A stretch of 64,000 nucleotides of DNA from Cantharellus purpuraceus. Lineage: Eukaryota; Basidiomycota; Agaricomycetes; Cantharellales; Hydnaceae. The translations under genes and the position numbers were made by a program. The notes below the pieces were generated by a model. The model was not told where the DNA came from. It saw only the letters and a program-made list of their open reading frames with translations, and searched no databases. This document shows positions 1 through 64,000 of the stretch, in pieces (positions within the stretch are counted from its first letter, which is position 1; every line of letters begins with the position of its first letter). The stretch lies in contig JALBUN010000012.1 in assembly GCA_025174535.1 (NCBI GenBank), positions 248,001-312,000 on the forward strand. Reading direction: 5' to 3'.

Positions 1-459
1 AGTGGTTGAGCCGGGCGGTTATCAAAGCATGGTCAGTCTTTTTTGATATCGTACAGACCCCCAGGACAGCATGACAGCCGCAATCAACTGAGACATACAG
101 TTACTGTCAAAAAATGGCTCTGAAACCTTGAGATTTGCCATTCCGCGTGATTAGGGTCCTCTGCTTCAGGCAAAGACAGGATTTGCCACCAAGATAAGTT
201 GAAGTGAGTGTCAGCGCTCTGGCAATTTCTTGCCAGGGTAACAGTTTGATGTATATCTCGAGGTGGTGAAAACCGAGGGAAAGTTTCACGTAAGCACTTG
301 TCACCGCTGTCACAAGTACAAGGCAACGAAGCTTACAATTACTGCCCTGCTCGACGTTGGGAACGTCCTTTTCGACAACGACGACGACGACGAAGTCCTG
401 CTCGGCACGCTACTGTTACGAGCCACACACTCTTTCATATAAATGTTCTGAATCTCCAA
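1..459. other. 5' flank of chitin synthase, no gene seen
   Basis: I see no convincing coding region here. The open frame of the chitin synthase extends upstream to about 298 but begins with TTG, and its low-complexity Arg-rich translation looks like 5' UTR read in frame. The stretch just before the start (about 340-455) is pyrimidine-rich with CGACGA runs, which suits a leader or promoter-proximal region. No TATA box was identified with confidence. Confidence 0.4.
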
Positions 460-3400
460 ATGGCACACCCTCACTTTGGACCCGCTCGTTACGCTTCCTC
501 TGACGTCCCAATCCCTACTTCTCGTGTACCCACGCAGTTCAAGCAGCCTCAGACAGGCACGCTCCGCCGTGGAAAGACACTTACTCGACCGGAACGTGGC
601 GTCGCACCCGTCCCTCTTATCAATCCCAACGCTATCCTTCCTCCCTCCGCATCAGGCTCCTTACCATCTCACACCCATCCGGCACCACCTGTTACCACTT
701 GGAGTTTATGGAATATATTCTCTCATGCTGTCACCTTTTGGGCCCCTCCAATCCTCCTCTCTTCTATTGCGGGCCTTAAGGATCGTCCTACTCGGCAGGC
801 GTGGCGTGAAAAGATTGCCCTATGCTTCATTGCATTAGTGCTTGGCGGCCTCGTCGGGTTTGCTACAGTTGGCCTTAACAAGGCCCTCTGTCCTACAAAT
901 TTGGGAACCAGTCCAGACCGTTTCACCAGCGTAGGTTCTGATCCCAACGCGTTGGGAATACAAGGGCTCGTCTTCAACATCTCAGACTCTAAAGTTACGC
1001 CCGAAGTCAACTTCTACTCGTTGGCGACTCAGTCACCAGTGCAAGATATCACCACTTTATTCAGCCGGACAGCCTCCAACTTTTCGGCTTGTAATGGCCT
1101 AAGCTTCAAAGTTGCTACCGACAATCCATGCCCAGATGCTGCCGCCTGCCCTCTTCCCTCTCTCGGTCAAACCACATTCTCTCAGCTATCTCTCCGTAAT
1201 ACCTCCAAGATTGTCGGTTATGACTGGGTTCATCTTCGCAATCTCAACAACTATCTTGTCATCGATGGCGCAGTCCTTAATTTGAACACATATATCAAGG
1301 CGCACCCCAAGCCCATTCCTACTGACAATGTGGACGTTGCCATCCGTACCGTTCTTCGGCAGCAAGCTATGGGCAGCGGCAAGGATGGCACCCGCCTTTT
1401 CTACAGCCGCACCGACCTAAAGTCCGCTGTACCCTGCTTAGTACAGCGGTACTATGCTGGCAATATTGATAAGATCACCCCCGGTTGCTTCGTCTCGCAG
1501 CTCTTTCTCTACACGGGCTTGATTGTCATCCTCGGACTCGTCCTCGCCCGTTTTGCCATGGCTTGCATTTTCAATTGGTTCATATCCGCGCGGCTCGTAG
1601 CGCCGCCGAAGAATCTTAGCCGAACGGTCATTAGCCCGTCCGTTCTACCCGAAGGTGCAAATGTTGCCATCAACAACAAGAATGGCACCGCGCCGTGGGC
1701 TGGCCCCAACGGTGCACCTAGAAGCAGAATGCTGAGCAAGCCGTCATCACAACCTGCTGCAAACATTACCATGTCCCAGATTGGCGCAGAGTTGTTTGCA
1801 ATCTGTCTCGTTACTTGTTACTCTGAGGGCGAGGAATCCATCCGCACAACGCTCGATTCCATCTCCGCTACCTCGTATTCAGATGCCAGGAAACTTCTGT
1901 TTGTCGTGTGCGATGGCATGATTACTGGAGCAGGCGAAAAGCGCAGCACACCAGATATCTGTGTTAGTTTGCTCGAGGCGGATCCTCGCTTTGGAAACCC
2001 CGAACCCATGGGCTACTTTGCTGTCGGCTCGGGGCCCAAAAAGGAGAACAGAGCTATGGTCTACGCGGGTCATTACAGTGAGTCACTACTCTCCTCCACG
2101 GGATAAGCACTTTATAAGTATCGCAGCTGTTGCTGGACGTCGGACTCCAACAATGATTATTGTCAAGTGCGGCACAGAGGCCGAAGCACGGACTGAGAAG
2201 AAACCTGGGAACCGCGGCAAGCGCGACAGTCAGCTCGTCCTCATGAATTTCTTCTCCCGTGTCACCTACAACGACCGCATGACACCGCTTGATTTCGAAA
2301 TGTTCCGCAAGATCCAGTCCCTTATGGGTGTCACTGCCGATTTCTTTGAAGTCTGTCTAATGGTCAGTGTTTTGATCTCTCATCTCGATTATTTGCTGAC
2401 GTTGGCCCAGGTCGATGCCGATACTAAGGTCTTTCCAGACTCCCTTCGCTTGCTCGTCAACAGTATGCAGCACGACAATTTCATCATGGGGGTGTGCGGC
2501 GAGACGCGAATAGCCAACAAGCGACAGTCTTGGGTAACGGCAATTCAAGTTTATGAATACTTCATCTCGCATCACCTTGCAAAGGCCTTCGAATCAGTGT
2601 TTGGTGGTGTTACCTGTCTTCCTGGGTGCTTCTCGATGTACAGACTCAAAGCCCGGAAGGCGACCGATGACGACTGGGTCCCGATCCTCTGCAAACCTGA
2701 GATTGTACGTGAGTACAGTCAAAGTGAGGTTACCACGCTCCATCAGAAAAACCTGCTTCTTCTTGGAGAGGATCGTTTTCTGACTACGATCCTCCTTCGT
2801 GCGTTCCCCAACCGCAAGATGATGTTCTTGCCCCAAGCGCGTTGTCGTACGGTAGCACCTGATACATTCTCTGTACTGCTATCACAGCGCCGGCGGTGGA
2901 TCAACAGTACCATCCACAATCTTATGGAGCTCGTCCGTGTGCGTAATCTCTGTGGGACGTTTTGCTTCAGCATGCAGTTTGTCGTTTTCATGGATCTACT
3001 CGGGACGGTGGTACTTCCTGTCGCGATCTGTTTGACCTACTCACTTGTCGTAAACATGATACTCAGCCCCCCAAAAACTTTCGATCAGGCCATTCCACTC
3101 ATGCTACTCTTGGCCGTTATTGGACTGCCTGGAGTGCTCATTCTTATCACCACAGGCAAAGTGATTTATGTCTTTTGGATGTTAATATATCTTGTCGCAC
3201 TCCCTATATGGAATTTCGTTCTGCCGGTTTATGCGTTCTGGCATTTCGATGACTTCTCATGGGGCGAGACTCGGTAAGCAGTTCGCTGGTTTTCAATCTA
3301 GGTTTTGCATTAATTCGTACTTCAGAAAAGTGGAAGGAGAGGCAAAGGGTCAGGCCCATGGCACAGACACGGGTACTTTCAACGGTAGCTCAGTTCCAAT

Positions 3401-4019
3401 GCGACGTTGGGAAGACTGGGAGCGGTCCCGTTTGCGAAAGATCAAACGTGAAGAGAAACGGCGACGCGATATGGCGCGTGCCTTCCCCAAAGGCTATCAA
3501 AGTACTGAGTATCTTCGAGGAGATGCACAGAGTCAGTATGACGGCTCTGATACCCTTTCGATGGCATCATCCGACGATGATCAGTGGGGCGCACAGGTCG
3601 GGACATACAATGAAAATAGCTCACAGTACCCGCCACCGCCGCCTGGAATACGGCTGCCTCACCAGGAGATGATCAGCACCGCGAAGACAGTGAGCAAAGA
3701 TGAGATGGCGGCGATGTTGGATAGTGGGTTTGATGATCGTCCGCTTGACTCCAACCCATCGTTAGCATCACTTTCGTCGACAACCCTATTGCTGGATTCG
3801 GGCGGTGCGCCAGCTAGCACAGCACGGTATCAACTTACAGATGCACCGTCGTCGCCGCGGCTCGACACGCATCTTTCTTCGCCGATGAGCGCGACTTCCT
3901 CGCGGACTCCCCGACATATGGTCACACCCACGGCGCAGTGGAGCGGGGGACATCCAGGTGACGGTGAGCGTGGTAGATATGGACCTTTGGGACCCCTTGA
4001 TCCTGGTGGACGGGTTTGA
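460..4019 (+). CDS. CHS3: Chitin synthase, class IV (CHS3-like)
   Basis: Membrane glycosyltransferase (GT2) that polymerises UDP-GlcNAc into chitin at the plasma membrane. Coding exons are 460-2077, 2127-2362, 2411-3273 and 3326-4019, giving 1136 aa, close to yeast Chs3 (about 1165 aa). The start is the ATG at 460 because the upstream open frame has no ATG. Visible features are a Pro/Ser-rich N-terminus, a hydrophobic segment near residues 115-140, a cytochrome b5-like region, a second hydrophobic segment near 345-370, and the catalytic block from about 450. That block opens with [18 protein letters not shown] and contains VDADTK, GEDRFLT and the QRRRW signature, followed by a C-terminal membrane cluster ending in [10 protein letters not shown]. 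The tail after the last intron is hydrophilic and Ser/Pro-rich. The 48-nt second intron is in frame, so unspliced RNA would insert 16 residues before VDADTK. The class IV assignment rests on the close match to the Chs3 core and is very likely correct. Confidence 0.95.
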
Positions 4020-4585
4020 TAGATTATTTATTTCATTAACTGTCTCCTTTTCTTTCATTCACTCGTTCAACGCTCGCTTCTTCGTCGCCTTCATTCATGG
4101 GGATATACCCGCCGTATATTCTAAGGGTCTAATACCATCATCGTTGTGTATAGGCAGACAAACATATATAGACAACCACCAGACGTAAACAAAGCGGACG
4201 CGCTGTGTGGCACTGTATGCGCCTGGGGTGTAGCCAGATATCTGGGTGATACTCTCACGGCACGAGGCCCACACTGCCAGACGTTCGCCTTTCTCTTATA
4301 GCACATCTTCTCTTCCCAAACCACAACCATCGAACTAGTCTACATCGTCTCCACCGACCTTTCTCATTCTACCTTGCTTATCCTCCACCAATCGAACTAT
4401 CTCACAAACTCCACGCAAGCTCCACCGACCTCGTTTAAGTATAGGTAATTGCTCTGAGTCACTAGCTTGACGCTCCAGCTATCGCTGCCCACCGTCACCA
4501 TCGGTCTGTATGTTCAACCCCTTAATCAGAGACATTTCGCTAATCCCTCCGCATCCTTGCCCACCATCTTCAGACGCCTGTGGCC
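4020..4585. other. Intergenic, pyrimidine-rich
   Basis: No gene is seen. The half nearest the downstream start (about 4330-4580) is C/T-rich and contains the decamer CCACCGACCT twice (near 4349 and 4420). This is typical of fungal promoter and leader sequence. Confidence 0.35.
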
Positions 4586-7373
4586 ATGAGCGCGTCTCCG
4601 CCGCTCGAGACTTTGCCAGACGCTTTGCTAGACAGTATGTACAACCAGACTCAAAACTGTATGCTCAGCCGCTGACCATGGTATGACAGCTTTGGTGTCC
4701 TATATCTTGTGGACATGCCCTACCCTTGCTGCCGTGCTTCTCTCCGCATTCGGTACACGCGTCCACGCCTCGGCTGTGCGCGTGCTCTTTACGTCCATCA
4801 CACTCCCCGATGATGCACGCTATTTCCTCGCGTTTGATGTCCCTCACATTGTATCGCGACACCCACTTTCCGCTGTCATTTCGAACCCGGATCGTTATGC
4901 CCGTGCAGTGAAACGGATCTCTGTCACGGATGCCGGATTGCCACCCCCTTTTGAAGATTTGGAGACGAGTGGATCATTTGGCCTAGTAGTGATTGATGAC
5001 GAGGACAGCGATTCTCAAGTATCCTCAAAGCAGAGTCGTGTTGCTGTTCAGCCTATGCCCGCAAGGAATCTGAATCAACTTTTGACCTTGTGTACGAATT
5101 TGGAGGAGTTTGCGTGGTGTAGCTCCAACCCACCTCCCGATGGAGTATGCGAGGTATGATTGACCATTTGAGCTTGGCCTGCACTTACATTTTCTCCCAG
5201 GTTCTATCAGAGTATTGTCCTCGTCTTGTCAACTTCACCCTACAGCCTGATGCGCCAATGTCTATGGTATCCAGTGCACAGACAACAACAGTATCACCAC
5301 CCAGCAGGCGTCCAACCGTACCCAAATGGGACGCACCATCCCTTCCGCTTTTAGCAGCACTGCCCATCACTAAACTCCATATTACAAGACTGTCGCAGCG
5401 GGGCTCTCGCGCTCTGGTGGTTTTATTTACCCAACTAGGCGAAGATTCTCTCCTCGAAGATGTCAGTCTCGACTTTGTGTGGCTTGATGATCCTCTATGC
5501 GAGAAGGTCGTCGAAGCTGGGCGGAGAATCAGAAGGCTCAAGATTGGCACCAGTGGCACAAAACTCACAGACAAGGGGCTCGTCAGCATTCTCGAGGGCT
5601 GTGATGCGTTGGAAGACTTTGCTTTGGTTGAAGCACAGGGTGAACTTACACCTCGCGCAACGCTACATCTGATGTGTACATTGCATTGGCTTTTATAGGT
5701 CGTCTTAGCCGAAACCTATGGTCAAAGGTTGCTTCGCTCCCACCCCACCTACGCAGGTTCCAAGTCGCTATTTCAGAGAGCGGCCCACATCATTCCTGGA
5801 CAGCGGATCATCTCTTGTCTATTCCCCAGCTTCAGCTCAATGTCTTGTCTCACCTGTCCATAATGCGAATTGTCCCGACCCCTCACTTCTCATCCTCGAG
5901 CAATGTCCTCGAGTATGATACGCGGATTGACGACGTAGCGACCCTGAAAACGATTCCTAAAGATGTCGTTGGCGTCATCAGAGGGGCTACTGCACTTACT
6001 GTACTCGAATGCGACTGGTGGTCATGGAAGCCTGAGGATGTCAAAGCACTTCTGGAGCGATGTACTCAGTTGGAGGTCATGGTTTTGCTTTTCTCATCCA
6101 GTCACCCTTTGGCTCAGATTCTCTCTTTACAGTTGCTCAAACTATCTTTCGATGCCCCGTTCGCAAAACTTTTAGCTATGACTTCGGCATTCACACCGTT
6201 AACTCGACTTCTCAAACTGTCCGTGTCTGTACCCAGAGAACATGCCTTGGGACCTACCCCCATTCCCACTTCCCCAGTCCTGACGTCTCCTTCTCATCCA
6301 TTGACGCCTGCTGCTTCGCCTGTCCGTCGACGAACTTCCCTTCCATCTCAAGATACTGAGCTTGCTTCTCATTTCTTCTGTGTCGATGATGCAAGGCTAA
6401 ATGGACCAGCAGACTCATCGTTGCCTCCAACAAGAGAAGTAAAGAGGTTCGTAAAGAAGTGTCCAAGATTAGTTGAATTGGGTAAGTGCGCTCTCGCGCG
6501 ATCTCGCTCTTGCTGTATCGATGGATTACTTCAGAATGGTATGGACGCAACGCGCATGGAAAATGGCTCATCTCTCGGTCTGTGTCTACGTCAAAAATCA
6601 ACACAAACGTAGCCGTAGAGTATTACTCTCCTGTAGCTTCTCCCAGCGTCTGGAGGCGCGCCAGTCGCGAAAAAGCCGCGCTTGAGGCCATCCAGTCCGG
6701 GGGTAGCCTTTCTGAAAACATAGAACGACAGGGACAAGCCTGGACTGGACTTAAAGCAGAGCAGTACTTTTCTGACCGGGCAGCTGAGAAAGAGAAGGAA
6801 GAACTGGCTTCTCCTGTGGAGAGGTCTGGCCGATCTAATGGTCCTGGGAAAAAGTCCTCCACTTCTTTGGCATCTACTTCCGCAAGTACTTCCATCACGA
6901 TCAGCACAGAGCGACAGAGCGGAAGTAGCCACTCACCTCTGCAGCCTTTCACGCCGCTATCTCCTCCAACATCTACCAAATCATTCGCAACTACAGACCC
7001 CGCTCCGGTGGCATTGCCTGAACCCGCTCCAAGAATATCAGGCCAGTCTTCTCAGCCGCCAAGGCGGACACCATCAGAGCCGTCTCTTCGAACCAATGGT
7101 AGCGGCCGTGCTCGAAGCAGCACATCGTCCGGACCCTCGTATGGCGGGTCTACGTCTTCCAACACCAGGGGGCGAAATGGCAATACTGTAGGCGGACACC
7201 GTGAAGGACGTGGACGAGGAGGAAATTCCTCCGGTAAGTCGGGTGGTGGGGGGCCACGACGAAGTTCTGCTGCCAATGGTGGAGGTACTTCTACACGCAA
7301 TGGCGGGGGTAGTGGACGTGGACACGGAAACAGTCGAGGTGGCAAACGTAAGCCCACGACGACGACTATCTAA
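4586..7373 (+). CDS. F-box/LRR-like protein with WYGRN motif and RG-rich tail
   Basis: Function unknown. My model has exons 4586-4634, 4690-5153, 5201-5673, 5757-6481 and 6535-7373, giving 849 aa with the sum divisible by three. The N-terminus (ETLPDALLDTLVSYILW) looks like an F-box-type helix pair. The next 500 or so residues resemble a leucine-rich, F-box-associated scaffold (for example LTDKGLVSILEGCDALEDF). The last exon starts with EWYGRNAHGKW and continues with EYYSPVASPSVWRRA, then about 200 residues of Ser/Pro-rich low complexity and an RG/GG-rich tail (GHREGRGRGG, GSGRGHGNSRGGKRK). RG tails often bind RNA (family knowledge). A role as a ubiquitin-ligase adaptor is only inference. The third intron (5674-5756) is the least certain; an alternative reading there would need a 23-nt intron. 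Confidence 0.7.
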
Positions 7374-9185
7374 GTTTTCTTCCGAACCTCTATCGCTGGT
7401 TTTTTGAACACACTACGCCAACAAACGTGCGCTTGTCATATCGATTCCTTGCCTCTTTTTGTGCTACTATCCGATCTGCCTCTACATTCGACTTGCTGGT
7501 ATCCCCTGATTGACTGTATGCCACCTTGGGCACGTATTTCTAGTTGTCTCAAAGACAAAACAAAAACTTTTTCAACTACGCGTGCGCATATTACTGCTAT
7601 AATATACCTTGAGCCCTCCACCTACCGGGGGACGTCCGCACGCATACATGTATCACCACCTACGTATATAAAATCATTGTTTTTCTTCAGGGCTCACAAA
7701 GTTTTGACGAGGGCTGTTCCTGATTAAAATTGCACATCTATGCCTGCAGGATGATGATGCCAAATGGATGTATGAGTTTCACATTCCTTACTCGGTTGCT
7801 GGACCTCAGACAAACAATGCATCATGCTCTTGAATTCGAAGAACCGAGTCGTTGATACCACTGACTGCCGCATCCACGTCACGCGGTGGGAATGGTTCTA
7901 TTGGCCGCAAGGCAGGGATAGGCGGTAGGAATCACAGGCTGGACTCCACTAGCTGATCCAGCGGGCAATGGCGTGTGTAGCTACAAGCTTGCAAATGATG
8001 CAGGATCGACGGAGCTATAGACTATAGAAGGGTCAAATTGCCCTTATCCTGGGTTGTAAACCTATCTCCCACTGGTGGAATATTAGAAGGCCTCGTGGAA
8101 ATTATGTTCTTGGGTGGACAGCTGCACAATGTTGTTTTCCAAGCTTTCGTTGATGCAATGAGGTTCCAAGACGGTAACACGTGAAAATGAATTTCTGAAC
8201 GTCACTGTAGGCCATGTCAATGGCAGGTAGTAAGGCCGCAAGAGGATGGCTAGACTGCGTGAGCCCCGTGCCTGTTAAGCCCGGTAGGAAGCTGCAGTGA
8301 AGAGACTGGTGTGGGGAGAACTCGGTGATGAGAGCGACGGCGGGGTGGTGCAATGCATTGAGAAAGAAGCAACACCAAGGAGTGGTCGAGGACATGGAGT
8401 AATGAAGACGAAGAAAAGTCTACTAGCAATAAGAAGCGAGCTCTGTGTGAAGCTGCCTAAGCAAAGTGATGAAAGCTGTACAGTTGCTTGACCAGGCAGA
8501 CACAGTGTCTGAGGCCAATGGTGGGGAACTGATAGTAGAAATAATTGTCGGCCTGGACATTTTGCCCCCTCCGAGAAGTGGCTTAAGAATGATCCAGCTA
8601 AGATCAGCTCGGCCCGTATCCTCGTCGCACGTCCCCTGACTCCGCAGGCTACGGGAGCGAAGACAACAAACGAGCAATTGCTCTACGCCGTCGATTGGAC
8701 TGTGACCGTCTGCTAGTGACAGGTGCAGAAACAATGCCCAGCACGGTCACGGGATTAGGGTTGAAATTTGATATGTAGGGAACACACGCAATCAGGCCTG
8801 GCAGATACATGTGCTCTTGATAGTTGCGCAATTAACGCCGAGATACATGTGATCTGATTTATGGTTAACCATAGGAGCTGTGGCCGCGTTAGTATAGCCC
8901 TCTGTCGTTCTGACATATTTGCACAGATGAAAACGTTCTTCCAATATGAGCGTTGCATTAGGATTACGAGTCAAGCAATTAGCTGACGTAGGACTTCGTA
9001 TATCATATCGCTAGCTTGAGGCAATCTAGGCACCAGGCGAGACGATCATTATGATGGGACCACCGGGGAGCGCCATACGGTATCACGTAGTAGGCGACTT
9101 TGGATGCCGATAAGAAGATGATAATATAGACGGAAGTCTTCAAGTGCGCCTTTCTCTCGTGCACACGACCTGGTCGCGTTCCATC
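7374..9185. other. Gene-poor 1.8 kb gap
   Basis: I find no ORF with convincing codon structure or recognisable protein on either strand. The minus-strand open frames at 8102-8395 and 8423-8734 are short, Cys/Ser/Leu-rich and show no domain. Composition is mixed, with no clear tandem repeat and no terminal inverted repeats. The last few hundred bases presumably hold the promoter of the nucleoside transporter. Confidence 0.35.
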
Positions 9186-11860
9186 ATGTCCGCAGATCAC
9201 TTGTCTGCCGTCGTTCCGGATCCTGTCTCACAGCGTCAAGAGTCACTCTCAGACAAGGATGAGAAGAGCGTCCACAAAGTGAAGAACGAGCCAAACGTGA
9301 CTGACTTGGAGGCTCCACCAAACGATGAGGTCTCTGAAAATGGGGAGCAGCGCAATCCGTATAGACCATACATCTTGGCTGGTTTTGCCGTTCTCATTCT
9401 GGGCTGGTGGATATCCGCGACCATTCTGAAGGCAACCAGACATAGATGGTACGTCCTCGCGTTGGCTATGTGTAACCTCTTGAAAGCAAAGCTCAAGCCT
9501 CCCCCAGGATTGTTCAGACAGTCTTTGCCTGGGTGTGTGCTTTCATTTTGAAAGGGAGAGTGATCTGAATGCCGGTATCAAGTTCTTCCTTGCTCTCATC
9601 TTTTTCCAATTCGTACCAAGCAAGTTATTCTTTCAACCCATTGCGGCTGTTTGGGAAGTCACGGTTGCTCGCCCCTTCCGAGGTCTCCCGTACTATGTCC
9701 GCCTTGGTCTAGGTTGGCTCTGTCTTTTAGGGATTATGTTCGGTTCAGCGTTTGGCTTCCCTATCCCTAAGGTGTGCATGAAGCACGTCTCTCGTAGTCA
9801 TTGATCTGAACGTACATATTAGGGTTCGAATACCACCCTGGGGGACCGCGCAATTTCGGTTCTTGGGCTCTTCGTGTTTCAATTCTGCTTCTGGGCTTCA
9901 TCCAAGCACCGCAATCATATACCCTGGTTTGTGTTCCTGTAGTAGAAGTTGACTGTATGCTCAGAGAGACTCCAAGGCCCACGGTTATCATTGGCCTGTT
10001 CTTTCAACAAGTTATTGCGCTATTCGTGCTCAAGACTGGCGCTGGCTACAGCCTTTTTCACTGGATTGCAACCCTTGCATCAGACTTTTTGACGCAAGCA
10101 TACCCCGCCGCGCAGTTCTTCTTTGATGCTGAGACCATTGGCAAACATTGGTATATGATCATCCCGCATCCATGCCATTTCGGAGCTAACCCTTTGGCGC
10201 CAGGTTTTTCGTCAATACTGTAGGCTCTCTGTTGGATTGCATGTTTCCTAGAGTCTCAACGTTTCTGCTCTAGCTGTCAGCGATTATATTTTTCATCGCC
10301 TTCGTCCAGATGCTGTACTATGTGCGTTGTTCACTTCCCTATCAGATGGTCGATACTGGACAAGGGATGATCTAGTTGGGAGTTATGCAATTTATCATCA
10401 AGAAATTGTACGTCGTTTTGTTGTCCTTACCATTGGAGTATGGCTTTAACACCTTATGTCAAGCGCCTATTTCTTCTTCGCGACGATGAACATATCTGGT
10501 GCCGAGGCTGTCGTTGCTGCTTCATCTCCTTGGATTGGACAGGGTGAATCTGCTTGCCTTGTCCGACCTTTTGTCGACTTGGCCACTGAGAGCGAGATTC
10601 ACTTGTTCATGGCAAGCGGTATGCACCGAAGAACTATGCATCACATTCTTGCGACATTTGACATTCACATAGGTTTTTCGACTATATCTGGATCCGTTCT
10701 TAGTGCATATATTGCCCTGGGTGCGCGTCGATATCTCTCACTTCATACACGACTGATCGCGGACTATTTCCAGGCGTACCTGCACAGTGAGCGCACAGAA
10801 GCAACCCTTGCTATTACTGTATCCCATGACGCGCCTCCATCTAGAAATCTGGTTACATCCAGCGTGATGTCTATCCCCGCTTCAATCGCAATCAGCAAAT
10901 TGCGCATTCCAGAAATGGATGAACCTGTCACACGTGGTCGTGTGATTATCGACCGTGGTGTGGAGGACAAGCACGGCCGTCCCGCAAACGCGTTGCACGC
11001 CTTCAGTAAGGGTGCCACATTCGGTTTGATCGTGGCCGGTCAGATTTTGTATGATGACTCCCTTTCACACGTGACTGCGTGCAGTTAGTTGATGTTCGTC
11101 GTTAGAACTAACGTGCTGACCGTCCTGGCGTTGGTGTATACGATCAACGGGCTCCTGACATGGATCGGGAAGGGCTTTGGTATTCATCAACTCACTCTTG
11201 AGCTCATTCTTGGCTACGTCTTCTACCCCGTCACCTTTTTCATGGGTGCGTAATTACCTCACCGCACCTCCGGACAGGCCTCTCACTAACCTGTGTTACG
11301 CTTCCTGTAGGTGTACCAAGACCTGAAATACTTGCCGTTTCAAGACTGCTTGCAATTAAGTTCTACGCTAACGAGTAAAGTTTCCCTCTCGTATCTAATT
11401 GCTTCAACCTCTGAGACACAACCCACGCAAAGATTCGTTGCCTATAACCAGCTTCAAACATACGTGGCACAGGGTCCACATCTCTCTCAGCGCGCATACA
11501 CAATAGCGACCTATGCGCTGTGCGGATTTTCGAATTTAGGTCAGCGTCTCATGCGTTTTCGTGTTTGGTAAAATTGTGACGTTTCATACTTTTGGTGCGA
11601 TGCTTTCCCTTTGCGTACCATAGGTTCCCTAGGTATACAAATAGGTGTATTGAGTGCACTTGCACCGTCCCGAGGCCGTATCATTGCCAGGACCGCCCCG
11701 AGTGCTATGATCTGTGGTTTTGTGAGTATTACACCCCTTTCTCTAGTATACTGTCTTATCTTGGTTTCTTTCAGATATCGTACGTTTTATGGATAAGTCT
11801 TTGGTCAGGTTCACGACTAACATCAACCTCAGCACAATGCAGACCGCCGGTATCGCGTAA
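9186..11860 (+). CDS. Concentrative nucleoside transporter (CNT/NupC family)
   Basis: Plasma-membrane proton- or sodium-coupled nucleoside importer. I resolved 19 coding exons totalling 1713 nt (570 aa); the sum is divisible by three and every junction restores the family alignment. Diagnostic blocks are [76 protein letters not shown] and [10 protein letters not shown], ending in [12 protein letters not shown]. The hydrophilic first 60 residues precede the first membrane helix ([15 protein letters not shown]). Several exons are tiny: 25 nt (9508-9532), 16 nt (10204-10219), 32 nt (10376-10407), 13 nt (10774-10786) and 5 nt (11775-11779). The protein stops a few residues earlier than the usual C-terminus, which normally continues past AGIA. 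The gene is isolated between a long gap and a convergent acyltransferase gene. Confidence 0.93.
11775..11779 (+). other. 5-nt microexon (ATATC) in the transporter gene
   Basis: The flanking introns are 11722-11774 (donor GTGAGT, acceptor TTTCAG) and 11780-11832 (donor GTACGT, branch-like CTAAC, acceptor CTCAG). Including these five bases gives [12 protein letters not shown], which matches the conserved CNT C-terminus. Skipping them shifts the frame and destroys that block. Confidence 0.8.
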
Positions 11861-12151
11861 GCTCTTGCCCCAAATGCGCAATTAGTCACTGATTTTGCTG
11901 CCTATATAGCGGAATGTTGGTCTAAGTCATGATGTCCTCCTGGCATATATTTCTTATATATATGTAATGGCTTTGCATGATGCTTTGACTCATGTGCGAT
12001 CTGAGGCCAGGCAGACCTTCCATACATATAAAAAAATCATGCTATATCATGGCGTGACCCGACCAAAAAAACATACTGGTAGTATCTATCCGCGCAGAAG
12101 AGGATTGAAGACACAAGAATGACGAAGAGATTAACCCGAAACCACATAATC

Positions 12152-14382
12152 TTACGATGTCTGTCCAGATGGCACCCACACAACATCATCCTCAGCCTCG
12201 CCTTCCGATAGAACCTCGGCTCCATCCCCATCAGCATCGCTGCTCGCAGCAGCCCAGTCACCCTCCACCTTATGATTGAGTTCGCCGATCTTGGCACCTT
12301 TGTCCCTCAGGAATTGCACAACCTCCCATGCATTCCTCCATCCCCGCGGCTCCGGGTAGACATGTATATCATCCTGGAAATCAGGTTCCTCTTGTAGCCG
12401 GCCACCATATACTTCCGCAAGATGGGTCGATGCTCTGACCTCCTTTCCGCTTTGCTCGAGTTCCAAGAAGAAAGCGGCAAGTAGCCGCGCCGCGTCAGAG
12501 CGCGCGCGGAGGACATGTCGGATGAGTCTTCGAGTTGCGAAGCGTTTCTTGCGTCGTACAGAAATGGGATCAGTGGACGGTGCAGGTGTCGGAGTTTCGA
12601 GAGAACCGGTAGTCGGCTTGGGTCTGTCGATCCAGACGCTCACAGGTGGGATATATGGTGTAGTGTATGGCGCCAATGCCTGGAGGGACAAATCCCACCG
12701 CTTAGGAGCCCAAACACCCAGCAAGACGCGCCACACAGCAACTAACCGCTTCGCACTGATCAGATTTTCAGCAGCTGACTTTCAGTGGCGAGAACAGGTA
12801 CGCACTGCTCATAGTTGTCGTCGATGATCTTGACATGGTAGACAATGAATCCGTAAGACATCGCAAGAGCGACAACAGCCCCCATCGGGGTCAACCAGAA
12901 TAATGCCCACAGGAAGAAAAACATCGCCGGGTAGATGGCAAGGAGAAGCAACAGTGCAAAGATGATCTTGTTCTGCGCCTGGGTCTCTTCTTCGTCTTGT
13001 ACTAAGCGAGCGCCAAGCCTCGACATGGCATAAGCGGGAAGGTGTACAATGAGAGGGATAAGAAAGAAAGGCAGGCGGACAAGAGATGCCAAGGAATCCC
13101 GTAGCAAGAGGAATAAGGTTGAAATCCGGCTTGGGAAAGGTTTAACCTGTGAGGGGTCCAACGTCTCCGGAAGAGGTAGGCCAGAAAGCGTGGAGTTGGT
13201 TAGACTTGTCGCACGGAGAAGGGAGTAGTAGGTCAGAAGGGCGTGCTTCAGGCTACAGAACGATGGCGTCAGTGTGGGCGTTGAAAACAGGTCGACTAGT
13301 CTGTGGAAGGGTCAGGCAACGCGAGTGATTGAGGGACTACTCCCACGTTTGAGAAACGCCGACGAAATCGTCCAGGTTAATGGCATTCTCGTCTCTCCAA
13401 AGCAGATCTCGTGCCATGCGTGCTACATATAGTGTCTCCCTGTTGTAATAGTGAGCGGGCGAGAGAAAAAATTACAAGAAACGGACCAATTCGGTGAGTT
13501 GATAGTGAGTTTGACCAATTCACGCTCGATCTCAGCGGTAAGCCGCTTTGCAACAACCCTTAACTTTCCTTGCTCGGCCGATAAAAATTCCTCCCGGTAC
13601 GACTCCATCGAGATGGGCTTGCCGAATCTGATCAAGCAATAAGTCGCGTCGCGCTGGAGGTAGACAATCCTCTTACTCAATAATCACACTACTCCGATAC
13701 TTGGACTTGTTGGTATATACAATCCCGGCGGGGATGACCACAAGAGGCTTGCGGTGTGTATTGTTGGTTTCCGCCCACTTGGTGAATTCAAGCGCTGACC
13801 ATGACGCTCCATGCTTGACCTGCATGATCCTGGGCTCGGTATAGCCTGTCTCAGGAGCCAGAAAGGTCATTGTTTGTTGGAGAAAAGTGACGCGATACAA
13901 GCTGCTCAACTGGTGCCTTCCGGGAACAGGGCGACAACCTCTCCGGCAGCAAGGGCATGGAATGTACCGCGAAAAAGGACCTGATTATCCTTGTTCTTCC
14001 TGTCCACTGGAATGTTGCCCGTGTCGGTGAGAATCCTGTGAGCAATGGGGTTCTTAAACAAGCTCGACTTTGCCCAATAATGTAAAGGTCGCTTGTGCGG
14101 GAATGTCGAGGCTGCATATACAGCGTTCCGTTCATTGAAGTGCACTCACATCCAGGAAACAAAGTAAACTTACAAAGAACGGCAGGGTCAATCATCATGT
14201 TGTGATGAGTGCACACACTGACTGGGCTGTTAGGGGTTCCACGTAGTGCAATGAAGCCCTCGAACCTACACGATGATGGGGCCATCACGGGGGACATTCT
14301 CCTCCCCGATGACCTGAATTTCTCTGAAGAACGACCACAAGGCCCAGCTGGCAAGCCGTCTAATGAGACGATGAAGGATCAT
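12152..14382 (-). CDS. SCT1: Glycerol-3-phosphate/DHAP acyltransferase (SCT1/GPT2-like)
   Basis: Catalyses the first acylation of glycerol-3-phosphate or dihydroxyacetone phosphate in phospholipid and triacylglycerol synthesis, at the ER or lipid droplets (family knowledge). Eight exons sum to 1860 nt (619 aa), all junctions in phase. The acyltransferase motifs are ordered as expected: THHNMMID (the HX4D-type catalytic motif), SLFKNP, GNIPVDRK, ALFPEGTS, then IPAGIVYTNKSKYRS and FGKPISMESY. A hydrophobic pair of membrane segments follows (LPFFLIPLIVHL and IIFALLLLLAIYPAMFFFLWALFWL), then an acidic C-terminus. The chosen start, MILHRLIRRL, may be internal: the frame upstream reads PGRQTIRWVIF back to a CTAG that could be an intron acceptor, so a short 5' exon may be missing. 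The gene converges with the nucleoside transporter and lies downstream of the aspartic protease on the same strand. Confidence 0.93.
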
Positions 14383-14706
14383 GAAGATTACCCAACGGAT
14401 AGTCTGGCGCCCAGGTGCCAGCGTCTAGCGAGCAGGGCCTTTGAGGGCTTTTGTAAGGCACCGAATTTATTTTGACAGTGTTTCCCTGGCAACGTAAAAA
14501 GGCATGCCTTGCTCTGATTAAACACGTTGGATCTAACTAGCTATGTTTACCTATAGATAGGATTCAGATCTAGTGAGCGTAAATTAAACTCGTGTACAGG
14601 TGTTGAAAGCTACAAGTAAACAGTAATTGCTGTGTCGTCTAGTCCGTTCATGTCTTTCATCTGGTATAATCGATAGTGATATAGGAAGGCGTCCCATCAT
14701 CGTGGC
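14383..14706. other. Intergenic between acyltransferase start and protease end
   Basis: This holds the likely promoter of the acyltransferase and the 3' end of the aspartic protease, and possibly a missed 5' exon of the acyltransferase near 14405-14470. No independent gene is seen. Confidence 0.35.
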
Positions 14707-16743
14707 CTATACAATGTCCAGTACACTCATGATGGCCGCGGCAAAGCCAAATATCAATGCGAAGCGTACAGTTGGCCTTGGCATACCGTTCGAACCACTG
14801 GTGGCACTGACGCCGGCACTGGAGGACGAAGGATTAGCAAATTGGATTGTTTCAGCTGTCATTGTCACCGCCACAGAAGCAGTTGCGCTTTTATGCGTGA
14901 AGGTTGTGACACAAGACACAAAGGCGCTTCAGCAAATAGACTCACCCTTGTGTGGCTACTGCCGTGCCTGGAGCAGACCCTGCTCCTGGTACCGAAGGAC
15001 TCAGTTGTGCGAACCCTACCGATGGCGGATCGTATCGGAAGACGGAATAGACATTTTTCTGTGACACAAAGTCAGTCTCCTAGACCAGACGTGAGAGATT
15101 GAATACCCACAAGGAAAGTGTCACCGATGATCCACGTAGGGGTTGTGGATGGATCCGTTTGACGCTTTCTTGGTGGTGAGCTGCCAGGAGTTGTAGAAGA
15201 GCCAGCGTCGAGATCGAAAACCGCGCCGATGCAAACTACGTTGCCATTATTCCCTTGTGCCTGAAGCTTGAAATCAACGGAGTTGATGGGCCATGAATTG
15301 ACCCCGCCAAACGAAAACGAGACGCTGACGTCTGTGGAACATGCTGTGAATTTGATTAAATGAATGACTGCCACAAGAGAGCAAAGAAAAAGACACATAC
15401 GATAAGTCCAGTATCCCTGTAATGTACCAGTGCCCTGTTGGGCACCTGGAATCTTGCTGTATATAGCGGTGACAGCAGAGGTCGGACCACCAATAAGAGT
15501 AGTACCTGTGTCGATGGCCTGCTCGAAATTTTATATCCAAGTTAAAGTGAAGACCACAAATTGACTTACGGCAAGTTGCGAAAGACTTGTATTCGAAGAT
15601 ACATCAACTGTAGCACCCTGCACAGTAACACCTAAAAAGCGGTGAATTTGAGAAGTTCGAGAAAGGTTATGTTGAATAATCATACCAGTGACGGGAATCA
15701 ACCAGAACCCTGGCGTCACAGTTGCAGGTATGTTAACAAAGTCAATAGCTCCTGTGAATAAAGAGCTATTGGTGTCTCCCAAAGTTAAGACACCTCCAGA
15801 CTGCCGCTGAGCAGAGCTTTGATCATTGATATGTCTGATAATCATGATCGTCGAGGGGTAAGAGATGGGCGGCCCAGCAACAACCTGTCGTACCGTTCAA
15901 GATAAAATGACATCACTGGCTGAGAAAACGAGCTGCCGCTGGCAAGCCCTTGAACGAACGGAGTTGCTCTAATGAACCATTGTCATCTTTGTCCCCGAAT
16001 GGCAACATGCTGGTCTTACCCAGTATTAGCGATAGACTTGAATCCTAAACCCAAGAGACCCGATAATGTCGTATCCAAGAGATTTGAGGATACCATTTGT
16101 GCAACGACTGGATGTGGTGTTTTTAATGGCTGAGGGACTAATTTTATCAAGAGCTTACCAAAGGGTTGGGACGAGACAGAAAATCCACCCATGTTAACAG
16201 TGTCTGTTCCCAACTGACCTGCCACGGACCCACTGCCATATGTAATAGACACTGCCTGGTTTTGGTTGTTAAAGGTACTAGACGATCCTGAATTATATGT
16301 TTGGGTGCCTTGGCCACAGCCCGTTGTGCAAGTGGTAGAAGCAATCCATAGATCACTTGAACCTGTATCCAATATGACATTAAAAGTTTGAGCTAGATAC
16401 GACATTAACTTGGTAGCAGACAAGGTAGGTCAATTGGCCGCGTACCCGGGGTTCCGACGCTTATTGAACCTGAGTATGAAGAGTCAAAACTTAAGTCGGA
16501 AATAGCTACAGAGCCTGAGCCCTGTCGTCGATCCAGGGAACGGGGTGAGCGATTATACTTGTCGCGAAGGCTCTGGGCCATCGCAGCGAAATCCTCCGGG
16601 GTTGTACGCCGTTGCTTCCCCGCTGAAGATGTGCGTCGCAAGGGAATTATCACAGGAGCCTTGCGAGGCAATACTACTGAAGCGTGTGCGACGGCGAGTA
16701 GCAAAGACAAAGTCGCATGTAGACCAAGCAACGATATTAACAT
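14707..16743 (-). CDS. Pepsin-type aspartic protease (A1), likely GPI-anchored
   Basis: Secreted aspartic endopeptidase. The start MLISLLGLHATLSLLLAVAHA is a signal peptide. A propeptide with Arg-rich processing sites follows (RRTSSAGKQRR, RSLDRRQGSG). The N-lobe active site is VILDTGSSDLW and the C-lobe site is AIDTGTTLIGGP. The flap tyrosine lies in ITYGSGSVAGQL, and TWIIGDTFLKNVYSVFRYD is the usual A1 C-terminal block. After the catalytic domain there is a Ser/Ala/Thr-rich stretch and a final hydrophobic helix (FALIFGFAAAIMSVLDIV). That pattern suggests a GPI signal or a membrane tail and a yapsin-like position at the cell surface (inference). The gene has many introns; I placed the last at a GTGAGT donor near 14937 and a TAAAAG acceptor near 14890. 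Its start is 214 bp from the divergent ArAE-like gene. Confidence 0.92.
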
Positions 16744-16957
16744 GACGTTAGTAAAACGAGGTGTTAGAAAGGAACAAGGTATAAAGCACAGGAAAGATGT
16801 TCTTATACTTAACTGCGGCTGCGGTGCTGACAAGCGTCATCTTTGCCGAAGGTTCCCACAGCCGCTCATCCTTAAAATATACAACCGCAAGTTCGCCGGC
16901 AACAACAAAGGCGCGTCAAGGTTGAACACAGCATCATTCTGAGACCTGGTTGCGTCG

Positions 16958-19900
16958 ATGTCGAATTCGATGATGTCCTCGCCTCGGCCAGACTCTGTTA
17001 TAGGATCACCAGAGTCTTTCCACCGTCTTCCAGATGGGGTTGCTGTAGGGAGATCGGGTTCAGTCATCGTCACAAATAACTCGCTCCCACGTATGGTCTC
17101 ATCAACATCTCCAGTTACGCCGACTCGCCGTGGACGACTTCCTCTTGACAGAAGCGTCTCATCTCCTCCTCATGTCTCTCCGTCGGGAAATCGTTCTTTA
17201 TCACGTAATTCCCCATTCCCCTCCATAGCCCATAATCGTGAATGGACATTGTTTGGACAACTTATGGAAGACGAAGGTCAGATCAGACCCACAATCGGTG
17301 CTAAAATTCGTCGCCGCAATGCCCAGCACGGTACAATCAGTACCAGTTTTCATCCAAATACTGCGGATCAAGACCCATTTCTAACATATTCCAGTTCTTC
17401 AAGCAGACCACCTCCACTTTCGGTAGACCCAGATCCAGTTCCGCCAGATACATCCGACGATGGCCTTAATGAGCATACTTCTGACAATTCTTATGACTCT
17501 GATAGCTCTTTACCAACACCCCGCGAATCCGAATCACCCCCCTTACGTTGCTGCGCACGATTTCAAATCCCAATCCTTTCTAGGCTGCAGAAGAATGTTC
17601 TGAAATGTGGTCTAGCATACCTCATCGCCTCTCTCTTCACCTTTATCCCATATCTCTCAAGTTTCTTGGCCGATGTCCCAACACATGGCAAATGGGAAAG
17701 ACCGTCCCCCTCAGGTCACATGGTCGCAACAGTGTATGTACAATCCAATCATCCTCTCATCGATCTGCTTATCCCCTTTCCAGGAGCGTATACTTTAACC
17801 CTGCCGTGAGCCTGCAGTTTTACTGCACTAATATGTACGTCTAATCACCGAGACCAGAAAACAATCGGGGCCATGGCGGAGGCCGACATCTACGTCCTCT
17901 TCGGTCTAGCATTCTCCACGTTCGTCTCTTTGGGTAGTATGGGGATGTTTTGGTTTCTCGAGGTCCGATCATTGTTGTTTGCTATTTTGTCCCTTTTGTC
18001 CCCTTTCTTTCCACCCAAAAATTAATAAACTCGTTTTGTGTCCTCAGGTTCGACGCGGATGGGAGTGGCTAGCCAAAGTTCTTGTACTGTCTTGGGTAGC
18101 AGGGGCCATGATTACTGTCGCCTGGCTAAAAGTATGGATGGCCCGACCGAGTTTCAATACGGGTAAGCTACAGAGACCTTGCTTAGAGGAAAAATGGGCT
18201 AATGGTGAGTCAAGCATGTAGCATGATTTCAATCATTATCTTTGTCGTGTACGCCATTAGCTTCCCTATTTTGCATGAACCTCAACCCCAGCCTCAGCAT
18301 CGTCAAGGAAGGAGGATTAGAAACACTCGCACAAGTATGCTTCAATGTTATAGTGGGATCACTTGTCTCGAATGTTACCTGCTTCACCTTATGGACGCAG
18401 AGTGCAACTTCAAACCTTCAGTCAGGAAACAATTCTGAACTTGCTTTCCCATGTCTCATGTTGACATTTACTTCCTTCAGGGATGATATGATCACCTCCC
18501 TAGACTCCTTCGCGACGCTCCTACGAATGCTCACGCGCACCTTCCTGCTCGATCCTGACTTTCACCCTAATCAAACCAAGCTCCTTCGCGCTGTTGATGC
18601 CCACCAAAAGTCTTTCACATCTCTGAAGCGCCACCTCACAGAAGCCCACTCAGAATGGCTTTGCTCTCCGTGTCGTAAGGCTGCTGGGGGCGTTGCATAT
18701 GACGATGCTGTGGACTGTCTCAATCGACTTGCACAGCACCTTGGTGGGCTTAGGAGTGGTACCCGGTTGCAGGCTGATCTTACGAAAGCACATCGCGATG
18801 GGAAGCTCGTACTTCAGCGCGGTGTGGGCAACACGAAACTATTCGTACCCGCAAGTTCAAAGCTCAAAGAACGGAGCTGGGGGATTGGAACTACAAAAAC
18901 ACTGACGGGGAAAGTCTCGGTCGAAGAGGATGACGATGTCATGCTCTCTGCTGCGGCTTCTATGTTTGGTGACCTTGTGGATGACCTTGGTCCCCCTATG
19001 CATGCTCTTTCGGTTCGTTTCGTTGTTTTGACTGCATCGCGAGCTTTGGTGGAGACTCATATTATTCATCTCCCTTCATGTGGCCAGAATACTTGCACGG
19101 CGACACTAAAGCGTATGCGGGATGCATTCGAGCGACACCGGAAAGGTGATCCGATGGACTTGCACGATTTTTACCAACTATCCGACGATATAGAACGTGC
19201 GCTCTATGTATTCGACCACACCTCCAACCATGCTGTTATGCGACTCTATCGGCGCACCAGTGATACGACAGAGCGTCTCTCGCTGACTTCTGAGGATGCT
19301 GTTCCCACAATTCTTGCAAATGGGGACAATGAGACAGTATTTCTTGTTTACTTGTACGTCTCCCGCGTCCATAAAAACTTACCTGACAATCTTTCAGCTT
19401 TATCTTCACTTTGCAAGAATTTTCCCGGGAACTTGTCTTGCTGGTAGACGCTATGGGTCGCATCTACGACCTCGAGCGCAAAGTAGCGAGGTCATCAGAC
19501 ATCTGTCTGTGGATAAAGGATAGGTTCAGCTGCCTTCGCGCACGTACTCGACAATCGACCTCCGCTATTAGGTCTACATCTGAAGCCCAAACGCTCAAAA
19601 GGCGACTGTGTACGAATCCCACCCTTATTGTCATGATTCTGCATCCATATATATTAATGGGTATATTGACAGCCACTCTGGTACCTATTGAGTCAAATGT
19701 ACGCAAAATTCCCAAATTTCCGAAAGTGAAACCACATGCGCCCAATACGGTCCAAACACCTTCGCGGGAGTCCTTGTCGGTTACTGGACGATTGAAGCAG
19801 TCGTTCTGGGAACTGGGAGCAAGATTGAAGGAACCTGATCTAAAGTATGCTTTCAAGGCCGGTGTCGCAACGGCGATGTTAGCTTCGCCTGCATTTTTTG

Positions 19901-21482
19901 ATGCTACACGACCGTGGTTTGTGGCATATCGGGGCGAGTGGGCTTTAATCTCCGTATGGTAGCTTTTGTGACCCTTTACGTGTCTAACTGATTTCTGGTC
20001 CTTAGTTCTTCGTTGTGATCAGTCCCTTCATTGGTCAGACCAACTTTCTCTCAGTTCATCGTGTTCTTGGCACCATTCTTGGTGCTGTTACTGCTGCGGG
20101 AGCCTACCTTGCCTTTCATGATTACCCTGTACTCCTTGCATTCTTTGGCTTTTTGTTTTCTTTGCCATGTTTCTACTATATCGTGTCTATGCCTGAATAT
20201 GCAGCTAGCGGTCGATTCGTCCTGCTTACATACAACCTCACATGCCTGTATTGGTGAGAGCCATGTTTGTTATAAGTGCCTGCATGATGCTCACACGTAT
20301 TGTCTAGTTACAACCTTCGGCATGAGGATCTTTCTGTGGTTGAGGTTGCATTCCACAGAGCTGTGGCAGTAATCATAGGCGTCCTATGGGCATTTCTAGT
20401 CAGTCAGTTTTGGTGGCCCGCAGAGGCTCGTCGAGAATTGGGAAATGCTCTTGGCGAGTAAGTTTCCACTTGACCCTGGATCATAAGACAGCAGATTAAC
20501 ACTCGTCAGGTTTTGCTTGAATATCGGCTGGTTATATTCACGGATGGTGATGAATTATGCTGCGCCTCCGGAGGCTTTATTACGCGTTGAGCCTCCGCAA
20601 ACAACGTCTGAAACCGCCCCGCTACTTGGCCAACATATCCCTTTATCCCATACGACCTTAACCTCTCGAGCATCTGATCAACTTAATTCATCTATCCATG
20701 ATTTTTTAGCAATGTGAGGTCTATCCCACGATTGTGGATTTGCTTGACATTTGCCAGGGAACTTCATTTGCAGCGCAAGCTTATCAGTCTACAAGAGCTG
20801 CTTAAGCAGACGCAGCACGAGCCACGGCTCAAGGGACCATTTCCTGTAGGACTATATCGATCAATCCTCACCAGTCTGCAGACGATCCTTGATAAGATGC
20901 ATTCCATGCGATGTGTGACAACGCGGGAAGAATGGTGCAGTACATGCTTTTAGTCTCATCTTTTGTTGGCTTTAATACGCTTCTTGCAGGTATACGGCAA
21001 GTGCTTCCGATGGCCAGCTATGATCATGCAACTCACATCTTATTTGTAGACAGTGAGAAGAGATTTCATTGTGCCTGTCAGTAGGGAACGACGTGAGATG
21101 GTCGGCAACGTGATACTGTATTTCTCAACATTAGCTGCCGCGTTTCGGCTCAAGGCTCCACTCCCACCATATCTCCCGCCAGCGGAGAAATCTCGCCAAG
21201 AGCTGGTGAGAGTTATCTTGTCATCGGTGATCAAAGCTGATTGATCTTGGCGCTGCGAAGGTTATTGCAATACGGAACTTGGACGTTGTCAGAACGCGAA
21301 ATGTGAAGGGCTCGCGGCAGCTATTGTACTTTGCATACGCACTCATGATGAAGGGTGTGATCCAGGAGCTCGATTTCCTTGGCCATATCCTCCAGGAGGC
21401 TTTCGGCGTGTTGGGCGGAAGCACGGGGGAATTTGAAAACTTGTTTAGGGCAGATAGTATTGCAGCTGAAGAAGCAGCATAG
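16958..21482 (+). CDS. BRE4/ArAE-like multi-pass membrane protein
   Basis: Fungal membrane protein of the family with an N-terminal six-helix aromatic-acid-exporter-like module and a C-terminal DUF2421/FUSC-like module, related to yeast Bre4 (brefeldin A sensitivity). The N-terminal 230 or so residues are Ser/Pro/Asp-rich and disordered. The first membrane block starts near CGLAYLIASLFTFIPYLSSF and continues through VLFGLAFSTFVSLGSMGMFWF and LAKVLVLSWVAGAMITVAW. A soluble middle follows (DDMITSLDSFATLLRMLTRT). The second membrane block includes AFKAGVATAMLASPAFFDATR, then TNFLSVHRVLGTILGAVTAAGAY. The soluble tail includes RRDFIVPVSRERREMVGNV and, after a 55-nt intron (21206-21260), RNLDVVRTRNVKGSRQLLYF. 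The substrate is unknown. I did not resolve every one of the many introns between 17740 and 21060. Confidence 0.85.
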
Positions 21483-21694
21483 CTCGGATTAGTATTCCTC
21501 TTGTAGTGACAACTATAATTTGGCTTATGAAGGACACTGACCGCTTCACGTGTTGTGCCTGCCTGTGCCTTCATATTTGGGCGCTTAATGACCGAAGATA
21601 CTTTCGCACGTCCTGTTACATCTTTCCTTTGATTTGTTTGGAACTCACATTCGAGAAATAGCGCGTCTTCGTGTCTATCACGCGATACGTTGTG

Positions 21695-23911
21695 ATGAAT
21701 AAAGAAGATGAAGACAGGCAGATCCGGGAGACCCGTAGTTTGCTGCAAAAGGCGGGCCAGCGGAATGCGCCACTTGATACAGTGTGTACAGTCTGATTTC
21801 TTTTCCATCGTGTCCGTACTCAAGTCTACGTTGATATTCAGCGAAGAGATGCCCTTCGAAGATTAATTGGCCTTGCACACACGCCTTCCCGTGAATTGAA
21901 GGTGTTTGCTGCTCAGAACTTTAGCCATTATTTCAAAGATTTTCCCGACCTGGAAGAGGACGTGATCGACAGCGTATATGACATCTGTGAAGATTCTGAT
22001 GCGCAGGTAATTCGTGAGTCTCACTCGTGCGGTACAGCTTCATCCCATGCCTCGTGTTTCAGGTGCGCATCGAAGGTTATAAGGCCATTGTAGCCTTGTC
22101 TTCCGAATCCAGAAAATGGACCAGGCGGAATACCGATGTGCTCGTTCAACTTTTGCAAAGCGGTGTGTATAGCTTTCTTCCTCACCGAGACCGAACCTGA
22201 CGCTGTTTTAGACGAGCCGGTGGAGTTGAAACAGATTCAGGACTCTCTCATCTCTCATATTAATCTGGATCCTGCCGCAGCAATTGGTGTCCTTTGTGAT
22301 CACTGCTCCTTAGATCCGGACTTGTCTGCGGAAGAAAAGGAGGACAGGGAGAAATTGAGGAAACTTGTGCTGTTCTTCCTCGCAAATACAGCCAAGAAAG
22401 ACATTTACGGCCATCTCCGAGGACCTACAAGTGAGGTAGAACAGGTATTCCGAGACGGTCTAGTCAAGGTGGGTGGCTTACGTTGCGTGAATATGGATGC
22501 CGTTCCGGGAACGCGATGCGACTTTTTGTTCCTAGGCAATCAGCGGGGCAGATGTTCAGGAGACAGAACTCATCGTAAAGGAACTTCTCCTTCCGCTAGG
22601 ATCGTACAGCCCGCGATCAGAATACGGCGACGAGCTTCTGCGCAGTTTGCTGGATAAGGTTAAACTCGCTTATACAGGTCTCAAATCCAGGCCTGGGCCG
22701 ATCTCATTGGCACAGCTCCAACCCTACCTCTCCCTCTTAGAATATGTTGCCATCGTCAAGCGTGCGGCTGACGCGGGTCCTCTTTTGCGATTTTACAGCA
22801 TGGCTTTGATCGGCAAGATGGCATTGCAGCGGCTCGATCAGTCATCGCAGATAAATATCATTCAACGTCTCGCTGACATACTTCCAGTTTGCGAAGAGGA
22901 GCGTCTGAAGCAGGCTAAAAATGAGACTTCCCAGGAGTTAAGCTCGCTACGGAATATGGTTGTGGATGCATGTCCTCACATTTTCGAGGTGAGCGTTCGT
23001 GATGATGGTGTTGAAAGACTGAGTTATTTGACTACCATGTACAGAGGATAGTCAAGTCATGTAACAATGACAGAAGACAGTGGAAAGCGTCTCTGGCACT
23101 GCTAATAGCATGTCGACAGGTGCGTATAGTATTCTGCTTCTCCTGATGCCTCCCCCAAAACACCTCCGCAGCGACAAGACGATCAGCATTGGGCGCCACC
23201 TACTAACCTTATACCTACTCTAACCGAGTTACATACGCTGGCAGGCCAGAAATCGGCCGGCGTGGAGGACTTGACGAGACAGGTACAAGCTCTAATAAAG
23301 GTACGTATACTGTTTTTGGAACATTCGCCAAGACTCCACTTTTTGATGGTTTTCAGGAGTTGCACATTGAGCCCATCAAGTCTATACAGCCTCGACCAGC
23401 TGGGAGCATCGGCGGCAACAAGCGCAAGTTTGAAGGCATTTCGCCTTCACCGTCAGTGTCTGGACCCAGGACAAGCAACATATCATTGAAAGATAAGAAA
23501 CCACAGAAAGATGCGGGAATGCCAAGTCTGCCGGGATCCAATCAAGGGGTCTCAGAGGAGTCCTCTCGCGGCAAGAAACTCATTAATAGAATAGGTGGTG
23601 ACATCAGCACGGGAGAACCAACATCCTCTGTAAAGGCAGCCGAACCACTGGCGAACCGCCTGTCGCCAACGGATGGACGTGCGTCGAATAATGGCATATC
23701 TCGCTCACGTTCTCAGGCATCTGTGGGAGAGTCTACGCCAATGACACCCATGCTTAGCATCAAGGGGGCAGCGTCAAAAGTTGCGCCCCCGCCCAAACAG
23801 GAAGTAGTGCCGACACCCACACTTATTGATCGGATGCAGATGGGAGAAGCCACGCGCGACGGTCCAGGAGGCTGGAAAAGAAGAAGACGACAAAAGGCGG
23901 CAGGAGGCTAG
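21695..23911 (+). CDS. API5: Apoptosis inhibitor 5 homologue (API5/AAC-11)
   Basis: Nuclear helical-repeat (HEAT/ARM-like) scaffold protein; the animal homologue is anti-apoptotic and binds nuclear partners. The first exon is 21695-21781; a phase-0 intron then joins DT to RRDALRRLIGLAHTPSREL. The repeat region contains FAAQNFSHYFKDFPDLEED, YDICEDSDAQVRIEGYKA and LLQSDEPVELKQIQDSLISH. It continues with KLRKLVLFFLANTAKKDIYG, ISGADVQETELIVKELLLPL and FYSMALIGKMALQRLDQSSQ. The C-terminus is disordered, with a basic cluster (GNKRKFEG, GGWKRRRRQKAAGG) that looks like a nuclear localisation signal. The spliced sequence aligns along the whole animal API5 helical core, so the call is secure. The start at 21695 is the most upstream in-frame ATG of that exon; a further 5' exon cannot be excluded. 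Confidence 0.88.
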
Positions 23912-24615
23912 GATGATCGAGTGTGACAGGTTTTGATACGTGACGTTTGCTGATGAATGGCGGGTCAGTTGCCTGCGTTATAAATGAAATAAATATACTG
24001 CGGACAGCGAACCGCTCGCGTCACGAGGGTCCCGACGCAGCGTGATGAAAGGGATGATAGCACCGCCATGTGCTCGTCGTAAAGATAGCATTCTGCTTCT
24101 GGCCGAGTATGTCTTGGTGGACTTACGCAGTCAGTTGGAAATCGCTTGAAGGGGTATCAAGACACGGAATAGTGTCGCAGCCTTGGCCCGTGGCCACCCG
24201 GTCAGATCGAGGCGAGCTGATGCCACGGTACAGTAAGCATATGTATGTAATAGAAGGCGTGGACTGAAAAGGAAATGACTGTGAGATTGGGAATGGAAGG
24301 TGTAGCAGTGGCTGCGATGCACTGGCGTACGCGATGGCGAGGAGGGCGTGTCGATGTACAGCTACAAGGAACTCTTTTTATGTGTTTGCCTTGCGGTGCC
24401 GGCCTGGACGACAACACATTTGAGCGGATTCGCTAGATCTATGCACACCTCCAAGGGTCTCTTCAACGGGTGTCTTCGACCGGCAATTGTCTCAACTTCC
24501 GCAGCATGCACTACTGAGGCTGGCTCGGCGTTTCTCAGCAAAGTATTTACATCTTTCGCCTCCTACATATTTCTGTCTCCCTTTCCCCCTGTCTCGTATC
24601 ATCACACCCCCTCCC
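23912..24615. other. Intergenic between API5 and the DOMON gene
   Basis: No supported gene is present. AT-rich sequence with AATAAATATA lies at about 23980-24000, a plausible 3' processing region for API5. The remainder is presumably the promoter of the downstream secreted protein. Confidence 0.35.
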
Positions 24616-26494
24616 ATGTTACGCATACGATCATTCCTGACACTTCTGTTCCTTCCTGTCTTCTTCAACTCGTTTGTTGCCGCAGACAGGCATGCCAGAC
24701 GCAAAGATGGCAATGGAAATGACAGCGGCAACGACAGTGCATCACAGACAGCCTCTGCGTCGTCGTCGCTCATATCAGGCTCAGCCTCTGCAGCCAACGG
24801 CTCCTCACAGGGCGACAGGCAATGCCCAGGCAGCCAGGCAAGTTTGAAAAATGACGACTCGAGTTTCCAAGCTGACGCTGGCTTTCTAGCTCATGTGCGT
24901 CACAGGGACCGTCAGTGGGTCGACAGTGACATGTACGATACCCCCCTCTCTCTTCCCCTGCAGACCTCACCATCTGTTCATTGCAGATGAGCTGCAGAGC
25001 ACCGGCTCACAGAATCTCGGATGGATGGCAATGTGAGTATGCCCTGTCAGGAGTGGTCACCGTACTGACCGCCATGCTAGTGGGTTTGGGAGTCAAATGG
25101 CTAGTTAGTAGGACGTGCAACACCCCCGTAAACACGTTTTCTGAGCATACCTGCTTTCTCAGACACACCCATGGTCATTATGTGGCCGAATTCCGATGGA
25201 ACTATTACACTGTCCCAACGTCAGGCCTCTGGTGAAGTTATGCCTACTCCCGTTGCCTCTCCCACCCAGGTAGCAACGGCAGCAACTTCCCTATCAACAG
25301 TAAGTTGCTTTGCATGGTTCTCACTCACCTGCACGGGCCTCGCTGAACATCTGTAAAGCTGAGCGGCTCACAGCCTCTATTAGCGTTTACAATCGACGTA
25401 CGTGGTGTAGCATATATCCGCATATCTCGCGCGCTAACGCTTGTCTATAGGGATCCGCGCAGCAGCAATCACTAATCTGGGCATACGGGACCACAAGGCC
25501 TGCAGCCGATGCGAGTTCATCACTGCAACAACATCTAGACTCTGGCGTCTTTTCTTTGGACCTCACCAAGACGGTTTCGACGAGCAATTCTTCGTCTATT
25601 CCCACGGGTTCAAGCCATATTCCGTTTAAACCCTTCGAAAAGACAATCATTGCCCATGCGGTCGTTGTGACCTTTGGCTTCCTGTTCATGTTACCGGCTG
25701 GCGTCCTTTTAGCGCGGTATACCAGGACCATATCGACACGCTGGTTCGCTGGACATTGGTTTATTCAGGTCATGCTTGGTAGTAGTGCTCACTCGCTGAC
25801 TCGGACTGTTTCATTAACGATGCGATATCAGCTGGTCCATTCGTTGTTGTGGGATGTGCGCTAGGCTTTACAGCCGTCACCCAGCAGGGCGCACACAACA
25901 CCACGAGGCATAAAGTACATATTTGCATCTTGTGACATTCGGTATCTCATGCTTTCTCGCACAGAATATAGGCCCGGCCCTACTCGCGCTGTATCTCACC
26001 CAATGCTTAGTGGGTGCATTCATTCACTTCTTTAAGATCCCCTTCCGCTACGGGCGTCCGCCACAAAATTACGGACATGCTATTCTGGGTCTGGGCATCA
26101 TCATACTCGCCTTGTACCAGGTATACCTCGGCTTCAGTCAAGAGTGGCCCAACTCAACGGGTCGCCCAGCTGTGGTGGGTCCATTTTTGGATAGTTTGTG
26201 ATGTGGCTGAGAGCTGACCCACTGTGTCGGGTTTGTCGATCCAGAATAATTCCGTTATGATTGTGTGGATTGTGTGGTTGGCGGTTAGTACCGTTTTATT
26301 GGGTTCTGAATGTCAATCTCATTCGTACTTGCTATTAGCTGCTGGGCGTGCTATATTTCGGCGGTCTGGCGTTTCTCCCTCGTCAATTTCAACAAGAGCG
26401 TGCGTCACGGAAGCAAACCTTACAAGAGCCGCAAGAGTACGGGTTAGTGAGCTATTCGGAGAGTCACGAGAAGCTTAGAGAACGATCTGCCTAG
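24616..26494 (+). CDS. DOMON-cytochrome b561 transmembrane oxidoreductase
   Basis: Likely haem protein of the plasma membrane that moves electrons across the membrane, possibly for ferric reduction or extracellular oxidative chemistry (family knowledge and inference). The signal peptide is MLRIRSFLTLLFLPVFFNSFVAA, followed by a Ser/Gly/Asn-rich linker. The DOMON domain shows the block LMCVTGTVSG, then GWMAIGFGSQMANTPMVIMW with the probable Met ligand. QQHLDSGVFSLDLTK carries a probable His ligand. The b561 module has candidate haem histidines in EKTIIAHAVVV, FAGHWFIQAG, QQGAHNTTRHK and NYGHAILGLG. The last intron (donor GTTAGT near 26284) leads to a cytoplasmic tail and a TAG at 26492-26494. 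Reading through that intron would end 16 nt earlier in another frame. Lytic polysaccharide monooxygenase partners are not nearby. Confidence 0.9.
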
Positions 26495-27011
26495 AACACA
26501 TTACTCCTCGTAAAGTATATTACGCTGGGAAGGACAATTCATCGCACGATTGAGTTGATATTGAATCGTTGGTTTGTTTGTTACCTGCACGTTATCGTAT
26601 CGTATTATAATTTGTATCTTGCAGTGCCACTCGTCGGACTGACTGGACTCTTACGTGGAGTTTTTCTATCTTCGAAATTTCAGATGAAGTACTTAGATCG
26701 TTGCCTACCACTACAAATGATTCCACGATTGTATACCTTCAGTTAGGTTAGATGTTTTTATGCCATATTTCCTGCCCGCGAGATCCGGGGCTCAAACTCA
26801 TTGATGTGCCACATGACAATTGCACAAGTCTTGGGAGGGCACAAGATCAAGCGAAAACCGTATCATACTTAAAAGCTATGCATGATTTGTTCAGGCACGA
26901 GCTATATCGAATTTTATAGATGAAGTCGGACATGAGGATCATAGGGGAGCATACGGGCGCGAAAGAAGTACACCGAGGACGGAGGGGAAGGCAAAAAGAA
27001 ATGATGACAGC
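26495..27011. other. Convergent 3' region, no gene seen
   Basis: This lies between the ends of the DOMON gene (+) and RPS0 (-). It is AT-rich with no ORF longer than about 65 codons on either strand. It is probably the 3' UTRs of both genes. Confidence 0.4.
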
Positions 27012-28035
27012 TTAGTCCCAAGCTGTGCCAGGCTGCTGCGTCTCCGCAGGCCATGCTGTGCTAACGGGCTCCGCTGACCAATCTGTGACACCAGCAGCAC
27101 CAGTGGGCTCCCAGTCGAGTGCACCTAGAAAGAAAGAAGGAAAATATCAGGTTTCTCGATTCATGGACTAATGTAAAGGCGCCTTACCGCCTTCACCGGC
27201 TACTAGAGTGGGGTTGATAGCCCCCGCCTGAGGACCGGTCCCTACTTCCCACTCTCTGACGTCTGGTGGTGGGGCCTCCTCTACAGCGGTCACGACGGCA
27301 GCCTTGGCAGTGGTCGCCTCCTGCTGCTCCTTCTCGACCTCCTCGGGATCGCGGTAGAAGAACATGTCAACCATGACGTTCCAGCCGCCGCTCGTCCTAG
27401 GGACCGTCCCTCGCAGACGCAGCACCTCCCTTGCGAGGAGCCACCACACGAGACCGATTGCGTGCTTCGACTTGTTGTTCGTGGGGATGGCGACGTCAAC
27501 GAATTTGAGAGGGGCGTCCGTGTCGCAGAGGGCAATGACAGGGATGTTGACGTAGGAGGCTTCACGAATGGCTTGGTGGTCAACGCGCGGGTCCGTGACG
27601 ACGATGAGCCGGGGCTCCTTGAAAGAGCGGGTGATGTAGTTGGTGAAGCTACCGGGCGTGAAGCGACCGGCAATGGCTTGCGCACCAGTGTTGGCGGCGA
27701 ATTTGAGCACGGCACGTTGGCCGTAGGGACGGGCAGAGATCACACAGACGTCGTTCGGGTTCTCCACGGCAGCGATGATGCGTGCCGCGAAAACAAGCTT
27801 TTCCCAGGTCTTTCCGATGTTGATGATATGGATACCTACAACCACACATTAGGAAACCAAAACCCTTTCGAGGGAATGCAGCAGTCTGGTTTGACGAACC
27901 GTCCACACGTCGCTTCCAAACATAAGGTTCCATGTGCTTCTCGCAGTTCTTGGTACCAATATGACAGTGGGCAGCGAGGAGGAGTTGGATCTCCTCATCG
28001 GTTGCACTCAACACCGACGGTAGTTTTGACGACAT
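27012..28035 (-). CDS. RPS0: 40S ribosomal protein S0 (uS2)
   Basis: Small-subunit ribosomal protein of the uS2 family, needed for late maturation of the 40S head/body interface. The exons are 28035-27900, 27835-27188 and 27124-27012, giving 298 aa in perfect phase. Signatures are [55 protein letters not shown] and [16 protein letters not shown]. The acidic C-terminus contains [16 protein letters not shown] and repeats of the W-rich tail type. The first intron uses a GTTCGT donor. A 278-codon open frame on the plus strand (27462-28298) is an antisense shadow caused by the biased codon use of this highly expressed gene. Confidence 0.97.
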
Positions 28036-28574
28036 CTGAATTGCCTGCCATTAGAATCCTTATCAGTACGCCGTCATCCATAACCCAAACACCCATCCAT
28101 CGACTTGGAGCCCACAACATGGCCTCGATTCCAGTACAACAGAACTCTCTAGATCAGATACACATACCTTTGTTTGAAAGTGGCCTAGACGTTGCGGTCG
28201 ACGGTGTCGAGCGTCCTTTTCGTGGATTGTTAGTTATGCTGGTGCAAATAAGCGCGCGTCCGTGCAATCGGCGCCTCCAGCACCGCAAGGTCACGTGACC
28301 CGCCTTGGGAATATTCAACCCTGAAATTTGCGTTTTTATCGAGCTTCGCACGTCTTCTCCAGTCATCATTATCAGTTTTCATACCGAAAGCCTCATTCTT
28401 GCACAAGCCAGTTGATACCACCTGGTAAATTGTCATGTAGCACTGCGGAATGGAACTCGCTGATGTTATTCATTGGTCAGTCCTTCCGTATCAATAGCGA
28501 TCAGAGAGAGGATTTCCTATGCGACGTACAATTACATGCATTGGGTAAAATAAAACGACTACTAGCTCCTACAC
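28036..28574. other. Intergenic, RPS0 promoter side
   Basis: No gene is supported. The 500 bp upstream of RPS0 on the minus strand should include its promoter. I saw no long repeats. Confidence 0.35.
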
Positions 28575-29318
28575 CTAAATGAACCTGGAACAAAACAAGC
28601 ATCTTTCACGTCGACCTGCGAGGCGTCTTCTTCCCCTTTCTTGCAACGCGCAACCTAAGGAATCAAAGGGATTGTAAGTCACCATCACGTGTGGCACCTT
28701 TGTGAAGCAAACTGACTTGTTGATACTCTTATCCCAACGAGACCTGAGCACAATTGCAGCTGAATTGCTCGTGTCACTTTGGAAAAAGCCATGGAATTCT
28801 AGTGGTGAAACGACCTCCTTGGAACGAGACGCCTCTCCGGCACGATTCAACTCGTATTCTTCATAGAACCTAGCCTCGCTACGTAACTGGGTGACTTCGT
28901 CTGGGTCTGTGACGAGGCGGATGAGGAACTCTGTCCCTATGGGAGACGAGTACCAGCCATGTCCCGCAATGAAGCCCATGTAGACACCACCAGGTGTAGG
29001 TATGCCGCCGTTATCTCTGGCCCGATCTGTCAAGAAGAACAGCGGGGTGCATTCACTGCAACATCGGGGTGGTTCATCGGTCGATAAGGCCGTGGGGCCC
29101 TTGCCTTTTCCCTGTTCGCTCCACTCGAGAGCCCTCGGACGTCCATCGGCCCCGGTGGTCCATCGACAAAATGTTTCACTGTAGTGGAGCCCCCCAGGCC
29201 TGATGTCAACATCTAGCTTGGATTGGTCGAATGAGAAGCGATACGGAAAGATGGGCCCCTGATGCGGCTTCCTGTTGGTCGTTGCCGTTCGGGAGTGTTT
29301 CTCGCACTGGGTTGGCAT
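28575..29318 (-). CDS. Hypothetical protein, kinase N-lobe-like fragment
   Basis: A 247-codon frame starting with ATG at 29318. The first half has no known domain (VDIRPGGLHYSETFCRW). The middle resembles the N-lobe of fungus-expanded protein-kinase-like proteins: GWYSSPIGTEFLIRLVTDPD, EVTQLRSEARFYEEYE, then FHGFFQSDTSNSAAIVL. No HRD, DFG or C-lobe sequence follows. The frame ends in a basic Arg/Cys-rich tail that may be intron or decayed sequence; GTCTCG near 28743 and several AG sites could form an intron. It may be a truncated kinase relic or a stand-alone small protein. It lies just upstream of a tandem kinase locus on the same strand. Whether it is expressed cannot be told from sequence. 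Confidence 0.4.
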   Translation of the reverse strand: MPTQCEKHSRTATTNRKPHQGPIFPYRFSFDQSKLDVDIRPGGLHYSETFCRWTTGADGRPRALEWSEQGKGKGPTALSTDEPPRCCSECTPLFFLTDRARDNGGIPTPGGVYMGFIAGHGWYSSPIGTEFLIRLVTDPDEVTQLRSEARFYEEYELNRAGEASRSKEVVSPLEFHGFFQSDTSNSAAIVLRSRWDKSINKSVCFTKVPHVMVTYNPFDSLGCALQERGRRRLAGRRERCLFCSRFI

Positions 29319-30042
29319 GGCCTGATGGCAGCGGATGGAGATCTAGCTTTGACTCAGAGCTAGCCTCGTGTCAAAGAGGGTGTGGTGCGTGCCCAGATAA
29401 TCACACCCACAACACCACTGTAAGGCAGTATGTTGGAGAAATGCTTGAACAATGGACTCGTTGGATCAAAGTGATCACTGGAAGCTAAGGTTAGTTATGG
29501 CCACAACCCAAGACAATGTGTACGGTGGCGGGTTTTCCCACGACGCGCACCTAAATCACGTGGGCGCGTCTGAGCTTAAGGCGTCATGTCCTGTCATCCC
29601 TGCTTCTCACTTCTAGTCTTTACTAGTGCCTCCGTTACTCTCTTCTAAAGCATCCCATGCTCCTTCCCTTCTAAACTGTGATCACACTCAGCACCATGGC
29701 AAGGCTATAAGATGTAAACAAAGGTCGCGCGTACAGTCTTGCTACCGAGGACGTAAATCCTCTTGCTTCCATGCATTGAATGACTTGGTATTTATGTCCT
29801 TTTTTTACATGTGTACTGTCTGGCATATAAATCCGATTTAAGCGGAATCAGCGATGCCTTGAGGTTTCCATGCACCAAAAGGTACACGCTTAGACACTCC
29901 GATGCTTTACTTGAAGCGCTGTAGAATACATCTTTGCCGCACGACTAAAAGAGGACAATGGACATAATAGGCTACAGTCTCCACACCACCTCTTTGCTAT
30001 TACACAATCCAATCGTTCCCTAAACCACTTATCCAAAATAAA
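29319..30042. other. Intergenic; holds the 3' flank of the kinase repeat unit
   Basis: No gene is seen. From about 29889 to 30042 the sequence matches 32577-32705 (for example GCTTGAAGCGCTGTA followed by ATACA, and later CCACTTATCCAAA against TCACTTATCCAAA). This marks one edge of the tandem duplication that covers the two kinase copies. Confidence 0.5.
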
Positions 30043-32354
30043 TCAAGTAAACAATCGCAGGAGATCCGCGATCACGACTTCGATGTCCGGTCTATCGTCC
30101 GGATTTATGGCAGTACAGGTTTGACAATACGCCCACGCAGAATCGTTCAGCCATACATCCGCGATAGGTCCAGTGGGCCTAGGCGAACGCTTGTTGCGGA
30201 GGAGGTCCACAACGACATGCAAATCTTCCTTCAGATTGAAGAAAGGTTTGCGATTGCTTAGGACCTGATGAAAAAGAGATATTGTTATCCGCGCCGTAGT
30301 GTGATAAAGTAGAAGTGAAACCAAACCTCGAGCATGGTATGGCCAAATGCGTATATATCTGTTTTAGGTGACTTCAGGGGACCTGTCTCTTCATCCCCAG
30401 CACGGATGAGCTCGGGGGCCATCCATCTGGGAGATCCAGCTCCGTGCAGCATTGTGACTGTTTTTTCATGACTGATCCGTGAAAGTCCGAAATCCGCTAG
30501 AACCGCACACCCAGCATCAGAAATCAAGATGTTCGCCCTATGTATGAAAGCATAGGATGTGAGAAGATGTTAGAAACCAGGGTATGTGGACACGAACCCT
30601 TTCAGATCTCCATGTATGACAGGTGGTTGACGAGTATGCAAGTACTGAAGACCTTCTGCGGCCTCTATGAGCTGTTTTGTGAATGCATTAGACATCAGAG
30701 GAAAGCACTGAAATATGGCGTATACCAGACGACATCTATCAGCGTAAGGAGAAACAGATGTCAAGTAGTGCATAATGTTCCCATTTTGACAAAACGGCGA
30801 AACCTTAATATAGGGTTGAATGCATGAAGAGTGACAAAAGAAATGGTGCGTACCATGAATAGCGACATGATATCGTACTCGCAAATGCCATAAAACTCTA
30901 GGATTCGGGGATGTTCAAGCTCAGCCCATATACTAGCCTCTTTCAAAAAACGCTATAACCAATGCACATAAATTTAAGAGACATTCAGAGACTCCAAGCG
31001 ACTTACTCGACGTGCTCTGTCCTTGTCCCTATCTGTCGATCCTTGAAAGAGTCTCACCAGTTTGAGTGCTACCTTCTCTGATCCAAGTCTTTCGCCAAGA
31101 TAAAGGTCACAACTGCCCCCACCAGCAATAGGGTGCTCGCTCAGCTTCTTGATCTCTACGCCAATATTCTTCAATGTCCGTGGGACAACCACACGTGTTG
31201 TAGAAAGAGATGAGATAGTCGCGTCGGCTAGTTCGACCATTTGTCGAGCCACCTCCGCCATCGTTGGCCTCTGTCTCGGGTCTCTTTCCAAGCAATGACT
31301 GATAAGGACCCATAGACCACCTGAGAGAATATTGTTCCCCGTGATTCCAGGGCGCTCAGGGAGCTGGTCCAGAAGAATCTTTCTGATAATTTCTCCATAA
31401 TGCGCATGTGACATCCTGAATCCCAGAGCCTTTCAGTTACAAGGACCGTCAGAACAAGAACAGCGCGGGTTCAAAGAGGACAACCAACCTCCATCATCGT
31501 CGTTCCAAATGCAAATACGTCGTCTTCAAATGGTGTCTGCTCCAGAGACGATGGTAAGGAGTGAGGTGGAAGACATGGAGCGTAGCAACTTCCAGGACTA
31601 TCTGAAGCATAAGCCTGTAGAAAGCTAGAAAGATACGCGCGTCCCGTTTCAGAAATTAAGATAGTGGACTGAAGAGATATAAGAGTGTGACAAAGAGGAG
31701 TCAATGAAGAGTTCTGACCAAACGAAGATTGCCATACACTATTCCCAGGCTATGGAGGTGGGCAAGACCACGAGCAACGTCTGCCATCAATTCGACCGTA
31801 TTTGCATTTGAAGAAGTATCACCGGGGTTCCTAAGGAGATACTTCCTGAGATTACCCTCTGGCATCCACGGTGAGACAAGAGCCATGCTATCTTGTAACC
31901 GCGCAAAACCAAGAAGAGGCATGACATTCTCATGATGCATTGCACAAGACCAAGCGTGTGCTTCAAGTAGGAAATCCTAATTTCAATTAAGTATAGAGTA
32001 AATAATTAATAAGAGCTTGCACACATTTACTCGACTGGCAGTGAAAGGCGGGGTGAATAGCTTGACAGCAACTAGTGTATTATCGGATAATTTTCCAAGC
32101 CAGATGGAAGACAGCACGCCCCGAGCAGCAGGATAATCGCCCAGAAGCTTGACCTCGTTTGAAAGGTCTCGTATTTTGCTTAATACAGGATGAGAAACCT
32201 CGTGTATCATGCTAAAATCCAAAGGACTCTCGGGAGGTGAGTCCGAGTCCGTGTTCTGAAAAGTATGGTGTGAGAAGGCCCACGCATAGACTCTTATGAT
32301 TTCCCATGAATCCACCTCACTTACGAAAGTGATCCTTGAAAAAGCTTGCTCCAT
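30043..32354 (-). CDS. Tandem pseudokinase-kinase protein (TKL-like)
   Basis: Predicted cytoplasmic Ser/Thr (TKL-like) protein kinase with two kinase domains. Ten exons, all in phase, give 599 aa: 32354-32325, 32255-32031, 31976-31719, 31668-31489, 31429-31007, 30952-30854, 30803-30726, 30671-30598, 30537-30327 and 30264-30043. Domain 1 (about residues 40-290) keeps the VAVKL lysine and EAHAW but has YGNLRLSTILI in place of the HxDxxxxN loop. It also has YLSSFLQ in place of DFG, so it should be inactive. Domain 2 (about 320-599) has a glycine-rich loop IAGGGSCDLYLG, VALKL, IHGDLKGANIL, LADFGLSRI and RWMAPEL, so all key catalytic residues are present. Both domains start alike (IRDLSNEVKLLGDYP and LKNIGVEIKKLSEHP), which suggests internal duplication. 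The layout resembles JAK kinases but is surely independent. The start follows the conserved MEQAFSRI / MGQAVSSI beginnings of the two copies. Confidence 0.85.
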
Positions 32355-32576
32355 ATGTTCAGGATGCTCGTTCAAGTTCAGTTAACTAGCAAGGTCACTG
32401 GCTCCGTGGGAAAGAGGGACTGCCCTGGGCCAGTCTAGGGCGCGTGATGCATAAAGATGATCCCCACCAGATGACATGAGTGGTCCATAGGCGTCTCATG
32501 TCGATTTGGACAAATAAAATCCGCCAGCTACAACGCTTCATGTTTGTTGCTCGAAATTTGTCCGTGAGCCTCCACG

Positions 32577-35001
32577 CTTAGATTCCTCCAATATTTTGCT
32601 TGAAGCGCTGTAAAATACACCTTTGTCGCACGGCTACAATTGTTACCATAGGCTAGTCTCTACACCACCTCTCTGCTATAGGACGATTCGATTATTTAAA
32701 TCACTTATCCAAAGTAAACAATTGACGGAGGTCAGCGATCACGACTTCGATGTTCGGTCTTTCGTTTGGATTTATAGCAGTACAGGTTTGACAATACCCC
32801 CACGTAGAATCGTTGAGCCAAACATCTGCAACAGGTCCAGTGGGCCGAGGTGAACGTCCATTTTTGAGGAGTTCCACAACGACATGTAAATCCTCCTTCA
32901 AATGGAAGAAAGGCTTGAGATTGCTCAGAACCTGGGGTAAAAGCGAGGCTCAATAACCAACTCTCCAACGAAAAGAAAGTGAAAACAAACCTCGAGCATG
33001 ATATGTCCAAATGCGTATATATCTGTTTTAGGCGACTTCAGCGGACCCGTCTCTTCATCCCTAGCACGGATGAGCTCGGGGGCCATCCACCTGGGAGTTC
33101 CAGCTCCGAGCAACGCTGTAGTCGTTTCTTCAATACTGATTCTCGAAAGTCCGAAATCCGCGAGCACGGCACGCCCGACATTAGAAATCAGTATGTTCGC
33201 CCTATGTAAATACGAGTTATAAAATGCCAGGAATCTAATTTTTTTGGAACAAACCCTTTCAGGTCTCCATGTATGATGGGTGGTTGATGAGTATGCAAGT
33301 ACAGAAGGCCATCTGCGGCATCTATGAGCTATGGTGTCCATGCATCAGACACTAGAAAAACATATTAAGATAAAACATACCAGACGTTGTCTATCAGCAT
33401 CGGGGGCGAAAGACGTCAAGAATTGCATGATGTTCCCATATTGATAAAACGGCGAAACCTTAATGTAGAGTTGGATGCATGAAGGGTGACGAAAGAAATG
33501 GTGAACAGTGACATTGTACCGTGTTCGCAAATGCCATAAAATTTCAGGATTCGGGGATGCTCAAGCTCAGCCCATATACTAGCCTCTTTAAAAAAACACT
33601 ATAAGCAATGCCCATGAATTTAGAAACTCGACATAGAAACTCGAAGCGACTCACTCGACGTGCTCTATCCCTATCCGTATCTGTTGATCCTTGAAATAGT
33701 CGCACCAGTTTGAGCGCTACCTTCTCAGACCCACGTCTTTCGCCAAGGTAAAGGTCGCAATAACCCCACGAGCAATGGCATGCTCACTCAGTTTCTCGAT
33801 CTCGGTGCTGATATTCTTCAGCGTCGGCAGGGAAACTACGGGGTTTATAGAACGAGGCGAGATAGACGCCTCGGCTAGTTCAACCATTTGGTGAGCCACC
33901 TCTGCCATTGTTGGTCTCTGTGCTGGTTCTTCCTCGTGTGTACGATCGATCAGGAGCCATAGTTCAGCGATGAGAAGATCCTCCGCCGTAAGTCCAGTGC
34001 GATCAGGGAGCTGTGCCAACAGACACCCCTTCTCCTTCAATTTTGTATACTGTTCAGATGTTTTTCCAACTCCCAGAGCCTTTCAGTCACAAGAACCATC
34101 AGTATAGGGGGCAGCGCTGGCAAGCCAGTGACCAACCCTCGGTATGACCCATCCAAATAAAATACGTCGTGTTTCAATGATAGCAAATTCTTCTGGCCCA
34201 CGGATGCTGAGGAGTCAGGTGGATTGTATTCAAGGAAGTCGGTGCCCCAGTCAATTCCAGTGTATTGACCTTGGAGTTCTATAGGAACAGCGACTACAAA
34301 GTCAGAAACATACGCGCGTCCCATCTCAGATACCATGATAGTGGCCTGATGAGCTGTGAGGGTGTGACCAGTGGAATTAATGAAGAATTCTGACCAAACA
34401 AAGGCTGCCATGGAATATTCCCTGGCTATGGAGGTAGGCGAGGCCACGAGCAACGTCTGCCAGTAACTCAACCGGATTTGCATCTGGGTGCGCGAGGAGA
34501 TACTTTTTGAGGTCACCCTCTGGCATCCAAGGCGAGACGAGAGCCATTCTGCCTTGCAGCCGTGTGACACCAAGAAGAGGCACAATATTCTCATGATGCA
34601 TTGCGCGTGACCACGCATGCGCTTCACTCAGGAATTTCTAAATAAAGATTAAGCATGTACTATATCATCAATAAGAGCTCGCAAAAACATACTTGATAGG
34701 TGGTGGAATGCCAACATAGCTTGACAGTTACCCGTGTATTATCAGGCATCTTGCTAGGCAAGGAGGATCCTAGGTATGAATCAGGAGGAAGACTACATAG
34801 ATACTGGATTTCAGTTGAAAGATCTCGTATTTTATGTCTTGTGGAGCAAGAAGATCCGTCTTTATCTGAGGATTCTCAGGATATGACTTGGTGCATATAC
34901 CGCTGTAATTCTTTTACAAGCACGATGTGAGCGTGGGGGAAGCATGGACTTCATGGATCCACTTCACTTACAAGAATTATACTTGAGACAGCTTGGCCCA
35001 T
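32577..35001 (-). pseudogene. Decayed tandem copy of the pseudokinase-kinase gene
   Basis: Head-to-tail paralogue of the gene at 30043-32354, with the same exon order. The start MGQAVSSIIL and most exon borders are kept; the active-domain motifs IIHGDLKGANIL, VLADFGLSRI and RWMAPEL are intact. I see three lesions relative to the intact copy. (1) A TGA in the homologous frame lies at 34876-34878, soon after the second exon begins. (2) A net 2-nt loss near 34150-34175, where copy 1 has the block ending in TTMMEV, changes the phase before the next exon. (3) A 1-nt deletion near 33758-33768 in the glycine-rich loop leaves YLGERRGSEK in another frame. The 3' flank starts at 32577 by homology, and the stop of the last exon is at about 32695. 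It could still give truncated transcripts. Sequencing or assembly error is the main alternative, but three separate lesions argue against it. Confidence 0.75.
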
Positions 35002-37209
35002 TTCAAGGTGCATTGGATGGAATCGTTCAAAAGGGCTGAAATATGAATCGCTTGCACCATCCTCTGGCATGTGATATATGATAACATTGTATTCGCCCAC
35101 CTTGTACTAATACATGTAGTGTGTCACAACCTGTTTGGAGTCGTCTCATGTCGGTTTCCATGATCTGTCAGCTACTACGCTCCATGTTTTCAAATCCATT
35201 AGCTTGTTCGAGATTTGTCGTTGAGAAAGCCTCCCGGTTTCTGAACGCAACCTTCAAACCTCTAAGCTTGATGGACCCGGAACGATGTGCTTATGTAATA
35301 AGCGTCCAGTCGGATGTCTGATAGCTTGTCAATGTTTCAGAGTACAACCGTTTGGATCGACGAGATCATCCAGCTGTTGAGGATAAGGACCGATGGGACC
35401 GATACAACCTCGCTAGTTTAGTTCCCTTTCTGCTTAGTAATAGGACGACGTGGTTTTTCCCCTACTGCGTCCCCCAAAAACCCCAACACCAGCACTCATG
35501 TACTAATTGAGACGAACAATCCAACCTCCAAAATAGCATGTCACCTTGTTGTATCTTGGCAAAGGGGAAGAAAAGCGCTTTGTTTCTAGAGCGATGTATT
35601 AGCAGACACTGCTTCTGGCGAGTCGAACAGTGCGGCAGTGCGTCCAGTAAGCGCCTGCCTCGCAGCGCTGGAGACGTGAACCATCAAACCATGAATAAGC
35701 AGTCCCACAAACATAGAACCCCGTTTTGGACACTCCTATTGATACGCTCACCTCTTGTTTCCAATGGCTGCGACGTACCGCCCATGTTTCAACATCTCAA
35801 CCCGTATCGCCACAACAGATCAATTTTTTTTGTAGATTGCAGGCTATAGCATTGGTGAAGGAGGAAGTTTGACCGTTGCCAGCGCACTGTAGTTCAGGTC
35901 CGGCGGTCTTTCACCTCATTGAACGAAGTGACCATGGGCTATGTATGGGGTGATGGCGCATGCTGGTTTTTGGAGCAATACGGCGAGACGTGATTGTGTC
36001 GCCAGACAGTGCTCCATGATAACTTGGGCATTGCCTCGCTTGAGAGATCCCTTACTGCAGATACGCTTGTCTGAAATGATGCGGAGTGCGGACCCAAGAC
36101 CAGAATAGGGGGGTAAATCAATACAAGCAGTGAAGCTTAGCAGTGCGGGTACGTGAATTTCGCGTGATGCTACAGGCGTGAAGGCGGCATGAGGCATATC
36201 GATGAAGCCCACGACTCAGGATAGTCGCTGTCAGTTAAAAGGCGACGGCCAGGGGAAATGCCAAGGTACCGTGAATGCTACTATAGAATCACAAACCCAG
36301 GCACGGAATATTCACGGTAACTTAATTCTAGGACACATGATCTTGCTTGATTTCTGTTCCAGCTCGTCCGTGAACTCGATGAACGACGAGAAATAAAGTT
36401 CAAGGAGCTTATTGAAATGCGAGTGGGCGTTTCGAGCGTAGTTCATAAGAGAAGAGTGAAGCCCAGGGCATGAGAAGCATCTATGCTGTGTAAATCCGAG
36501 AGAACTCTTCCAAAAGACGCCAGGTAGGCTTGACAGAAAAGTTCGTGTCGCGTCTCGTTTAAACCGATGTGGCATGGTTTAGTATTTATATAACTTTGTT
36601 TGGTTGAATGAGTGGGGTTCTTCTCGTTGCATGCGATTGATCAACGGAGAATCTACCCATGTTGCTACACTCCTTTCGATCGGTGAAGGCAATATCCATC
36701 ACCGGTATATAACGGCAGATGCCTGTCACGATAAACTGGGAATGACTTGCTGGGTATCTGAAACTGGATCTCCGCGTGCCAGACCGGGAGGCAGAAGATT
36801 GGTTGGCCGCGAGAGCCGTTGTATCCATGCAGGAGAGCGTCCTTTTAGAAACTTTGGTGCCTTACGAGTCCGTAGAAGGTAGAAACGTCAAGAACAAGGA
36901 GAGAGAGTCGGGAATACGGAGAGCACGGACGGCTGTGCGCCTAACTGCACCGATTGAGCGGGTAATAAATTGATCATGTGCAGTGTTGTCGGATACGAAC
37001 GTACAACACTTGAGTGATTGATACCCAAACCAGAGCTGCTCGGCGCGCTCTTTCGGCATCCTAACGTGGTCAGTCAGTATAGTATGTCGCCAGCTCTCTG
37101 GGCTCCAAACTGCAGCGGCAGTCCGTCCATGCTTCCCAGCGACCAGTATATGTTTATACGCCCATTTGGCGACCTGACCCTCTCCTATTATTCTTCTCCG
37201 TGCTAGAGT
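35002..37209. other. Gene-poor 2.2 kb stretch
   Basis: No protein that I can recognise is encoded on either strand. Short frames such as 35538-35849 (+) and 36862-37281 (-) lack domains and have poor codon structure. The left end (to about 35240) is the 5' flank of the kinase repeat. An AT-rich TATTTATATAAC element lies near 36583. I saw no transposon termini. Confidence 0.35.
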
Positions 37210-40200
37210 ATGCCAGCATACACTGCAAGTCCTCGTATGCCCATCTTCACTTGCTATCTCAGCAGCCAGCACCATTAACACTTACTTTTCTTCGTTTAGC
37301 GCTTCCTCCTCATCCTAATAACAATATTCATCGATCTTGGTCAGACGAGCAAGTCCCTGTAACCAGCTACTCGAGTGAACCTATACGTCCTGCACCACGT
37401 TCCTCCTCCTTCTCCGCGTCTCGAGCGCCTCAATTCGACTGGAGGAACAACCCTCCCCCGCCTCCTGTTCCCCCTTTACCTCCAGCCCTTCTGCCCGGGT
37501 TTCACAGTCCCCCATTGGTCCACTCGAATCTCGACTTTACTTTCACAGAGGCACCTCGTCGTCCTCCCCCCCCACAGCCGAGGCCAGGACCCTACACTGG
37601 CCCCGACTTTCCCCAGAGTATCACTCCATCACATCCCCCCCTAGTGCAATATTCTCCTCCTATATGGTCTTCGATCGGGCAGCGCAATAACTATTTTCCT
37701 TCTAATTCCAGCTTTGGCTCTCCTAAGCCTCCGGTACCTTGGCCAGCTAACAATTATGTTTCTAACACTCCGGGGCTTGGAGATAGGCGTCCTTCATCCT
37801 ACGCGCTTGCTCAGACTTGCAAAATTTCTGATCAGTCGCCTTCACCCCCACCCGCTATCCCTCCTCGCCCGATTACCACCCAGGGTGAAATTAGGTTTGA
37901 GAGGTCGCCTCCGATGCCCCCACAAGCAGCTGCACCACCACCAGTTCCGCCAAAAACACTTACGTTTTCGATGACGTCCTCACTTATGTTTCCCAGTCGG
38001 GATGATCTTCAGACTTCTTCGAGCCAAGGCAATATAGGGCCGCCATCCTCTGATGAACCTATCCCAGAAGCTCAAGAGACAAGACCAGCGGAAGCTTTGG
38101 AAGTAGATTTACCAACAGCTGCAGAGGCAGGACCATTTGAAGTCCCGGAAACAAGAGCACCCGAGGTTCCAGAATCAGGACCACTCGAAGCACCAGAGGC
38201 AGGACCACCTGAAGTCTCAGGAGCAGGATTACCGGAATACTCAGAGGTAGCACCACTCGAAGTCCCAGAGAAAGGAATCCTTCCCTCTACCTCTGCGATG
38301 CAGGCAACAGAGACGTCACCGTTAGACTCTGACCTCAAGCGTGCCATGACACATTCTCTAGCTGAGTCGCAAAGGAAGCAGTCTGTCAGAAAATCTCAAG
38401 AAGACGATGATGATGAACTCGCGCGTGCTCTTGCCGAGTCCCTCTCTCTGTCAACCAATCTCGAACGATACGCAAATTATTCGCGAGATGACGCCTCCAG
38501 TTCCGCCAAAGTGACGCAATTGGATACAAGATCAGCCAGTTCACTAATGCGTGTACAAGGACCGAATGAAAGCGGGACATCACGACGGAGACCATCTGTT
38601 CCGGACTCAGACCTCTTATCGCGTGAGGAACTCGAGGACCATGCAGCACATGGACAGATCATGCAAGAGTTGGAAGACGAAGAAGTGACAAGGAGGCTCC
38701 AAGAGGAAGAGGAAAAAAGGGTGGAGGCTGAACTGCAAGAACGCGGGCGACAAGCTGAAGCACGGGAGCGGTTGGACGAAGCGCTTACAAAACGGCTTCA
38801 AGAGGAGGAGGCCAGAAGACTGGACGTCGAAAGATTAGAGCGTGAACGACAGGACGAAGAGAGGGCAAGGCTGGACGCTGAGCTTGCTCGAAGGGAGGCG
38901 GTTGAAGAAAGGGCACGGAAGATGATCCAGGAGGCCCAAGAGCGGAAGGACGCGGAGATGGCACGAAGGATGGCGGAGACTAATGAAGCGGAACGACCAC
39001 ATGCCTCCAAAGGCGCCTTCGCAGCACAGGGCGCGGGTTCTACACCGGCAGGTCCAAGCCCACCTCAATACACTGAGGTCATGGGCTCGCCACCCCGTAT
39101 GCCAATGGGCTCGCCACCCCGTGTGCCAATGGGATATACACGTCCGACGGCGCGACCTGTGCAGTCTTCACCGCAGCTCTATCATGGGTCGCCTCAGCTG
39201 ACAAGGCGTGCGGTGAGTGCACACGCGAGCCAGCCAGGACCAGGGCCGTCGCGACCAGCAGAACAAGGGGATAGAACAAGGTCAGCGACGGTGAATGGTA
39301 ATGCTTTTAGTGGCGGTAACAGGAACAATGGGACGCGCCCGGGGAGTGGGCCGTCACAATCCGCTCCGGCCAATGGCAATAGTGCGGGTCCGTCGAGGGG
39401 AGGTCCTGGTGCGGGTCCATCAGGTCCAGTTCGTAGTGCAAATCGGCCGAGGACGAGTCCCGGTGCAGCTCCTAGTGCAGCTCCCAGTGCAGCTCCTAGT
39501 GTGGTCTCGGAAGGCGATGCCATAGGATCCGATGTGTTGAAGGGCGTTGGTGTGTTTTGTCGTTTAATCGTCAGGTACCACCCTCTTACGTTGCCATTGT
39601 TTGGAACTTTAGCCTATGGATTCAAACCACCTGACACCCGGTCGACCCCAGCGCAGTCGGGAGTGTTACCGGTATGCCCTCCGTTCCCCGAAGTCATCAG
39701 TCTCTTTCGCTCGCCTTCACCACCCTTCTACATCATGGCAACATCTTGGAGACACCTCATGCGTCTTCTGGCGCAGCTCGAGACTCGTATCCAGGCGAAC
39801 CTTGAAGTCATCGCGAATTCTAAAGAGGAAAACCTCTTGCGGGTTGTGGTTCAGTTTGTCAAGGTGAGTGTGATGGTTGGACATGACTGGAACCATGTAA
39901 ACATACCATTCATCACAGCTGCCGTACACTGCGAACACTTGGCGTACGATTGTACATCTCACACTGGACCAGCCAGTCCCACGTAATATGCAAAATGCCT
40001 GGCGTTTTACAAACGGTGACACAATGACGCCGCCGTACTCCTACACGTTGGCGCCGCCCCTTCCTTACCTCGTTAATAACACTCAGTCGCAGTTCTACGT
40101 GATCCCGCTCTCGACGACATCACCGTTCCCGATCCTACCGATCACGCTGCCGAATCTGGCGCTGTACCTGCAGTCTGCGATGCGGGACTCTCGCGCGCGG

Positions 40201-40437
40201 AAAGTGCAGAACGACCCCTCGAACGGGATGCGGAGGCTCGCGAGGATGGTGATGGCGTGTTATCCAGAAGAGATGGTTGTCCCGGACAAGGAGGAGCGGA
40301 AGCCTGCGAGAGGGGTTGGGAATTTGTTCAAGCGAGTGGTGGGGCTTGGGGGGGGAACTCGGGAGGAGTCGCAGGAGAACGAGGAGGTTTATGATATTAT
40401 CACGCCGTTCCGCATTGATCAGTACACTGCTTCATGA
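37210..40437 (+). CDS. Pro-rich UIM and coiled-coil protein
   Basis: Function unknown; probably a cytoplasmic ubiquitin-binding scaffold (inference). The exons are 37210-37234, 37300-39863 and 39919-40437, giving 1035 aa in phase. The start is a 25-nt exon encoding MPAYTASP; the long open frame of exon 2 has no early ATG. In order: a Pro-rich region with polyproline runs (PPPPPVPPLPP), a degenerate Pro/Glu repeat (about residues 275-345), and two ubiquitin-interacting-like helices (DLKRAMTHSLAESQRK and DDELARALAESLSLS). A charged coiled coil follows (about 460-580, rich in RRLQEEE and ERARLDAELARRE), then a Gly/Ser/Pro linker with short repeats. The C-terminal domain of about 300 aa contains FGTLAYGF, WRHLMRLLAQLETRIQANLE and LPYTANTWRTIVHLTL. 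That domain appears globular but I do not recognise it. Confidence 0.8.
38110..38275 (+). repeat. Degenerate Pro/Glu-rich coding repeat
   Basis: About six imperfect copies of a unit near 27-30 nt encode variants of PEVPESGPLEAPEAGP within the UIM/coiled-coil gene. Two shorter coding repeats lie in the same gene: a 27-nt unit (MGSPPRMP / MGSPPRVP) at about 39080-39130, and a 12-nt SAAP unit at about 39470-39500. Confidence 0.7.
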
Positions 40438-40677
40438 TTTGATTTATTTTGCTTTGCTGTTTTGTGTAATATTCGTCATGCATAGTCCATAAGTACGTGT
40501 TGTCGACTCCGTTCAGTTGCAGATTCTTCTTGTTGGCGCTTGTGTACGCAATTTGTTACCGCCACGTCCTACCTCCAACGCAGTACTGTCTTGCTTCGCT
40601 TAGGAACGGCGAGAGTACCACTTCACAATACGACCGTAGTTGTCTTTGGCTGAACTAGTGGTGATTGTGCACGACAA

Positions 40678-41530
40678 ATGCATAGCATTTACCAACGTAT
40701 CAATGGCATCTCAGCCTTGCTCTCGTCATGTCTCCTTGGGCTATTGGCCGCGATCACCTTGAGCAGCCTCGCCATACAGGCTACGAGGCCCCCAGTGGAG
40801 GGAAAGCTTGACATGGTGTCCTTAAAAGTGTCAGTATTCGTTTTTGTTGAGACCAGCCTGTTCCTTGTGACGGTGTTGCGATATGCAGAGCGACTGACGT
40901 GCGTCCTGTTGTGATTTAGATACAAGGGAAAGTCAGAGCGGTCTCGCGACAAGAGCCAGGATTTTGCGTTTGTCACGTTCGATTGTGAGGCTGGTGCGTG
41001 TTCCTATCATCATCGAGCATTTATAATGTTATTTTCTCATCGAGCCCTCATGAAAATCGTGCTGTTTCCTGGCATAAATAGATGTTACACCCCTATTCGA
41101 CTGGAATACCAAGCAAATATTTCTGTATCTTTCTGCGGAATTTACCAATGCACAAGGGGTTCGTCCTGCCGCTTATCAATCTGCTCCGGGATATTTAAAT
41201 CTCAGGCTTCATGGCATGCAGGTGAAGAACGATGTTGTGCTATGGGACCGAATTGTGCGCCGTAAACGTGATGCCAAGATTAAAATCAAAGGCGTGAAGA
41301 ACAAGTATCGATTCCGTGAGGTGTCGACATCGTTTAGGTAAGTCAATAAGGGTGCCCCGAAGGTGCTATGCTTCCCCTGTCTAACGTTCTCCTATTTCAT
41401 ACGCAGTGGCGTCTCGCCAGCGAATTTCACGCTCAAGTACAACTCGATGCCCCATGTCGGCCTTCTTACCTATGGTGTAGCGGGTCGTACAACTGCGATT
41501 CCATTTCCACCAGCTGAGACAGCGGTTTGA
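40678..41530 (+). CDS. SPC3: Signal peptidase complex subunit 3
   Basis: ER membrane subunit of the signal peptidase complex (SPC22/23 family), which cleaves signal peptides during translocation. The exons are 40678-40829, 40920-40993, 41082-41158, 41222-41337 and 41407-41530, giving 180 aa, the same length as the animal subunit. The start MHSIYQRINGISALLSSCLL gives a single N-terminal membrane anchor. The lumenal domain shows AFVTFDCEADVTPLFDWNT, KQIFLYLSAEF, VVLWDRIVRRK and YRFREVSTSF, ending with IPFPPAE. It lies 216 bp upstream of the gamma-glutamyltransferase gene on the same strand. Confidence 0.95.
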
Positions 41531-41746
41531 ATCTGCATCTGGTCAGGAATGTAGAACGAGTTGCCTGTAGCATATTTAGTTGTTAATTTAACTCTTTCCT
41601 CGTGACTGCCTTAGGTATACCACTAATCTGACTCACATGCTTTGTAGTGAGTGATTGATAATCAGGGTAGCCAGTTGATTCCGAATACCGGGAAGCAGGC
41701 GTTCTATCATGGGGGGACGAATTGCGAGAGTTGTTATCTGTCCACG

Positions 41747-44246
41747 ATGCTCTCCAAGGAGCAAGTGCCCTTGCTTGCGGATGAAGAGCCAGATTTGCCT
41801 CTTGCACACCCGCCCCGGCGCGAGAAGCAGGCAGAGTCAGCCCACTCAGTATTGCTTCGGGGTTTGCTTTGGAACCTCCGGATATGGTGTATACTGTTTG
41901 TCTGTCTTGGGATTGTGGGCGTCATCATCGTTCAGACATGGCATCCGTCTGTAAGTTATGGAATTAGTATTCGTCATCCACCGACGACTCTTCCTGGATG
42001 GCCCACCAAGCGCAATCCGGCGTATCTGATTCATGCCAAGCATGGTGCAGTCGCTGCAGAAAACATCCTGTGTTCAGAGATGGGCGTAGATGTCCTCAAA
42101 GATGGAGGGAATGCCGTCGACGCGTCCGTTGCAGTAACCCTCTGCATAGGCGTTGTCAACATGTTCAGGTGCCATTTGATCCCTTGCCAGGAAAGTGCTC
42201 CCCAGTTCACACCGCAAACAGTTCCGGAATCGGTGGCGGTGGATTCATGACGGTGCGGCTTCCGACATCGTCTTCAAATTCCACCTCGGAGGGATGGACT
42301 GTAGACTTTCGTGAGACTGCACCTGCTGCTGCGAACGCTACCATGTTCTCGCATGACCCAGAGTCTTCAATGTATGGGGGATTGAGTGTCGGTGTGCCGG
42401 GCGAGTTGAGAGGCTTGGCCGAGGCTCATCGCAGATGGGGAACGCTCCCTTGGAAGAGACTCGTGGAGCCCGCTGCACGATTAGCGGAGGGTTGGCCGGT
42501 CGGGAAGGAGCTCGCACGACGCATTCAGGTATGTACTTGAGCTAGAGTGCTGGACTCAGGGTTTCCATGGTCCCTCAGATGTTCAGCACTCTAATGCTCG
42601 CGAATCCCGATTGGCGATCTGTGTTTGCGCCGTATGGAGAGCTTCTCGGTGAAGGTGATCTCATTCGCAGGACGAATTACTCTCGTACATTGCATACCAT
42701 CGCAGAACAAGGCGCAGAAGCATTTTATTCCGTGGGCGCATCAGTCGTAGTGCATGATGATTGTATGCTGACAGTGTGTAGGGTGCCATTTTAGATGCGT
42801 TGCTAGAGAAAATCCATACCACAGGGGGGATTCTTACCGCGGCAGATTTTGCGGGCTATACTCCTTTAGTAATGCCTGCACTCAAAGGGTCGTTCAAGAA
42901 TCGTACAGTGTACACGTCCGAGGCCCCCACCTCTGGTCCTGCGTTGCTGCACATGCTCAATCTTCAAGAACGTTTTGACATGGAGAATGCGGATGCAGGT
43001 CTGAAACTTCACCGGTTTGTGGAAACATTGAAGTGTGAGAATTGTGTGATGTCTGAGCAGTTGCAATATGTACTGATTGAAGTGTTGAAGTTGGCTTTGC
43101 AGCGAGGTATGGCCTGGGTCGTCATATGATTTTGGTGTCTATAGTTTCTGCACAGGACCAGGATATTTGACCCAGCGTTTGTCAATGGCACGGCACCCTT
43201 TGAAGATATTCCCACTAAGGAGTTTGCGGCTGCCGTTTTCCCTAACATCACTGACGTACGTGGCTCACACAGTATCATATACTCTTTACTTGATATTTAA
43301 TTTAGAATACTACTCATCTACCGGAGTATTACCACCCTGTCTATGATGTGGTAGAAGATCATGGAACAGTGCGTCCCGTCATCGCTGCCTGCCTAACTTT
43401 CTTTACTAGTGTTGTCGCAGTCGCACTCTTCCATTGTGGATCAGTCGGGAATGGCTGTCGCGATAACATCGACAGTCAATCTCGTGTTTGGCTCCCAAGT
43501 ATTGGAGCCCATGACGGGCGTCATTCTTAATGACGAGCTCGACGATTTTTCCACCCCAGGAAGGCCAAACGCGTTTGGCTTGTGGCCGTCTCCCTGTAAG
43601 TGTGAATGTCCACCCCTGCCATCTTCGCAATCTCGCGCTCTGTGGCTTCCCGAATTCTGACTTTATGTTGTATTATATAGACAATTATCCCGCTCCGGGA
43701 AAGCGGCCGCTTTCATCCACATGTCCCACGATATTGGAGCACCCAGACGGGTCCTTATACCTCGTACTCGGGGGGTCCGGTGGATCTCGGATATTCGGGT
43801 CTGTCGCACAGGTGATTCTGGGGGCTGACACTGTGTCGTCTGCCTCCGCGCCCCGGGACGAGATGGGGTGGATTGATCTTAGTGCAGCGGTGGAGGCGCC
43901 CCGGGCGCATGATCAGCTATTTCCGTTGATGGTGGATATGGATAGTACATTTGATCAGACGAGTGTAGATGCGCTGCGGGCGAGGGGGCATAATACCACA
44001 GGTAGGCGTTTTCGGGTGTGCAGACATGCGTCCTGGGAATTTTCTTGCGGCTAGGATGCTGATGGTGCGTGCAGTGAGCGATATCAATCGTGTTGCGGCT
44101 GTTATACAGGCTGTGATGGCCAAGGACGGCGAACTTTTTGGTGAGTGGCTCTTCTGTGGATGTGTTGCGGTAGATAGTGGTGGTACTTATATCATCCAAC
44201 AGCGGCGAGCGATTCGCGCAAAAATGGTATCGCGGCCGGTTATTGA
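41747..44246 (+). CDS. Gamma-glutamyltransferase
   Basis: Ntn-hydrolase that removes or transfers the gamma-glutamyl group of glutathione (GGT family; yeast Ecm38 is vacuolar). It is a type II membrane protein with a short cytoplasmic N-terminus and a membrane anchor (RIWCILFVCLGIVGVIIVQTW). The heavy subunit contains HGAVAAENILCSEMGVDVL, GGNAVDASVA and SGIGGGGFM. The autocatalytic cleavage site is the Thr in EDHGTSHSSIVD, preserved after removal of the intron near 43370-43410. The light subunit shows AITSTVNLVFGS, GVILNDELDDFS and PLSSTCPTI, then LVLGGSGGSRI. The last intron joins GELF to AASDSRKNGIAAGY and the stop TGA at 44244-44246. All expected catalytic blocks are present and the enzyme should be active. 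Confidence 0.94.
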
Positions 44247-44558
44247 GTTCTATGGGTAGGTTGATGCGGGGGGAAGGGTATACTTATTTCATTACGTGGG
44301 GACGGTATATCAGGATGCTAGAGCTTCAAGTTGCTTTACAGGTGTGGGTATTGTAAAGCAACACTTTCTTGGGTAATACAACTACATCAGGGAACTTCCA
44401 TCGGAATGGGCGTCTCTATACGACAAAGATCGCTACATTTGGGTGTCGTGTGTCATGTAATGAGATTGGGGCCGCGCGTGCCCAGGTCATTACCCAGCAG
44501 CAAAATGGTTTCTACTCTCTTCTCTATGTACAAAGCTGGCCCGGATGGCAGTTCTGAC
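44247..44558. other. Convergent 3' region, no gene seen
   Basis: This separates the end of the gamma-glutamyltransferase (+) from the end of the complex I subunit (-). Open frames here are short and unrelated to known proteins. Confidence 0.4.
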
Positions 44559-45289
44559 TCATTTGACCAACACCATTGGGAAGTAAGAGTCGGGGTCGTG
44601 AGGAGCATCCTCTACACGCCGAGGGACCCATCTCTGGTGGCTTGACGCTGGTATCGGAATGTATGATACGTCGGTGTAGGGTGATTTTCCCGCTGCAGCG
44701 ATGGTGTTCAGGGCCTGCGTTAGTTCCGTCGGTGCAGATGCAGTGGCAAGAGACGTAGATTCGGAAGGGTTGTCTCCGGCGTCGGACGCTGGAGGCGCAA
44801 CACTGTTGCAGGTAGGAGATGAGGGTGTCATGCCGGGGTTTATGCAAAGGAAGAGGGTACGAACGCTTGCAAGTCAGGCGACTGGAGGAGGAATTTGGAC
44901 AGCTGCGCCTGTGTGACGACCGACAAACGGGGGTAGTTTCTTCGTACGTCACGCTTCCAGTATGGATTCTGTGCTGGGTCGGAGGCTGCCGCAACCAGTG
45001 TGATTCAGTAAGAATGCCAGCGGAACTGGGGACAGGTCAGACCTTTGGTGGCAGGTGTAGAATAAAGCTCTGGGCGCGAGGCCGGCTGAGGGTATCTGTT
45101 CAGGGTAGCGATGGGGATGCCAGAGGAGATGTCTGGGTTGACGACCACAGCATCGCCTGGGGAGAGCATGAGATCTGCTAGATGAAATGATTATAGCCAC
45201 ATACGGAACTTCTTCCAGAAGCCCTGTGGAGAGAGGTGGTAAAGGGTATGATCTGCTGATTTTGCTGCGTTCCTCGCCGCGGCTGCCAT
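44559..45289 (-). CDS. NADH:ubiquinone oxidoreductase 21 kDa-type subunit
   Basis: Accessory subunit of mitochondrial complex I, of the fungal 21.3 kDa (NUZM-like) family. Exons are 45289-45205, 45156-45043, 44985-44865 and 44802-44559, giving 187 aa exactly in phase. The N-terminus is MAAAARNAAKSADHTLYHLS, then PQGFWKKFRDAVVVNPDISS and GIPIATLNRYPQPASRPE. The hallmark block is NPYWKRDVRRNYPRLSVVTQ. The C-terminal region is Ala/Ser-rich with SSHQRWVPRRVEDAPHDPDS. None of the minus-strand open frames shows the whole protein, because each of three introns shifts frame. The gene is divergent from UPF0643 with 210 bp between the starts. Confidence 0.9.
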
Positions 45290-45499
45290 GAAAGGCGATT
45301 GAAAATGGACCTGCTGACAAATCTTGTGGCTCTTCTCGATCGGTGTTTGAAAGTATACAGGCGCTGTTCTGCTGTACTATCACGCAATCCATACCCTTAC
45401 TACATACTACACCATGCTCGCCATATATTGCGCTTCTTGCGTACCCGCTCCTGTCTCTTTCCCCCCATCCCTCTCTCCCACTCACCCCTCTCCCACCAC

Positions 45500-46361
45500 A
45501 TGCCAGGACTCACCTTTACCGTTCCAGACCACTCTACGGAGCTCTTGTCGCGCACAGAACATGATCCCCTAAGAAACCCTCATCATATCCCCTCATTTGA
45601 GTCTGGCGCATCACGGCCCGTTCTATACCTGCCCCCGCTGCTCTCCTCGCTCCCCGCGTCATATGAAACAGCTCAAAAGCCTCTCCTGAATCCGCCATTG
45701 ACCACGGAAACACGGCTTCCTCACATTGATCCCGCCAGTCTATCTCTGCACCTCGCGCTTCATCACTTTAAGCCAATAGACGAGCAGTATGCTTCTCGAC
45801 CGTATTCTGAGGCATTTAATTGGGACCATTTACAACTTCCAGAGGAAGATGGTAGGCGGTACACGCGCTCTGACGTAATGGTCGTGTGACTCGCTGGTTT
45901 TACAGAACGGGAATGGTATTGCGTGGCCTTTCGCAGTTTGCGCAAGGACGGTAGTGATGGGACACGTGAGTCGTCATTATATGCCACCTTTGGAGCCACT
46001 CGACTTACTCCTGTGTTAGCATTGTATGATGCAGACAAAGAAGCTCATGAAGAGGCCGTTCGGAACGGCGGAGTATGTCTCCATGATACTTTCGTGTCTT
46101 TGCATTCATGTCTTCCAACAGATCATCATGTACTGGTACGGGGTGCCTTCACCGGAAACGGGGCTTAACCTAGCAACGTGTATTTGGCAGTCTCGTGAGC
46201 ATGCGATTCTCGCAAACAGCCGCCCAAACCATGTCCGTGCCGCTAAGCTCGCAAAGGCTGCATACGAGATGTACGAGCTTGAACGGTGGGTGGTGCGAAA
46301 GGTCAAGGGGGAGACAGGAATCCATTTAGAGCCATACAAAGACGGTCCTGTGGGGTGGTGA
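45500..46361 (+). CDS. UPF0643 family protein
   Basis: Conserved fungal protein of unknown function. The exons are 45500-45851, 45906-45965, 46020-46072 and 46122-46361, giving 234 aa in phase. The conserved parts are HLALHHFKPIDEQYA, the block EREWYCVAFRSLRKDGSD, then LYDADKEAHEEAVRNGG. The family's hallmark YWYGVPSPETGLNLATCIWQ follows, and the end reads YELERWVVRKVKGE. No signal peptide or membrane segment is seen. It shares a short intergenic region with the complex I subunit gene, which may allow shared regulation (inference). Confidence 0.88.
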
Positions 46362-47366
46362 TTAATTGTGGAGCAACAATATCTTGGAACTTCGCGTCTC
46401 TAGATCTCCTGTCCTTGCTGTCTGCTTTCGGCTTTACTCTGCGGATTTCCTTGCATGTACCGTTCGCCCGGATCTATAGAATGAATATCGACGTGGCTTA
46501 AATCAAACTTCTATTTGTCATTTGTTGGTCGTTGTCGCTGTCACAAGACTCTTGATTGGATACATCTGCCCTCAATGCTCCATTCTATAGTAGTCTTGCT
46601 ATTGCGGGACTCGGAGTTCAAGCTATGTAGTATCTTCAAGCGGAAGTCCCAAAAATCTTCGATTGTCCTGATAGGGCTTGTGTGCTCACTCGGGTCTTGT
46701 GCACCCCTTCTACGTACGTCAATTGCCGCATTCTATGAACCTGCAACGTATTTCCAATTCCTACCAGTGCCTGGGAAGGCTGCGGCCCCTTGCTCCGCTT
46801 ATTATAATATAGTACCCCGGGTATGTAGCGCAAAGTTGAGCAACAAGCGTTAATTAATTTCGCTTAACGCGTCAGGAACTTATAACACATGAGCAAGTGA
46901 GAGATGATGCGGAAACACCTTAGTCAAAGATGTCAGATGTCAGCTTTCTCTCAGATCCTAGTGCCATTTCGATGATCAACGAGCTATTTGAAGGGACTCA
47001 CACGACAGCACTTAGATGAATGTAAGCGCTGAGGGAGCTTCGAGACCGTAATAATGTTAAACGTTGATGATTCTTGATCAACTCTATTATAAAGTGCCAA
47101 GAGCAAGGTTTACAGTACTTAGCGCATCATGCCGAGCATATCCGGGAGAATACGGGAAAACGTCGTCAAAAGGTGTGAGCTTTCTCACGAATCTCGAAGC
47201 TAATGGGTGAGGGAATCCACACAACGTCATTACCATGAGCGCTGCATGAGGGCTTCGAGCAGTGGACTATAATTGATCCTCTCTCTAGTAATCATCGCAG
47301 TCAGTCATCCTCAAAGTGACACGTGCGCAGTCGATTGTCGGTGATCGCACATCTCACAGCACCACA
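46362..47366. other. Intergenic with a diverged promoter repeat
   Basis: No gene is supported. Between about 46910 and 47290 two diverged direct copies of a segment near 150 bp appear. The shared order is GTCAAA, then AGCTTTCTC, a GAATC/GATC stretch, CACACGACAGC or CACACAACGTC, and a GCGCTG..GAGGG..CTTCGAG block, ending in TTGATC. They lie directly upstream of the REE1-like gene. Confidence 0.4.
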
Positions 47367-47981
47367 ATGACGAGCACCATGCAACTCAAATCTATCAACG
47401 CACCACCGCTTCCCGATGCGTCAAGCACCACCCTTCGCGTCGTGGCAGCTCCCGAGACAGATCTCTGGCGCAAGCCTCCTGCAACGGAAACCTACAACAT
47501 GCCATGCTACCTGGTTACCATGCCCGCCGCGAAATTCCAACGCGCGCGCGTCACCGTGCGTGCCAACTGGACGCGCCAGTATGACCAGGGCGGGCTTATC
47601 CTGTTTCTCCCCGCATGGCCTTCACGCTCGCTCTGGGTGAAAACAGGGATCGAGTTTGTCGATGGCAAGCCGTGTGTATCCACCGTGGCCGCACGCGACG
47701 CCGCAGATTGGAGTATGATCCCCGAGTCTGGGGGAGCCACTAGCATTACGCTTGAGATTGAGAGGGAGGTGCTGAACGGCGAGCCGGGGACGAGCCTGTG
47801 GGTGTACCTGATAAAGGGCCAGGAAAGACAACCGGTTCGGGAGATGACATGGGTGTTCAAGGAGGAAGCTGACTTGGCGGGTATGATCTCGGTTGGGGTC
47901 TACGCGGCCCGTCCGACAAAGGTTGCCCCGGATGACAATGAAGTCCTTGACGTCACATTCGACGATTTGACGATTCTTTGA
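47367..47981 (+). CDS. DUF1349/REE1-like protein
   Basis: Single-exon gene of 204 aa. DUF1349 proteins have a concanavalin A-like beta-sandwich; the yeast member Ree1 affects enolase regulation during the galactose diauxic shift. Visible family features are RVTVRANWTRQYDQGGLILF, SLWVKTGIEFVDGKPCVSTV, ARDAADWS and the C-terminal block MISVGVYAARP. No signal peptide is seen. The ATG at 47367 is used because the upstream in-frame extension starts with GTG. The absence of introns is unusual among its neighbours. The true biochemical role is unknown. Confidence 0.85.
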   Translation: MTSTMQLKSINAPPLPDASSTTLRVVAAPETDLWRKPPATETYNMPCYLVTMPAAKFQRARVTVRANWTRQYDQGGLILFLPAWPSRSLWVKTGIEFVDGKPCVSTVAARDAADWSMIPESGGATSITLEIEREVLNGEPGTSLWVYLIKGQERQPVREMTWVFKEEADLAGMISVGVYAARPTKVAPDDNEVLDVTFDDLTIL

Positions 47982-48104
47982 AGGGTGTTGGCAGTCTGAC
48001 GGAAACCTACACATGTATATTCAAATACCAGAAACGTTATGAGTTGGGTTTGTTTAGACAATGCATGATACAAAAATATAGTTGGCACAAGGTAGCTCCG
48101 TCTA

Positions 48105-49679
48105 TCAAAGATGCAAGTCTTCGATGCTCCATGAAGGCCGCAGGTCGATCTCGTATGGATCATGGTCATTCCGTAAAAATCGATACATGGCTGCCCATGC
48201 CACCATTGCCGCGTTATCTGGAATGTAGTTTAGTATGAATAAATGATGACAAGCCAATGATCTTTACCGGTGCAAAGCGCAGCAGGTGGAAACACAAGCG
48301 AGATGTTACTGGAGGTTTTCGCTTCAGCAACACAATTGCGCAATCTATACAAGCCATCAGCGCACATCCAACCTGAATCATCGCGGTTGCTCGATTCACC
48401 GTTCCCGAAGAAAACCATTACTAGCCACTCCACCGCTGACCACGACATGTTTTATGTCTATTCCATGACGCGAACTCCATTTGAGACCTAGATGCAACTT
48501 CTCCTCCAATTGACCTATGGCAGCACGTTGGAATGCCCATGCTGTGTGTGCCTTCCGCTCGGGTGTGAGCATTGATTGAGGAATACCTTCGACGTAACGT
48601 TGCACGGAAGAGTATAAGCCCGAGTAGGAGAACATGAGTTCTCCACGGCGGGTGAGCGGAAATGATAATTCGCAGCCAGCAGGCTTGATATCACCCTCTG
48701 GATCTGTCGACGAAGAAGCATGCATGAGGGGCGGGGGGTGATCCATGCAAAACTTCTCGAGCGCCGCGCCTGGTCCGAGAGTGGACCATGGTAGTGATAG
48801 AAGCTTTGAAACTTTATCATATGCATTTCCTATGGAGTCATCGGGTGTTGTTGCAAGCACAGTAAGGTCTTCTGAGGACCGCGCGAGGAGGAGAAGAGTG
48901 TGCCCTCCAGAAACGAGGAGAGTCAAAAAGGGAAATGTGGGGAACTCTGATAGCGGCAGTGAAAAGAAGGGAGTGAGCGCATGTGCTTGCTGAACTTATG
49001 TAAACGATGTGTCGCCTATGTTTGGGGGGGATGATATGGACGAACCATATGATGGATGCCAACGAGTGGTTTACCAAGAGCCGCTGCAAGTGCTTTGGCC
49101 GCATTCGAGGTCACGCTGAGACAGCCTCCCATGCCTGACTCGCCGTTCTGCGCTGGAAAATGTAACGATATGGGCTAACACATACCAGGCCCACGTGTAA
49201 ATGCAACTCCGTCTATATTCATGATTGTCAATTGAGCATCGGCCAATGCTTGCTGGATAGCCCCAGGCTAAAAATTTCACGCAACGGAGTTAGTCCATGA
49301 AGCATCGGTATATAGACACACACAAGATTTCGCTATTATTAATTATTAGATGGCGGTTCTGATATCTTGTTGCTACAACGAGGACGACACACCTGATGGC
49401 TTGCAATTGCATCTGGTGGATATATACCGCCAAACTTTTCATGTCTGATGGAAAACAAACCCAAATCATGGGAAGCTTCATAAGAAGTGACTAAACAACG
49501 TACACGTTGTGCTGTTTCACTACCACATTGGCTAAAACTTCACGACAAGAAGTCAAAATTGCGGCACAAGTGTCATCGGCGCTCGATTCCAATGCAAGGA
49601 TTGTGAATGCTCGGGGGTGTCTGTGTGGCGTGAATATTTTAAGAAGACACTGTGGTCTCAGAGAGAAAGCTATCGTCAT
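48105..49679 (-). CDS. QRI7: Mitochondrial tRNA t6A synthase (QRI7/OSGEPL1)
   Basis: TsaD/Kae1-family enzyme that transfers the threonylcarbamoyl group to A37 of ANN-decoding tRNAs in mitochondria. The start is ATG 49679 (MTIAFSLRPQCLLKIF), a basic, Arg/Lys-containing presequence. The core begins with ILALESSADDTCAAIL. After introns come HEKFGGIYPPDAIASHQ, VAFTRGPGMGGCLSVT and KPLVGIHHMQAHAL with the metal-binding HxxxH. Then come LLVSGGHTLLLL, DDSIGNAYDKVSKLL and VVSGGVASNGFLR, and the end DNAAMVAWAAMYRF with a stop at 48105-48107. The ASKH fold motifs are all present. It converges with the REE1-like gene. Confidence 0.92.
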
Positions 49680-49824
49680 TAGCAGGGTGTGCACTTCTGA
49701 ACTCCACCGACTCTATGGGCGTCTATTTACATATATATTTCATCACAAACGTCAACGTTTTACAAGAACTATAAAAAATCCGCGTCTATCGCAAGTACTC
49801 GTACACACAACATGGCAATCATTT

Positions 49825-50539
49825 TCAGAGTGCACCCTCCTTCTCCAATACTTCCCGAGCATGTGCTTTTGCCTCCTCACTTGTTTTAGGGTCTATAGGA
49901 AAATGATGTATTAATGACTCAATCAAGAGGTGTGGCAAACAAGAGACGCACTGTGCAAAGTGGCCTTATATCCAGCAAGAACACGACTTGTGTGCTGGTC
50001 GGATTCCTTGCCACTGGAAGGGGAACCTTCATTGGCTGTCCCGACATCAACATCAACACCCGCAGCTTTTAGCACTTCACGAGCATGCTGCTTTGCCTCT
50101 TCGGAAGTATTGGAACCTTAGGTGGGAGGAGGCGTAACTATAAACGTTCAATGCTGCTACGGATTGACGCACTGTGCAACGTGGCTTTGAACCCTGGTAA
50201 TGGCACACGAAGCTCATCAGTAAAGTGTATTCTCAAGACACGCACATCTTGGACGGACCCCCCAAGACACGATTGTTGTGCTCGTTCCTCTGATTATCAT
50301 CACTATACTTCTCCAGCAATTCTATCTGTTCACGGGCGTGTTCCTTTGCGGCACCAGAGATTCTCGGATTATTGAGAGCAGCCTTGTAGCTATTAGGTAC
50401 CAGCATCAAGACCGTGCGCCACGATTCTTCTTCTAACACATACCCGGCGGTAACACGAGTATGATGAAGCTGGTCTAAAAGGCAATTGGTAAAACATTAG
50501 AAAGGGACAGCGAGACTTGCCTGCTGAAGTGGTCGACAT
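49825..50539 (-). CDS. Con-6 family conidiation-like protein
   Basis: Small hydrophilic protein of the conidiation-specific protein 6 family, common in fungal spores and stress states. Six exons (50539-50521, 50474-50444, 50389-50259, 50193-50173, 50116-49952, 49892-49825) give 144 aa in phase. Three Con-6 repeats are seen: GYKAALNNPRISGAAKEHAR, then GFKATLHSSNTSEEAKQHAR, then GYKATLHNPKTSEEAKAHAR. Each repeat is interrupted by introns, and two introns fall at the same point, after the codon for the His in ATLH. The first intron begins with GC (GCAAGT) rather than GT; the splice is supported by the resulting phase and by the Con-6 start DQLHHTRVTAGYKA. Confidence 0.88.
50475..50520 (-). other. 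GC-AG intron of the Con-6 gene
   Basis: The donor is GCAAGT and the acceptor CTTTTAG, joining MSTTSA to DQLHHT. The sequence after the GC matches the donor consensus, as usual in GC-AG introns. Confidence 0.75.
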
Positions 50540-50730
50540 GGTTGGAAACACATTCGAGACAATTGAGCGAACTTATATCATGTGCTCGCAAAAAATTAAC
50601 ACAGACGACGTCAGCAGCCACGATGACGTCACCCAAGTGCGGCATGTGGACGCGTTGTGGACGCGCCTGATTCACCCTGACTAAGACAATAGAGCCTATA
50701 AACGTACACTACAAATAAGAATAGGATGAA

Positions 50731-52510
50731 TCACCCGCGCAAGCCCACCATTCTCTCTACTACATCCTGCGCTTGCTCCCATTCCAACGTCTCTTCCTCG
50801 TCATCATCCTCTCCCTCCTGGTGCTCTTGACCCCTTCCTAAACCCCACCCTCCCGCAGGCCCTCCTACACCACCGTCGTCTTCAGGGTCCAACTCGGGGC
50901 TCCGCAATGACTCCAAAAACTCCTTCTCCCGATCTCGTTCAACCCCGAACCTGGCACCCCGCGGCGTCTCATCGTCATTATCATCTGAACCCTGGTCGTC
51001 CCACTTTGCCAATGAGGTTTTGGGATTCGATGCATAAAGACCGCTCTTCCGTGCTATGCGCCCTCGACGGTCTCGCGGGGCCGCTCCTGAGAAAAACGTC
51101 GGCTGCCGCGCAACACTAAATGGCCGACCAGAAACCACTGCATGCGGACTGCGGATTGCGCGCAGTAGATGTACTGCCGCGCTTTCACCTTGTGGTGGTG
51201 CTGCCGACTGTGTCGCGAGAGAGTGGCAATGCTGTGCGGATGAGACTAGGACGAGCAGCCTGTGCAAATATGTCAAAGCAAGAGCGTGATATTATAGGAT
51301 GGACATACATCTGCTGCAACTTTGGAAGGTATGACCGGGTGCTTCCCGCCAGGTAGTCTCTCTCTTTCGCAGTTGAGCTGATAAGTACGTGCAAGCGTGA
51401 GAAGACAGGTAATATAATTGAATCCCGGAATGAGCGCAGAGCAAGTACGCGCACATCAATGAATTGTGTAGTGGATGAAGCCGTATGCGACTCGTCTGGT
51501 AATTTTGGTGACGAAGGTCTATTTGACTTGGGCGTACGCGAGAGAGACTGAATAAGTTTATCTGTCTTGAGCGGATGGAACACCTGCGGATGATGGGTCT
51601 GACAATATGTCATTGATTGGGAGGAAAGCACGCACCCCTTCGACGTATGGAAGGATGCCATGCCAGAAAAATTCCCAAACCTCTGCCAGACGTGGGAGAA
51701 GCTTCTTGTCATCAAGCTCTGACAGCTTTACATTGAGTGTGACCATCCCGCGTAAGAGCAGCCCTGTGATGTCCTGCTCAAGCGAGCTAATGGCACGCGA
51801 GAGAGAGCGGGAGACGACCGTCGAAATATGTTTCTTGACGAGTTGATTTAATTCCTCTCTGAGAATACTTCAGTCTCAATCACCCATCAGAGCATAGCAC
51901 ATTACACACATTGGCATCTTGAGTGGTTCGCCATTGAAGAGTGGGAGCACATGCACATGGAGCATATGCCATGGATCGGTAGTGGATGAGACGGCGGCAG
52001 TGACGGTGTTGTTCGTAAGGGTGGATGCAAGGGAGAGGGAAGATGCAGATGCAGGATTGGGCATTGCTGGGGCGAGTGTCGCCTGCGCAGGCAAGGTACC
52101 AAGACGATGCATGTCGCGGGCGCCCTACACCGATTTCATCGCCAGCAGTAAACAAAAAAGGTCAGCGATTACGTATTAGAATTTACCTTGAGGTTAATGT
52201 TGGTAGTTGCTTTTGATCCACTAGCAGATGTCGGAGGGGCAGATGTTGGCAGAATGAGCGCTGGATTTGAACCGGTTCTTAGGTGTGACGTTGTCTTCTG
52301 CGAGACGAGGGCGCCAGTGACACTGCTACTAGCACCTGTATTGCTCGTGCTGGCAGACGACGCACCAGCCTGCTTCAGTTTTGCAAGGAATCTGCTGGGA
52401 CGATACGAGATGTCGCTAGAACTACGGCGGAGCTGTGTGACCCGCGGTGGTGGTGTACGTGACCTCGAGTCCTGCGAACGGCGGGGCGACGGCGACACTG
52501 GACGACGCAT
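50731..52510 (-). CDS. HbrB/BIT61-like TORC2 subunit
   Basis: Probable component of TOR complex 2 (HbrB family; Bit61 in yeast, PRR5/Protor in animals), which signals to actin and plasma-membrane lipids. The start MRRPVSPSPRRSQDSRS is a Ser/Pro/Arg-rich disordered region. The HbrB domain shows WHMLHVHVLPLFNGEPLKMP, EELNQLVKKHIST, LEQDITGLLLRGM, then RLAEVWEFFWHGILPYVEGV. Later come FIDVRVLALRSFRDSIILPV and SRLHVLISS. The C-terminal third is Gly/Glu/Asp-rich and acidic (EGEDDDEEETLEWEQ). Introns are placed only approximately. Confidence 0.87.
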
Positions 52511-53964
52511 CGATGGGGCGAGTTTTGCAGGATGTTGAGCACTTGGTCTTGCTAACAGATGGCCATAAGCGATTCATCGGCTATATAAACTCTTCCCTCA
52601 CTAGCTAGTTTCGTGGGTGCCGGTGGACGATCGCCCGCCGCAGTTGCTGAAACAAGATGTATCAAACGCAACGTCCTGGTCACTGCCAAAGCTTGTCCAA
52701 TTGACATCGAAGGACTCATCCGAACCCTGGATTCGGATCAACCATCAAATCAAGCCAGATGATGGATTTTTTTTGCTACAGTACATTTACACAGTATGGG
52801 AACACGCAAGTGCCGCAAGCCTTCCTAGGGTCCTTTTTCCCATACCTACTCAAGACTGCTTCGAATTCCCAAATGCCTCGAATCCGAGTCCTAGAGCGAT
52901 CCCTTCATCTCCGTTAGCCGGCGGACAGTCACTTGTGCTATAAGGCGAGAGCAGAAGCATGCCACCAGGGTCAAGCTTGTGTGCATGGGAACTATCTCAA
53001 TCTAAAAAATAGCAATCGGTTGCGGAAAGTTCTGAACCGAACAGATTATCCGTGATCATGTGGCGTTTCTCTTTGCGAGCAATGCAGTTTAAAGAAGTTC
53101 ATAGATAACTTAATGGATAGGTGTTAAATGTACACGTGGCCTCGAAGCACTGGTGATAATTGACAGGGATATTGCAAATTAGGGTTCTGGTGAACCGTGT
53201 TCTACACTTCGCAACCTTCGTCCTTGCACCAACTTACATGTAAGAGATGATATTCGTGACGCTCGGATAAGAAGTGTGTCTAGTTGGTGGGTGCTCGTTA
53301 AGACTGAGAGTCGGATAAGTCTAGAGCAATGTAATCTTGTTAAATTGCAGATTTGAATGTGACGGCATACCATACAGAGAAGAGGCGGCAGCAATGGAAT
53401 GTACGAGAACTGGAGGCAAACGGCCGTGCCTAGATACAGTGAGTATTGAATCACAAGGCAGATCAATATCCTGAGATGTTTTTGGCCTAGATCTATGTTC
53501 TGTGGAGATGATGTATGATGCATCAAGTTGGAAGGTGGCAACAGGGCCGAACATGAAAGGTCTGATCCACCAATAACTTGTAATCATTGACTCAACCACC
53601 CTCTTGTACAACAACGAACAGTGGAACGATGTGATATTTCATGCCCAACTTGAAGCTGAAAGCATACCAATGCGATTGCGGTTGATTGAATGGGTTCCCT
53701 TCCAAATAAGCTATAGGGGTCAGACCATTGCACAACTGGATTCACTTACAGCGACATGCTTAAGGACAATGTCGCTTCATATTTTTGAAGCATCGTATCT
53801 CGTAGAAAATCTACCTAAGGGCCAAGGATGATGTTACACACTTAAGCATTCGTTCAAAGTGGTAAGAGCTGAGTCTGAAAACAAGATCCTGAGAGCGCGT
53901 CGCGTCGCGTTAGCCGCTTAATTACTGCACGTGTGCACGACGGCGAACTTCCAGGCCCTTGATT
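52511..53964. other. Gene-poor 1.45 kb gap
   Basis: I find no supported gene. A minus-strand frame at about 53321-53614 and a plus-strand frame at 52617-52943 show no domain. A run of T residues lies at about 52766-52773. It separates divergent genes (HbrB on -, NSE4 on +), so it should hold both promoters. Confidence 0.35.
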
Positions 53965-55382
53965 ATGGCTCGCGATGACTCTCAGGCAGAGCTCTCAGAG
54001 AACGAAGACGATACGACGCAACAGCCAAACCTCCCATATGACCCAGACCAGGACCTCCAAGAAAAACGTCGGATTCGCAGGGATTACCGCGCCCTCATTG
54101 AAGAAACCACTGGTGAATCACACGCAAAAATTGTACCTATCTCGTTATTAACGTATCCTTCCTCGCAGAACAAAAGGCGAATCTCAAAAATGTTAAAGCG
54201 TCCGATATTGAAATGGGCCTTGCCAAGGGCAATCGGCTATTCGACAGAGGTGAGTTGCTTCATATCACCACCCAGGGTGAGTGATACTCAGTAAACTGTT
54301 TCTGATGTAGTGAAACACACTAGTGAGGCTACCCTGGACTCCCGATATCTAATCATGGCATCCGATATGGGTGCAGCCAAGGCGAAGGCCATGAAGAATG
54401 ACAGCGGTGGATTCGACGTCGATGATTTCGTCTCTAAGCTTGTCACATATATGGGTGGCCGGAAGGGAGGCATTCAAAAGCATGCAGAGGGAAGCGAAGA
54501 TATCGGGGAGGAGGAGGAGGAGGAAGAGGAAGAGGATGGAGATGACGATGGGTCACCACTAGACTGGGAGAAGGTGGGGCGCCTTGCATTGGCAAAGAGT
54601 CATAGGGTACCAGTGATCGATTTTATGCGAGTGATTCATGCATGAGACAATCGTCATTGCTTTGCTGATGTTTACTTTAGGCTCGGACCACTATCAACAG
54701 AGCAAAAGCAGCGTAAGAAGGCACAGCGAACCAAGTTCGAAAAAAGTAAAGAACAAGAAAGACAACCGCAGGAGGTCAATTCCCACTATGATCCTTACAG
54801 GCGTGTCCCTAACCGTCATGCACGCAGCTCACAGAGGATGACATACATAGAACAGAGAACGAAACTACACAGAACGTAGCCATGGTGGGACCGTATACTT
54901 CTTCCTCGTGTCAGCTGCTCAAAACTGTATCTTCTCCCAGATTGAGAAAATCCTTCGTTCACAAACAGGTCCAACCAACCTCTTCCGGTTTATTGTCAAC
55001 CCCAATGATTTTGGTCAAACTGTGGAAAATCTGTTTTATATCTCCTTCCTCATCCGGGAGGGTAAATGTGCCTTTGAATTCACTGAAGACACGCAAGAGC
55101 CAATAATTTGTATAACCATTCCTCTGCAAGCCGCCAACCTGGCTGACGCGTTCGTTACCAGATTCTTGCCAGAGTCCCACTGAGGAGGATTACAATAATG
55201 GTGCACGGAAGCAGCAAGTAGTCATGGAGTTGGATATGGAGACGTGGAAGGTGGGCCGTCCACACTTTTTCTGGTTCTTCTCTCTTACTGGGGGTGATAT
55301 GCAGCGGGCAATAGATATCTTCGATATCCAGACTTGCGTCATTCCGAACCGCAAGGTGCTGGAAGACCAGAATGCAGAGTGA
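53965..55382 (+). CDS. NSE4: SMC5/6 complex kleisin NSE4
   Basis: Kleisin subunit that bridges the SMC5 and SMC6 heads in the DNA-repair complex. The start MARDDSQAELSENEDD is acidic. The N-terminal winged-helix part includes RRIRRDYRALIEET, KASDIEMGLAKGNRLFD and LDSRYLIMASDMGAAKAKAM, then GFDVDDFVSKLVTYMGG. An acidic run of Glu and Asp codons lies at 54508-54550. Next come WEKVGRLALAKSHRVPVIDFM and LGPLSTEQKQRK. The C-terminal winged helix includes FRFIVNPNDFGQTVENLFYI, GKCAFEFTEDTQEPII and VVMELDMETWKRAIDIFDIQ. The stop used here is the TGA at 55380-55382, but the bases around it read GTGAGT, a perfect donor. A splice to 55433 would add about 31 residues and end at 55527. Confidence 0.9.
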
Positions 55383-55657
55383 GTAGGGTATGCTGATCTA
55401 GTCGTATAATATCACCTGTATGTGAAACCATAGTAATGTTGTACAACGTTTCCCGAGTTATCGAACTGGGTCTTCCATCACAGATGTGACAAGTCGCGTG
55501 GTCACATTATTTGCATCATATCAGTAGTGTGCTTACTTCTCATATTGTAGGAATAACAGTTCGACGTCAACCTTCTGTCTATAGCTCATATAAAATTATG
55601 GCATACTGAGGCGTGGCCTTGTTTACATTGATTCGATTGGATACGGTCAGCATATGG

Positions 55658-56349
55658 CTAGGTTTCAAAGTATGTGATCTCTGCGTCCTTGCTGAAGATA
55701 GCTCCCCCTTCCTCTTGAACTCTGTTATGGATGGAATGGAACTTTACAGGACCAGCGCCCTGAACGGGTATGCTTATGGTAAGTATAACTGGACACTATC
55801 ACATAAGCTGACTTGCACGCACCTCTGCTGGACGGAACGCCCGAGCATGCACCGTATTGCCCTTTTCATCCAGGAGAATCTAGCAACGCTCACAAATTGT
55901 AACTAAACTACCAGCCACGGGCCGAACAATCACTTACTCACTTTTCCAAAGAAATTCACACCTTCAAGACCGGACAGTGATCGATATCTTATCTCCATCG
56001 TTTATTTCTGACTCACCGTAGGGCACCTCTTGCACTCTGTATGAAAGAGGGTTATAAAACTTCACATGGTCCAACTGCCGGATCTCGTTCAGATCGTGAA
56101 GAGTATCTTCCTTATGCAGTGCCCAGATCTTTGCATATATGATTGATCAGACAAGATAGATAAAATGCGTGCAGACGATGGGTTGGAGCTACCTTATGCA
56201 GAATGTCATGCTTGATACCTTCAAACACCTCTAGTCCCTCTACGTCCATCTCCCTCACTGGCCCAAGCGGTATAGTGCTGTTGTTTGACTTCAGTGAAAT
56301 AGGTCAGCTACTGAATACATTCAAGACGGGGGGATGTTGTGTTCACCAT
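55658..56349 (-). CDS. Stefin (type 1 cystatin)-like protein, divergent
   Basis: Predicted small cytosolic protein of the cystatin fold; family members inhibit papain-like cysteine proteases. Six exons (56349-56347, 56288-56193, 56128-56017, 55961-55942, 55879-55823, 55759-55658) give 129 aa in phase. The stefin-like order is a glycine in IPLGPVREMD, a helix (GLEVFEGIKHDILHKIWAL), strand YRVQEVPYGVNFFGKILLD, strand NTVHARAFRPAE, and the end SKDAEITYFET, like the KHDELTYF end of stefins. There is no signal peptide or cystatin disulphide pattern. The QxVxG loop reads EVPYG when aligned on GVNFF, or QEVPYG with one extra residue, so inhibition is uncertain. The first coding exon is only the ATG; this is inferred from phase and the natural start MSNNSTIPLG. 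Expression must confirm it. Confidence 0.7.
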
Positions 56350-56619
56350 CGTCTAAAAAGTATTGACTCAGGAGTAGGTTCTTTTAGGCTGCTGGTACTA
56401 CATGAGCTATATAGCCACAATACTCGATAAATGACATCATGATGACGCTGACAGTGATGCCTGTGGAGTGGTACATATACACACGGTCATGTGAGGGTAG
56501 GAGAGTTCAGAATACGGAGTGGTTCACTCCAAGAGGTAAGAATGTGGAGTCAGCTAAGAGGGATTTTTGCCAGGAACGTCGCTGCATCTGTTACCTGGCA
56601 TCAGATCGTCTGCAGCAGA

Positions 56620-59600
56620 TCACCAACATACCGCTGTAATACGTACATGGTCTAGTGCTTCGGGAAGAGGAACAATGTTCATGTGATTAGGAACAGAGCC
56701 ACCATTCTGCAAAAGGTCGTCGTAAGTCGTCCTAAGCCATCCATCAACTCAGTAGATGACTTACCAATTTCTCCTCATCACATAGACGGAGGCATGCGCG
56801 TAGTTCTCTAGGAAGCTGGGATGGTAAGATGACCACATGGATCGGTGGGTCAAAAGGTCGTCTGGGAGCCGCAACCACAGCAATATTCTTGATGCATAAT
56901 GCAGGATCAAATAAGAAACCCTCGCGATGTGGATAGAGAGGGCTCACCTCCGCCAGAATTAAAGCTAACTGAATGTCCGTACGCTTGCCACGTGCAGCAG
57001 GACTCACGATGACGAAAACCTCCAGTCTACAGTCCACAACAAAAATGGAGTCGTCTGGCAACTCTCGAGCAGAGATGCTTGAGAGACTTTGCACCTAGGG
57101 AGGCTCCGTCCGCTGACGAGTTCCAACTAAGCATAGGAATCCACTCACTGGTAACTTGGTCTTGCTGGAGTCGATGACATGAACTCTTGCTCCCAATCTG
57201 TCCAATTGGCCTCTAAATTTCCAGTAATCGGCATTTGCATAATCATCATTTCCCAAGACCATCCAGAACATCTCATCTTCCTGTCCCTCCTCAAATTCCA
57301 AGACGTTGGCGGAGGCAGTCGTCAAAGACTGTCCATAGGTTAAGGCTACTTTCCGCTCATCCTCAGAGGCACCGCGGCCATGCCAGACATACAGTGCACC
57401 TAAGACTGAAAGGCAGTAGCTGTATGCAGAGCACAAGTTCGAGATATGCTATTGCTCTTAAATCAATGGGGTAGGCAATAATGTCCAATGAAACCACATG
57501 CTTACCAAATCTACTTCATCAACGAATATAGAATCACCGACGCGGTGAACCCGGTGCATGGCGGTGTTTTCGCTTGACCAATGTACTCGTGCACCCTTCA
57601 CAGCGAATGGGAATATATCCTTTGACCTCAGGGGTAGGTGAACTCACCTGTCGAATTGCCAGCACTCCCCCAAGTGTATGAATAAGTCCTGGTGGTTCAG
57701 ACCCTTGGGAGCAAGAGACCTGAATCAAGATCCCTGAGCCTGCAAAAATATCCAGACAGTGTCAAATACCTACACCCATTGTACCAAACCGCTCAGCCAA
57801 TTCAGTCGCTTTACGCTCTTCTTTTTCACCCAGAATGGCATGCCTGCCTTGCCATATCCACACCTTGCTTGAAACGAGCTGTCCAGACAATTCCTTGGCG
57901 CGATGGACAATAGCAACAACTTCAGAATCATAAAACACGTTTGGTTCCCGTGTTACTGCCGTTGCTAAATAACCGGACAACGAAAAAACGTCCACTGAAA
58001 TCGTCTGTAAGTTCAAGTCAGGAGAGAAAGGCACTTCTTTTAAGACTGATTGGAGATTAAACGCAGGTGGCAGTCTATCATGGTGTTCTTCCATTTACGG
58101 TTAGACAAGGAAATACAAATTCAAGAACTCCAACCTAGGTGAACCAACGAGTCTCCCTCCTTGACTGTTTCCTGTTTCCGTTCTGGCTCGGGCTCTGACT
58201 TTGACTCAAGAGGCTCCATTTTCATAACTGCTGCAGGGGGACTCGACTCTTGTAGTCTGTTATTAAACTCGCGGATCTTCGACTGTTCAACTTGCGTAGA
58301 GCCTCTTGATAATGAGCCTTGGGGTGTTGCAGTAGGCGTCTTTTCTTCGACAAGTGGAGGCAGTGTTGGAACGGGAAATCGATCGTAGCTGGACCTTCTT
58401 CGCTCGGGCGGCTGACCTCCTGATACAAAATTCTTTCCCCACCCCGCAATGGCTGCCTTGACGTCCGTACGGGGGGTTTCATCGACCCCATCATCGCCTG
58501 GCAGGTTCTCAGAATGACCTGACATCTCTCGTGACTTAGGCTCAGGTTCTGGTTCTGGTTCAGGCTCAGGCTCAGGCTCAGGTGTCCAGGATGTTTCACG
58601 AATATGTTGTTCATGTTGTTGCAGTGCCTGTGCAACGTCCATAACGGTCGCTCGCTGTCCTGTACTGGGTATACGAGAATGTCGTGAAGGGGTCATGGGT
58701 GATTCATCCTGGCTAGGTGAGGGGCTGGCGGGTGTCATCGGACGTGGGGCGTTTAATGGAGGGGGTGTGGTCTTTCTTATGTTTGGTAACGGACTATAGG
58801 ATGCCGCTGGTGCGGATCCCCCCCCATTTGGAGGTCTTGACTGCATCGGCGAAGCGGGGATTTTCACTTGAACTCGAGGCTGATACACCAGGGCATCCTT
58901 TAACCGTTGGATATTATTCAAGGCAGAAGATTGAGGTTCTTCGAGAGAGGGCACGCCTTGAGGTTGTTTGTCTTTGTACGCGGTTTGAGGAGTTCCCTTG
59001 GCATGGATAGGTGTCGTGGATACCTCAGCAACAGCGGCAGAGTTGGTCGGTCTAGGCTCCGAGAGATCCTTGTTGGTTGCTGTCGCCGATGGACCGGGCG
59101 TTTTCCGTGGCTTGCGAGCGCGATCTCGAGTAGGCTTGCGTACATATCAGGGAAACCAACTTTGATCGAAGTAAGAAACTTGGACTCACATGACTCAATG
59201 GACCCGTAGCGCTAGACAGATCGCGCAGACGTTCTGGCTCATGAGTCTCTACTAGTCTGCTGTTATGTGCAGAGCCAGAGGAAACCGATGAGTTTATTGA
59301 GGCCTGGTGCCTGGGTGGAAGTGATGCAGCGTTGGCCATTCCAGGCAGTCGCACCGGTGCGGCTCTCTCTTGTTCCTCAACTTCGGCTCTGGGCTTAACT
59401 AATCGTGGAGATATAGTACGAGGGACGATCACCTGCTGAGTCGACTTCGATGGTGATATGCTAGGGGATATATATGGCACTTCACGTTGACTGGATGATC
59501 TATTCAAAGTTGAAGGGGACTGGGAAGGCGAGGGCGACACCACATTGGCTTGCCACCTGTCCAAAACAGTTGGTCTTTGACCAGGAGATCCAGAACTAGT

Positions 59601-61106
59601 GCTTCGGTCTTGTTGTACAGGAGTGTCACTATAAAGCTGGGAGCTAGCTTTGACACGCTGTTCCACGAATCCCCGACCTTGGAGCCTGCTGAGGCTTGGA
59701 TGCAAATCTTGCGTAGATGGCGTGACACGAAGAAATGCTGGGGATGGGTTCGAGGAAGCAGCTGTGACCGGGGATGGTTGAACAATAATTTGTGGTTGGA
59801 CAGGGCGTGCCAGAGAAGGCGTCACAATCGGTGATCCGGGTATGGATCGCGTTTGGGGAGTACTTCGACCGGATGATGGGGAATGACTGGTAGCATCCTG
59901 TTGAGAAGATGAACGGGACAAGACAGGCTTTGGAGGTGTTGAAGTTGTTGTCGGTGGGGAACTAATGCGGTTAGGGTCACTCATTCCTGGGAGTGCACGT
60001 CCTTGAGTGGCCAATCTGGAAGACGATGAAGTAAAGACATCCAAAGGCTCTCCATCTGGCTGCCTAGTGAGACGAGGGGCCGAAGCTCGCCCTCCTATCA
60101 CCTCCGCCAAAGAAGTGGGTTTGGGGGGTGTAGTAATAACAGATGACGGCCATGATGAATCACTAGGATACGAGTGCTGGTGCTGTGGTTGGGGGCGAGG
60201 AAACTTAGGCTTTGTTGAGGTATCAGGCGGCATTCTCGGTCGCGGTAAAGGTGCGTCTTCTCGGGATATCTCAAAATTGCGCACAATCTTATCGGAAGGC
60301 TTACGGAGGATATCGGATTTCTTTGGTATTTCAGGAGATGATCTAGCGACTTCGTCAGGGGTTTGTCCTGAGGTGATAACGGAAGCCGGTGAGGTCGTTG
60401 GAACGTTGGATACATTATATTTCGACTCGTTCATGTCTATCTTCGACTCAGAACCCTTGACACCTATTTGTGTTTTGGATGCAAAACGACTTGCAGCGGC
60501 CAAAGCTTCACTGGGGCGTCCGAACACTGGATGAGGACCTTGCCGCCGTGTTTGGTCAAACAAGACTGGATCATGGGAGTCCACTTGGGGAGCAGGCTTG
60601 TTAAGCCTTGGTCCAGTAGCTCTTCCTCCGATAAAAGCTGCTAGGGATGTCCCTTCCTCCTTCGACGTAGAGGCTCCTGACGGCGACACCGACGTATGTA
60701 ACGAACCTAAGGCTGAGGTTGTAGAGCCAGAAAGCTTCTTGAACGCATCCAACTGGTGCTGCTCCCGATCTATAGTAGCTTGGGCATCTTGCTTGGGTTC
60801 ACCTGATGGCGGTGCAACGCTCTTCGCTGTGCATAGGTAGGGCAGTCAGTCACACAAAACGCCCAAGCAGAGAGACGCACTCCAATCTATCGAGCCTGTC
60901 GCAGTATTTCTCCTTCTCGCTCTCTCCAGTCTTGATCGGGTGATTTCCTCCTGAAGCCTGCGCTGCTCCGCCTCTTCATCGCGGTCGACTTCTTGCTGGA
61001 TAGCCTTGATTTTACTTGTCCATTCAGCAAGACCTGCATCTGGGCTGGACTTGGGGAGCTCAAAGGTGCGCCTGCGGGAGGCCGTGGGGCTCGATGGAGA
61101 GTCCAT
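56620..61106 (-). CDS. Gelsolin-repeat protein with long disordered N-terminus (DUF4045-like)
   Basis: Probable actin-binding or severing protein of the fungal DUF4045/gelsolin family. The start is ATG 61106 (MDSPSSPTASRRRTF); the upstream frame begins with TTG. The first coiled segment is GLAEWTSKIKAIQQEVDRDE with RRLQEEITRSRLERARRRN. Then come over 800 disordered Ser/Pro/Thr-rich residues with repeated LAAFIGGRATGPRLNK / LAEVIGGRASAPRLTR motifs and an EP dipeptide repeat. The C-terminal third has gelsolin-like blocks: ISVDVFSLSGYLATAVTREP, KVWIWQGRHA, KATELAERFGTMG and LYVWHGRGASEDER, then DSIFVVDCRLEVFVIVSPAA. The last exon ends HMNIVPLPEALDH and continues to TGA at 56620. Introns are approximate. 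The LxxxIGGRA motif occurs at least twice and may be a binding site (inference). Confidence 0.82.
58541..58585 (-). repeat. EP dipeptide repeat (GGTTCA/GGCTCA hexamer) in coding sequence
   Basis: A tandem hexanucleotide tract encodes about seven Glu-Pro pairs in the disordered part of the gelsolin-repeat protein. Because the unit is six bases, length changes keep the frame. Confidence 0.75.
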
Positions 61107-61801
61107 GAAGGTACGAACCAGGCGCTCAAGCAGCGAGGCTGAGCGCCGGAGCCGCGGGATCAAATACGATATCCAGTTACATAATTTCCCTCATGTGCCT
61201 CTTCTCACCGCCAAGTCACCTTGCCCTGAACTGCACATTGAAATGTTGAATGCGTCGATTCATGGTATAGACGCTGCCATGTAGATCGATGGTTTCAGCA
61301 AAGGCATCTAACTTTGTGCTTCAAGGCATTACATGCTAGGGGCTAGGCAATACGCGCACTCAAACGTTCATTGATCTTTTGTACTTTGCTCGCAATCCCC
61401 ATGCAAATACTATTCCTCATAATGTACACAGCTGACAACTGCTTTATCCTCAGCTCACTAATGCATGCCTCTCTGATTCGGACGTCGATCATGGGAGTTT
61501 CATGACCATGGAGGTCTGATGGATCTGAACTCTCTTGGAGCTCACGCTGTCACCTCTGTGGTAGATCAACATACTTCCCCATAACCGGGTGCTTCGAAGG
61601 AGCGTATTACAATCCGAAGATCTAGGCATTCGATCTGCTACTAAGTCGTGCTTTACTCGTACCAGCGTTGAACTTCAACGTTTTACGATTCGGATCGCCG
61701 GTAGCGAGGGGAAATTAGGTAAATCAATTGCAGTATAGTAGTCCATGCCTGTCTGTGCTAGAGTGTGAGAACTAGTCCAATCTTTAGCCACTTTGCTACG
61801 C
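61107..61801. other. Intergenic, gelsolin-gene promoter side
   Basis: No gene is seen on either strand. The plus-strand frame 61006-61284 is a shadow of the gelsolin gene's first exon. The region should contain the promoter of that gene and the 3' end of the secreted protein gene. Confidence 0.35.
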
Positions 61802-62878
61802 TCAAGCCAACATGCACGATCCAGCGATCACGCTGAGCATCGTTGTAGCAACGACGCCTAAGATGGCTCCTGATACCAACATATCTGAGCGAGCAGCATT
61901 CATGCTCGATTTCTGGTCCAATACTTTCGTTGGTGCGGCGGAAGCTGTGCCTTCTACAACGTCTGAGGGCTGCGGTGCACCTAGGTAAAGTGCCAAGTCG
62001 TTAAAATTATGAACATCATAATGCGAATCATGTGGGGTGCACGCACTCAAGAAACTAGCGCCACATTGTTGAGAGATTGCGCTTTGAACAGCAGGGTTGT
62101 CTGCCAACATCGCCTCATCTGCTTGAAACGTATCAAACGCAGCCTGTATGCACCCAGTGCACTTAAGGCTAGCTGGCAATGAGGAGCCTTGATCCAAAAG
62201 TTGAGAAACGGCGCCGATAGCATTCTCAGGTGAAAGAGGTTCGCCAACGAAGGCTTCGACGTCGAGAAGGGTTGAGGTAGCACACAATGTGTCGTTAGAT
62301 GCCCTTTACAATAAAATAGTAAGAGGTCTGCTCCCAGTTCTAGACCATATATGCCTTACGTCTTGAGACAAGCGATACTTCGAATAGTAGGATAGAACCG
62401 CTGTATATCTTGAACAATGGTCTGGAGGAAACTTTGTGCGAGACCTGTCTTGGCAATTTCTGACTGGCATGAACTTGTAATATTAGCAGCGATGGCACTA
62501 ATTGTCTCATTGCTGCAGGGATCAGCTCTGCATATTCCTTGCAGCCATGTGTTCAAAGATGGAATTGCGGAAAGATTCTTTGGCGACGTGAGGACGGCAG
62601 CAAGTCCTGGCACGTTGAGACACGAGCTGGCTTGTGGGTTGCTGGAAACATTAAGAATGGCTGACTGACATACGCTAGAAATGAAGTATGTCGGATGACG
62701 TTCTATTGAATCGCGTGCGGGGAACACAGTACCTTGACAGACTGCGACGGTGAATTAGAGAAGGTGTTGTGACAGGTCGTACGTTCCTGACCACTCACCC
62801 AGTGCTACTTAAAGGGTTGCTGAGGCTGAAAGCCGCTGTCGCACCAGCGCCAGCGAGGAGGAAAGCAGAATATTTCAT
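61802..62878 (-). CDS. Secreted Cys-containing protein with GPI-like tail
   Basis: Fungal secreted protein of unknown function, similar to basidiomycete proteins with a DUF7729-like domain. The start MKYSAFLLAGAGATAAFSLS is a signal peptide. The mature region has two related halves with regularly spaced cysteines: SVCQSAILNVSSNPQASSCL, WLQGICRADPCSNETISAIA and SSCQSEIAKTGLAQ in the first. The second has SNDTLCATSTLLDVEAFVGE, CTGCIQAAFDTFQ and SQQCGASFLSAC. After a Ser/Ala/Thr-rich linker the protein ends with a hydrophobic helix (VSGAILGVVATTMLSVIAG), which suggests a GPI anchor. At least three introns interrupt it. No enzyme motif is seen; a cell-wall or surface role is inference. Confidence 0.8.
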
Positions 62879-64000
62879 AATAATCGTATTATCTGGCAAG
62901 GGTGGAAGGAGAACTAGTGGCGAAATGTAGTGTAGGACGAGAAAGGGAGTTCATTGTAAATTAGTGTCGCTGACTTTATAACAAACCTACTTAGGGGGAA
63001 GCATTAGGCAATGCATGCAACGCCGCAACGGCCGTGGAGCCTATGGATCACTGGTGATTATTGATAGGTAAGCCCCGATGACTGTGATCTCTTCAGAGTC
63101 GACGCTCACTTTTACACAGCCTCGTACTAATAAAGAAATTCCTGTCCAAGCGCAATGGAGATCCACTAATGGGACAACAAGCTAATGGCGACATCCAAGC
63201 GCGCCACCGCTGCCATGGTTGCGACTCCAACAGTCAATCCTTCTTGATCCCAAATATGCGGCTGCTCCGGGAGTTGCTGGTAATATCGGATCTTTGCTTA
63301 TTCTGTCTGTCAGGTCGTTATCGTGAGACACCTCACAAACCCTAGGTCTCACATAGCCCATAGCTCGGCCGCAAGCCGTGGGCCGAGCCGAGCCAAAGCC
63401 ATGGGCGGCAGGCGGTCTCTGGCCCGGCCTGTGGCTCATAGCTGAGCGCTGAAGCTGAAGCTGAAGCCGTGGCCTGAGGCGTGTGCCGGTGGAGCTGGTA
63501 GGCCCAAAGTCTGTTCTCGCCAGTAAAATATTTGTACTAATAGAAAGCTCTTTCTCTCTACCTTCATGGTGGACACTGCCGCCCGCCCCGTGTGTAGTGA
63601 GTGGCGATGTGGCATCTGTTTGCAACATCGCCACCGCTGCATTTCCAAGGTCGTGTGTGTTATCAGCCACTGAAAGACAATCTCCGAGAGGTGCTCACGC
63701 TATTTATGTTGCTGTGCTGCACGAAAACTGCGGTGATGGGTCCCAAGCCAACCTGTCTCACCGCACAGGCTTAGACGCTTCCTTACATAACCAGAGGCTT
63801 CAAGCGTCGCGTCGAACCTCAAAGATGGCTGAGCGCACCCGTCGCCTTATCGCTATTGCGTATCACTGGCGCTACACTTTTACCCACCTTGGGCACACAT
63901 TAGCGCCTCTGCCTAGTGTTTTGCCTCTCCTGTCATTGGACAAAGCTTCTGTGGTCTTTCTGGGAAATTACCTATTCCTGATCTAAGTGGAGCTCCTTCG
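62879..64000. other. Gap at window end, no supported gene
   Basis: Open frames at 63182-63670 (-) and 63483-63986 (+) overlap on opposite strands, lack domains and run through a low-complexity GC-rich tract, so I do not call either. A partial gene entering from beyond 64000 cannot be excluded. Confidence 0.3.
63361..63485. repeat. GC-rich low-complexity tract
   Basis: About 125 bp made of permuted GAGCC, GCCG, GGCC and CTGAAG words, including GGGCCGAGCCGAGCC and three copies of CTGAAG in a row. It differs sharply from the roughly 50% GC flanks. It looks like a satellite-like or slippage-derived insert, not a gene. Confidence 0.6.

Follow-up and report, generated by a model that had tools for sequence, protein, structure and literature searches.

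The Cantharellus purpuraceus window analysed here, a stretch of 64,000 nucleotides of contig JALBUN010000012.1, carries one gene whose product is predicted to place a pseudokinase (domain 1, D1) directly upstream of an active-looking TKL-type kinase (domain 2, D2). The gene is best explained as one member of a conserved group of Agaricomycete tandem TKL-type kinases, a lineage whose D1 has turned pseudokinase. As an overall reading, we give an even chance to a conserved tandem lineage in which the pseudokinase D1 would serve as an input in cis to D2. This is a real and little-described fungal protein family, and what is new is the family and not a new principle.

Gene model, catalytic motifs and predicted fold

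The gene model, rebuilt from the sequence, lies on the minus strand (32354-30043) and consists of ten exons and nine introns, all nine GT-AG and of 50-69 nt each. Its 599-aa product has the length given in the earlier note, and the 31489/31429 junction singled out there is one of the nine introns. The same note called the gene intact, which is true of this copy but not of its tandem neighbour, which is broken. Exon 5 runs open from the D1 C-lobe into the D2 N-lobe, and D1 and D2 therefore belong to one gene; with frame 31432-30974 open, this link is independent of splice inference. The D1 frame is open along its full length. PF07714 was matched separately in each half of the protein (bit scores in Table 1; Pfam cut-off 23.1), and PF07714 and PF00069 were the only Pfam domains found in the 599 aa at E 0.001, with no SH2. 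The description of two kinase domains in one TKL-like gene with no further domain is thereby borne out.

Table 1 Features of the window and their coordinates
Feature	Position	Strand	Remarks
Tandem pseudokinase-kinase gene, whole coding span	30043..32354	-	10 exons, 599 aa, TGA at 30043
Exons 1-5 of the window gene	32354-32325, 32255-32031, 31976-31719, 31668-31489, 31429-31007	-	
Exons 6-10 of the window gene	30952-30854, 30803-30726, 30671-30598, 30537-30327, 30264-30043	-	
Exon 5	31007..31429	-	D1 C-lobe, linker and D2 N-lobe; inside open frame 31432-30974
D1, predicted pseudokinase, residues 51-291	31250..32135	-	exons 2-5; PF07714 84.5 bits
D2, predicted intact non-RD TKL-type kinase, residues 329-590	30073..31138	-	exons 5-10; PF07714 121.9 bits
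D1 Asn168 codon, replacing the catalytic Asp (IVYGNLRLSTI)	31728..31730	-	motif reading
D1 SFL, replacing DFG	31618..31626	-	motif reading
D2 catalytic Asp453 (VIHGDLKGANI)	30606..30608	-	motif reading
D2 DFG, residues 471-473	30486..30494	-	motif reading
Tandem neighbour copy, same two-domain order, broken	32701..34980 (start approximate)	-	D1 loop HGS
Chitin synthase	250-3274	+	ordinary neighbour
40S ribosomal protein SA	27171-27848	-	ordinary neighbour
Gamma-glutamyltranspeptidase	41651-44051	+	ordinary neighbour

Two further open frames in the window, 37083-39983 on the plus strand (967 aa) and 59055-60845 on the minus strand (597 aa), had no Pfam match at E 0.01.

The same positions were read in every domain through a profile of these kinases. 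In D1, D166 is replaced by N, K168 by R and N171 by T, DFG reads SFL, and the APE Glu is gone; K72 (the VAVK Lys), E91 (the helix-C Glu), D220 and R280 are retained. With both the catalytic Asp and the DFG Asp lost, D1 is a pseudokinase by the usual sequence definition, in agreement with the earlier reading of a domain without the Asp and Asn of the catalytic loop and without DFG that keeps the VAVKL lysine. We infer that D1 does not transfer phosphate. Since both Mg-binding residues are gone, use of Mg-ATP in the usual way is unlikely, and D1 probably does not bind it in that manner. An active kinase with a mis-assembled loop was ruled out, as the neighbour copy (HGS) and seven relatives likewise have no catalytic Asp at this site. 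D2, in contrast, retains K72, E91, D166, K168, N171, DFG, the APE Glu, D220 and R280. The claim that it keeps every catalytic motif thus stands for the catalytic residues but not for their surroundings: D2 has HGD where HRD is expected (non-RD), and its glycine loop reads GGGSCD, with the third glycine altered. Most domains examined read HG at this site, as D2 does: 154 of the 172 that have an 11-letter loop.

A structure was predicted with AlphaFold2 for a relative, P0003, using 33 sequences. The model (mean pLDDT 85.3) shows a kinase fold in D1 as well as in D2, with pLDDT of at least 90 in 17 of the 24 ten-residue blocks of D1. Between the DFG strand and helix F there is a helix in D2 and none in D1. 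The model gives no reliable placement of D1 relative to D2, because its pTM is 0.58. Fold searches with P0003, dominated by D2, matched TKL/TK kinases such as CTR1, RAF and RIPK2. By sequence, the best solved relatives of D2 are the kinase domains of CTR1 and TNNI3K (TKL/TK kinases), and the nearest of D1 are SYMRK and ILK, the latter a pseudokinase.

Relatives, domain trees and domain order

A search of 5.8 billion proteins returned 1505 matches, and the comparisons that follow rest mainly on the best 120 of these; all proteins are cited by P numbers. The closest relatives among the matches listed are Agaricomycete proteins. The best eight, proteins of Gautieria morchelliformis, Ramaria rubella, Hysterangium stoloniferum and Sphaerobolus stellatus together with P0003, show 39-65% identity over 76-96% of the query, a likeness that would place the genome in Gomphales or a close order. 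Identity to six relatives is 44-59% in D1 and 64-84% in D2. Relatives from Gautieria, Ramaria, Sphaerobolus and Clavulina show the same order of D1 then D2. The earlier note had read the layout as an independent invention; that it stands alone or is a first in fungi is not supported: the order recurs in these relatives, tandems with a degenerate first domain occur in other Agaricomycetes, and GCN2 is a precedent.

The altered D1 motifs are themselves shared. Among the 172 domains whose loop has 11 letters, a YG catalytic loop is confined to eight, the D1 domains encoded by the window gene and present in P0001, P0002, P0003 and P0005-P0008. Seven of these eight have SFL for DFG, the corresponding stretch of P0008 being unaligned. 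In P0004, from Hysterangium, the first domain is intact and the second is mixed, a YG loop of 12 letters preceding a DFG that is intact; this protein is taken to be a chimeric gene model, was omitted from the trees and was counted as intact-then-dead in the order count below. P0003 comes from contigs no longer than 2,032 bases, and its 583-aa frame runs through both domains without interruption; because the window gene has nine introns, P0003 is most simply read as a spliced transcript spanning the two domains. The proteins of Clavulina and Ceratobasidium have a D2 of the same clade preceded by a degenerate D1; in the Ceratobasidium P0015 type, D1 keeps the Asp (LGD) and has lost DFG. A search with the P0003 D1 alone, among candidates sharing exact words, gave 10 matches, with P0003, P0004 and P0001 from the same lineage. 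An NCBIfam scan of P0003 and P0006 found no model above cut-off. P0006 and P0008, both from Ramaria rubella, have the same longest contig size (135,579), and related copies may adjoin there too.

A tree was built from 74 domains. In it the window-gene lineage has a D1 group of seven rows (99/93) and a separate D2 group of eight (100/99). The D2s of Clavulina and Ceratobasidium are placed with the window-lineage D2 group (99/98), and their D1s fall with the window-lineage D1s at weak support (72/83, ten rows). A single D1 clade that includes the divergent P0015 type was not rejected (p-AU 0.19), and in a larger quick tree the tree constrained in this way scored higher. The pseudokinase-kinase pair may well predate the split of Cantharellales (Clavulina/Ceratobasidium) from the window-gene lineage. 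P0052, a single-domain Ceratobasidium protein, lies inside the D2 clade; either D2 can exist without D1, or the P0052 gene model is partial. In Thelephora, Mycena, Pisolithus and the Suillus/Rhizopogon lineage, the tandem kinases cluster with one another, by their own protein or lineage, and therefore reflect separate duplications or losses. In Thelephora, the dead D1 of P0039 is sister to the intact D1 of P0025 (100/99), indicating that catalysis was lost there after the tandem arose.

Two intron positions are exactly common to D1 and D2 and a third agrees to within one base, so that descent of both domains from one intron-bearing kinase would fit. The trees do not put D1 beside D2, and a tree holding the two together, calculated on a reduced row set, was neither the best one nor rejected (p-AU 0.18). 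The tandem may have arisen either by internal duplication or by fusion.

To count domain orders, we took the query and the 120 listed matches (121 proteins), scoring a domain as dead when the catalytic Asp or the DFG Asp was missing. At least two domain pieces were present in 53 of the 121, and 49 of these had at least two pieces of at least 165 aa, which left out P0008, P0009, P0034 and P0045. Among the 49, 23 are dead-then-intact (the window gene included), 16 have both domains intact, 3 are intact-then-dead (P0004 included), 3 have three domains (AAA, APA, PPA) and 4 are undecided. When a two-domain protein has one domain dead and the other intact, D1 is thus the dead one in 23 of 26 cases. 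This is no census, as matches were ranked by likeness to the window protein and 13 of the 23 dead-then-intact proteins come from its own lineage; we treat the bias toward death of the first domain as a lead. Another 112 proteins that first came up in two other searches lie outside the count; one of these, P0121, has the reverse order, with an intact first domain and HGS in the second.

The Clavulina and Ceratobasidium relatives have an additional, helical-looking N-terminal region, which the window protein does not have. Pfam found no MLKL_N in these Cantharellales regions. When the N-termini of P0009, P0012, P0129, P0015, P0016, P0022, P0023 and P0026 were pooled, they matched the N-termini of MLKL_N type in P0134, P0137 and P0152 with an hhalign probability of 85 (E 6e-6). 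The match scored 42.3, compared to at most 15.2 in 60 column shuffles, 14.2 when reversed, and 20.8 and 13.5 for two other N-termini. Taken apart, P0012 with P0129 matched the MLKL_N type (E 1e-4), the P0016 group and P0009 did not, and the three N-terminal groups hardly match one another. P0134, P0137 and P0152 are single-domain Agaricomycete TKL kinases from Ramaria and Gautieria with an MLKL_N-type N-terminus, which is above the Pfam cut-off in P0134 and P0152 and below it in P0137.

Constraint on D1 and its possible role

The neighbour copy lies directly upstream of the window gene, with 346 bases between its stop codon and the window gene ATG. It looks dead because of a one-base deletion in the glycine-loop region of D2 and the loss of an intron donor through a nine-base gap. 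A search of the genome for D1 residues gave matches at this locus only, among the best candidates scored. Comparison of the tandem copies gave an omega of 0.59 for D1 (95% of resamples 0.42-0.85; 247 codons, four exons) and of 0.21 for D2 (0.14-0.31; 259 codons), dN being inflated because the comparison copy is itself broken. This shows net constraint on D1 between the two copies. The constraint is uneven: exon 3, from helix C to the catalytic loop, is well constrained (dN 0.15, dS 0.70), the C-lobe part of exon 5 little constrained (dN 0.39, dS 0.47), and exon 4, which carries what used to be the DFG and activation segment, unconstrained (dN 0.54, dS 0.45; 51 codons, alignment uncertain). On exon 3 and the exon 5 C-lobe only, D1 omega is 0.45 (0.28-0.68). 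In these comparisons D1 evolves faster than D2, and its lower identity to the six relatives is what a faster-changing input domain should show.

We put at about one half the likelihood that D1, itself non-catalytic, works in cis on D2 as its input module. D1 would touch D2 within the same chain and bind a partner, setting the activity of D2, a predicted Ser/Thr-type non-RD output kinase. D1 is best read as the input side because, although dead, it is conserved, joined to a live domain and faster to change than that domain. Against this, its faster change and the unconstrained exon 4 could stem from relaxed constraint, and the second copy is decaying. The control could have either sign, stimulation as GCN2 shows or inhibition as JAK does.

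Tentatively, D1 may be an activator of the GCN2 kind, contacting D2 and needed for its full activity. The yeast pseudokinase beside its kinase behaves in this way, and the mouse GCN2 pseudokinase is reported to bind neither ATP nor Mg (PMC4014428), which fits a D1 without Mg ligands, but Pfam found no RWD or HisRS-like part in the window protein, and the best solved relatives are TKL and TK kinases. An equally tentative possibility gives D1 the part of a bait or of a module for recognising partners, the role proposed for the pseudokinase in plant tandem kinases, with D2 as the output. Pseudokinases have been discussed as baits in plant tandem kinase proteins (PMC6170490), and the faster change of D1 than of D2, fastest in the former activation segment, the non-RD output kinase, and the gain and decay of a copy at the locus would all suit such a role. 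Fast change alone is nevertheless weak evidence for it. We think it unlikely that D1 is a JAK-like switch that holds D2 inactive until a ligand or partner frees it. The domain order is the same, and in JAKs JH2 inhibits JH1 via N-lobe contacts (PMC5770812), but JH2 of JAK1, JAK2 and TYK2 binds Mg-ATP (PMC5770812), both Mg-binding residues being lost in D1, Pfam found no FERM or SH2 in the window protein, and GCN2 has the opposite sign (PMC4014428). That D1 is a functionless relic, decaying since the duplication, appears quite improbable: D1 is more diverged than D2, its exon 4 is unconstrained and the neighbour copy is broken, yet the loop signature is common to the window D1 and seven relatives, omega for D1 is below 1 overall, exon 3 is well constrained and the window D1 is open throughout. 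Two separate genes joined by error were rejected as hardly conceivable, as exon 5 spans both domains and the P0003 frame, best explained as a spliced transcript, contains both.

Comparison with known systems

GCN2, the eIF2alpha kinase of fungi and animals, carries its pseudokinase on the N-terminal side of the kinase and has an RWD region. The pseudokinase binds and stimulates its kinase, and GCN2 resembles the window protein as a fungal polypeptide with a pseudokinase beside an active kinase (PMC4014428). The window protein differs in having no HisRS-like or RWD part by Pfam at E 0.001 and in its TKL/PF07714-like D2, and we rejected GCN2 membership since these two regions were not found.

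JAK/TYK2 share the order of pseudokinase then kinase, as JH2-JH1, and the JAK2 pseudokinase inhibits its kinase, with a positive role too (PMC5770812). The window protein, however, has no FERM or SH2 (Pfam, E 0.001), and its D2 loop is HGDLKGAN, not of the AARN type in which the catalytic loop of tyrosine kinases ends (PMC3937382); Janus kinase membership was rejected on these grounds. The Mg-ATP binding described for JH2 of JAK1, JAK2 and TYK2 is a further difference from D1 (PMC5770812). Of the JAK-like layout proposed in the earlier note, the domain order survives and kinship does not: the comparison is fair for layout, not for membership. The window gene is not a one-off copy of animal JAKs, and its layout is kept in related fungi.

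According to a 2014 paper, GCN2 and the JAKs were the only proteins then known to combine the two kinds of domain (PMC4014428); the description of plant tandem kinases as a family dates from 2018 (PMC6170490). The plant proteins (WTK1/Yr15, RPG1) likewise have two related kinase domains in tandem, one of them dead, and the active domain is non-RD, as in WTK1 KinI (PMC6170490). They differ in their plant lineage and in that WTK1 has the active kinase first, whereas the dead domain comes first in the window gene. Among fungi, the enlarged TKL-/TK-like kinase sets of the Agaricomycete TKL/FslK expansion (PMC3937382; Laccaria TKL, PMC2838846) are similar; in the main texts of both papers 'tandem' and 'two kinase domains' occur 0 times, as does 'pseudokinase' in that of PMC3937382. 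A literature search, with most subscription journals beyond its reach, found no paper that deals with mushroom TKL proteins of the tandem pseudokinase-kinase type. The tandem kinases of Suillus, Thelephora, Mycena and Pisolithus have two or three PF07714-type domains, often with a degenerate one first, but in the trees these domains cluster by protein or lineage.

On a broader view that we consider doubtful, tandem kinases whose first domain died and came to act as a sensor for the second evolved several times in Agaricomycetes, as the fungal equivalent of JAKs and of the tandem kinases of plants. The window-gene lineage would then span Gomphales-type fungi and Cantharellales, the latter possibly with an MLKL_N-like helical region ahead, hinting at a recognition or cell-death pathway. 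Such a family would give a testable function to part of the large, mostly uncharacterised expansion of mushroom TKL kinases. Control of a neighbouring kinase by a pseudokinase in one chain is known for JAKs and GCN2 and has been proposed for plant tandem kinases. A separately evolved mushroom set, in which catalysis was lost repeatedly and mostly in the first domain, would add natural replicates, useful for learning why it is the first domain that dies and which sign its control takes.
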